Shown here: positions 1 to 31,639 of the stretch, one piece after another
Numbering within the stretch: position 1 is the first letter of the stretch
Layout of the letters: every line of letters begins with the position of its first letter
Origin: a virus
Reading direction: 5' to 3' (one strand)
DNA: 31,639 nucleotides
Virus record (IMG/VR): IMGVR_UViG_3300046809_000119
Coordinates: 1-31,639 of that record
Translations under genes and position numbers: made by a program
The notes under the pieces: generated by a model
The model's input: only the letters and a program-made list of their open reading frames with translations
What the model was told of the DNA's origin: nothing
Database searches by the model: none

Positions 1-80
1 AAGTTCACCTGGGTGTCAGGGTAAGCCGTGGTGTCTGCAAATTCGGGGAAGTCCGCGCGGAACGTCGCCGCATCGGTCAT
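1..80 (-). CDS. DUF4054-like head completion protein, 3' truncated by window edge
   Basis: Only the first 26 codons are inside the window, reading MTDAATFRADFPEFAD and continuing to an edge at ...YPDTQVN. The FRADFPEFAD start followed by a Tyr-Pro-Asp segment matches the start of DUF4054 phage proteins, which sit after the capsid gene and are thought to be head-tail connector or head completion proteins. The ATG at position 80 lies three bases past the stop of the 139-aa gene before it, which fits translation in the same late operon. The family call rests on a short segment and could change with the full sequence. Confidence 0.7.
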   Translation of the reverse strand, partial: MTDAATFRADFPEFADTTAYPDTQVN

Positions 81-83
81 GGA

Positions 84-503
84 TTATGCCTCGACCGCTG
101 GCTTGCTCAGCTGCATAGCGGGCAGTTCGGTCACCTCATGCGCCGGCTTCGGATCGTCCTTGGTGGCAATGGCGAGAGCCTGCTTGGCTGAAGCCGCGAT
201 GGACTCCTGGATCTTTTCCTCGACCGCACGCTGGCGCGCAGCATCCTCGGCAGCCTTTGCCGCGGCTTCGTCAGCCTGGCGGGCGGCTTCAGCGGCGGCT
301 TCCTCTGCCAGTTTTTCGCCCTGAATGCGACCATATTCCAGGCTGTCAGGCTTTGGATCGGTTTCGAAACCAACAACGTGAGCCTTGACGTACCAGTGGT
401 CTGCAAATTCCTTCTCGACGATTTGCACGCCGGCCTCGAAGGCCTTGACCTTGCCGTCGTCCAGGGTGAGCAGGAACGAGCGTGCGATATTCAGTTTGGG
501 CAT
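84..503 (-). CDS. 139-aa late head-region protein, Ala-rich coiled coil
   Basis: The N-terminal half (MPKLNIARSF...ADHWYVKAHV) is a small globular domain of a type seen in phage proteins after the capsid gene. Residues about 55-115 are an Ala/Glu/Lys/Arg-rich stretch that should form a long helix or coiled coil. The ATG at 503 was chosen because AGGAG lies six bases upstream; an in-frame ATG at 509 touches that ribosome-binding site and is less likely. Function is unknown. Its place between the major capsid and DUF4054 genes suggests a minor head or head-tail joining role, which is inference from position only. Confidence 0.75.
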   Translation of the reverse strand: MPKLNIARSFLLTLDDGKVKAFEAGVQIVEKEFADHWYVKAHVVGFETDPKPDSLEYGRIQGEKLAEEAAAEAARQADEAAAKAAEDAARQRAVEEKIQESIAASAKQALAIATKDDPKPAHEVTELPAMQLSKPAVEA

Positions 504-526
504 CTTCATCTCCTCGTGGGGTGATG

Positions 527-550
527 GGTGGGTAGCCGAAGCCACCCACC
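527..550 (-). promoter_or_regulatory. RNA hairpin with UUCG tetraloop 3' of capsid gene
   Basis: Read as minus-strand RNA this is a 10-bp stem (arms 541-550 and 527-536) closed by C-UUCG-G, the very stable tetraloop type. One pair is a G-U wobble that exists only in the minus-strand RNA; the plus strand would have an A-C mismatch. It sits in the gap between the capsid stop and the ribosome-binding site of the next gene and has no T-run, so it is probably not a terminator. It may protect the capsid message from 3' exonucleases. Confidence 0.6.
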
Positions 551-563
551 GCAAGCTTTCGGC

Positions 564-1604
564 TTAGATGCCGTCTGCGTAGCCAACCGTTTCCGGGTAG
601 CGAGCCTCGATCTGACCGAGACGACCGAAATAGGTCGTGATCTGGTAGAGCGAGCGATACTCCAGAGGAGTGCGCTGCAGCGGGACCATCGGGAAGCGGA
701 CGTACTTCGGATCCTTGGTGTAGGCCACCATACGGTCGGTCGAACCAGCGCCGCGGCCCGGGAGCCACTTCAGCGGCTGAATGTTCAGCGGCTTGCCGTT
801 GATCTGAAGCGACAGCGAGTTCTGACGAAGGAACTCGAGGATCGAGATGTTGCCGGCCGAGCTGACCTTCTGGGAAACCAGATAGCCAAACTGTGCGGGA
901 GGAAGGCGAAGATCCGTCGGAGCCTGAGCGTAACCGGAAGCGGCCCAGACAGAAGACAACAGCGTGTTGACGTCAGAGAGGATCTGGTCGGCGGTCTTGT
1001 TGATCCACAGCGGAGAGCTGCCGGTACCGGTGCTTGGAACGTTCGTCGGGGTGACGGCCGCGAGGTTCACCAAACCATAGCAGTTCGGCAGCACGGAGTC
1101 GCCGATATAGACCTGCTCGTCGATGTCCATCTGATGCTTGAGGTTCAGACCGTCAAGCTTCTGGGTATCGATTGGGCGGCCGAGCTTGATGGCCGATTCC
1201 AGTTCAGGAATGGTCCAAGAGAGCTCCATGCCCCACAGGTTCAACGGCTGCGGCGTCTTACCGATGTCGAGGGCGACGGACGAGATGGCGTTGGCAGACT
1301 TGCCTACCCATGCCTTGCCGTTCGGATTGATGCCGCCGGCAGCGGCAAAGCTCGAGTTGGTGAACGACGCGACTTCGTCAGCAATGGTGACGTCTTCGCG
1401 AAGGTCGACGTCGCGCGACCAGGTGTAGGCAACCAGCGGCTGGTTGATGGTCGGATCGAGGCGCTCGAGCTCGCCGATAAGGAACGAGCCAGCGCTGTCG
1501 AGAGTAGCCTGGTCATAGGTGGTCATTGCATCACGCGTGCGAACGCGGATGAGACCGGGAGCGGCAAGCGCCGCCACACCGGACAGTTTACGATCGTGGA
1601 ACAT
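564..1604 (-). CDS. Major capsid protein, DUF2184 family
   Basis: The 346-aa protein has the length and order of DUF2184 phage capsid proteins. Recognisable stretches are the N-terminal TLDSAGSFLIGELERLDP, the central DIGKTPQPLNLWGMELSWT, and a C-terminal part ending in RYPETVGYADGI. The ATG at 1604 was chosen because CGGAG lies about seven bases before it and the longer in-frame extension runs back through the leader hairpin and the end of the preceding gene. It forms the capsid shell and follows the decoration protein gene, the usual order protease-scaffold, decoration protein, capsid. RNA hairpins lie on both sides of the gene. Confidence 0.9.
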   Translation of the reverse strand: MFHDRKLSGVAALAAPGLIRVRTRDAMTTYDQATLDSAGSFLIGELERLDPTINQPLVAYTWSRDVDLREDVTIADEVASFTNSSFAAAGGINPNGKAWVGKSANAISSVALDIGKTPQPLNLWGMELSWTIPELESAIKLGRPIDTQKLDGLNLKHQMDIDEQVYIGDSVLPNCYGLVNLAAVTPTNVPSTGTGSSPLWINKTADQILSDVNTLLSSVWAASGYAQAPTDLRLPPAQFGYLVSQKVSSAGNISILEFLRQNSLSLQINGKPLNIQPLKWLPGRGAGSTDRMVAYTKDPKYVRFPMVPLQRTPLEYRSLYQITTYFGRLGQIEARYPETVGYADGI

Positions 1605-1650
1605 ATATGTCTCCGATGAAGACGGCATTGCCGCCGAGTTTGGTGGGCGT

Positions 1651-1666
1651 GGGGCATTACTGCCCC
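1651..1666 (-). promoter_or_regulatory. RNA hairpin with GUAA tetraloop in capsid 5' leader
   Basis: In minus-strand RNA, GGGGCA pairs perfectly with TGCCCC around a GUAA loop, a GNRA-type tetraloop. It lies between the stop of the decoration protein gene (1678) and the capsid start (1604). It is followed by CCACCAAA, a minor GGC/GCC fold, and the CGGAG ribosome-binding site. A role in message stability or processing is inferred. Confidence 0.55.
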
Positions 1667-1677
1667 GTTGCCGTCCG

Positions 1678-2481
1678 TCAGATGTTGTAAGCGACTTCGG
1701 CGTTGGCGTTGGCGTCAGCCGGGCCCATGAAGACGAGGCCAGCCGGTGCAATCGTCTCGGAACCGGCCAGAACGACGGTGACGTCGAATCCGTCGGTGGC
1801 GATGAAGACGGTGGCGCCCTGAGTGACGACGACCTTGATCTGGTTGGTGATCGTTACCGAGTTGCCAGTCGCGCCTCCGATCGTGTAGTCGCCGAGGACA
1901 ACGCCGGTTGGATCGGTGAGGCGAACATTGGTCGCTGTGGTGAAGCGTAGCGTGTACAGACCCGCCTTGGCATTGGCCTGTACCGGTGTGGTGACGTCAG
2001 GAACGTTCGTGCCGTTACCGGTATTGGCGCCCGATGCCTTGACAGCCGAGACCGCAGAAGCGGCGCCGGAAGCAGCACCTTCGATACCGCCGATTGGCTT
2101 GCCGCCAGATGCGTTCGCAACGCGGACGTATGCCTGGGCACCCTTGACGACGGTCGCGCCACCATTGAGCTTTACGCTCATGTAGCCGCGCTTCAGAATG
2201 TTGCCGACGCTGCCGTCCTGCGGAGGCGTGCCAACGCCGAGACCATCAGAGGAAGTTGCGCCGGTTGGGTATGGACGAACCAGAAGGCCGACGAACGCGG
2301 TCGCGGCTTCGGCGCCGACGAACGGTACATAGAGGCCGCTGCCGTTAAGCTTGGCCGGAAGGCCGTATGCGGAGAAAGGAGCAGCAGACGACATCAGGCC
2401 CGGTTCGACCGTCGCCTGACCGTGGCTGCGCGAGATGTCACCGGGAATGCCAGCCGGCATGCGGAGAAGAAAAGAAGTCAT
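1678..2481 (-). CDS. Gp24-like structural cement / head decoration protein
   Basis: The 267-aa protein begins MTSFLLRMPAGIPGDISRSH and contains a segment PFVGAEAATAFVGLLVRPYPT, typical of phage structural cement (Gp24-like) proteins encoded just before DUF2184 capsid genes. A middle linker (about residues 120-165) is rich in Gly, Ala and Ser. The last 90 residues look like an added beta-rich domain (repeated Val/Thr strands from TLRFTTATNVRL onward), which could be exposed on the capsid surface. The ATG at 2481 is preceded by AAGGGAAA, the same element that precedes the internal start in the protease-scaffold gene. The cement assignment comes from pattern and position. Confidence 0.7.
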   Translation of the reverse strand: MTSFLLRMPAGIPGDISRSHGQATVEPGLMSSAAPFSAYGLPAKLNGSGLYVPFVGAEAATAFVGLLVRPYPTGATSSDGLGVGTPPQDGSVGNILKRGYMSVKLNGGATVVKGAQAYVRVANASGGKPIGGIEGAASGAASAVSAVKASGANTGNGTNVPDVTTPVQANAKAGLYTLRFTTATNVRLTDPTGVVLGDYTIGGATGNSVTITNQIKVVVTQGATVFIATDGFDVTVVLAGSETIAPAGLVFMGPADANANAEVAYNI

Positions 2482-2495
2482 GTCAGAGGTTTCCC

Positions 2496-3266
2496 TTACT
2501 TGCGGTTCCAAAAATCCGCATTGCGCTTGTTGATGGCGGTGATGGAATGCACATCGTCATCTCTGGTCGCGCGGTCGCGAGTTGCTGCGCCGCCGTTGTT
2601 GCCGATCTTTGCGAGTTCGGACGAGCCATTGAAGATGAGCTTCACGGCATCGCAGGTCATCTTCGCGAAGTCGGCGGAATCACTGGTGACGAACGGCGAT
2701 AAGTGCTTGCGCATGCCGTCGTTCTTGAATGCGACGCCGAGAGCCTTGCGGCGCAGGGCGCACATGCTGTCAGTCGTCTTCTTGGGGTCGGACTTGGCAT
2801 CGAAGGTCGGAAGCTTGACGCCAGGTGCGAGGATCTCGGCGCGTGCGAGCGTGTCCGTGAACTCGGTCTTCAGCGAAGCGCTGTCACCGGTCTTGGCACT
2901 GGACTTGTCGTCCTTTTCCTCGTCTTCCTTGTCGCCCTCTTCGCTGTCCTCGTCAGAGGTAGCTTCGGTGGACGGGCCGGCTTCGATCTTGGCAAGGCGT
3001 GCGCCGATGGCTTCGATGGAGGCAGCCAGCGCGGCAAGCTGAGCAGCAACGCCCGTTTCGGCGTCGGGATCGCCGTCATCTTCGGTGGTGGCTTCAGGTT
3101 CAGCCTCATCGGCCTTGGCCTGCTTCACCTCGATAACGATGCGCTGGGGAGCGTCTTCGCCGTCGTCGGCCGCCTTCTGGGCAGCATCCATTTCTTCATT
3201 GAAAGCCGCTTCGTCGTTCGCCTTGAACGCGGTGCGGATGCGATCCCAGACGGTTCGCTTTACCAT
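2496..3266 (-). CDS. Possible separate scaffold protein from internal in-frame start
   Basis: At codon 205 of the protease gene an ATG ([11 protein letters not shown]) follows the element AGAAAGGGAAACACCA, a good ribosome-binding site. It falls exactly where the protease domain ends and the charged scaffold region begins. The product would be 256 aa. Nested scaffold starts inside protease genes are known from phage lambda (C and Nu3). The signal is clear but use of the start is unproven. Confidence 0.4.
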
Positions 3267-3878
3267 TGGTGTTTCCCTTTCTACAGGAATAGTTCGTTTG
3301 TCGCCGATGGCGCACCTTGGTCCGCAGCGCCCCTGCTCTACGAGGGCGACGTGGTTACCGATGATATTGAGCTGACGACCGCGGCCGGGCTCAATCTGCT
3401 CGTAGTCGGCTTCATAGCCGCACGAGACTTCACGCTTGCCGCTCTTCACGTCGTCGATGGCAGATGCATCTTGGATGATGAGATCAGCCAATAGAAAATC
3501 GGCCATGTCGCCATCGCCGCGTCTGACGTTATTGACGACTCCGACTGCAAGCGTGCGCCAATTGATCGGCGTTACGTCCTCGTCGGGGTGATCGTTGGTG
3601 ACCGGCTTACCCATGAACGATGCCATGGTCTCCGGCCGAAATACTTGGTCCTCGTCGCGTGTGACGCGAATGATGCCATCCCCGGAGGGATCGACTGGCA
3701 CCTCGCCGGCCGCGTACAACATCTCGCCGACGCGTGCGATCGGGACCGCCTCGCAGACGAGGAAGCCCTCAGGCGTCAAGCGCTGCGTCTCACCGACAAC
3801 CATTGGCGCATAGAACGTCAATCGTGTCGGTTCAGCTTCGTCGTAGAAAGAATGGCGAACTACCTGAGCGGACGTCAT
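2496..3878 (-). CDS. DUF2213 capsid maturation protease fused to scaffold
   Basis: Residues 1-200 are the DUF2213 domain found in place of the prohead protease in many phages. It has NDHPDE around His97 and [13 protein letters not shown] at 174-186, likely parts of the active site. From residue 205 the protein changes to a highly charged, Glu/Asp/Ala/Lys-rich region (205-340) and a compact C-terminal part ending NADFWNRK, as expected for a scaffold. The ATG at 3878 has AAGGA seven bases upstream; an earlier in-frame ATG would add 17 residues. The product should cleave scaffold and itself during head assembly. The family is recognised; individual catalytic residues are inferred. Confidence 0.85.
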
Positions 3879-3922
3879 TATTTGTCCTTGTCGTGTCGGC
3901 ACGGCTATGCCATCGTGAATTG

Positions 3923-4144
3923 ATGTCATTGCCGAAATTCACGCCTGATGAATTGGCCGAAGACCTGGACACTATGGCCAGCGAAGTCTTCGTTTTGACG
4001 TTTCCTGAAATACCGAAGGATGAGACGATCGCCGGGGAAGCCGCGGCGTACATTCGATCGGCAACCGAGTTGCTGACCGACATCGCTGAAGACGGCGGCA
4101 AGTTCGCTGATCGCGCTCGCGCCGTCATTACTCGTCGGGGATAA
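3923..4144 (+). CDS. 73-aa orphan gene running against the head operon
   Basis: This is the only plus-strand gene inside the head module. It fills an otherwise empty 250-bp gap between the MuF-like and protease genes and overlaps the end of the MuF-like gene tail to tail by 17 bp. The protein ([18 protein letters not shown]..., ending ...[11 protein letters not shown]) is acidic and mostly helical with ordinary codon use; the antisense frames read as low-quality Arg/Ser-rich protein. No good ribosome-binding site is visible. A weak promoter TTGTCC-18-TATGCC (3882-3911) precedes it. It resembles a moron gene, perhaps expressed in the lysogen. Function unknown. Confidence 0.6.
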
Positions 4145-4895
4145 CCGGCTCTGGATAGCAACGGCAGTTCGGAAACTCTCCCGCGTGACCAACCATGCCG
4201 TCAAGCGTTGGTGGCACCTCCCAAGCAACGTATTTTCCAGCCATAGCCTTGTGGGATGGCCTGACGTCGCTGTCGCCAGCGGTACGCCAGATATAGCCCT
4301 TGCTGCCCACGTGCTCAGCTCGTGCCCGCGTCAGTTCTGTCGCCGTGCGGCTGACCTCCGTGCGAGCGATCGTATTTGCCTTGCTCTTGCTCACCTCGCC
4401 GGTGCGCATGATCTCGGTGGCGATCTCGCTTGCGCGCTTGCCATCCGTGATGCCCTCGATCGTGAGCTTGTGCACGCGTTCGGCCGCATCGATCGGCATA
4501 GACTTGATCAGTCGGACCTGTTCAGCGAGGCGCGCTCGCATGACCTGGCCGGTTGGCGCCGTGGCGATCTCCTCACGAAGACCACGCCCCATGCGCTGCG
4601 AGACTTCCATCCACGCCTTGCGATCACGTGCGGCCACTTCCGTGACCATCCGCATGGCAACCGACTTTGCCCAACCTTCGATGATCGAACCGTAACGCCG
4701 GAGCGCTTCCGAGACCTGAGAGGCAGATGATGTGTCGTTCGGATCGTAGACGCCTTTGACGATGTCGCCGATGTGGCGGGCTACCTTGCGAAGGCGGCCC
4801 GCGTATTCCTTTTCGACACGTCTGGCATTGAAAAACGCCTTACCAGCTTCAGTCGCTTGCGACCTGTCGCGGGTCGACCTGCCGCTGATTATCAT
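4128..4895 (-). CDS. MuF-like (SPP1 gp7 family) head morphogenesis protein
   Basis: The 255-aa protein has a helical N-terminal two thirds and a C-terminal MuF domain from about residue 170. Visible MuF signatures are ARTEVSRT (177-184), WRTAGDSDVRPSHKAM (203-218) and the closing [15 protein letters not shown] with its NCRCYP motif. Such minor head proteins bind the portal and are packaged in small numbers; some have toxin or enzyme domains fused, but none is present here. The start codon overlaps the portal stop as ATGA, showing translational coupling. Confidence 0.88.
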   Translation of the reverse strand: MIISGRSTRDRSQATEAGKAFFNARRVEKEYAGRLRKVARHIGDIVKGVYDPNDTSSASQVSEALRRYGSIIEGWAKSVAMRMVTEVAARDRKAWMEVSQRMGRGLREEIATAPTGQVMRARLAEQVRLIKSMPIDAAERVHKLTIEGITDGKRASEIATEIMRTGEVSKSKANTIARTEVSRTATELTRARAEHVGSKGYIWRTAGDSDVRPSHKAMAGKYVAWEVPPTLDGMVGHAGEFPNCRCYPEPVIPDE

Positions 4896-6394
4896 TTCTC
4901 ACCGCTAGTCTTGATTGACGTTGCCGGCTCGGCTTCGGACTGCTCCTGCTCGACTGGATCGTTGTCGGGCTGGTCGCCTTCGGGTGTGTCGCCCTCTGGA
5001 TCGTCAAGCAATCCTTCGGTGCCTGGGGGCATGTCGCCTTCCGCATCCTCGATGTCCTCATCGGAAATATTCGAGAAGATGCCAGTGACGTCGGCCGATT
5101 GGCGCAACTCCTTGAGAGCGGCTACGCGCGTGATGATGCCATCGGTAAAGACGCCAGAAACCGCCGTTGCGATGACCTGTGCTGTCTCCGCCCGTTCCTT
5201 CTCGCTCAACTGCCAAAGCGGGTTGAACCGAAAATTGAAGCCTGACGGCGGCTCAGATCCGAACTCGGATCGATAGAGCACGTTGAGCAACGTCGTAAAT
5301 GGCAACCTGAGGCGCCGCTCCTGCTGCGCTGCGATGCTATCGTAATAGTTCCGCAGATCGCTCTCGCCGGTGGAATTCATCCCAGACGGCGACTGGCCGA
5401 ACAACCGCACAAGCGGAATGTCTAGCGCACCGGACAGCTGCTGACCGAATTGCAGAAGCAGATCAGACAGACCAGCGAACGAATACGAGTGCGCCTCGAA
5501 TTCGTCTTCGCCATCCATGAGGGTCAGGCCCTCGTTGGATTGATACTTGCGTATCATGTCCATCTGCTTGGTCAGTGCATCGAGCGCGACACCACCGGCC
5601 GCGATCACCTTGCGGAGATTGGCAACCTTATAGGTACGAAGATGCGCCTTGAAGACGAGCTGCGCTGCACCCTGCGTAGAGCTGTCGAACGCCACGAGGC
5701 GATCATACAGGCGCTCAACGATGCTGAGGCCCCAGCCATTCTCGGTCTGGCGCTGCTGGAATGGCAACTCGTAGCCGTCAATGCGGATGATGCGGCTGTA
5801 ATGCACGCGCTTGTTCATGAGCGCCGGCGCATTCTGATTGATCGTGTAGAACTCTGGCTGGCCGAGGTACGGGCCGAAATCCTTGACGGGCGTGCCGAGC
5901 GATGGCTGAACCATCCATCGGTCTAGCACCAGCAGGCCTTTGAACTGGTCCTTACTGACCGTCTCTGGCCGCAGCGGCGTCGCAACGTCCTGGCCGTCAA
6001 TCAGCATCACGGCGACGGCGCCACCATAAAGGCGCGACCACTTCACAGTGTCGTTGAGAGCCTGCCAGATTTGCAGCCTGCTCATGGTCTGGTGCAGACG
6101 CTCGATGTCGTCAGGATTCGTAGTCCCAGAGATATCAATGCCGGCGCGCGTCATATCCTCAGCAACAACGTCGACGGCCTTACCGACGAGCCATGAGCCG
6201 CGGTACATCCATTCGATCTGTATGCGATTGCGCGTGACTGGGTTGAACCCATACGTCGCGCCGCTCGATACGTTGTCAGTGCCGACGCCGACGCGCGCCG
6301 AGAAGTTCTGATAGGAGTCCTGCGTTTTTGGTGTGTTGTCGTTTGCGTGGGTCGGCTGGCGCTGCTGAATGCGGTTGCTACGGCGTCTCGACAT
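4892..6394 (-). CDS. Portal protein, DUF1073 type
   Basis: The 500-aa protein matches the DUF1073 portal family. It has a basic N-terminus, WMYRGSWLVGKAVDVVAEDMTRAG near residue 65, ALDIPLVRLFGQSPSGMNSTGE in the C-terminal half, and a very acidic Pro/Glu/Asp tail. It should form the dodecameric DNA gate at one capsid vertex and dock the terminase. An ANDN motif lies at 17-20. The ATG at 6394 overlaps the terminase stop (TAATG). Databases often label this family with the anti-CBASS name Acb1 because some members carry that domain at the C-terminus; here the tail is disordered and I see no Acb1 domain. Confidence 0.9.
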   Translation of the reverse strand: MSRRRSNRIQQRQPTHANDNTPKTQDSYQNFSARVGVGTDNVSSGATYGFNPVTRNRIQIEWMYRGSWLVGKAVDVVAEDMTRAGIDISGTTNPDDIERLHQTMSRLQIWQALNDTVKWSRLYGGAVAVMLIDGQDVATPLRPETVSKDQFKGLLVLDRWMVQPSLGTPVKDFGPYLGQPEFYTINQNAPALMNKRVHYSRIIRIDGYELPFQQRQTENGWGLSIVERLYDRLVAFDSSTQGAAQLVFKAHLRTYKVANLRKVIAAGGVALDALTKQMDMIRKYQSNEGLTLMDGEDEFEAHSYSFAGLSDLLLQFGQQLSGALDIPLVRLFGQSPSGMNSTGESDLRNYYDSIAAQQERRLRLPFTTLLNVLYRSEFGSEPPSGFNFRFNPLWQLSEKERAETAQVIATAVSGVFTDGIITRVAALKELRQSADVTGIFSNISDEDIEDAEGDMPPGTEGLLDDPEGDTPEGDQPDNDPVEQEQSEAEPATSIKTSGEK

Positions 6395-7827
6395 TATCCG
6401 GCCAACCTCTTCCACATTTCCAAATCAAAGCCGTCGGTATCGACATTGTCAGCGGCAATGACAGCATCAGCCAAGTTGTGAGACTTCACGCCTAAGTCCT
6501 TCTTAAGCTTGGACTTCGGCACAACTCGCTTTTTCCCTTCGCTCTCCACCCACCAGGGAACGCAAAGCTCAGTAAACAAGGCGGTCAGCTTTTCAGGCCC
6601 AATCTCCGAAGAGAAGGACAAGACATCCGCTGCCTTGATTGATTGACCTCTGACAACCGCGTTAAAGGTCAGCATCGCCTTACGGGCCGTATTCGCCCAG
6701 GCTTGCGCCTTCAGGTTCAGATACTCATTCTTGTTGAGCGGGCTATTGTCGTTCTGCGGATCGCTCGGCTTGTCGCCATCCATCACCGCACCGCCGGCAT
6801 GGAAGGCATAATGCTCCACACTGGCGCCGTTGCTCTGGTTCTGCTCGTCGATGTAGCCACCAACAAACGCGCCGACGCCGATCGTATCGTAAGACACAGT
6901 CGCCTTGGCGTTTCTGGCCTTGGTCCAAACGCGCTTTGCGTTCTGGACCAATTCATCCTTGCCGGATGACCAATCCTCGACATCGGTAAACACGCCGCCC
7001 AGCTTGTCAGCTGTCGCGCTCTTGTCCTCACCGTCGTCAGCTGGGTCGAAACCGATGATGTTTCGGCCAGTCAGGTCGATCCGCAGCACCGTATGAGCAT
7101 CAATGCAGGCATCGAGCCATCTGCGCTTGAAGATCGAAAGCTCACTATCGCCGAGGGGAACGCCACCATAGATGTGTTCGAATGTCTCAGGATCGCGCTC
7201 CTGCATGGCAACGATATCGCGGGTTGCCTTCTCCGAAAGGAAAGGGTTTTCCGTGTGATTGATCTGATGGACGACGCAATGCGGTGGCGTATTCACCACG
7301 AAGTTGCGCCAGACATAGTCGGTCACGAACTTCGGATTGAATAGCAGGATCGCTAAGCTGTCTTCTTTTCGGATCGTCGGAGCGATGACGGTCCATTGCT
7401 CCTCGGTGAGCTTTTCAGCCTCCTCCACCCAGAGAATATCGATATCCGACGTTCCCTTGATGTCCTCAAGGTTGCGCTCTATGCCATAAAATATGAATTC
7501 TGATTCTGATGCCTTGTGGATGATCGTCGTCTTCTGGACGTCGAACTTATCCTTCAAGCCCAGATGATTGATCGCCCATTTCAGCTCCGTATAGACGGAC
7601 TCCTGAATGCGGTTCTGGAACCGCCGGATGCACAAGACGCGCATCTTGACCGTGATATGGTCGATCAGGCGAACAAGCTGGCAGGCCGTATCTCTCGTTT
7701 TCGAACTGGATCGACCGCCATGAAGGACGGCGATATCGGCCTTGCCGAGGAAGACGCGCTCCCAGAAATCATAGAGCGCTGGATTGGTCAGCGGGAGATT
7801 GGCGTCGTGCTGGACGGCAGCATTCAC
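6394..7827 (-). CDS. terL: Terminase large subunit, PBSX type
   Basis: This is the ATPase and nuclease of the packaging motor. With the GTG start at 7827 it is 477 aa. Walker A is GGRSSSKT at 37-44 and Walker B with the catalytic carboxylate is DILWVEEAE at 130-138. The RNase H-like nuclease has FDPADDGEDK near 260, a second Asp in YDTIGVG near 314, and HNLADAVIAA close to the C-terminus. The GTG overlaps the small subunit stop as GTGA and has AGAGGG upstream; an in-frame ATG at 7860 is possible but lies inside the previous gene. Confidence 0.93.
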   Translation of the reverse strand: MNAAVQHDANLPLTNPALYDFWERVFLGKADIAVLHGGRSSSKTRDTACQLVRLIDHITVKMRVLCIRRFQNRIQESVYTELKWAINHLGLKDKFDVQKTTIIHKASESEFIFYGIERNLEDIKGTSDIDILWVEEAEKLTEEQWTVIAPTIRKEDSLAILLFNPKFVTDYVWRNFVVNTPPHCVVHQINHTENPFLSEKATRDIVAMQERDPETFEHIYGGVPLGDSELSIFKRRWLDACIDAHTVLRIDLTGRNIIGFDPADDGEDKSATADKLGGVFTDVEDWSSGKDELVQNAKRVWTKARNAKATVSYDTIGVGAFVGGYIDEQNQSNGASVEHYAFHAGGAVMDGDKPSDPQNDNSPLNKNEYLNLKAQAWANTARKAMLTFNAVVRGQSIKAADVLSFSSEIGPEKLTALFTELCVPWWVESEGKKRVVPKSKLKKDLGVKSHNLADAVIAADNVDTDGFDLEMWKRLAG

Positions 7828-8228
7828 TCGTTGCCCTCTTGCCGCAGAACCTCCCGCCATGTCCTGTTCTCGGTCTTGATTGGGCCGCCGTCTGCCCCGG
7901 TGTGCTGAAGCTTGGCTGGGGCGTGGCTGCCCTGCATCTTGTTCGCCTCACCAATGGCAGCGATCGTCGATCTGGGATCGGCCCTGATGTTCTTCTCGGC
8001 GATGACTTTGAGCATCACGAGACGGTCAGCTGCGGTCCACTCAGCCTTCTCGGCCGCTCTGGACTTTATCTCGCCAACTCGCGCCTGAACGTTGCCATTT
8101 GCTGCCAGCCGGCTTGCATGGCCCCTGTCAGGCTTGAAGCCGGCGTTCTCGTAGGCATCGTCTGCTGTGCTGCCCTTGGCCAACGCCTGGGCGAACTTCT
8201 CGTGCCGGGCGTTCTTGAGGACAGGCAT
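7824..8228 (-). CDS. terS: Terminase small subunit
   Basis: The 134-aa protein begins MPVLKNARHEKFAQALAKG and contains STADDAYENAGFKPDRGHASRLAANGNVQARV, the helix-turn-helix pattern of small terminase subunits that recognise the packaging site. It is followed by a helical region for oligomerisation and a C-terminal tail that would contact the large subunit. The ATG at 8228 comes only 15 bases after the 3' end of a tRNA gene, so tRNA processing would create a new 5' end for this message just ahead of a weak GGTAAAG ribosome-binding site. Confidence 0.88.
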   Translation of the reverse strand: MPVLKNARHEKFAQALAKGSTADDAYENAGFKPDRGHASRLAANGNVQARVGEIKSRAAEKAEWTAADRLVMLKVIAEKNIRADPRSTIAAIGEANKMQGSHAPAKLQHTGADGGPIKTENRTWREVLRQEGNE

Positions 8229-8243
8229 GGTCTTTACCGTGGT

Positions 8244-8320
8244 TGGTTGCGCAGGTCCGATTTGAACGGACGATTTCATGGTTATGAGCCATGCGAGATA
8301 TCGGGCTTCTCTACCGCGCA
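8244..8320 (-). tRNA. tRNA with CAU anticodon (Met elongator or Ile2), CCA encoded
   Basis: A full 77-nt cloverleaf folds on the minus strand. The acceptor stem TGCGCGG/CTGCGCA has seven pairs, one of them G-U. The D stem is GAGA/TCTC, the anticodon stem CATGG/CCATG with loop CTCATAA (anticodon at 8284-8286), and the T arm GTCCG-TTCAAAT-CGGAC; discriminator A and an encoded CCA follow. The first acceptor pair is U-A and the anticodon stem lacks three G-C pairs, so it is not an initiator. The D loop (AGCCCGATA) has A where G19 is normal. Methionine and lysidine-modified isoleucine identity cannot be told apart here. Confidence 0.92.
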
Positions 8321-8347
8321 GTATTGGTTAGCCGCCATAGAAGGCGA

Positions 8348-8707
8348 CTAGAGCGCCTTGGCGAGCGCCTTGGCGAGCGCCACGATTTCAGCCCACGCAT
8401 GCACGTCGATGCCGAGTTTGTCATAGACAGCCTTGATCTTGGCTGCTGCGGCATCGAGCTCGTCGACGACTTCAGCGACAATCGCAGGGGCAGCAGCCAC
8501 GACCTTGGCCACATCGGCTTCAGCAGCCGCAACGAACGTGCTGGCATCGGCGACAGCAGCGGCAACTTCGCCAGGAACGGCATCGACGGCAGCGACGACA
8601 TCAGTGGCGACGGCGGATACGGCGCCTTCAGCGCCAGCGACGAGATCGGTCATTTCGGCTTTTCCTTTTGAAAACAGGCTTTTCAGCCAAGCGATGAATT
8701 TGGACAT
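8348..8707 (-). CDS. 119-aa Ala/Val-rich amphipathic protein of unknown function
   Basis: The protein starts MSKFIAWLKSLFSKGKAEM, a basic amphipathic helix. It continues with about 80 residues of Ala/Val/Asp/Glu helical repeats (VAAVDAVPGEVAAAVADA and similar) and ends in ALAKALAKAL, encoded by tandem 12-bp repeats (GAGCGCCTTGGC on the plus strand). No true membrane helix is seen; the composition suggests a long amphipathic bundle that might bind a surface or membrane. CAGGA lies nine bases before the ATG at 8707. It is the first gene of the late operon after a strong terminator. Not recognised as any family. Confidence 0.7.
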   Translation of the reverse strand: MSKFIAWLKSLFSKGKAEMTDLVAGAEGAVSAVATDVVAAVDAVPGEVAAAVADASTFVAAAEADVAKVVAAAPAIVAEVVDELDAAAAKIKAVYDKLGIDVHAWAEIVALAKALAKAL

Positions 8708-8730
8708 GTGCGGGGATCCTGCTTTGAGGA

Positions 8731-8787
8731 GAAAACAAAAGCGGCTGCGAGGCACCCGGTTTATCTATCCGGACCTCAAGCAGCCGC
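8731..8787 (-). terminator. Rho-independent terminator at end of early leftward unit
   Basis: In minus-strand RNA the arms GCGGCTGC and GCAGCCGC pair perfectly. Further pairs GAGG/CCTC and CCGG/CCGG stack inside around an A/T-rich loop, about 16 pairs in all. The tail is TTTTGTTTTC. The terminator lies between the early gene ending at 9078 and the first late gene starting at 8707. Confidence 0.7.
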
Positions 8788-9077
8788 ACGACTGCCATGT
8801 CGCCGGAGGAGGCGGCGCCAGGGCAATACAGTACCGTGGGCGCATACGAAGCGCAGAGACGCTGCCACGGTGTACGAGAGAGGCAGCCACCGCAGGACCG
8901 ATGCCGGTCAACGAGGCGATGTCGCGGGTCAGACCCTAGAACTGCCAATAGTTAGGCCCGGCTCATCACTGGCCGAGCCTCGGTCGCTGTAATATATCGC
9001 GCACCGAAAGGATGCGGGGCAGAGCAGTTGCTCGACCCCTTCACACACACACCCTTCGAAATCGCAAAAAGGGACAT
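8788..9077 (-). other. Non-coding stretch between early and late modules
   Basis: No convincing gene is seen on either strand; reading frames here are Arg-rich and lack start signals. It holds a compound hairpin at 9016-9039 (GGGG...CCCC with an inner GAGC/GCTC), a GGCTC/GAGCC hairpin near 8958-8977 and a short CA repeat near 9044-9053. Being upstream of the terminase genes it may contain the late promoter or the packaging site, but no sequence signature proves either. Confidence 0.4.
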
Positions 9078-9977
9078 CTACGCAGCGGCTGCCTTGATGG
9101 CTTCCATCAAATTGTCATTCGCGGCCATAAGCGCCCTCTTCCCGCGACGCTCCGCCGTCTTGCCCGTGAAGCCCGACGAGGATCCAATCTCCCGCATGTT
9201 CTTCGCCTTAACGGCGGTGTCGAGCACGGCAACGTCAGCCTTTGGCAATCGAGCGATTGTCTCCGCCCATACCTGCCGGTCTAGTTTCGCGGAAACGATA
9301 TCCTGCCACATCATCGATCCGCTCTCGCCGGTGCACGTCTTGACCAATCCAGGAAATACCTGAGACATCTTCTGCGAGCCGCATGGCAGTCCGGTTTGGT
9401 AACGCTTCACTGCCGGCAGCACTGGCGTGTTGGCGTAGGCTTCATCAAGCATCGCCCTCGCCTCATGGATCGTGTAGTTCCTGCCTTTCCGGCGCTTGCC
9501 GCCTGCCCGATACCGATGCGGAAGCGTGCCTAGCAACTCAGCAAAAAACCGATTGCTGGCCGTTGTGGCTTGGCTGTCTTCCTCGGCACCAAGCTGGCTT
9601 TCAGCTGCATCCTTGGTTCCCATCATGGAACCTGTTGGCATGCGTGCGCGAAAAGAGACAACCTTGCCGTCGATGGTAAGCTTGTGAGCTAATTCCGTCT
9701 GGGTGCCATCGCTGAAACGGATAGAGCCAATCCTGACGGTCTGGCCATCGCCGTTGCGTTCTACGTCGTCGGAATGAACAGAGCGCATGATTTCTTCTAT
9801 CGATGGCTTGAGGCGCCAGCGACGCTCGACACGCATCCCTTCGATGTCCTCCTTGTCGTTGTCGTTCGCCGCGACCAATGACCAGTTCGTTTGAATAGGC
9901 TCCGGTTCGTGGTCTGGCTTCGTCGCATAAATTCTCAAACCTTTGAGCTGATCGGCGAGCGATGAGTGTCGTGCCAT
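9078..9977 (-). CDS. 299-aa protein of unknown function, own transcription unit
   Basis: I do not recognise this protein. It starts MARHSSLADQLKGLRIYAT and has ANDN motifs at 37-40 and 286-289. A likely beta-rich domain follows (about 70-120, with RIGSIRFSDGTQTEL and LTIDGKVVSFRAR), then a basic patch GGKRRKGRNYTIHEAR near 160-175, and a basic C-terminus (RRGKRALMAANDN) that could contact nucleic acid. It has its own leader (ACCACCACCAG then GAGGGGA) and an operator/-35 element just upstream, and it is the last gene before the terminator at 8731. A regulatory or DNA-binding role is possible but unproven. Confidence 0.75.
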   Translation of the reverse strand: MARHSSLADQLKGLRIYATKPDHEPEPIQTNWSLVAANDNDKEDIEGMRVERRWRLKPSIEEIMRSVHSDDVERNGDGQTVRIGSIRFSDGTQTELAHKLTIDGKVVSFRARMPTGSMMGTKDAAESQLGAEEDSQATTASNRFFAELLGTLPHRYRAGGKRRKGRNYTIHEARAMLDEAYANTPVLPAVKRYQTGLPCGSQKMSQVFPGLVKTCTGESGSMMWQDIVSAKLDRQVWAETIARLPKADVAVLDTAVKAKNMREIGSSSGFTGKTAERRGKRALMAANDNLMEAIKAAAA

Positions 9978-10036
9978 GCTGTCCCCTCGATCTGGTGGTG
10001 GTGCAATGTCGTGGTGATTTGGTAGGTTTAAGCTGA

Positions 10037-10061
10037 TGTAAACTTACAAATTTGTCAAGAA
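10037..10061 (-). promoter_or_regulatory. Operator/-35 element with ACAAATTTGT palindrome
   Basis: Read on the minus strand the element contains TTGACAAATTTGTAAG. The centre ACAAATTTGT (10046-10055) is a perfect palindrome and TTGACA is a consensus -35 box. The 25 bp are identical to 18536-18560, and the core recurs at 28367 and 29083 in the immunity region. It overlaps the end of the VRR-NUC gene and would drive the gene starting at 9977 under repressor control. No convincing -10 box is seen at the usual spacing. Confidence 0.65.
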
Positions 10062-10546
10062 ACGGCTTCGACCCGTTCAGATTGATTGTCGTTGGCTGCC
10101 AGCCATCCTAGGACCATGCCCACCGCCTGCGCTGCAGCATCATCGCAGGTCGTCGCGCGACAGACTTCGACGTCGTGACCAAGACGACGAAGTGCCGCAT
10201 GCCTTGCGATCTGCGCCGGCGACAGCTTGCCGTTGCCAACCTTGTTCTCGATCATCCGCAGCCGGCCGTAGTCGAGATAGATCCTCACGTCAGCCTCTCC
10301 TGGCGTCATCCCCGCAGCGATCGCTTCTATCTGTGCTCGCGGGCCACGCTTGGCGCTATTCTGGTCACCTGCCAACAGGAACCGCCTGCCGTACTCCGGC
10401 ATAGCGCGAAGAGCGCGGACTTGCGCTGCCTGCAGTTCCCATTCCTTTGGGCCGGCGTCGGTGACGGTTACCTTGCCGGACGCGCTGGTCCTGATGCGAA
10501 CGCGCTTGCCGTCCATGCGAGTGGTATGGGTGGTAGCTTTGGCCAT
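10055..10546 (-). CDS. VRR-NUC domain nuclease
   Basis: The 163-aa protein has the compact VRR-NUC fold of PD-(D/E)XK nucleases. Visible elements are an early Glu-Leu-Gln (37-39), GEADVRIY with Asp86, RMIENK with Glu100 and Lys102, and GKLSPAQIARHAALRRLGHDVEVCR, the pattern typical of this family. Stand-alone phage VRR-NUC proteins cut branched DNA such as Holliday junctions, which would resolve intermediates before packaging. An ANDN motif is at 151-154 in the C-terminal tail. The leader before the ATG at 10546 carries ACCACCACCACA and AGGAGA. It is separated from the primase gene by the repeat array. Confidence 0.8.
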   Translation of the reverse strand: MAKATTHTTRMDGKRVRIRTSASGKVTVTDAGPKEWELQAAQVRALRAMPEYGRRFLLAGDQNSAKRGPRAQIEAIAAGMTPGEADVRIYLDYGRLRMIENKVGNGKLSPAQIARHAALRRLGHDVEVCRATTCDDAAAQAVGMVLGWLAANDNQSERVEAVS

Positions 10547-10732
10547 GCTGTCTCCTATGTGGTGGTGGTTATTTCCGTCTGGTATTTCCGCTGCTATTTT
10601 TCTTCAAAACAATACCGGGACAAAACACCGGGACAACACCCACCCCTAAAGGGGTGTGGGGTTTTTGTCCCGTTAGGATGTTCGAGGGACAAAATAGATA
10701 AAAGTGAAATGTCCTGATTTCGTCTAAGTCTT

Positions 10733-10784
10733 TGATATTGTTGGGGACATTGCGTTTTTGTCCCGGTTTGTCCCGGTTGTCCCG
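10733..10784. repeat. 52-bp imperfect direct repeat, partner at 10941-10992
   Basis: The two units begin TGATAT(T/C)GTTGGGGACATTG and each carries one GGGACA followed by three TGTCCC copies in the same spacing. They differ at about seven positions, mostly between the hexamers. Conservation of the hexamers and their spacing while the bases between them drift suggests the hexamers are what is selected. Confidence 0.75.
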
Positions 10785-10898
10785 CCCCTGAATGTTCACG
10801 TTTCGTATCGGGACAAATGCCGGGACAAACTGTATATTAGCAAAATACGATTGTCCCGGTGTTTTCTGTATTTTTCACTCCGCTCAACCTTTGGTATG

Positions 10899-10928
10899 AT
10901 ATCGGGACATATCGTTTTGTCCCGATAT
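10899..10928. repeat. Perfect 11-bp inverted repeat within the iteron array
   Basis: ATATCGGGACA (10899-10909) and TGTCCCGATAT (10918-10928) are exact complements separated by eight A/T-rich bases. It is the only place where two hexamers form a long palindrome and could be the site bound first or the place where strands open. Confidence 0.7.
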
Positions 10929-10996
10929 ACCGTAAGCATTTGATATCGTTGGGGACATTGCCAATTTGTCCCGGAATGTCCCGCTTGTCCCGGTAG

Positions 10997-13162
10997 CTAT
11001 TCTTCGTCTTCGTCCGCATCCGTCGGAATGACCCATACCCACTGAGGATTTTCGCCAATCAGGCCATCGGCAAGAAGGTCTTTCTTGGCGCGCTGGAACC
11101 GCTTCTTCTTCGCCTCAGGTGACATGCGATCGCTGTCGTCGGCGTGAACCGCGGCCTTCCACGTCTCAGGCGACACTACCCTCGCACCAGATGGATAGCC
11201 TGACGTCTCCGGATCAACCCCGTCACGCTCAGTCAGTGCCACGAGAAGATCAAACGCCCTTGCGTTCTTGCTCTTCTGCATGTCAGAGCCAGACCGCATC
11301 TGCGTCTCCTCCGCCAGCACCACCACCGGCGCCGTGGTGGCCTCTCCATCCTCGTCAACGCCGATCGGGACAGACTTCATGCTGAAGGCCAGGACGTCAC
11401 CCTCCTCGCCGTCGTTGGTGCCATCGCAGACAAGCCTGTGCTTATTGCCCTCCTTTTTGACCATGAAGCTGGCGTCCACGGCGCCATCAAGATCGATGGC
11501 CCCCTTACCTCGCTCGCCGCTCCATGCACTGTGATGAATGGCTGTGACGTGCGCTTTCGTCTCCGCCAGGATCTCGTCACACGACTGGACGAACCGCGTC
11601 ATGTCCTTGCTGGCGTTCTGGTCGCCACCACCAAACACACGTGTGAGCGTGTCGATGATAACCCAGACGCACTTCATCTCCGTGATAGTCTCGGCCTCAC
11701 GGATAGCGGCGATCAAATCTCGAGCGTCTTTCAGGTCTTTTGTGAAATCGAGCCGTCCACCGATAACCAAGAGTGGCACGTTGTGTACGTCATGGTGCTT
11801 GCGAAAGGCCATCATTCGCCGCTCCGTCAGCTTCTTGCGCTCAGCTGCGACGTAGACCACGAGGCCCTGCTTGACCTTCTTGCCGTGCCACTCCATGCCG
11901 GCAGCTATGTGGCAGGCTATGTCGGTGACCACCACGCTCTTGCCGGTGCCAGGCAAGCCTGAGATGGTCGTGAACTCGCCAACGCCTAGCCAACCTTTAA
12001 GGATTGTTTCCTTCGGCTTGCCCTCCTCGATCTCGTCGAACCATGTCCATTCGAACCGCTCGCGCTTCTTGGGTGTGGCTGTTGCTTCGGCCGCAATGTC
12101 ACCGGTTGGTGACACGCCAACCGTAGCTGCGGACGGGGCGTCCTTCTTAGCTCTATTCCGCTCGGCGAAGGCTTTCAAATCCTCAGGATCAGAACCATTG
12201 TCGTTGGCTCGTTCAGGTATTTGTCGAGGCGAATTGGCCGTCTTGTCGAGGCCGCGCTTTATTTTATCCCAAGTCTTCCGATCACCGTCGGTTCCAACAA
12301 GGCCATTCGAAGTTGCTGCATCGAACAATCCGGCCTCCGCTTCCGATCGTGAGATGTATCCGCCGGCGACGAATTCGCCGATATTGCAGGCGCTGGCGAA
12401 TAGCTGCTGGCCGCGTTGACCCTTTGGCGCAGATATCAGCTTGTCGAGTTCCATCGTGAAGGACTTCGACGCGTATGCTGTTGCACCGGTATCATCTGCC
12501 GGCCTGTAGGTATATTCGGATTTGACGCGCTCAACTGCGGCAGGCGCCTTCGTGATGACCATGTCGACAAGCCACGCCGGAGCATCCGCGAATTCAGGAA
12601 TGCCATCTTCCTCCCAATCCTTCCACACATAGCGTCGACCGTCCGCCATCACGGATCCAGGCGCCAGAATATAGCCACCGTCGCCACGCGTATCGACACC
12701 TGGTGCAATTGCAGCGCGGTTCCTTATGCCGACGACATGCTTGAAGAATATATGCGTACCGCCGTTAGCCGTAGATGCGCGAGCCGTTGGCGGTAGCTGG
12801 CCGTGCTGCGCCTCCATGGCCTCCAGCCATTTATGGCCGTCCCTGTCGTCGTGGCGATCTAGGTCCAAAACCCATCCCGCCAATTTCTCGCCAGTCGGTA
12901 CACCTATGGCCGCGCCTGCGTGCCGGTCGCCGAACCAAATATTGATGATGCGGGCCGACGTGGTGGCGTCTTTGAGACCGTATGCTGTATACGGCGACTT
13001 CTCGGCGAACTCTATTAACTCGCCGGTGGTGTGGTCGACACCTTCGATCGTTGCTTCTCGACATGGAAAAACGGGAATGCCCGCTGCGATATACGAGCGG
13101 GCAACATCGATTGGAGCTCTGTCTGACACAGAACGTGGTGGCTTGAAGTTTATTTTGGCCAT
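10997..13162 (-). CDS. Primase-polymerase / AAA helicase fusion, replication initiator
   Basis: The 721-aa protein joins an N-terminal prim-pol domain to a RecA/AAA_25 helicase. Prim-pol motifs are VLDLDRHDD with DLD at 100-102, NGGTHIFFKH at 133-142, and VDTRGDGGYILAPGS from 156. The helicase has Walker A GLPGTGKS at 402-409, Walker B VIIDT at 501-505 and AIHHSAW near 541. The last 120 residues look like a winged-helix DNA-binding region (SPETWKAAV...KKKRFQRAKKDLLADGLI) with an acidic tail. An ANDN motif lies in the linker at 319-322. The ATG overlaps the preceding stop (TAATG). It probably opens the origin at the adjacent repeat array and primes synthesis. Confidence 0.88.
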   Translation of the reverse strand: MAKINFKPPRSVSDRAPIDVARSYIAAGIPVFPCREATIEGVDHTTGELIEFAEKSPYTAYGLKDATTSARIINIWFGDRHAGAAIGVPTGEKLAGWVLDLDRHDDRDGHKWLEAMEAQHGQLPPTARASTANGGTHIFFKHVVGIRNRAAIAPGVDTRGDGGYILAPGSVMADGRRYVWKDWEEDGIPEFADAPAWLVDMVITKAPAAVERVKSEYTYRPADDTGATAYASKSFTMELDKLISAPKGQRGQQLFASACNIGEFVAGGYISRSEAEAGLFDAATSNGLVGTDGDRKTWDKIKRGLDKTANSPRQIPERANDNGSDPEDLKAFAERNRAKKDAPSAATVGVSPTGDIAAEATATPKKRERFEWTWFDEIEEGKPKETILKGWLGVGEFTTISGLPGTGKSVVVTDIACHIAAGMEWHGKKVKQGLVVYVAAERKKLTERRMMAFRKHHDVHNVPLLVIGGRLDFTKDLKDARDLIAAIREAETITEMKCVWVIIDTLTRVFGGGDQNASKDMTRFVQSCDEILAETKAHVTAIHHSAWSGERGKGAIDLDGAVDASFMVKKEGNKHRLVCDGTNDGEEGDVLAFSMKSVPIGVDEDGEATTAPVVVLAEETQMRSGSDMQKSKNARAFDLLVALTERDGVDPETSGYPSGARVVSPETWKAAVHADDSDRMSPEAKKKRFQRAKKDLLADGLIGENPQWVWVIPTDADEDEE

Positions 13163-13827
13163 TAGGCTGCAATCTCCAGATTATTGTTGTCGTTGGCATA
13201 CTGCGGCAGGCCACCAAAGAATGAACGCGGCCACTGGTCAGCCATCGCGTTGGCAATTCCGGCGAAAAACCTTGACCGTTCTCGCCACCTGTCTGGCCCG
13301 GGTGGCATTCGATGCACCCGGGCGATACGTCCGTCGACAACTTTGGTGGGCGTTAGCTTCGGCAGGTTCTTGAGCCAAAGGCAGGTGCGCTTGGTTTCAG
13401 GGTGACCATACTGCCAAGGTTGTACGCTCTGCGCGAAATCACGATAGTTTATGATCCGCTTCTTCGCGTGCTTGTGCATGACAGGGTTCTCGATCGCGAT
13501 ACGTTCGATTGGCGCGTTCCAGAACGCAGAAAACAGCTCCGCACCCTCATCAAGTTCAGCCCACATGTCGCTTGCTGTGCGCCCCGGAGGAGGCGCAGAT
13601 AGCCAGCGAACGCCGCTGTTGCAGAGCCGCGTGCAAGGCGGATGCGCTACCATAAGCAAATCCCATCCATCGTTAAGTAGATCGCGAGCGTCGCCTTGAA
13701 TATGACGATTGCTTCCATCCTCGCTTGGGAGCAGATCGCAAGACCATGCGTCATGTCCGCGGTCGAGGAACGCATTGCGAACGGTCCCCGAGAACTCGCA
13801 TGCGACAAGAACCTTCATCGCCCGCAT
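13162..13827 (-). CDS. Cytosine C5 methyltransferase-like protein
   Basis: The 221-aa protein resembles the core of DNA cytosine-5 methyltransferases. Motif I-like VACEFSGTVRNAF holds FSG at 12-14. HPPCTRLCNSG carries PPC at 63-65 with the nucleophile-type cysteine. IENP at 112-115 stands where ENV is usual. It lacks room for a normal target recognition domain and ends with RMPPGPDRWRERS and an ANDN motif (211-214). Such short relatives are frequent in phages and untested; they could methylate DNA, modify a non-standard base, or act on nucleotides. The ATG at 13827 overlaps the preceding stop as TGATG with GGGAGG upstream. Confidence 0.7.
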   Translation of the reverse strand: MRAMKVLVACEFSGTVRNAFLDRGHDAWSCDLLPSEDGSNRHIQGDARDLLNDGWDLLMVAHPPCTRLCNSGVRWLSAPPPGRTASDMWAELDEGAELFSAFWNAPIERIAIENPVMHKHAKKRIINYRDFAQSVQPWQYGHPETKRTCLWLKNLPKLTPTKVVDGRIARVHRMPPGPDRWRERSRFFAGIANAMADQWPRSFFGGLPQYANDNNNLEIAA

Positions 13828-14210
13828 CAAAACGGCGCCTCCCGCAACGCCTCACGGACCCCCCGCGCGCAGCCTTCCCACGCCGCCTTGACCAGCATCA
13901 GCTGCATGAGCTCATCATAGTGCGCCAAGTCAGTCAGGTTGCCGTTCGATGCAATCCACTCGCCGACGGCCTCGACGCCCTTTTCAAGCGCCTTGACTTC
14001 GTAGATCGATACCCTGTCCAATTTCGTTAGATCTCCTATCGCTACGATGCACGGCTTGCAGAGATAGCCAGGGTCTTTTGATCCAGGCGCAGGTCGACCG
14101 ATGCCGAACGCCAGACAGCCGCACGCCTTGCAGACGGTCGGCTGGCCGTCGGTATCCTGGGTAGGCGTGAATGGGATGATGGGCTGGCCTGTTGGTGGAA
14201 GTTTAGCCAT
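13827..14210 (-). CDS. DUF6511-like protein with zinc-finger N-terminus
   Basis: The 127-aa protein has a four-cysteine cluster CKACGC...CKPC (residues about 27-54) that likely binds zinc. The C-terminal half (YEVKALEKGVEAVGEWIA...LTDL...AREALREAPF-like) matches the helical DUF6511 pattern found in phages. Function is unknown. It overlaps both neighbours (8 bp with the transporter gene, 1 base with the methyltransferase-like gene), so it is made together with the modification genes. A role as an accessory DNA-binding subunit is speculation. Confidence 0.65.
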   Translation of the reverse strand: MAKLPPTGQPIIPFTPTQDTDGQPTVCKACGCLAFGIGRPAPGSKDPGYLCKPCIVAIGDLTKLDRVSIYEVKALEKGVEAVGEWIASNGNLTDLAHYDELMQLMLVKAAWEGCARGVREALREAPF

Positions 14211-14736
14211 GGGCTGCAGTCACGCGGCGGATGGAGGCAACATGCAGAAAGCCGAACGCCAGAGCGCTCATCCATAGCTTGCCGAGTATCTGGCCTTCGA
14301 TGAACTGAAGGCTGCCGAACGCGAGAAGCAAGAAGATTGCGCTATCGACGATGGATCCGATCAGTCCACTGCCGAGGACTGCCAGACCAAGTCCACGCTT
14401 TCGCAACGGGATGTAGACTGCAAGGTCGGCAACTTCAGCCAGCATGAAGGCAGCCACAGAGGCCACCACAAGCGCAGGCGGAGCAAATAGCGCCGATAGT
14501 CCGCCGCCAATCGCTATGGCTACCAGCGCCCCGCGTGTTCCGTGCTGTTCGTGGATCCAGTCGCGCAGCACCATAGCGATACCTACGAGCAGGACACCGC
14601 TAGGTGCCAGAAGGCCTAAGCCCACCGGGATCATGCACGGTCCATTCGGAATGCACATGGTGCCGACGTTGCCAATCATCCAGTTGGCTGCAGGGATAGT
14701 CAGGATGAACAGGACGAACGATATCCACTTGCTCAT
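14203..14736 (-). CDS. VUT/YhhQ-type queuosine precursor transporter
   Basis: The 177-aa protein is an integral membrane protein with about five or six hydrophobic helices, starting MSKWISFVLFILTIPAANWMI. VUT/YhhQ family features are the intramembrane LAPSGVLLVGIAMVLRDWIH (residues about 43-62), GGGLSALFAPPALVVASVAAF with AEVADLAVYIPLRKRG, and a last helix pair. Known members carry 7-deazaguanine precursors (preQ0/preQ1) or vitamins across the inner membrane. The start overlaps the stop of the deoxyribosyltransferase-like gene (ATGA) and has GGGAG eight bases upstream. In a phage it would raise the host supply of a modified-base precursor. Family assignment is firm, substrate is inferred. Confidence 0.85.
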   Translation of the reverse strand: MSKWISFVLFILTIPAANWMIGNVGTMCIPNGPCMIPVGLGLLAPSGVLLVGIAMVLRDWIHEQHGTRGALVAIAIGGGLSALFAPPALVVASVAAFMLAEVADLAVYIPLRKRGLGLAVLGSGLIGSIVDSAIFLLLAFGSLQFIEGQILGKLWMSALAFGFLHVASIRRVTAAHG

Positions 14737-15128
14737 GCGTAGAACTCCCTGACGTAAGTCATCGCGGCTTCGAACGATGGTGCGATCTTGTGGCTGTGGT
14801 AGCGCATCCATGGCGAGATGCGCGTCCCGTCTTTGGCCACGACCACGACAAGTTTGCCGCGCTCGAATGCGTAGAGGATTTCCATTGACGTACCGACGCT
14901 CGGCTTGTCGTAATTTACCAGAATTACGTCCGACTCGATAACGTCGATCTTGTCGAGTTCAACGATCTCTTTGACGGAATCGTCTTCCTTGCCGCGATAG
15001 TCGCGACGCATTGGATCAAGCGTGCGGCCATCCCAGTTGGCGGTCACGAACTCGCGCCAGTCCTTGCACTCCTCGTCAGTGCATCCATTGATCGGCCCGC
15101 ATAGGTAAAGGGTCTTAAGCTGCGACAT
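14733..15128 (-). CDS. Nucleoside 2-deoxyribosyltransferase-like protein
   Basis: The 131-aa protein has the order of this Rossmann-like family. It starts with TLYLCGPINGCTDEE at 6-20, has LDPMRRDYR with a conserved Asp, and DKIDVIESDVILVNYDKPSVGTSMEI ends in the likely catalytic Glu83. SPWMRYH follows near 105-111. Relatives break the glycosidic bond of deoxynucleosides and exchange or release the base. In this cassette it might make or destroy deoxynucleosides of an unusual base. The ATG at 15128 overlaps the end of the DpdA-like gene by 14 bp; its leader has ACCACCACGAAGGAGA. Confidence 0.75.
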   Translation of the reverse strand: MSQLKTLYLCGPINGCTDEECKDWREFVTANWDGRTLDPMRRDYRGKEDDSVKEIVELDKIDVIESDVILVNYDKPSVGTSMEILYAFERGKLVVVVAKDGTRISPWMRYHSHKIAPSFEAAMTYVREFYA

Positions 15129-15819
15129 CGAATAGGTCTCCTTCGTGGTGGTTGGTTTTCATTATCCATTTGACTGGGCACTGAACTGCGTCGATACGGC
15201 GGGCCATCCTTTCCGGGCACACCTCACTTCCTTTGTTCTTAAAGTTCCTGGCTATGTTAGTGCTGTCGGCGCTGGCGAACGGCCAGATATCCCCGCAAAC
15301 AGCAAGGCCGCGCAGCATATGCACCCAAGGTCTTAGCCTTCGGCTTTCAAGGGCATTGAATGCCTCGTCCGTTCTTCTTGCCCACTTGTCAGAGCCCACC
15401 TGCCAATACTGTCCAGACGACCCAAAGCAGACTTTCGGCCAATTGTCGGCGAGCTCGAGTAGGTAATCGATCGGCAAGCCTGTGTGCCAAACGGGAGCGG
15501 ATAGTTCTTTGGGAAAAGGCCACTGAGCAACAAGTTCCCGCTGCTCCTCAACGGCGCCGCCAATCACGTCCGGGACAACCGCCCAGTGCGGATGGCCAAG
15601 TTTCTGTTCAACCCATCTGTAGTATGGCTTCCAATCTGTGATGGGCTTGCCTTGAGTGAAGGCTGGGTATCCGCCATTGTCCCACCCGACAGACTGGCCA
15701 TTGGCCAAGCACCATTCAGCGTCGCCCGGATTGGCGAAGGACACGAAGAAGCACTTGCCCGCCATCTTAACGAGTTCGGAACGAGGGGTGATTGGCGTTC
15801 CGTGGTAGTGGATGGTCAC
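15115..15819 (-). CDS. TGT/DpdA-like putative DNA base transglycosylase
   Basis: I read this 234-aa protein as a short relative of tRNA-guanine transglycosylase and of DpdA, which exchanges guanine for a 7-deazaguanine in DNA. Matching positions are GWDNGGYPAF with Asp47, where TGT has DSGGF; VVPDVIGG with Asp84; PVWHTGLPIDYLLEL followed by VCFGSSGQY (131-138), the barrel strand that holds the base; and HMLRG...PFASADSTNIARN with Asp185, where DpdA has SADS. It starts with GTG in a GTGA overlap with the methyltransferase gene. The match is pattern-based, and the protein is shorter than usual DpdA proteins, so structure comparison is the deciding test. Confidence 0.55.
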   Translation of the reverse strand: MTIHYHGTPITPRSELVKMAGKCFFVSFANPGDAEWCLANGQSVGWDNGGYPAFTQGKPITDWKPYYRWVEQKLGHPHWAVVPDVIGGAVEEQRELVAQWPFPKELSAPVWHTGLPIDYLLELADNWPKVCFGSSGQYWQVGSDKWARRTDEAFNALESRRLRPWVHMLRGLAVCGDIWPFASADSTNIARNFKNKGSEVCPERMARRIDAVQCPVKWIMKTNHHEGDLFDVAA

Positions 15820-16880
15820 GCAGCCACCCGCACCGGCTGATTGTCGTTGGCAGCAGCAAACAGATCAGCGGCCGGCTGCTCCTTGGTGCCAAGCGCTGCG
15901 ATGTTCTTGACAGCTTGGCGGAAATACGAAGGTTTCAGCTCGAACCCGACGCCAATGCGACCCATCTCGACGGCGGAATAGACCTCGCTGCCGATGCCAA
16001 GGAATGGTGTCAGAACGACTTCGCCAGGCAGGCTCCACAGATCGATGCACCGCTCGATCACGTCCAGTTGCAGCGGCGAGATATGCTGCTCGTCCTGCTC
16101 GTCCCGGCCGCCACGATATTGCAGGGTGCGCGTCTGACGAATGTCGCTCCACACCGGCGACGCGTAGCGCTGCCAGACGAACACGGAACGCCATTGCTCA
16201 AAGCTCCAAGGCGTGCGGCCTTCGGCGATCGTGTCAGCCGCGTGCCGATCGTAAGCCTCGCGGCTAACGTCAAGGCCGCCATCTTCGCCGGCCTGTGAAC
16301 CAACGAACGCATCAAACATGCCGTCGACGGGCTCGATATTCTCACCGGGCTTGCGGAACGAAACGATGTAATCGGCAAGCCCCTGGCCGCTGATGCAGCT
16401 ATCCTTCGTGACCTGCTTGTGCAGCAGTCGAATGGACTTGGTGCGCTGCTGCGCGACGACAGGGTCTTTCCAGATGCAGACTTCGGAATGGAAGATCCAT
16501 CCGGCGTCTTCGTAGGCGCGAATGATCTCGCCGCGGAAGTCGCGCATACCGATGAAGCCGTTTCTTCTCTTGCTTGTCGGCAGCTGCATGCAATGGACGG
16601 AATGGATACGACCGGGCTTGGTGACGCGGAGGAGTTCCTGAATCAGGAACGCATAGTGCGTCCAGAAACCAGAGCCTTCGTTGTTGCTGATGTCTCGGTC
16701 GAAGCTCGAAAATTTATAGAGACCCTCGAACGGCGGAGAGTGAATTCCGAAATGGACGCTGTCGCCGGGGATGGCGCGGATCAGTTCGCACGAGTCGCCC
16801 TCGTAGATCGCGTACTTGTCGGTGATGACCTGGTTCACAGTGTTGATATCTGCGGTCACGGTTGCTGCGGTCACTGTCAT
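15816..16880 (-). CDS. DNA methyltransferase, N4-cytosine/N6-adenine type
   Basis: The 354-aa protein has the catalytic SPPF at 48-51 (DPPY class, the SPP form being common in N4-cytosine enzymes). The SAM-binding motif LTPFLGIGSEVYSAVEMGRIGVGFEL lies near the C-terminus, i.e. the beta-group order, with a large insertion between them that may recognise DNA. An ANDN motif is at 344-347. AGGAGG lies six bases before the ATG at 16880, which overlaps the helicase stop (ATGA). No restriction endonuclease lies beside it, so it is probably an orphan methylase for anti-restriction or timing. Confidence 0.85.
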   Translation of the reverse strand: MTVTAATVTADINTVNQVITDKYAIYEGDSCELIRAIPGDSVHFGIHSPPFEGLYKFSSFDRDISNNEGSGFWTHYAFLIQELLRVTKPGRIHSVHCMQLPTSKRRNGFIGMRDFRGEIIRAYEDAGWIFHSEVCIWKDPVVAQQRTKSIRLLHKQVTKDSCISGQGLADYIVSFRKPGENIEPVDGMFDAFVGSQAGEDGGLDVSREAYDRHAADTIAEGRTPWSFEQWRSVFVWQRYASPVWSDIRQTRTLQYRGGRDEQDEQHISPLQLDVIERCIDLWSLPGEVVLTPFLGIGSEVYSAVEMGRIGVGFELKPSYFRQAVKNIAALGTKEQPAADLFAAANDNQPVRVAA

Positions 16881-18292
16881 TGGGCGCCTCCTAGCCATGT
16901 GGGGATCTGCATTGGGATCTTCGGGTCGTAGGTGGCCTTGTCGCGAACCTGCGAGTTGATGGCTTGCTTGGTGATGTTTGCCGTGTGCAAAACCATCGCT
17001 GCGGCCATGCGATCGGCGTCGGCTTCCTTGCGTTTCAGGTTGGCGACGACCGCGCCTTCCGTATCGGCCGCGATGAACCAAGCGAAGACTTCGCCAGTCT
17101 GGCCGAACCTCCAGCATCGACGAACGGCTTGGAATATTTGCTCCCAGCTGTCATTGAGCCCGACGAACGCCATGCGTCGGCAGTGCTGAAAATTCAGGCC
17201 CCATCCGAACATTGACGGCTTCAAGATGATGTTTGGCTTGTCGCCAGCGAGCCAAGAGAACAGTAGGCTTTCCTTCAATTCGTCTTTTTGCGTGCCGCGG
17301 ATTGAAATGGCGGCATCGCCAAGCAACTTCTCCAACGCATCCTGTTCAGCATTGAGATTGCACCAAAAGATGCACGGCAGCCCGTCTTTAGGCACGACAT
17401 CAACCGCTGCTGCGCACCTTTCCAACACGCTGTCTCGCCGTGCCCTGATACGCTCTTGCATCGTCGAAGCAGTTCCGCCGATCAGGTCGATACCGTCTGG
17501 CGCAGTTGTCACCGTATGGTGAATTTGATGCAAAGCCGGCAGATCATACGCGCCGTCCTCGTATCCGAGATCGGACGGCTTCTGCAGTAGGACTGACCAC
17601 GAAGCCATCCACCGCCAGAAATCGTTCTCGGCATGACCCTTCAAGCGCCACTTCTGCGTCTCACCACCATCGTGGGTGAAGAACGTCGCTAGCATGTCGG
17701 AATAGGACATGATGCCGAGGAACTCAGCCTGGTTGCCCAGCTCCATGTAGTCGTTCGGTGACGGGGTCGCCGTGGCCGACAGCCGGAATGGGATGTTGTG
17801 GCAGGCATCGACCAACTCGTTGCGATAGTGACCTGACTCTGACTTGAGGATGCTGCTCTCATCGAGGATCACGCCGCCGAACTCGTTGAGATCGAAGTGT
17901 TCAATCTTCTGGTAATTGGTGATGTTGATGCCCGGGCCGCAATCGGCTTGCGACCGGACATGCCTAGCAGGGATGCCAAACTTCTCAGCCTCGCGCACCA
18001 TCTGCGCGGCGACTGCTAGCGGCGCGAAATGCAGGACGTCGCCCTGCGTCGCGTGGTGCACGGCTTGTCCCCACGCAAGCTCCATGAAGCTCTTGCCGAG
18101 ACCAGTGCCAGCAAACAACGCCGCCCGACCGCGCTTGAGCGCCCATGTCACGATGTCTCGCTGAAATGGAAACAGCCCTGCGGGCAGATCCGGAATCTCC
18201 GATAGGCCAGTTGGCGGATCGAGGATCGCCTTTCTGGCCAAGAACGCGGCATAGGCATCCGCTTGCGCACTTGGCGCAACGTTGGTTTGCAT
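16877..18292 (-). CDS. SNF2/DEAD-like superfamily 2 helicase
   Basis: The 471-aa protein has a Q-like motif LFPFQRDIV at 40-48, Walker A GTGLGKS at 62-68, motif II LDES at 143-146, motif III SATATP at 172-177, and motif VI IFQAVRRCWRFGQ in the C-terminal lobe, the layout of phage SNF2-like ATPases. It should translocate on double-stranded DNA rather than unwind it. It heads the overlapping gene block that runs to the primase, so it may support methylation, modification or replication. GAGGAG lies five bases before the ATG at 18292, and a hairpin/ACCACCAC leader precedes it. Confidence 0.88.
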   Translation of the reverse strand: MQTNVAPSAQADAYAAFLARKAILDPPTGLSEIPDLPAGLFPFQRDIVTWALKRGRAALFAGTGLGKSFMELAWGQAVHHATQGDVLHFAPLAVAAQMVREAEKFGIPARHVRSQADCGPGINITNYQKIEHFDLNEFGGVILDESSILKSESGHYRNELVDACHNIPFRLSATATPSPNDYMELGNQAEFLGIMSYSDMLATFFTHDGGETQKWRLKGHAENDFWRWMASWSVLLQKPSDLGYEDGAYDLPALHQIHHTVTTAPDGIDLIGGTASTMQERIRARRDSVLERCAAAVDVVPKDGLPCIFWCNLNAEQDALEKLLGDAAISIRGTQKDELKESLLFSWLAGDKPNIILKPSMFGWGLNFQHCRRMAFVGLNDSWEQIFQAVRRCWRFGQTGEVFAWFIAADTEGAVVANLKRKEADADRMAAAMVLHTANITKQAINSQVRDKATYDPKIPMQIPTWLGGAQ

Positions 18293-18296
18293 CTCG

Positions 18297-18339
18297 TCTC
18301 CTCAGACTGTGGTGGTGACCGCGCGTTGGTGGCGCGCGG
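18297..18339 (-). promoter_or_regulatory. Leader: hairpin with CCACCAA loop, ACCACCAC box, GAGGAGA
   Basis: In minus-strand RNA, CCGCGCG (18333-18339) pairs with CGCGCGG (18319-18325) around the loop CCACCAA. ACCACCAC (18309-18316) follows and then GAGGAGA (18297-18303). The same order recurs before other genes of this phage with different stem sequences. Confidence 0.6.
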
Positions 18340-18366
18340 GTGGTGGTGTCCTAGGACAAAGGACAT

Positions 18367-18397
18367 AACTATCGCGCATTTCAGATGCGCAATAGTT
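18367..18397 (-). repeat. 13-bp inverted repeat in the helicase leader
   Basis: The arms 18367-18379 and 18385-18397 (AACTATCGCGCAT on the left) are complementary at 12 of 13 positions around a five-base loop. There is no clear T-run, so it could be an attenuator, an operator or an RNA element in the 250-base leader between the operator at 18536 and the helicase gene. Confidence 0.6.
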
Positions 18398-18459
18398 GCA
18401 GCGACTACTCGTTGTGGACGTCCGAAATCTGTATACAAAATCTGGTCAGCGACTGCGCA

Positions 18460-18530
18460 CTAGGGAGCGGCAGTCATCTTCTCTTGTCCATATTCGTCTC
18501 CTCATTCGTGGTGCAGTTGGTAGCATGCAC
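18460..18530 (-). other. Leader with ribosome-binding site and five-codon open frames
   Basis: Directly downstream of the operator at 18536 the minus strand shows a GTGCA/TGCAC hairpin (18526-18530 and 18511-18515, loop containing ACCAAC), then GAGGAGA and an ATG at 18491. The frame is only MDKRR and stop; a second ATG overlaps it (ATGA) and reads MTAAP and stop (to 18460). It is either a leader peptide or the start of a decayed gene. Confidence 0.45.
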
Positions 18531-18535
18531 ATTCT

Positions 18536-18560
18536 TGTAAACTTACAAATTTGTCAAGAA
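18536..18560 (-). promoter_or_regulatory. Operator/-35 element with ACAAATTTGT palindrome
   Basis: These 25 bp are identical to 10037-10061. Minus-strand TTGACA (18557-18552) overlaps the palindrome ACAAATTTGT (18545-18554). It would start transcription of the block from the SNF2-like helicase through the modification genes to the primase, and place it under the phage repressor. Confidence 0.65.
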
Positions 18561-18562
18561 CG

Positions 18563-20350
18563 TCAGAAGGGAATGTCGTCGTCCATTTCCCATTCCCAGT
18601 CTCGTGCTGGCTTCGCATTGTCGTTAGCGGCATCCGGCGTGTTGTCATTGGCCTGTGCGTGTGCTCCGACCACATGACTGAGAACATCCCAATACCGATC
18701 GCGAGGCTTCACCATGATTTCGGCCGTCTCGGCAAGCTCGCCCTGGCGCTGAATCCACTCGATGGGCGTAGCCGGAAATGGCCTCTGGCCGCCGTGCGCA
18801 AGCCAGTAGCGGTCGGCCTTTGTCTTCGCGAAGCCCTTGTGCTCAGGGCATATCCACTCGTTGATAGGCGTGACGCCGACCATATACGTTACTTTCACGG
18901 TTGGAGGTTTATCGCCCTTCCCCTCGTGGAAACGGAACGTGCGGCTGCCAACCTTGCGTGCTTCCGGTTCGGCCATCGTCATGATTGGCACGTCGGCCGC
19001 ACTGCCAGAGATTTTTGGGCTGTCGTCAATGTCGAACTCGTATTCACAGCATGGGCAGACCCGCGCCGACGCGTGAACTTTCTCACCGCATCCATGATTG
19101 CCATTCTTGTCAGGCTCAGATGGGTTGCCGTTCTCGTCGACGGCAAGCGGACAGATCTTGATAGGCGCGTCGCCATCGCCCTTGCCAGGCGTCTTTGGCT
19201 GCACCATGTCGACAGGACCGTGTTTATTCACTAGCCCAGCGAAGTCCAGCACCAGGCATGACGGCTTCGGGCCAGATCGAATGGCGGCAACGCGCTGTTC
19301 GGGCGTCCCGAGCGGCATGCCCGGTGCGTAAAGCGGCCGCGTCCCTCTCCCCATCATCTGAACGTAGAGGGAGACGGACAGGGTGGGCCGCAGAGCTGCG
19401 ATCAAATCGACGCCCTTGTGATTGAAGCCGGTCGTCAGGACGGAGTTATTAGTCAGCGCGCGAATGCGATAGTTCTTGAAATCCTCAATGATGCGCCGAC
19501 GCTCGTCTTTCGCGGTTTCGCCGGTAATGGTTTCGCAGCTTATGCCACGCGAGCGTATCTCGTCGCGCACGTGCTCGGCATGCTCGACGCCAGAGCAGAA
19601 GCATAGCCAGGACCGGCGATCGGCGCCTTTGGCGACAATCTCGTCAACAGCCGACCGCGTCACGTCGAAACGGTCGACTGCGGCCTGAAGTGCCGACTGC
19701 TTGTAGTCGCCACCAAGTTTGCCAACGCCCTTCATGTCGAAGCTGGTCGCTGTGTGCTTCGATGACAGTGGCGTTAGGTAGCCATCGCGGACACCGTCGC
19801 CGATGCCGTAGGTATAGACGACCTCGTCGAACATCCGATTGTCGCCCTCATCGAGCCGACCGCTATCGAGTCTGTACGGAGTAGCCGTCAAGCCGACTAC
19901 TTTGATATCTGGATTGATTTCGAAAAGCGCGGCGATGAAACGACCGTACATTGTGTCGCTGTTGGCTGGAATGAGGTGGCACTCGTCGACCATCAGCACG
20001 TCGATATGCCCGATCTGATGCGCTTTATTGTGCACGGTCTGGATACCCGCGAAAACGATCTGGCTACGCGCATCGCGCCTGCCAAGACCGGCCGAATAAA
20101 TACCTGCCGGCGCGAACGGCCAGATTCCGACCAGCTCGAGATAGTTCTGTTCTATTAATTCCGCTACATGAGTAGCTACTAATATACGCATATCAGGCCA
20201 GCCTTCGACCAGGCGCTTGATGAGCGACGCCATGACTAGAGACTTGCCGCAGCCGGTTGCGAGGTCGACTAGTGGGTTGCCGGGTTCGTTGGACCAATAA
20301 TCGAAGACGGCGTCTTCCGCCTCTTCCTGGTACGGCCGCAGCTTAAGCAT
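18563..20350 (-). CDS. DEAH-type superfamily 2 helicase with SSB-like C-terminal tip
   Basis: The 595-aa protein has Walker A ATGCGKS at 31-37, DECH at 122-125, TATP at 155-158 and motif VI QMMGRGTRP at 331-339. It is therefore a RecG/UvsW/Ssl2-like helicase able to remodel forks. A zinc-finger-like cluster follows (Cys400, Cys421, Cys432, Cys434, Cys435). The tail has two ANDN motifs (567-570, 575-578) and ends in MDDDIPF, the protein-docking tip typical of bacterial single-strand binding proteins. The ATG at 20350 overlaps the preceding gene by 8 bp; GGAG lies nine bases upstream. Confidence 0.88.
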   Translation of the reverse strand: MLKLRPYQEEAEDAVFDYWSNEPGNPLVDLATGCGKSLVMASLIKRLVEGWPDMRILVATHVAELIEQNYLELVGIWPFAPAGIYSAGLGRRDARSQIVFAGIQTVHNKAHQIGHIDVLMVDECHLIPANSDTMYGRFIAALFEINPDIKVVGLTATPYRLDSGRLDEGDNRMFDEVVYTYGIGDGVRDGYLTPLSSKHTATSFDMKGVGKLGGDYKQSALQAAVDRFDVTRSAVDEIVAKGADRRSWLCFCSGVEHAEHVRDEIRSRGISCETITGETAKDERRRIIEDFKNYRIRALTNNSVLTTGFNHKGVDLIAALRPTLSVSLYVQMMGRGTRPLYAPGMPLGTPEQRVAAIRSGPKPSCLVLDFAGLVNKHGPVDMVQPKTPGKGDGDAPIKICPLAVDENGNPSEPDKNGNHGCGEKVHASARVCPCCEYEFDIDDSPKISGSAADVPIMTMAEPEARKVGSRTFRFHEGKGDKPPTVKVTYMVGVTPINEWICPEHKGFAKTKADRYWLAHGGQRPFPATPIEWIQRQGELAETAEIMVKPRDRYWDVLSHVVGAHAQANDNTPDAANDNAKPARDWEWEMDDDIPF

Positions 20351-20525
20351 TGGCCGCGCTCCGCTCGATTTTTGCGCGCACCTCGTCGACCGCATGCGAC
20401 TGAGCTAGGCGGATGGCATCATGGCGAACGACGATCCAACCAGAGTCGAGAAGAGCGGTCAGCTGCTCAACGGTGATGATGTCCTTTGGGAACCGGTTGT
20501 CGTTGGCTGGTCGCGCGCTCTTCAT
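20343..20525 (-). CDS. 60-aa small protein of unknown function
   Basis: The ATG at 20525 overlaps the sigma-like gene stop (ATGA). The protein starts MKSARPANDNRFPKD, so the ANDN motif is at 7-10. A short likely helical domain follows (ITVEQLTALLDSGWIVVRHDAIRLAQSH and onward). No known family is recognised. Tight coupling to the sigma-like factor and the helicase suggests it is made with them. Confidence 0.65.
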   Translation of the reverse strand: MKSARPANDNRFPKDIITVEQLTALLDSGWIVVRHDAIRLAQSHAVDEVRAKIERSAANA

Positions 20526-21031
20526 GCTGCCACCGCATGCGCGATTAGGCGTTGGCGCTCGCGCTTTTCGATCTGCCGAACTCGTTCCTTGCAAACGCCG
20601 AGAGTGGCTCCGATTTCACAAAGCCTCTCGCCCATCGCGCGTCGCATCAAGATGTCGCCTTCTCGGCCCTTCATCTCGTCAAGCGTCTGCGATAGCTCAA
20701 CGTGCTTCAGCTGGGTCGGCGCCATGCCGATGGTCGCAGCCCAGTGGCCCTCTGGATCGTCTACGATCCGAAGTTTTCTCTTGCGTGCATCCCGTTCCTT
20801 GCTCATGACGCCGCGCATTGCCCAATATATCCAGTTCCAAAAACCGCCGTCTTCCCGGTAGTTCTCCCAAGTCTCCAGGCACTTGGCGATCGTGTCGGTG
20901 ACGAGATCGTCTCGCTGTTCGCGGTCACGCCGGTATTTGCCGGCAAGCTTTCGCATGCCAGGCAGGTATTCCATTAGTCGGGCGTCGAATTCTGGCGGTC
21001 GTGGTCGGTTGTCGTTGGCAGGTGTGGTCAC
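20522..21031 (-). CDS. Sigma-70-like transcription factor
   Basis: The 169-aa protein has a region-2-like segment (about 20-85: YLPGMRKLAGKYRRDREQRDD through the aromatic FWNWIYWAMRG) and a region-4 helix-turn-helix at about 124-163 (RLCEIGATLGVCKERVRQIEKRERQRL). ECF-size factors have just these two parts. It could redirect host RNA polymerase to late promoters, or bind DNA without being a full sigma factor. The start is GTG, with AGGAGA seven bases upstream and a hairpin/CCACCACA leader. An ANDN motif is at 5-8. Confidence 0.8.
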   Translation of the reverse strand: MTTPANDNRPRPPEFDARLMEYLPGMRKLAGKYRRDREQRDDLVTDTIAKCLETWENYREDGGFWNWIYWAMRGVMSKERDARKRKLRIVDDPEGHWAATIGMAPTQLKHVELSQTLDEMKGREGDILMRRAMGERLCEIGATLGVCKERVRQIEKRERQRLIAHAVAA

Positions 21032-21037
21032 TTAAGT

Positions 21038-21070
21038 CTCCTCTGTGGTGGGCAAATGGTCGATATTTGC
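21038..21070 (-). promoter_or_regulatory. Leader: hairpin, CCACCACA box, GAGGAGA
   Basis: In minus-strand RNA, GCAAAT (21065-21070) and ATTTGC (21052-21057) pair around a seven-base loop ATCGACC. CCACCACA and GAGGAGA follow before the GTG of the sigma-like gene. Confidence 0.5.
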
Positions 21071-21105
21071 GACATTAGGCGGCTTTATGCGCCATATTTG
21101 GATCA

Positions 21106-22038
21106 TTAGGCGTTGGTGGCGCCGTCGATATAAATGCTGCCGTCTGGGCGGCGGTATGTGATGGTCTCGGCGTCCTGGTCGACGTCGATCTGTTCGAGGC
21201 CGACGAGCATGACGGGAATGAAAAGATGTGCCGGACAGCCCGCGTCCTGCTCGTCGAGCGACAGCGGCTTCTGCCAACGACTGCAATCCCATCCGGCGTT
21301 ACCGTCCATCAGTGGCGTGGAATGGATGCACGATCGGCAGTGAGCCCGTGGCTTTTCTTCTCCCCAGCAAACCGCAGCCTGTCGGCAGAACATGCCGTGG
21401 AAGTCGTCCCGCTTCGTGCAAAGACGGCTTGGTGGCTCTGGTAGCGTAATAATGCGCTCAATCCTGGCGACGGCACGGGCTGCGAATTCGAAGTCATAGT
21501 TGACGCGCTCGAAATGTAGATCCTCATCGTTCTTATTCGACATGAGATAGTAGACACGATCGACGCCGAGGCCGTGCATGTAGAATTGGAACGTCGCGTG
21601 GTGCTCCGGCTTGCCTTTGCGGACGCCTTCCTTGTGGACCTTGCGAAAGACTTCCTGCTTTGCCGACTTGCATTCGATTATGTGCTCGGTCTTCGGAGCT
21701 TCCAGCAAACCAAGCGCGCGACCGTCGATCTTGCCGCGGAGATGTCCGCCAGCAGCCCGCACGCGGTCTTGCTCTCCCCAGACTTCGCAACCGACCATGC
21801 GCAACAGATCGAGAAGTCGTGTTTCCTCAATGGTTCCTCGTTCGAAGATGCGACGCTTGCGCCAGTCGATCGTCTCGGGAACGGAAGCACGCCGGAAAGC
21901 AAGCCATATGGCGCGATCGCACTCGACGCCGATGTCACCAGCCGGCACGCCGACAGATTCCCATTCGTCATCGCTGGATTCTAGGGCTTCTTGCACAGCG
22001 CGGAGCGTCGATGGCGTGACTTTGGGGATGGGCACCAT
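21106..22038 (-). CDS. RecB-like PD-(D/E)XK exonuclease with cysteine cluster
   Basis: The 310-aa protein shows a Cas4/RecB-like nuclease core. It has ECDRAIWLAFRRA near 39, GKIDGRALG with Asp105, IIECKSAK with Glu122 and Lys124, and the QxxxY-type motif HHATFQFYMHGLG near 147-158. Cysteines at about 207, 218, 224, 234, 237, 252 and 268 could hold an iron-sulfur cluster or zinc. It would resect DNA ends for the Sak4-like annealing protein or repair. The ATG overlaps the preceding stop (TAATG). Confidence 0.75.
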   Translation of the reverse strand: MVPIPKVTPSTLRAVQEALESSDDEWESVGVPAGDIGVECDRAIWLAFRRASVPETIDWRKRRIFERGTIEETRLLDLLRMVGCEVWGEQDRVRAAGGHLRGKIDGRALGLLEAPKTEHIIECKSAKQEVFRKVHKEGVRKGKPEHHATFQFYMHGLGVDRVYYLMSNKNDEDLHFERVNYDFEFAARAVARIERIITLPEPPSRLCTKRDDFHGMFCRQAAVCWGEEKPRAHCRSCIHSTPLMDGNAGWDCSRWQKPLSLDEQDAGCPAHLFIPVMLVGLEQIDVDQDAETITYRRPDGSIYIDGATNA

Positions 22039-22433
22039 TAGAGCACCTGCCCAAAGTAAGACATAGCCGCAGCAAAAGCCTGATCGGTCGTGGTAACCGC
22101 CAGATTTGTGACGCCGACGAAGAAGTCACAATCTCCACCAACTTCTCGGGATGGTATCGGCTTGTGGTTCGAGAACCGGACTTTGAACTGACGACCTCCC
22201 GCCCGTAGGGTCACATATTTCGATGCGGTGTGACGCGCCTCGTAAAGCTGAACCCGCATGCCGGACGCAAGCGCGCGTTCGCAGAACTGGATATACTTCG
22301 GCTTGCCGTATCCGAGGGCGATCGAGCGGATGGCGCGGCTCTGCAGATACTCAGCTGTGACGGGCACGTTGTTAGCCTTGCCCGACTTCGGCGGAATGGC
22401 TACCGGTGCGCTAATGCGAGGAAGTGGTGCCAA
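22038..22433 (-). CDS. 131-aa phage protein of unknown function, TTG start
   Basis: The frame starts with TTG (MAPLPRISAPVAIPPKSGK) preceded by GGAG at about ten bases, immediately after the stop of the upstream gene. The protein has a basic N-terminal tail and a compact domain with repeated beta strands (KYVTLRAGGRQFKVRFSN) ending in DCDFFVGVTN and a last helix. Phages often keep such a protein beside their recombination genes. No function can be assigned; a downstream ATG would remove the first half of the protein. Confidence 0.65.
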   Translation of the reverse strand: MAPLPRISAPVAIPPKSGKANNVPVTAEYLQSRAIRSIALGYGKPKYIQFCERALASGMRVQLYEARHTASKYVTLRAGGRQFKVRFSNHKPIPSREVGGDCDFFVGVTNLAVTTTDQAFAAAMSYFGQVL

Positions 22434-22434
22434 G

Positions 22435-22704
22435 TTAAAACATCTCCAAAGTCGTCAAGCAGCGTGCCGGATTGGTCGGGTCTTCTTCGTAGGCCAAGCA
22501 CGTCGGCACGCCATCCCGCACGACCAATTCGGGTGGCGATGCGTACTGGGCGATATCCAAGATCGGGCAATGGCCGGGAACGTCGTTTCCGAACTCGTCT
22601 TCCCAGTCTGGCCACTTGTCGTTGAGGCAATGGCGGCACCAAGAGCGCTCGAATTGAGCGCCCTCAGTAGTGTTGGCGGGGTGGTAGCGGTCGGTCATGG
22701 TCAC
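22435..22704 (-). CDS. 89-aa cysteine-rich phage protein
   Basis: The protein has RYHPANTTEGAQFERSWCRHCLNDKW, a CxxC pair with further cysteines (GHCPIL, TCLAY, ARCLTT) consistent with one zinc site. It belongs to a widespread family of small phage proteins with the pattern PANGTEG...C..C and a C-terminal acidic part, none with known function. The GTG at 22704 overlaps the clamp stop (GTGA); an ATG two codons later is an alternative start. Confidence 0.7.
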   Translation of the reverse strand: MTMTDRYHPANTTEGAQFERSWCRHCLNDKWPDWEDEFGNDVPGHCPILDIAQYASPPELVVRDGVPTCLAYEEDPTNPARCLTTLEMF

Positions 22705-23759
22705 ACACGCATAGGCATGGCAACGAGGGTCAGCCCATCGAACGCCGGCGACGTGACAAGACCAGGCGAGCCATTGTCCGCCAGCGCAATGACAACAGGA
22801 CCGCTTGGCAGCACGCTCAGCAGATCGCGCAGGTAGACCGAGTTGAAACCGATATCTATCGGCTCGCCAGTGTATTCAGCGGCGACCTCGTCCTCAGCCT
22901 GCCCGACATCCGAGCGCGCGGATAGCTCGACGGATCCTGGCGCGATGCTGAGTTTGACGGCACGGCCACGCTCCGACGAAATCGACGCCACTCGATCGGC
23001 AGCCTTCAAGATAGCGTCCCGATCGACCGTGATCAGCTTGTCATTCGATTTCGGAACGACGCGCTCATAATCCGGATACGTCCCGTCGATCAGCTTTGAA
23101 ACCAGCAAGAAGTCGCCGGCACGAATGCGGATCTTGGTTTCTGAGACCGCAACAGTGACGATACCCTTCGGAAGCATGCCGACGGTCTTGCGTGGCACGA
23201 TGACGCCGGTGAAACTTTCGGTGGAAGGTTGGCGGTGGCGCGCAAGCCGATGTCCGTCGGTGGCGACCGCCGTCATGAAACCGTCGTCGGCGATGAAGAA
23301 GACGCCGTTCAGATAGTATCGCACTTCCTCGTTTGAGATCGCAAAGGCGCACGGGGCGAAGAGCGCAGCAAGATCGATCTCGAATTCCGTCTTGAAGTCG
23401 TCGTCTTTCAGGTCCGGAAAGTCGTCTGCCGGAAGTGTCTGCAGCGTGAATTTGCTGCGTCCTGATTTGACGGTCAGCTTGTCGCCAGCCAGAGACATGG
23501 TGACGTCGCTGTCTCCGGCCTTCTTGACGATATCGCCGAGCAGCTTCGCATCGACGCAAATGGCGCCTGGCGTCGATACGTCAGCATCGGTGCTTGCTGT
23601 AGCCATGATGTCGAGATCGGTGCCAGATATCGTCAGGCGGCCGTCGCTGGCGGTTAGCAGGACGCTGGACAGGATTGGAATTGTGTTGCGTGCCTCGACG
23701 ACGCGACCGACGTTGGTCATGACGCGCGAGAGATCGGCGCGACTTATGGAAAGCTGCAT
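22701..23759 (-). CDS. dnaN: DNA polymerase III beta sliding clamp
   Basis: The 352-aa protein has full clamp length with three repeated domains. It starts MQLSISRADLSRVM and has TLPADDFPDL after the first domain, YYLNGVFFIADDGFMTAVATDGHRLAR in the second, LIDGTYPDYERVVP in the third, and the standard C-terminal end LVAMPMRV. It should encircle phage DNA and tether the host polymerase. Phages that bring their own clamp usually need host replicase contacts that differ from the host clamp. The leader holds a hairpin, ACCACCAC and GAGGAGA. Confidence 0.95.
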   Translation of the reverse strand: MQLSISRADLSRVMTNVGRVVEARNTIPILSSVLLTASDGRLTISGTDLDIMATASTDADVSTPGAICVDAKLLGDIVKKAGDSDVTMSLAGDKLTVKSGRSKFTLQTLPADDFPDLKDDDFKTEFEIDLAALFAPCAFAISNEEVRYYLNGVFFIADDGFMTAVATDGHRLARHRQPSTESFTGVIVPRKTVGMLPKGIVTVAVSETKIRIRAGDFLLVSKLIDGTYPDYERVVPKSNDKLITVDRDAILKAADRVASISSERGRAVKLSIAPGSVELSARSDVGQAEDEVAAEYTGEPIDIGFNSVYLRDLLSVLPSGPVVIALADNGSPGLVTSPAFDGLTLVAMPMRV

Positions 23760-23763
23760 TATG

Positions 23764-23808
23764 GTCTCCTCATTGTGGTGGTTGCCGCACGGCTGGTGAC
23801 CGTACGGC
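23764..23808 (-). promoter_or_regulatory. Leader: hairpin with TCACCAG loop, ACCACCAC box, GAGGAGA
   Basis: Arms 23800-23808 and 23784-23792 are complementary at eight of nine positions, the exception being an A/C mismatch in RNA. The loop is TCACCAG. ACCACCAC at 23775-23782 and GAGGAGA lie between it and the clamp start. Confidence 0.55.
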
Positions 23809-23813
23809 GGTAG

Positions 23814-24344
23814 TTAAGATGCTGACCGGGATGCGAGGATGCGGTAGGCATCGATCACGCCAAGAGCCTGCGACTTGGCATCATCGAGCGCGTTGTGTGC
23901 CGTACCGACTTCGGGCTGAACTGCTCCGGTGATATCAAACAAGGTTCGACAATCGCGCGGCGTACGATAACTCCAAGGAATAAGGATTGAGCATGCTCGA
24001 AATGCCGATTCCAACAGCACCACGTCAAAGGATGGCGGCTTTGCCCAGACGCGACTTGCATCGACGCGTCGGACGTAATCGCCGAATTCACCGAGCACCA
24101 AACCAAAAAGTCTGGTGCCAGAGAATGCGTCTGCTCGCGCCTCAGCCGATTGCTCCATCCACCATTTCACGGTGGATACGTCCAACGTAAGGCCAGATGC
24201 GACAGCCGACTGCGGATCAATCGCAGCATAGAAATACTCGCCGAACTCTCCTGTCTCAGCATCAAACGCCGTGGCGCCTATGCTCAAAATTACGCTCCCC
24301 GGCGCCGTGCCGAGTGTCTCGATATCGATCATAAGATCGCGCAT
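23814..24344 (-). CDS. DEDD-family 3'-5' exonuclease
   Basis: The 176-aa protein starts MRDLMIDIETLGTAPGSVIL, with the metal-binding DIE at 7-9. It has SFDVVLL with Asp107 and AHNALDDAKSQA with His150 and Asp154, the DEDDh set of RNase T / exonuclease VIII C-terminal type enzymes. It would trim 3' DNA or RNA ends, either as proofreading help for the clamp-bound polymerase or in recombination. GGAG lies nine bases before the ATG at 24344, and a hairpin leader precedes it. Confidence 0.85.
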   Translation of the reverse strand: MRDLMIDIETLGTAPGSVILSIGATAFDAETGEFGEYFYAAIDPQSAVASGLTLDVSTVKWWMEQSAEARADAFSGTRLFGLVLGEFGDYVRRVDASRVWAKPPSFDVVLLESAFRACSILIPWSYRTPRDCRTLFDITGAVQPEVGTAHNALDDAKSQALGVIDAYRILASRSAS

Positions 24345-24353
24345 TTTCTTCTT

Positions 24354-24394
24354 CTCCTCTTGTGGTGATCGGGCCGCCATGGCGCGGCGGCCCG
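24354..24394 (-). promoter_or_regulatory. Leader: 9-bp hairpin, ATCACCACA box, GAGGAGA
   Basis: CGGGCCGCC (24386-24394 in minus RNA) and GGCGGCCCG (24370-24378) pair perfectly around a seven-base loop GCGCCAT. ATCACCACA and GAGGAGA follow. The stem also lies right after the DUF669 gene, so it could serve as the 3' end of that message. Confidence 0.55.
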
Positions 24395-24401
24395 CAATCA
24401 G

Positions 24402-25037
24402 TTACTTGGCGCCCCACGGCCTGCGCGCCCCACCAGTCGCCGCAGCCGCAGCAGGTGCTGCCTGACGGTTATTGTTGGCAGGCTGGCGAGTAGTCGGCTT
24501 GTTGTCGTTGGCGGCGGCCGGCGCGTTATCGTTTTGCTTCTTCCCCTGAGTACCATCGCCGATCAGGCCGAGCTCAGGGATGGCTTCTTTGGCGTCGGCG
24601 TCAGAGTAATAGAACCGTTCGATTTGGTTCTTGTCCTTGTAGAAGCCGCCAGCCGGGTTGGCGTTTCCGATCTGAATGCCGATTTCGGCGACGAATGTCT
24701 TAAAGAGCAGATCGTCCGTATCTGTGCCGGCGTCGATCCTCTCTCCGACTGCTCGACCAAATCTGTCCATCATCGGTTTTCCGTACTTGTAGGCGCCGTG
24801 TTGGTAACCGTCGGAGTGGGCGATCGTCCAATATGCCCAGAACTTGCGTCCCTTGAATTCCGCCGGCTCCACGACCTCGAACGTGATTTCAGCCTGAACG
24901 CCCTTGCCGTCCTTTGTGTCCGGCAAGTTGATGGCCTCAGCCTGCAACAGCGCGTACATGTGCGGCAAGATACCTCCGCCGCCCTGTTTCTCGGTGTTCT
25001 CGTAATCAGCTTCGTAGTTGTTGCCGATTTTCGCCAT
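24402..25037 (-). CDS. DUF669 family phage protein
   Basis: The 211-aa protein begins MAKIGNNYEADYENTE and has the DUF669 core, with ILPHMYALLQAEAINLPDTKDG, EITFEVVEPAEFKGRKFWAYW, and LFKTFVAEIG. The C-terminal 45 residues are a low-complexity Asn/Ala/Pro tail with NDN, ANDN (176-179) and ANNN repeats ending GARRPWGAK. DUF669 proteins sit beside Sak4-type recombinases and are thought to bind single-stranded DNA or help annealing. The tail may act like the flexible tail of a single-strand binding protein. The leader has ACCACCACCACA and AAGGAGA. Confidence 0.8.
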   Translation of the reverse strand: MAKIGNNYEADYENTEKQGGGGILPHMYALLQAEAINLPDTKDGKGVQAEITFEVVEPAEFKGRKFWAYWTIAHSDGYQHGAYKYGKPMMDRFGRAVGERIDAGTDTDDLLFKTFVAEIGIQIGNANPAGGFYKDKNQIERFYYSDADAKEAIPELGLIGDGTQGKKQNDNAPAAANDNKPTTRQPANNNRQAAPAAAAATGGARRPWGAK

Positions 25038-25062
25038 GCTAGTCTCCTTCGTGTGGTGGTGG

Positions 25063-25281
25063 TTAGATTGAGCGGTAGATTGGATTGCTCGGTGACAGTG
25101 TGTAAGCGTCGACATAAGCAAATCGCCGCTCAACGATTTCGAGCCAGATAATCTCGTCGTTGCCAACGTCGATCGGGATCCACGCAAACCAGCGATGCCA
25201 GCCGCAGTAACGCTCGATCATCGCGCGATAATTGGCTCGTCGCTTCGCCTCGCGTTCTTTCTTGCCCGTCCGAAATTTCAT
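25063..25281 (-). CDS. 72-aa basic phage protein
   Basis: The ATG at 25281 overlaps the Sak4-like stop (ATGA). The protein has a very basic start (MKFRTGKKEREAKRRANY) and then an aromatic segment ERYCGWHRWFAWIPIDVG. It looks like a small phage family found between Sak4 and DUF669 genes, with no known role. Coupling to the recombinase suggests a helper in DNA binding. Confidence 0.7.
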   Translation of the reverse strand: MKFRTGKKEREAKRRANYRAMIERYCGWHRWFAWIPIDVGNDEIIWLEIVERRFAYVDAYTLSPSNPIYRSI

Positions 25282-26051
25282 GCCGCCATCCCCACAGGCG
25301 CCGGCATATATTTGGCAAGTTCATCCCATCCCTTGCCCTTTCGGAAGGTGATGGACGCCGGCGTGCCGTATCGCGACTTCGCGAGAAAGCCTGGCCGTTC
25401 CTCGAGGTGGATCTGGCGCTCGCCGCTGCCCTCGGCGTGCGAAACCTTCTTGTTGAAGCCGACTTCCTTTTCCTTGAGGGTGTGCCGGTAGTTGACGAAG
25501 CCGACGAATTGCGCCGTTTCCTGCACCAGCGCCGACGCGCGCTTGTGGAGTTTGATGCCGTATCGGCTGTATGGATCGCTGGTCGGGCTATCGAACCTGG
25601 TGATCTCGGTGTGCGCCAGCAAGACGACAGCAATACCAGCTTCGCGAAGCGCCTGCAGACCGGACAGCAGCTCGCGCCACTCCGTGTCCGCCTCGACATA
25701 GCCCTTGCCAAAGCCGGCGTCTTCGATGCTGTTGAGACCGAGGCGTCGGCACGTTGCGCCCCAGACGAGATTTTCGGCGCCGTCGACACTGTCGAGAATG
25801 AGCGTCTTGCGATCGTGCTCTTCGGTGAGCAGCCAGCCGATAACGTCGAGGATGTCCTCAAAACTCTCCGCGCTACCCGGCGAAAACATCTCGACGTCGT
25901 CTGGCGGTTCCTCTCCAAGGGTCGGCAGGTAGTACGGATCAGGGAATTCGGACGCCAGCTGCGTTTTGCCGACGCCGTGGACGCCATAGATCACCCCGAT
26001 CGGCGGCTTGTTGTTTCTCGTGGAGTTCAAACTCCCAAGGCTTATTGCCAT
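25278..26051 (-). CDS. Sak4-like RecA-fold single-strand annealing ATPase
   Basis: The 257-aa protein carries Walker A GVHGVGKT at 23-30, Walker B LILDS at 84-88, and VVLLAHTEITRFDSP with a Thr/His sensor region near 140. It is the shape of AAA_24/Sak4 proteins, short RecA relatives in temperate phages. It should promote strand annealing with a single-strand binding partner, here probably DUF669. AGGAGG lies five bases before the ATG. Confidence 0.85.
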   Translation of the reverse strand: MAISLGSLNSTRNNKPPIGVIYGVHGVGKTQLASEFPDPYYLPTLGEEPPDDVEMFSPGSAESFEDILDVIGWLLTEEHDRKTLILDSVDGAENLVWGATCRRLGLNSIEDAGFGKGYVEADTEWRELLSGLQALREAGIAVVLLAHTEITRFDSPTSDPYSRYGIKLHKRASALVQETAQFVGFVNYRHTLKEKEVGFNKKVSHAEGSGERQIHLEERPGFLAKSRYGTPASITFRKGKGWDELAKYMPAPVGMAA

Positions 26052-26060
26052 TCGGTCCTC

Positions 26061-26165
26061 CTAATTGTGAAATACCAGCGCGAGCACCGTCAGCAGCGCT
26101 GCGAAATAGAAGATCAGTCGCCAGTCGGGCGGCGATGGCCATACGGTGCTGAGAACGCTATTCAT
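26061..26165 (-). CDS. 34-aa single-helix membrane protein
   Basis: A small gene starts at ATG 26165, overlapping the end of the 90-aa membrane protein gene by eight bases, and stops ten bases before the Sak4-like start. The peptide MNSVLSTVWPSPPDWR is followed by a clear hydrophobic helix (LIFYFAALLTVLALVF). The compact overlaps on one side and the short gap on the other leave little room for anything else. Function unknown; it may pair with the neighbouring membrane protein. Confidence 0.55.
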   Translation of the reverse strand: MNSVLSTVWPSPPDWRLIFYFAALLTVLALVFHN

Positions 26166-26430
26166 GGTCATAGGCGTTGAGCCTGTCGGCGATCTTCCCG
26201 CCGACCCAGATCGCGCCGCACATCGCCAGAATGCCGACGGCGGCTATCGGAGCCAGGAACACGAAGACGCCGGCAAGTCCAACGATCGACGCGGCGATGC
26301 CCGCCCGACGAAGCGACGGCGGCTTGTATTGCGTTGGCGTGGCGTACCCGGGAACGCTGAGACGCTCGAACGGGACGTAGTCGAGCGGCGGTGCTGTGAG
26401 TGGTGGGTCTTTCCTTGATGTCTTGGTCAT
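26158..26430 (-). CDS. 90-aa two-helix membrane protein
   Basis: A Pro-rich cytoplasmic-looking N-terminal third (MTKTSRKDPPLTAPPLDYVP) is followed by two hydrophobic stretches (about 44-62 and 64-80: AASIVGLAGVFVFLAP and AVGILAMCGAIWVGG). It ends with a short charged tail. It overlaps its upstream neighbour by four bases (ATGA) and the 34-aa membrane gene by eight. No family recognised; roles such as superinfection exclusion are possible but unsupported. Confidence 0.65.
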   Translation of the reverse strand: MTKTSRKDPPLTAPPLDYVPFERLSVPGYATPTQYKPPSLRRAGIAASIVGLAGVFVFLAPIAAVGILAMCGAIWVGGKIADRLNAYDHE

Positions 26431-26615
26431 GCTGCAGCCTGTAGGATGGCCTGCCGCAGGCGGCGCGCGACCTCTTGCTTGCCGTTCGGCGCATAGGTCT
26501 TGCCGCGCGCCATGACGGGAACGTATCGGCCAGCTGGATAGCCGGGCTTAAAGTTTCCTGCCGTATCGATCTTGGCTTGACGTCGCGCTCTCGCGCGATC
26601 TGACTGTCTTGACAT
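26427..26615 (-). CDS. 62-aa very basic protein
   Basis: The protein MSRQSDRARARRQAKIDTAG... is rich in Arg and Lys throughout, ending RRLRQAILQAAA. It may bind nucleic acid. The ATG at 26615 has GAGGAGA seven bases upstream and a hairpin leader; an earlier ATG would start inside the leader hairpin. Not recognised as a family. Confidence 0.65.
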   Translation of the reverse strand: MSRQSDRARARRQAKIDTAGNFKPGYPAGRYVPVMARGKTYAPNGKQEVARRLRQAILQAAA

Positions 26616-26620
26616 AATGG

Positions 26621-26654
26621 TCTCCTCTGGCCGTGCGCTTGGTGGGCGCACGGC
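26621..26654 (-). promoter_or_regulatory. Leader: perfect 9-bp hairpin with CCACCAA loop and GAGGAGA
   Basis: In minus RNA, GCCGTGCGC (26646-26654) pairs with GCGCACGGC (26630-26638) around CCACCAA, the same loop as in the leader at 18319-18339. The ribosome-binding site follows directly. ACCACCA boxes lie upstream of this hairpin rather than downstream. Confidence 0.6.
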
Positions 26655-26681
26655 GTTGCTGTGGTGTGTTTGGTGGTGGCG

Positions 26682-27740
26682 TTAGGCGGCGCGCAGCACA
26701 GTGCGAGTCACAGTCTCCTTGACGATGTCCGCAACGCGGCTGGTCGCCAACGTGAACACGCCGAATTCGGAGCCGGCATGCAGAAGTGCAAGTCGTTCCG
26801 CTTCTGCCGTTGCGGCTTCTGCCGTTGTATGCACGAACGGCTTGGTTGCGGGCTTAGGCACGCCGTCCTCGATCACGGCGACGATGGCGGTTGGCACGGC
26901 GGCGACGGGCGTGGTTACGGCTGGCTCTTCACCCCATTCGGCGACGAGATCTAGCCTGAATTGCTCTCCGGAATAGAATGCGCCGTCCTGATACCAAGAT
27001 GAGGCGTAGACGTCATCCATCACGGGTGCAATCCAATGACGAGGACCGCTTGTGCCGAGCGCAATCGGCCCGACCTTGCGGCCGTCGCGGGTCTTGTAGA
27101 ACTTGCCGGATTCGATGGTGAAGGTGGCTGGTGCAGTGACAAGCTCGAAATATTCACCAGGGCGCCAGGTCTTGCGGCCATCCTTGCTGGTATAGTGAAC
27201 GGATGATGCAAAGCCGCTCCCTTTGCCGCGCGCAACTGCAACGAACTGGTCGCCGATCAGGCATTGCTCGCCTGCCGGGTTCCTGATGCATCGAATGCGG
27301 TCGCCAGCCTTGAAGCCGCCGCCAGCGTCTGCAACGGTCGGCACGAGTTCGAGTTCGCTTGGGTAGATTAGCCAGTGACTGCCTCCGGTATTGCCCAGCA
27401 AGTCAACGCCGTTGTGCCCCATACGCCAGTTGTCGAACTTCACCATCGTATGGCCATACGAATTGAAGCCGTCGGCTTCGTTCTTCACTATGGTTCCGAT
27501 TCCTTTTTCAGGGCTCACCAGAGACCGCACTCGGTCGCCGACCTTATGCTCCCACTTGGCGACGGCGAGTTCGAAATAGCTGGCATCAATGCCGTCGTTG
27601 TCACCATGATCGGCGGTTACGACACCAATGCGATGTTCGGCAGGCTCGTAATATGCGACGGTGTATTCTTTGCCGACGGTAAACGCTCCTGTGTAGCGCT
27701 TCACGCATCGCACGCGATCCCCAACTTTGAACTTTCCCAT
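26682..27740 (-). CDS. 352-aa protein with repeated SH3-like domains
   Basis: Repeated units start with K-hydrophobic-GDRVRC: KFKVGDRVRCVKRY at 3-16, HKVGDRVRSLV near 65, FKAGDRIRCIR near 144, and a related unit from about 206 (TFTIESGKFYKTRDGRKVG). This suggests four SH3/KOW-like barrels. The last 50 residues form a different domain (TAEAATAEAERLALLHAGSEFGVFTLATSRV) that resembles the C-terminus of the rightward 122-aa protein at 30430. SH3-like repeats may bind proteins or nucleic acids. The ATG overlaps the upstream stop (TGATG). Function unknown. Confidence 0.75.
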   Translation of the reverse strand: MGKFKVGDRVRCVKRYTGAFTVGKEYTVAYYEPAEHRIGVVTADHGDNDGIDASYFELAVAKWEHKVGDRVRSLVSPEKGIGTIVKNEADGFNSYGHTMVKFDNWRMGHNGVDLLGNTGGSHWLIYPSELELVPTVADAGGGFKAGDRIRCIRNPAGEQCLIGDQFVAVARGKGSGFASSVHYTSKDGRKTWRPGEYFELVTAPATFTIESGKFYKTRDGRKVGPIALGTSGPRHWIAPVMDDVYASSWYQDGAFYSGEQFRLDLVAEWGEEPAVTTPVAAVPTAIVAVIEDGVPKPATKPFVHTTAEAATAEAERLALLHAGSEFGVFTLATSRVADIVKETVTRTVLRAA

Positions 27741-28042
27741 CAGTGAATCCCTCCTACCGCGCGGCGCTCGGCCAGCGAAATAACGTTGTTGTCCTTCGCG
27801 GAATCTTCCTCCGGAACAGGTGGCCTTGCAGCGCCTCCCGGTTCGTAGAATTCCGGATCAGGTTCGAGCTCGCACTCTTCAAACCATGCCGCGGTGACGG
27901 TACCGCCGAGACGGACGTTGTATTTGCCGTGCCAATCCATCTCGCCGATGACTTGGCCGGTCAGAAGATGGTTCTGCACGAGCCGCACGCGGTCGCCGTA
28001 CGCGTAAAAAATACGGCCGCAATCGTCGCAAGCATCCGTCAC
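27740..28042 (-). CDS. 100-aa SH3-like protein
   Basis: With a GTG start at 28042, coupled to the preceding stop as GTGA, the protein reads VTDACDDCGRIFYAYGDRVRLV. It contains one SH3-like unit (GDRVRLVQNHLLTGQVIGEMDWHGKYNVRLGG) and an acidic Pro-rich tail ending SLAERRAVGGIH. It is a single-domain relative of the 352-aa neighbour. One CxxC pair is present, too little for a zinc site alone. Function unknown. Confidence 0.65.
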   Translation of the reverse strand: MTDACDDCGRIFYAYGDRVRLVQNHLLTGQVIGEMDWHGKYNVRLGGTVTAAWFEECELEPDPEFYEPGGAARPPVPEEDSAKDNNVISLAERRAVGGIH

Positions 28043-28302
28043 GCCGCCACCTGCTCTGCAGTGCGGGCCACGCTCACCGGCAGCTTGCCGCTGGTCGTCG
28101 AGCAACCGCCGTTGTGAGGCATCATCTTGATTGTCTTGTTGTCATTGGCTGCAACGCGAGGCGCCTTGCGGAGCGGTGTGCGGCTGCCGCCGAGACGGAA
28201 ATAAACCGTCTGATGGCTTACGCCTAGTTTCTCGCCGATCGCTCGAAGGGAAAGCCCCTCTTCTCTGAGCGCTCGGGTTATGTCATGCACGCTGTTGTCC
28301 AT
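28039..28302 (-). CDS. Small helix-turn-helix regulator, first gene of leftward early operon
   Basis: The 87-aa protein has a clear helix-turn-helix at about 9-36 (ALREEGLSLRAIGEKLGVSH then QTVYFRL), of the resolvase/transposase-like HTH type, and a disordered tail with ANDN at 52-55. It is transcribed divergently from the repressor gene at 28428, a place where phages keep a Cro or early activator. The ATG at 28302 has GGAG five bases upstream; ATG 28305 is only two bases from it. Likely an early regulator or DNA-binding factor. Confidence 0.75.
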   Translation of the reverse strand: MDNSVHDITRALREEGLSLRAIGEKLGVSHQTVYFRLGGSRTPLRKAPRVAANDNKTIKMMPHNGGCSTTSGKLPVSVARTAEQVAA

Positions 28303-28306
28303 CATA

Positions 28307-28366
28307 TCTCCTCATGCTGGTGGTGATTGCGGCCGAAACCGTCATTGCCTGGCGTTGGTTGACGCC
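28307..28366 (-). promoter_or_regulatory. Leader of leftward operon: GGCGT/ACGCC hairpin, CACCACCA box, GAGGAGA
   Basis: In minus RNA a short perfect stem (28362-28366 with 28351-28355) closes a loop CAACCA. About 20 bases later ATCACCACCA and GAGGAGA precede the HTH gene. The stem begins right next to the operator at 28367. Confidence 0.4.
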
Positions 28367-28395
28367 TTGACAAATTTGTAATAAGTCAATGTGTA
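28367..28395 (+). promoter_or_regulatory. Operator and promoter between divergent regulator genes
   Basis: TTGACA (28367-28372) overlaps the palindrome ACAAATTTGT (28370-28379). A possible -10 lies 17 bases on (TGTGTA at 28390). The site is between the leftward HTH gene and the rightward repressor gene, so one bound repressor could control both. The core is shared with 10046, 18545 and 29086. Confidence 0.6.
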
Positions 28396-28427
28396 GTGTA
28401 AACAAGACCTCCTGGGCAAGGTGTGAA

Positions 28428-29054
28428 ATGGCGTCGCGCTCGACTGGCAAATCGCGCTTCGCGCAAATGCTCACGAACGAGCAGACCAAGCGTGGGCTGA
28501 CCGATCGAGAGATTGCCGAAAACCATAATTGGCTTCAGCAGACATTCAGCCGGTGGAAAATGGGCAGCCTGCCGCGACCCCACATGTTTGCGAGCATCGG
28601 GCAATTCCTCAGCATCTCGACCGACATGGTGCGCGAGCTCGTCGACGAGGCAACCGAATCTGCTGGAACATCCAAAATTCCGAGAGTTGGCGCCCTTGCG
28701 ACGGCGCGTGTCTACGGTCGCGTTTCGGATCGCAAAGAGGGCAAATATGCATTTGAAGCGTTCAATGTGGGCCGCAAGCGCATTCCAGAAGGTCGCTACT
28801 GCATTCTGATAGATACGAAAGTGATGGAGCCCGCCCTCCTCGTCGGCACGAAGGCATGGATAGACCCATCCGTCTGGCCAAAGGTTGGCAACGAAGTGAT
28901 CGTCCACGCCAAGGGTGGCGTCGCGTGGCTTGGTCGCCTGGCTTCGATTGATGGCAACTCTGCGATCATCGAGCGGTTGACCGGCGGGTCGATGACGATA
29001 CGGGATATTGAAGCTGTGCATGTCATCGTTCTCTCAGAGAGAGTTGCTTCGTAA
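28428..29054 (+). CDS. HTH repressor with S24/LexA-like fold lacking the catalytic dyad
   Basis: The 208-aa protein has an N-terminal helix-turn-helix (about 14-50: MLTNEQTKRGLTDREIAENH then WLQQTFSRWKMGS) and a C-terminal LexA-like domain from about 115. Where active repressors have Ser-Met-x-Pro, this one has Val132-Met-Glu-Pro. Where the catalytic Lys stands, it has Gly-Arg (WLGRL at 167-171). It should dimerise but not cut itself. AAGG lies six bases before the ATG at 28428; the earlier ATG at 28389 falls inside the promoter. Likely a repressor or Cro-like antagonist. Confidence 0.8.
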   Translation: MASRSTGKSRFAQMLTNEQTKRGLTDREIAENHNWLQQTFSRWKMGSLPRPHMFASIGQFLSISTDMVRELVDEATESAGTSKIPRVGALATARVYGRVSDRKEGKYAFEAFNVGRKRIPEGRYCILIDTKVMEPALLVGTKAWIDPSVWPKVGNEVIVHAKGGVAWLGRLASIDGNSAIIERLTGGSMTIRDIEAVHVIVLSERVAS

Positions 29055-29082
29055 AGCGCGCAGGTTTGGTGACCATGCGGCC

Positions 29083-29111
29083 TTGACAAATTTGTCGAAT
29101 GTTGGTAGACA
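29083..29111 (+). promoter_or_regulatory. Rightward promoter with overlapping operator
   Basis: TTGACA (29083-29088), 17 bases, TAGACA (29106-29111). The operator palindrome ACAAATTTGT is at 29086-29095. It starts just after the repressor gene at 29054. No gene is seen immediately downstream up to 29559, so its product may be a non-coding leader or transcript toward the second repressor. Confidence 0.55.
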
Positions 29112-29196
29112 CCCGACGTCGCTGTGGTGGCGATATGGAACTCCGGGTCTGACCAGCGTCAGCTAGTCTCCTCCCCGAGATAGTACGAACTGATTT

Positions 29197-29243
29197 CCCC
29201 ACGACGCTAAGCGGGTGGTGCCGGCCTTCGGGTCGTCGCGGGG
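29197..29243 (-). repeat. Long hairpin in the immunity region, best formed in minus-strand RNA
   Basis: Arms 29240-29243 plus 29234-29239 and 29197-29206 pair as CCCCGCGACG/CGTCGTGGGG in minus-strand RNA, with one G-U pair that would be an A/C mismatch in plus-strand RNA. Downstream on the minus strand a GAGGAGACTAGC ribosome-binding-like segment (29167-29176 region) is followed by TGA instead of ATG, as if a leader had lost its gene. Confidence 0.45.
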
Positions 29244-29254
29244 AATTGGTGCTT

Positions 29255-29460
29255 CTACTTCATGCAGAACACAAAAAACGCCAGCCGCATTATCTGCGGC
29301 CAGCGTCTTCTTCTCGGCGGGTCCCGACCTTTCGCTTCAACTCTTCTTCCAGCCTGATCCATATTATGACGCATCGTTTTCTACTCCCTTGGCCGGCACG
29401 CCCTGCGCCGGTAATTTTCTGTTTTAACGCTGTACTCTCAAATCATCTGCGTTGTTTACA
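29255..29460 (-). ncRNA. Putative small minus-strand transcript between the two repressor genes
   Basis: A minus promoter (29467-29496) and a good minus terminator (29273-29305) bracket about 190 bases with no obvious larger gene. A 39-codon frame is present (ATG at 29374 with GGGAG nine bases upstream, MRHNMDQAGRRVEAKGRD..., stop at 29255). Its end runs through the terminator hairpin, so a non-coding RNA is at least as likely. It could act as an antisense-type or lysogeny-control RNA. Confidence 0.35.
29273..29305 (-). terminator. Rho-independent terminator on the minus strand
   Basis: In minus-strand RNA the arms CGCTGGCCGCA and TGCGGCTGGCG form 11 pairs, two of them U-G wobbles, around a GATAA loop, and six T follow. 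In the plus strand the wobbles become mismatches and the tail is only TCTTCTTCT, so the structure fits minus-strand transcription best. Confidence 0.75.
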
Positions 29461-29466
29461 ATTTCA

Positions 29467-29496
29467 ACATTACCATCTACAATTCTTAGCAGTCAA
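29467..29496 (-). promoter_or_regulatory. Putative leftward promoter with extended -10
   Basis: TTGACT (29496-29491) is followed after 18 bases by TGG-TAATGT (29475-29467), i.e. a TG-extended -10. It overlaps the rightward promoter of the second repressor gene, so the two would compete. Confidence 0.45.
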
Positions 29497-29514
29497 TAAA
29501 ATTGTTTGTATATT
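29486..29514 (+). promoter_or_regulatory. Putative promoter of the CI-like repressor gene
   Basis: TTAGCA (29486-29491), 17 bases, TATATT (29509-29514). The surrounding 100 bases are much richer in A/T than the rest of the window. GAGGA before the ATG at 29559 gives the ribosome-binding site. Confidence 0.5.
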
Positions 29515-29558
29515 GTGCGATTAATTGGTAAGTAGTTGATAAATTGAGGACTTATTTA

Positions 29559-30320
29559 ATGAGCCGACTTTCTGACCTGCTGTCGACGAAGGCCGCCGAG
29601 CTTGGAATAAGCCAGACAGACCTGGCCGATCGCACTGGGATGTTGCAACAGAGCATTAGCGCGCTCTTTAGTGGTGATGTTGCTGCGCCTCGTAAGTGGC
29701 GTGAAATAGCGCGTGAGTTGCAGATTCCAGAAGCAGTCATGCGTGAACTGATGATTGAGGCTGGACGAGAGTCTGGAAAAACAACGCGTTTGCCTCGAAG
29801 CATCATTCCCGTCACGTCGGAACAATTGCGCCGCCGGAAGGAGGATCTATCGACGATAGATGAAATTTTTGGCCCAAATGCACGAATTGATCCCACCAAG
29901 TTGCAGCAACCGACACGTCTCGGCAAGTTATTGCCGGTTCTTGGGGAAGCCGCCGGGGGCACCAATGGCGACTTTATCTTCAACGGGACGATTCTGGATT
30001 ACGTCGCCTGCCCGCCTTCATTGGAGAATGTATCTGGGGCCTATGCTGCGTTTGTGAACGGCGAATCCATGTCGCCGCGATATCGGCCCGGAGAAACTGT
30101 ATTTATCCATCCTGGGAAGCCGCCTCGTCGTGGCGACGATGTTATTGTTCAGATCCATCCTGATGAAGAAGACGCGCCACCGCGCGGCTATATCAAGGAG
30201 TTCGTTGGTTGGTCTGGCAATAAGCTAACTCTGCGTCAATATAATCCAGAATCACAATTAAGCTTTGAACGCGATGAAGTGGTAAGCATCCATCCAATCG
30301 TTCTGGCGGGCAAATATTAA
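29559..30320 (+). CDS. CI/LexA-like repressor with S24 autoproteolytic domain
   Basis: The 253-aa protein has an XRE-type helix-turn-helix at about 17-50 (GISQTDLADRTGMLQQSISA). A linker follows, then the cleavage site in VLGEAAGG with Ala132-Gly133, and the S24 domain with catalytic Ser170 (GESMSPRYRPGE) and Lys213 (YIKEF). It should repress lytic genes and cut itself on RecA stimulation, giving SOS induction. GAGGA lies eight bases before the ATG at 29559. Codon use is more A/T-rich than in the head genes, hinting at a separate origin for this immunity cassette. Confidence 0.92.
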   Translation: MSRLSDLLSTKAAELGISQTDLADRTGMLQQSISALFSGDVAAPRKWREIARELQIPEAVMRELMIEAGRESGKTTRLPRSIIPVTSEQLRRRKEDLSTIDEIFGPNARIDPTKLQQPTRLGKLLPVLGEAAGGTNGDFIFNGTILDYVACPPSLENVSGAYAAFVNGESMSPRYRPGETVFIHPGKPPRRGDDVIVQIHPDEEDAPPRGYIKEFVGWSGNKLTLRQYNPESQLSFERDEVVSIHPIVLAGKY

Positions 30321-30324
30321 ATTT

Positions 30325-30366
30325 TACCATTTTGTCGTTGACATTGTAAAATGGTAGGCATACGCT
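30325..30366 (+). promoter_or_regulatory. Rightward promoter inside a 9-bp inverted repeat
   Basis: TACCATTTT (30325-30333) and AAAATGGTA (30348-30356) are perfect complements around 14 bases that contain the -35 box TTGACA (30338-30343). A -10 candidate TACGCT is at 30361-30366 after 17 bases. The operator differs from the ACAAATTTGT type, so it may be read by the CI-like protein encoded just upstream. Confidence 0.6.
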
Positions 30367-30429
30367 CTCCTCACGGCCGCACCCTGGCCGACACCACGCT
30401 GCCGTTGCGCAGCACTTGAGGAGACGGTC

Positions 30430-30798
30430 ATGAACATCAGACCACAGCATATCATTCTCGACGAAGAATACGTGCCCACCGCAGCTGCAGCTGCCAGCGC
30501 CGAGCCTTTTGCGAAGCCAGACCACAAATCCAAGGGCCACAGCAAGCCACGCCGCAATGAAAAAGTTGGCGGTGGCTTTTTCGTATTTGGTCGCGGTCGT
30601 CGCACCGGTCGCATCAAGACTGGCGCGATCTTGGCCGGCCGCATGCCGTTCGAGCACCCCTCCGAGGAGTCCGCAATTACCGAGGCGGAGCGTCTGCACG
30701 GCCTGACTGGCCGTCGCTTTGACGTCTTCGCACTCAGGGTTTCTGTCGGTGACGGCTACGAGCCCGGCGATGTTTTGTTCGGGGGTGACGCACCATGA
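30430..30798 (+). CDS. 122-aa protein, first gene of the rightward operon
   Basis: The start has GAGGAGA six bases upstream. The protein has a basic, low-complexity middle (KPDHKSKGHSKPRRNEK) and a G-rich FFVFGRGRRTGRIKTG. The C-terminal segment AITEAERLHGLTGRRFDVFALRVSV matches the end of the leftward 352-aa SH3-like protein. The shared segment is probably a small alpha-beta domain common in phages. Function unknown. Confidence 0.7.
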   Translation: MNIRPQHIILDEEYVPTAAAAASAEPFAKPDHKSKGHSKPRRNEKVGGGFFVFGRGRRTGRIKTGAILAGRMPFEHPSEESAITEAERLHGLTGRRFDVFALRVSVGDGYEPGDVLFGGDAP

Positions 30799-30899
30799 CG
30801 CTTCGCGATTTTCTCGAGGACGTTGCCGCTGGCATCGCGCTCGCGGCATTCGTCGCCGCTGTCACGATGTGGGCGACTTACGCTTCGCACCTTTCTTAG
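30795..30899 (+). CDS. 34-aa single-helix membrane protein
   Basis: The ATG overlaps the preceding stop (ATGA). The peptide MTLRDFLEDVAAGIALAAFV continues AAVTMWATYASHLS, giving one hydrophobic helix of about 20 residues. The next gene starts ten bases after its stop. It is below the usual annotation size. Function unknown. Confidence 0.6.
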   Translation: MTLRDFLEDVAAGIALAAFVAAVTMWATYASHLS

Positions 30900-30909
30900 G
30901 GAACCGGTC

Positions 30910-31218
30910 ATGGATTTCCTCTTCGATGAACTGCAGATCCCGGTCTGTGACAAAGATGATGTTGGTCTCCTGCTCTACGGCGTCGCTACGCTCAAGGATA
31001 ATCGAGACGGCGATTTCTACGTCTCGTTGATCCGCCTTGACGGTGGCGCAGTCTTGCGCCGGCCGAGCTCGGTGAACAGCGCCAGCGGTTTCGAGGGCGA
31101 ACTGTTCAAGCGCATCGCGAAGGTCATCGAAGACGACAAGACCACGTACGGCCGCCACGCGGCGCTCGAATGGGCGTCTCAGCGCGTCTCTCGCCCTCGC
31201 CTCCAATTGGTCTCCTGA
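30910..31218 (+). CDS. 102-aa protein of unknown function
   Basis: The ATG at 30910 has AGGGA seven bases upstream. The protein starts MDFLFDELQIPVCDKDDVGL, has a central beta-rich part (DFYVSLIRLDGGAVLRRPS) and a helical end (GELFKRIAKVIEDDKTTYGR...) finishing RPRLQLVS. No family is recognised. It is the third gene of the rightward operon. Confidence 0.65.
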   Translation: MDFLFDELQIPVCDKDDVGLLLYGVATLKDNRDGDFYVSLIRLDGGAVLRRPSSVNSASGFEGELFKRIAKVIEDDKTTYGRHAALEWASQRVSRPRLQLVS

Positions 31219-31292
31219 CCACGCGAAGTTCTGGCGCATTCGCTGCGCCGGGACGCTGGATCTCCATTTCTCAAATCAGTGAGGTGCATGCA

Positions 31293-31639
31293 ATGAACGT
31301 GATGACGAAGACTATCTCGACGCAAAACCCCCGCGCGATAATCGGCGGAAACAATCCTCCGGAAGAAACGCCGATCGATGTTGCCGTAGACGCAAACGCC
31401 GCGGTCGCGATCGGCCTGCTGACCGCGCCTATCGATCCGTTTGCGGCAGCATTTGATGCCGTGCGCGTGAATATCGTCGACCTCTATGAAGAGGCAAAGC
31501 TCTGGCTTGACGGCACGCCCGTCGAACATCAGGACCAGGCAGACGCAATCAACACGTTGAAAAGCGCGATCAAGGCTGCCACCGCGGCAGCCGAGGATAT
31601 CCGCGTGAAGGAGATCACGCCGCATCAGGATACCGTCAA
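31293..31639 (+). CDS. Phage protein of unknown function, 3' truncated by window edge
   Basis: The frame is open from ATG 31293 (GAGGT eight bases upstream) to the window end, 115 codons. It reads MNVMTKTISTQNPRAIIGGN, then an acidic, Ala-rich helical region with DLYEEAKLWLDGTPVEHQDQA and a helix IKAATAAAEDIRVKEI. Relatives of this kind often form a helical coiled domain in small phage proteins. Function unknown. The 74 bases before it contain no feature besides the ribosome-binding site. Confidence 0.65.
   Translation, partial: MNVMTKTISTQNPRAIIGGNNPPEETPIDVAVDANAAVAIGLLTAPIDPFAAAFDAVRVNIVDLYEEAKLWLDGTPVEHQDQADAINTLKSAIKAATAAAEDIRVKEITPHQDTV

Follow-up and report, generated by a model that had tools for sequence, protein, structure and literature searches.

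A candidate three-gene cassette of transporter, transglycosylase and N-glycosidase for 7-deazaguanine salvage in a virus genome

The window, i.e. the whole stretch of DNA analysed (31,639 nucleotides, IMG/VR record IMGVR_UViG_3300046809_000119), carries a block of eight open frames from 18292 to 10997, all on the minus strand (Table 1). The original prediction had described seven frames overlapping by 1 to 14 bases; the overlap range was retained, given starts at 16880 for the methyltransferase and 14736 for the VUT protein, and the number of frames was corrected to eight. Four of the overlaps are 4 bases long (ATGA twice, GTGA once, TTGA once). The VUT start was set at 14736 instead of 14811 following the aligned beginning of four relatives from named phages, with which the ATGA overlap agrees; two IMG/VR relatives in this alignment were taken from longer frames. 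A near-identical block was found in contig L003 from another metagenome (99.96% over 15.4 kb) and the combination of DpdA, the deoxyribosyltransferase-like protein (NDT) and VUT was seen again in L019, L020 and L042, so the block is more than a chance arrangement. As had been noted, precursor synthesis genes (QueC, QueD, QueE and FolE) were not found in the window, which fits salvage, with the reservation that this 31.6-kb record may be a fragment.

Table 1. Open frames of the block, from its upstream to its downstream end.
Product	Coordinates	Strand	Evidence and remarks
Helicase-like protein	16877..18292	-	phrog_62 E 1.8e-56; upstream end of block
N6/N4-type DNA methyltransferase	15816..16880	-	PF01555 51.8 bits; start by ATGA overlap
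Short DpdA, 234 aa, GTG start	15115..15819	-	phrog_887 E 3.1e-42, PHROG 'queuine tRNA-ribosyltransferase'
NDT-superfamily N-glycosidase (predicted), DNPH1-like, 131 aa	14733..15128	-	PF05014 E 9e-8, 32.7 bits (cut-off 28.8)
VUT/YhhQ-type (COG1738-like) membrane transporter, ~177 aa, ATG at 14736	14203..14736	-	PF02592 46.5 bits (cut-off 27.2)
DUF6511 protein	13827..14210	-	PF20121 29.4 bits (cut-off 28); phrog_19707
Short methyltransferase-like protein	13162..13830	-	phrog_757 E 4.5e-63
Primase/helicase (Prim-Pol + AAA_25)	10997..13162	-	PF09250 and PF13481 above cut-off; downstream end of block

The 234-aa protein is a short DpdA, a predicted guanine/7-deazaguanine transglycosylase that probably acts on DNA. 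It matched 104 of 50,697 phage records, among them MED16, whose DpdA is 37.6% identical to that of the window (E 3e-30). Structure prediction with AlphaFold2 (pLDDT 93, pTM 0.89) supported the TGT-type fold that had been proposed: following structure comparison, 46 of the 50 VIA matches listed were TGT, at Z 13.6-14.6. Three PdxJ barrels among these 50 were tied with TGT (Z 13.7-13.8), so the TIM barrel is well established, unlike the order of the matches. Using Foldseek, no match under E 0.001 was obtained for the model, TGT appearing at rank 3. The window DpdA profile gave no significant hhalign match to nine bacterial TGT (probability 0.2) and no match to PDB sequences up to E 10. The motifs cited earlier were present in the sequence, and Asp47 and Asp185 (positions 46 and 184 when the start Met is left off) proved conserved: as a matter of sequence conservation only, D46 and D83 were each found in 62 of 62 alignment rows and D184 in 61 of 62.

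For the VUT protein, the equivalog model for queuosine precursor transporters (TIGR00697) gave 39.2 bits, below its cut-off of 50.95. Its proposed role as a conserved neighbour of DpdA was borne out: among the 80 closest DpdA loci, VUT was encoded in 70, invariably on the DpdA strand, and in 53 it lay within 50 bases of DpdA. VUT is therefore a real partner of DpdA, and a substrate of the preQ0/preQ1 type is predicted. In the named phages RHph_X2_30, Pam5, RHph_N3_2 and Opt-719, VUT adjoins DpdA or is at most two genes away.

The best PDB match of the NDT profile was DNPH1, a deoxynucleoside-5'-monophosphate N-hydrolase (E 1.4e-5). The NDT model (pLDDT 95) was superimposed on the deoxyribosyltransferase 7o62 with Z 16.9 (rmsd 2.2, 124 residues aligned), on MilB with Z 15 and on DNPH1 with Z 14. 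In an alignment of 41 sequences, the triad consisted of Y8 (41/41), D59 (39/41, Glu in the other two) and E83 (41/41); S77, six residues before the Glu, was conserved in 39, Pro39 in 40, and position 14 was Asn in 19 and Asp in one. By profile alignment, Y8, D59, E83 and S77 correspond to Y24, D80, E104 and S98 of DNPH1, where the first three form the triad and S98 binds the 5'-phosphate (PMC10603095). A Tyr in place of Phe at the first of these positions is associated with deoxyribose, as reported for MilB F17Y (PMC10603095). NDT is read as a retaining N-glycosidase, predicted to move a 7-deazaguanine between a deoxynucleotide and the free base used by DpdA. Queuosine 5'-monophosphate derived from tRNA was considered as a substrate and is less likely, because Tyr8, the sign of deoxyribose, is kept in all 41 sequences. 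In two cases, NDT was found fused behind another conserved phage domain.

DpdA or Que genes were found in 63 of 80 loci of the virus subfamily to which the window NDT belongs. As controls, the sister subfamily gave 0 of 80 and another gene of the window, the short methyltransferase, 4 of 80. The virus subfamily of NDT is thus linked to 7-deazaguanine genes, in line with the original description of NDT as a new partner. These counts refer to sequences and not to independent events (48 groups at 85% identity, 31 of which had 7-deazaguanine genes when three divergent DpdA were still uncounted). On the NDT tree, at least 15 changes were needed for the presence of 7-deazaguanine genes and at least 6 for DpdA/NDT gene order. 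At 46 of the 80 loci, DpdA and NDT share a strand and lie within 50 bases of each other. The sister-subfamily query was an alignment of five proteins, as a single-protein query gave only two loci; one of the 80 sister loci (L279) shares a contig with L023 of the NDT set.

The co-occurrence count was raised from 60 to 63 by three DpdA-like proteins of phrog_15826, a family to which no function is assigned, encoded beside NDT in L065, L071 and L073. A profile of these three found the DpdA-like proteins of 30 further loci (E 3e-34 to 4e-9); against the window DpdA alignment, hhalign gave no significant match (probability 3.6). L043, with a weak DpdA-like match only (1e-4), was left out of the 63. 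Whole contigs were searched for DpdA and QueC in 22 records, comprising the 20 NDT loci then lacking such genes plus L025 and L049. Elsewhere in these contigs phrog_887 matched one of 22 (L049, 20 bits), and QueC was detected at E 0.001 in two, above cut-off in L049 only. Among neighbours at the NDT loci lacking 7-deazaguanine genes, no Pfam family occurred in more than three (70 of 102 proteins scanned, from 15 of 20 loci).

Among six named phages examined, NDT was part of a queuosine cluster in three: between QueD and FolE in Erebus, between QueE and QueC in RHph_X3_2, and after QueC, FolE and DpdA in ZHS. No 7-deazaguanine gene was found in the stretch around NDT in PhiCh1, MTATph1 and HRTV-29. 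Since the same held for 17 of the 80 virus loci, some on long contigs, and for 11 of 12 loci in bacterial genomes (the exception, L263, having QueD and DpdA), NDT also has other settings. Conversely, NDT was present in no more than 2 of the 80 closest DpdA loci, which makes it an optional part.

Taken together, we consider it probable (roughly 0.6) that VUT, DpdA and NDT form a three-gene salvage cassette for 7-deazaguanine modification of DNA. VUT would import a base of the preQ0/preQ1 type, which DpdA would exchange for guanine in phage DNA. NDT, as a retaining N-glycosidase of 2'-deoxynucleoside 5'-monophosphates, would hydrolyse, or exchange the base of, 7-deaza-dGMP coming out of degraded DNA and so hold this scarce base in the free form for DpdA. 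The modification might protect the phage, 7-deazaguanine being a known phage means of resisting restriction enzymes (PMC6884629). For MED16, which has DpdA alone, the modified base had no noticeable effect on the enzymes its authors tried (PMC8306585).

Several other explanations were weighed. The NDT reaction might run in reverse, as in DmtZ: dGMP or some other dNMP would then donate its deoxyribose 5-phosphate to free 7-deazaguanine, giving 7-deaza-dGMP for replication and a second route beside DpdA. We regard this as a tentative option. The related proposal of a dedicated phage phosphodeoxyribosyltransferase subfamily, replacing guanine by 7-deazaguanine on the dNMP and convergent with DmtZ of Z-DNA phages, is put forward equally tentatively. 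DmtZ sets the precedent, as a dAMP hydrolase that also carries out transfer to the Z base (PMC12884076). Pro39 of NDT falls on a proline of the Leishmania deoxyribosyltransferase in a weak alignment (E 0.5), and Pro57 of DmtZ is described as conserved among all known transferases, but the DmtZ proline mutant still performed transfer (PMC12884076). Moreover, the adjoining DpdA makes a nucleotide route unnecessary, and NDT is no DmtZ orthologue. Somewhat less probable is a function of NDT as a sanitiser of the nucleotide pool, destroying unwanted dNMPs and only loosely tied to modification. DNPH1 as the best solved relative by profile, the 17 virus loci lacking 7-deazaguanine genes and the two fusions all agree with such a function, whereas the lack of DpdA and Que genes at all 80 loci of the sister subfamily, itself within the NDT superfamily, argues against it.

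It is unlikely that the transglycosylase targets host tRNA or protein instead of DNA, the cassette then tuning translation or defence. The TGT fold is silent on the target, and among the best matches listed was 9ntn, by its title a Cap10-CdnD complex carrying an NDG modification. At 234 aa, the protein is however much smaller than E. coli TGT (375 aa), and dADG was reported in DNA of phages having DpdA alone: MED16, carrying a relative of the window DpdA, with ~0.13% of G modified (PMC8306585), and 7-11, with ~0.02% (PMC6884629). No such modification was reported for Orion, whose only pathway gene is DpdA and whose host lacks the pathway (PMC6884629). Least probable is that all five chemical genes, both methyltransferases included, constitute one hypermodification pathway, as first proposed. 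Although the frames overlap, the 4 of 80 loci in which the short methyltransferase accompanies 7-deazaguanine genes include the twin of the window phage. The short methyltransferase was accordingly rejected as a specific partner and counts as a neighbour. The N6/N4-type methyltransferase lies next to DpdA in the block.

On the preferred reading, a salvage cassette of VUT, DpdA and NDT, the NDT enzyme may be an overlooked pathway part that recurs beside DpdA in many viruses. Described 7-deazaguanine schemes, as far as the sources available cover them, comprise synthesis genes, a transporter and DpdA. DpdA accompanies NDT at 62 of 80 loci, in phages that import the base, have QueD alone or encode more of the pathway alike, an association pointing to a step missing from these schemes, in which the base is handled at the deoxynucleotide level. 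Such a step gains plausibility from DmtZ (2026, PMC12884076), and that work offers ready assays for NDT; consisting of three short proteins, the cassette is easy to test. A statement of the link between NDT and DpdA was not found in the literature searched, which was covered in part, and an earlier report may exist. In an archaeal virus, NDT was assigned to pyrimidine synthesis (PMC8651126).

Compared with known systems, DmtZ of PurZ0 phages is likewise a phage NDT-superfamily enzyme in base hypermodification with a catalytic Tyr and Glu (PMC12884076). It acts on another base, and its triad Asn77 and base-side Asp12 are replaced in NDT, by Asp59 (39/41) and at position 14 (Asn in the window protein, Asp in only 1/41). 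Similarity to Ghobes gp53, taken to be a DmtZ judging from its Y6, D12, N77 and E103, was marginal (hhalign probability 55). The nucleotide N-hydrolases DNPH1 and MilB share fold, triad and phosphate serine with NDT. Their base-recognising Arg is Asn14 in NDT, which has the conserved Pro39, and in a gappy alignment the DNPH1 residues E55-H56 line up with R35-T36, so this pair is not evidently kept. The queuine salvage hydrolases QueK and Qng1, mutually unrelated and acting on products of tRNA hydrolysis, are alike in logic, in that a 7-deazaguanine base is freed for a transglycosylase (PMC11130926); compared by description, NDT differs in Tyr8, which points to deoxyribose. The window VUT resembles the YhhQ/QPTR transporters (COG1738) by PF02592 and differs in its TIGR00697 score. 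Phage YhhQ homologues were described in 2019 as showing no correlation to any phage group (PMC6884629), whereas the DpdA clade of the window regularly carries VUT. Finally, like 7-11 and MED16, members of a third group having DpdA without synthesis genes (PMC6884629), the window phage has a lone DpdA without FolE or QueDEC, but differs from them in also encoding VUT and NDT.

The minus-strand gene block is best read as holding a putative salvage-type 7-deazaguanine cassette. The window is a single virus record of 31,639 bases. Eight frames, instead of the seven originally counted, were found between 18292 and 10997, overlapping by 1 to 14 bases once two of the genes are taken to begin at 16880 and 14736. 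The block itself is real, since these overlaps were confirmed and a copy of it, 99.96% identical over 15.4 kb, lies on a contig from a different metagenome. Position 14736, the start of the putative YhhQ-type membrane transporter (VUT), is where four named-phage relatives begin in the alignment, and it makes an ATGA junction with the gene of the deoxyribosyltransferase-like protein (NDT). QueC, QueD, QueE and FolE were not found in the window, in agreement with the original observation that precursor synthesis genes are missing from it.

The DpdA-like protein had no match in Pfam (E up to 1) or NCBIfam (E up to 0.1); PHROG 887, named queuine tRNA-ribosyltransferase, matched it at E 3e-42, and relatives were present in 104 of 50,697 phage records. 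A Foldseek search with the confident AlphaFold2 model (62 sequences; pLDDT 93, pTM 0.89) gave no hit below E 0.001; TGT ranked third, amid other TIM barrels. The 50 VIA entries listed for the model comprised 46 TGT, three PdxJ and one Cap10 complex, all with Z from 13.6 to 14.6, so that the predicted model bears out the TGT-type fold expected of this protein. D46 and D83 were conserved in 62/62 aligned sequences and D184 in 61/62. Two results speak against the assignment: its profile showed no significant similarity to nine bacterial TGT, and the same profile had no match among PDB sequences. For MED16, a phage with a relative of this protein, PMC8306585 gives dADG in the DNA at ~0.13% of G, with the restriction enzymes tried not noticeably affected.

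Judged by sequence, the phrog_15826 proteins of three loci appear to be another divergent form of DpdA. With a profile built from them, the DpdA-like proteins of 30 further loci were matched (E 3e-34 to 4e-9), though hhalign gave no significant similarity to the alignment of the window's DpdA.

Both DpdA and VUT are members of already known kinds. VUT matched PF02592 at 46.5 bits, over the Pfam cut-off, and scored under the cut-off of the queuosine transporter equivalog model. At least 583 DpdA loci were confirmed in IMG/VR; of the 80 closest, 70 have a VUT, always on the DpdA strand, before DpdA in 40 and after it in 30; the distance was at most 50 bases in 53 loci, at most 300 in 13 and larger in four. 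In named phages with the pair, the two genes were adjacent or within two genes. VUT was not found in the opened stretches of Caulobacter phage DMCA, where QueD precedes DpdA instead, Microcystis phage Mae-JY30 and MED16. Among 80 control loci of the window's short methyltransferase, VUT occurred in three, all with DpdA. Whereas YhhQ was uncorrelated with any phage group in the 2019 survey (PMC6884629), the window's DpdA clade does correlate with VUT.

NDT is a repeated partner of DpdA/Que genes irrespective of where the base comes from, but an optional one. The first statement follows from the locus counts and from recurrent changes in gene order. DpdA, QueC, QueD, QueE or FolE were found in 63/80 NDT loci (best 80 of 252 IMG/VR relatives), against 4/80 for the short methyltransferase (Fisher p 3e-23, ignoring relatedness) and 0/80 for a sister NDT subfamily (p 8e-29, likewise), which supports the original guess of NDT as a partner. 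The profiles used were built from the same loci and phages. By gene, the counts were DpdA 62, QueD 24, QueC 6, FolE 4 and QueE 1, with VUT in 5; same-strand DpdA lay within 50 bases of NDT in 46 loci and QueD in 20. After grouping at 85% identity, 31 of 48 groups had such genes, before three divergent DpdA were added. On a rough NDT tree of 98 rows, built on few columns and with many forks left open, DpdA-NDT order changed at least 6 times and the presence of DpdA/Que genes at least 15 times, with HRTV-29 coded DpdA-positive following PMC8651126. That NDT is optional follows from its presence in only 2 of the same 80 closest DpdA loci and from 11 of 12 bacterial-genome relatives without neighbouring DpdA/Que genes.

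At E 1e-5, ten named records, representing six phages, carried NDT relatives, and all six were examined. NDT lay inside a queuosine cluster with DpdA in three (ZHS, Erebus and RHph_X3_2). HRTV-29 has a DpdA according to PMC8651126, though the annotation of the 10 kb examined lists none, and no such genes were present in the stretches opened in PhiCh1 and Moorella phage MTATph1. The DpdA-tied subfamily looks new within the literature searched, as partly accessible.

In two loci NDT follows, in one fused protein, a second conserved phage domain (phrog_2831, a family without assigned function), for which Pfam gave no match and whose motif looks MazG-like. Such a partner, if true, would fit a relay from dNTP through dNMP to base. 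A dNMP-level role is also hinted at by Bradyrhizobium phage BDU-MI-1, because its sister-subfamily NDT directly precedes a putative deoxynucleotide monophosphate kinase.

Coordinates of features in the window and in compared loci (L-numbers; contig positions)
Locus	Position	Feature	Remark
Window	8244-8320 (-)	tRNA-Met gene, anticodon CAT	~400 bases from terminase gene
L076	126-863	NDT fused to phrog_2831	
L081	658-1422	NDT fused to phrog_2831	
L281	4995-6172	Sister-subfamily NDT and putative kinase genes	Phage BDU-MI-1
L071	4063-4770	phrog_15826 protein	PHROG family without named function
L073	10376-11083	phrog_15826 protein	PHROG family without named function
L065	9114-9998	phrog_15826 protein	PHROG family without named function
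L078	40-5163	3 DpdA-like, 2 QueC-like, QueE, QueD and NDT genes	Within ~5 kb, single contig
L124	5998-8126	Pair of DpdA genes	~740 bases apart, single contig
L119, L125	5453-6001	QueC-like frame	Between VUT and DpdA

The NDT model (pLDDT 95) matched deoxyribosyltransferases, MilB and DNPH1 over almost its full length, and the best solved relatives by profile were DNPH1 chains (E 1.4e-5). Tyr8, Asp59 and Glu83 correspond to the DNPH1 triad, and Ser77, six residues before the Glu, to its phosphate serine S98. According to PMC12884076, free-nucleoside enzymes use Asp or Asn for the 5'-hydroxyl, and according to PMC10603095, Tyr in place of Phe is associated with deoxyribose. NDT would thus be a retaining N-glycosidase of deoxynucleoside monophosphates, either hydrolase or transferase. 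Pro39 aligned weakly with a proline of the Leishmania deoxyribosyltransferase, and Pro57 of DmtZ is taken to be its counterpart; in PMC12884076 this proline is reportedly kept in all known transferases, and transfer persisted in the Pro57 mutant. The nearest precedent for NDT, at only marginal similarity, is DmtZ, which according to the same paper hydrolyses dAMP and transfers its sugar-phosphate onto Z base.
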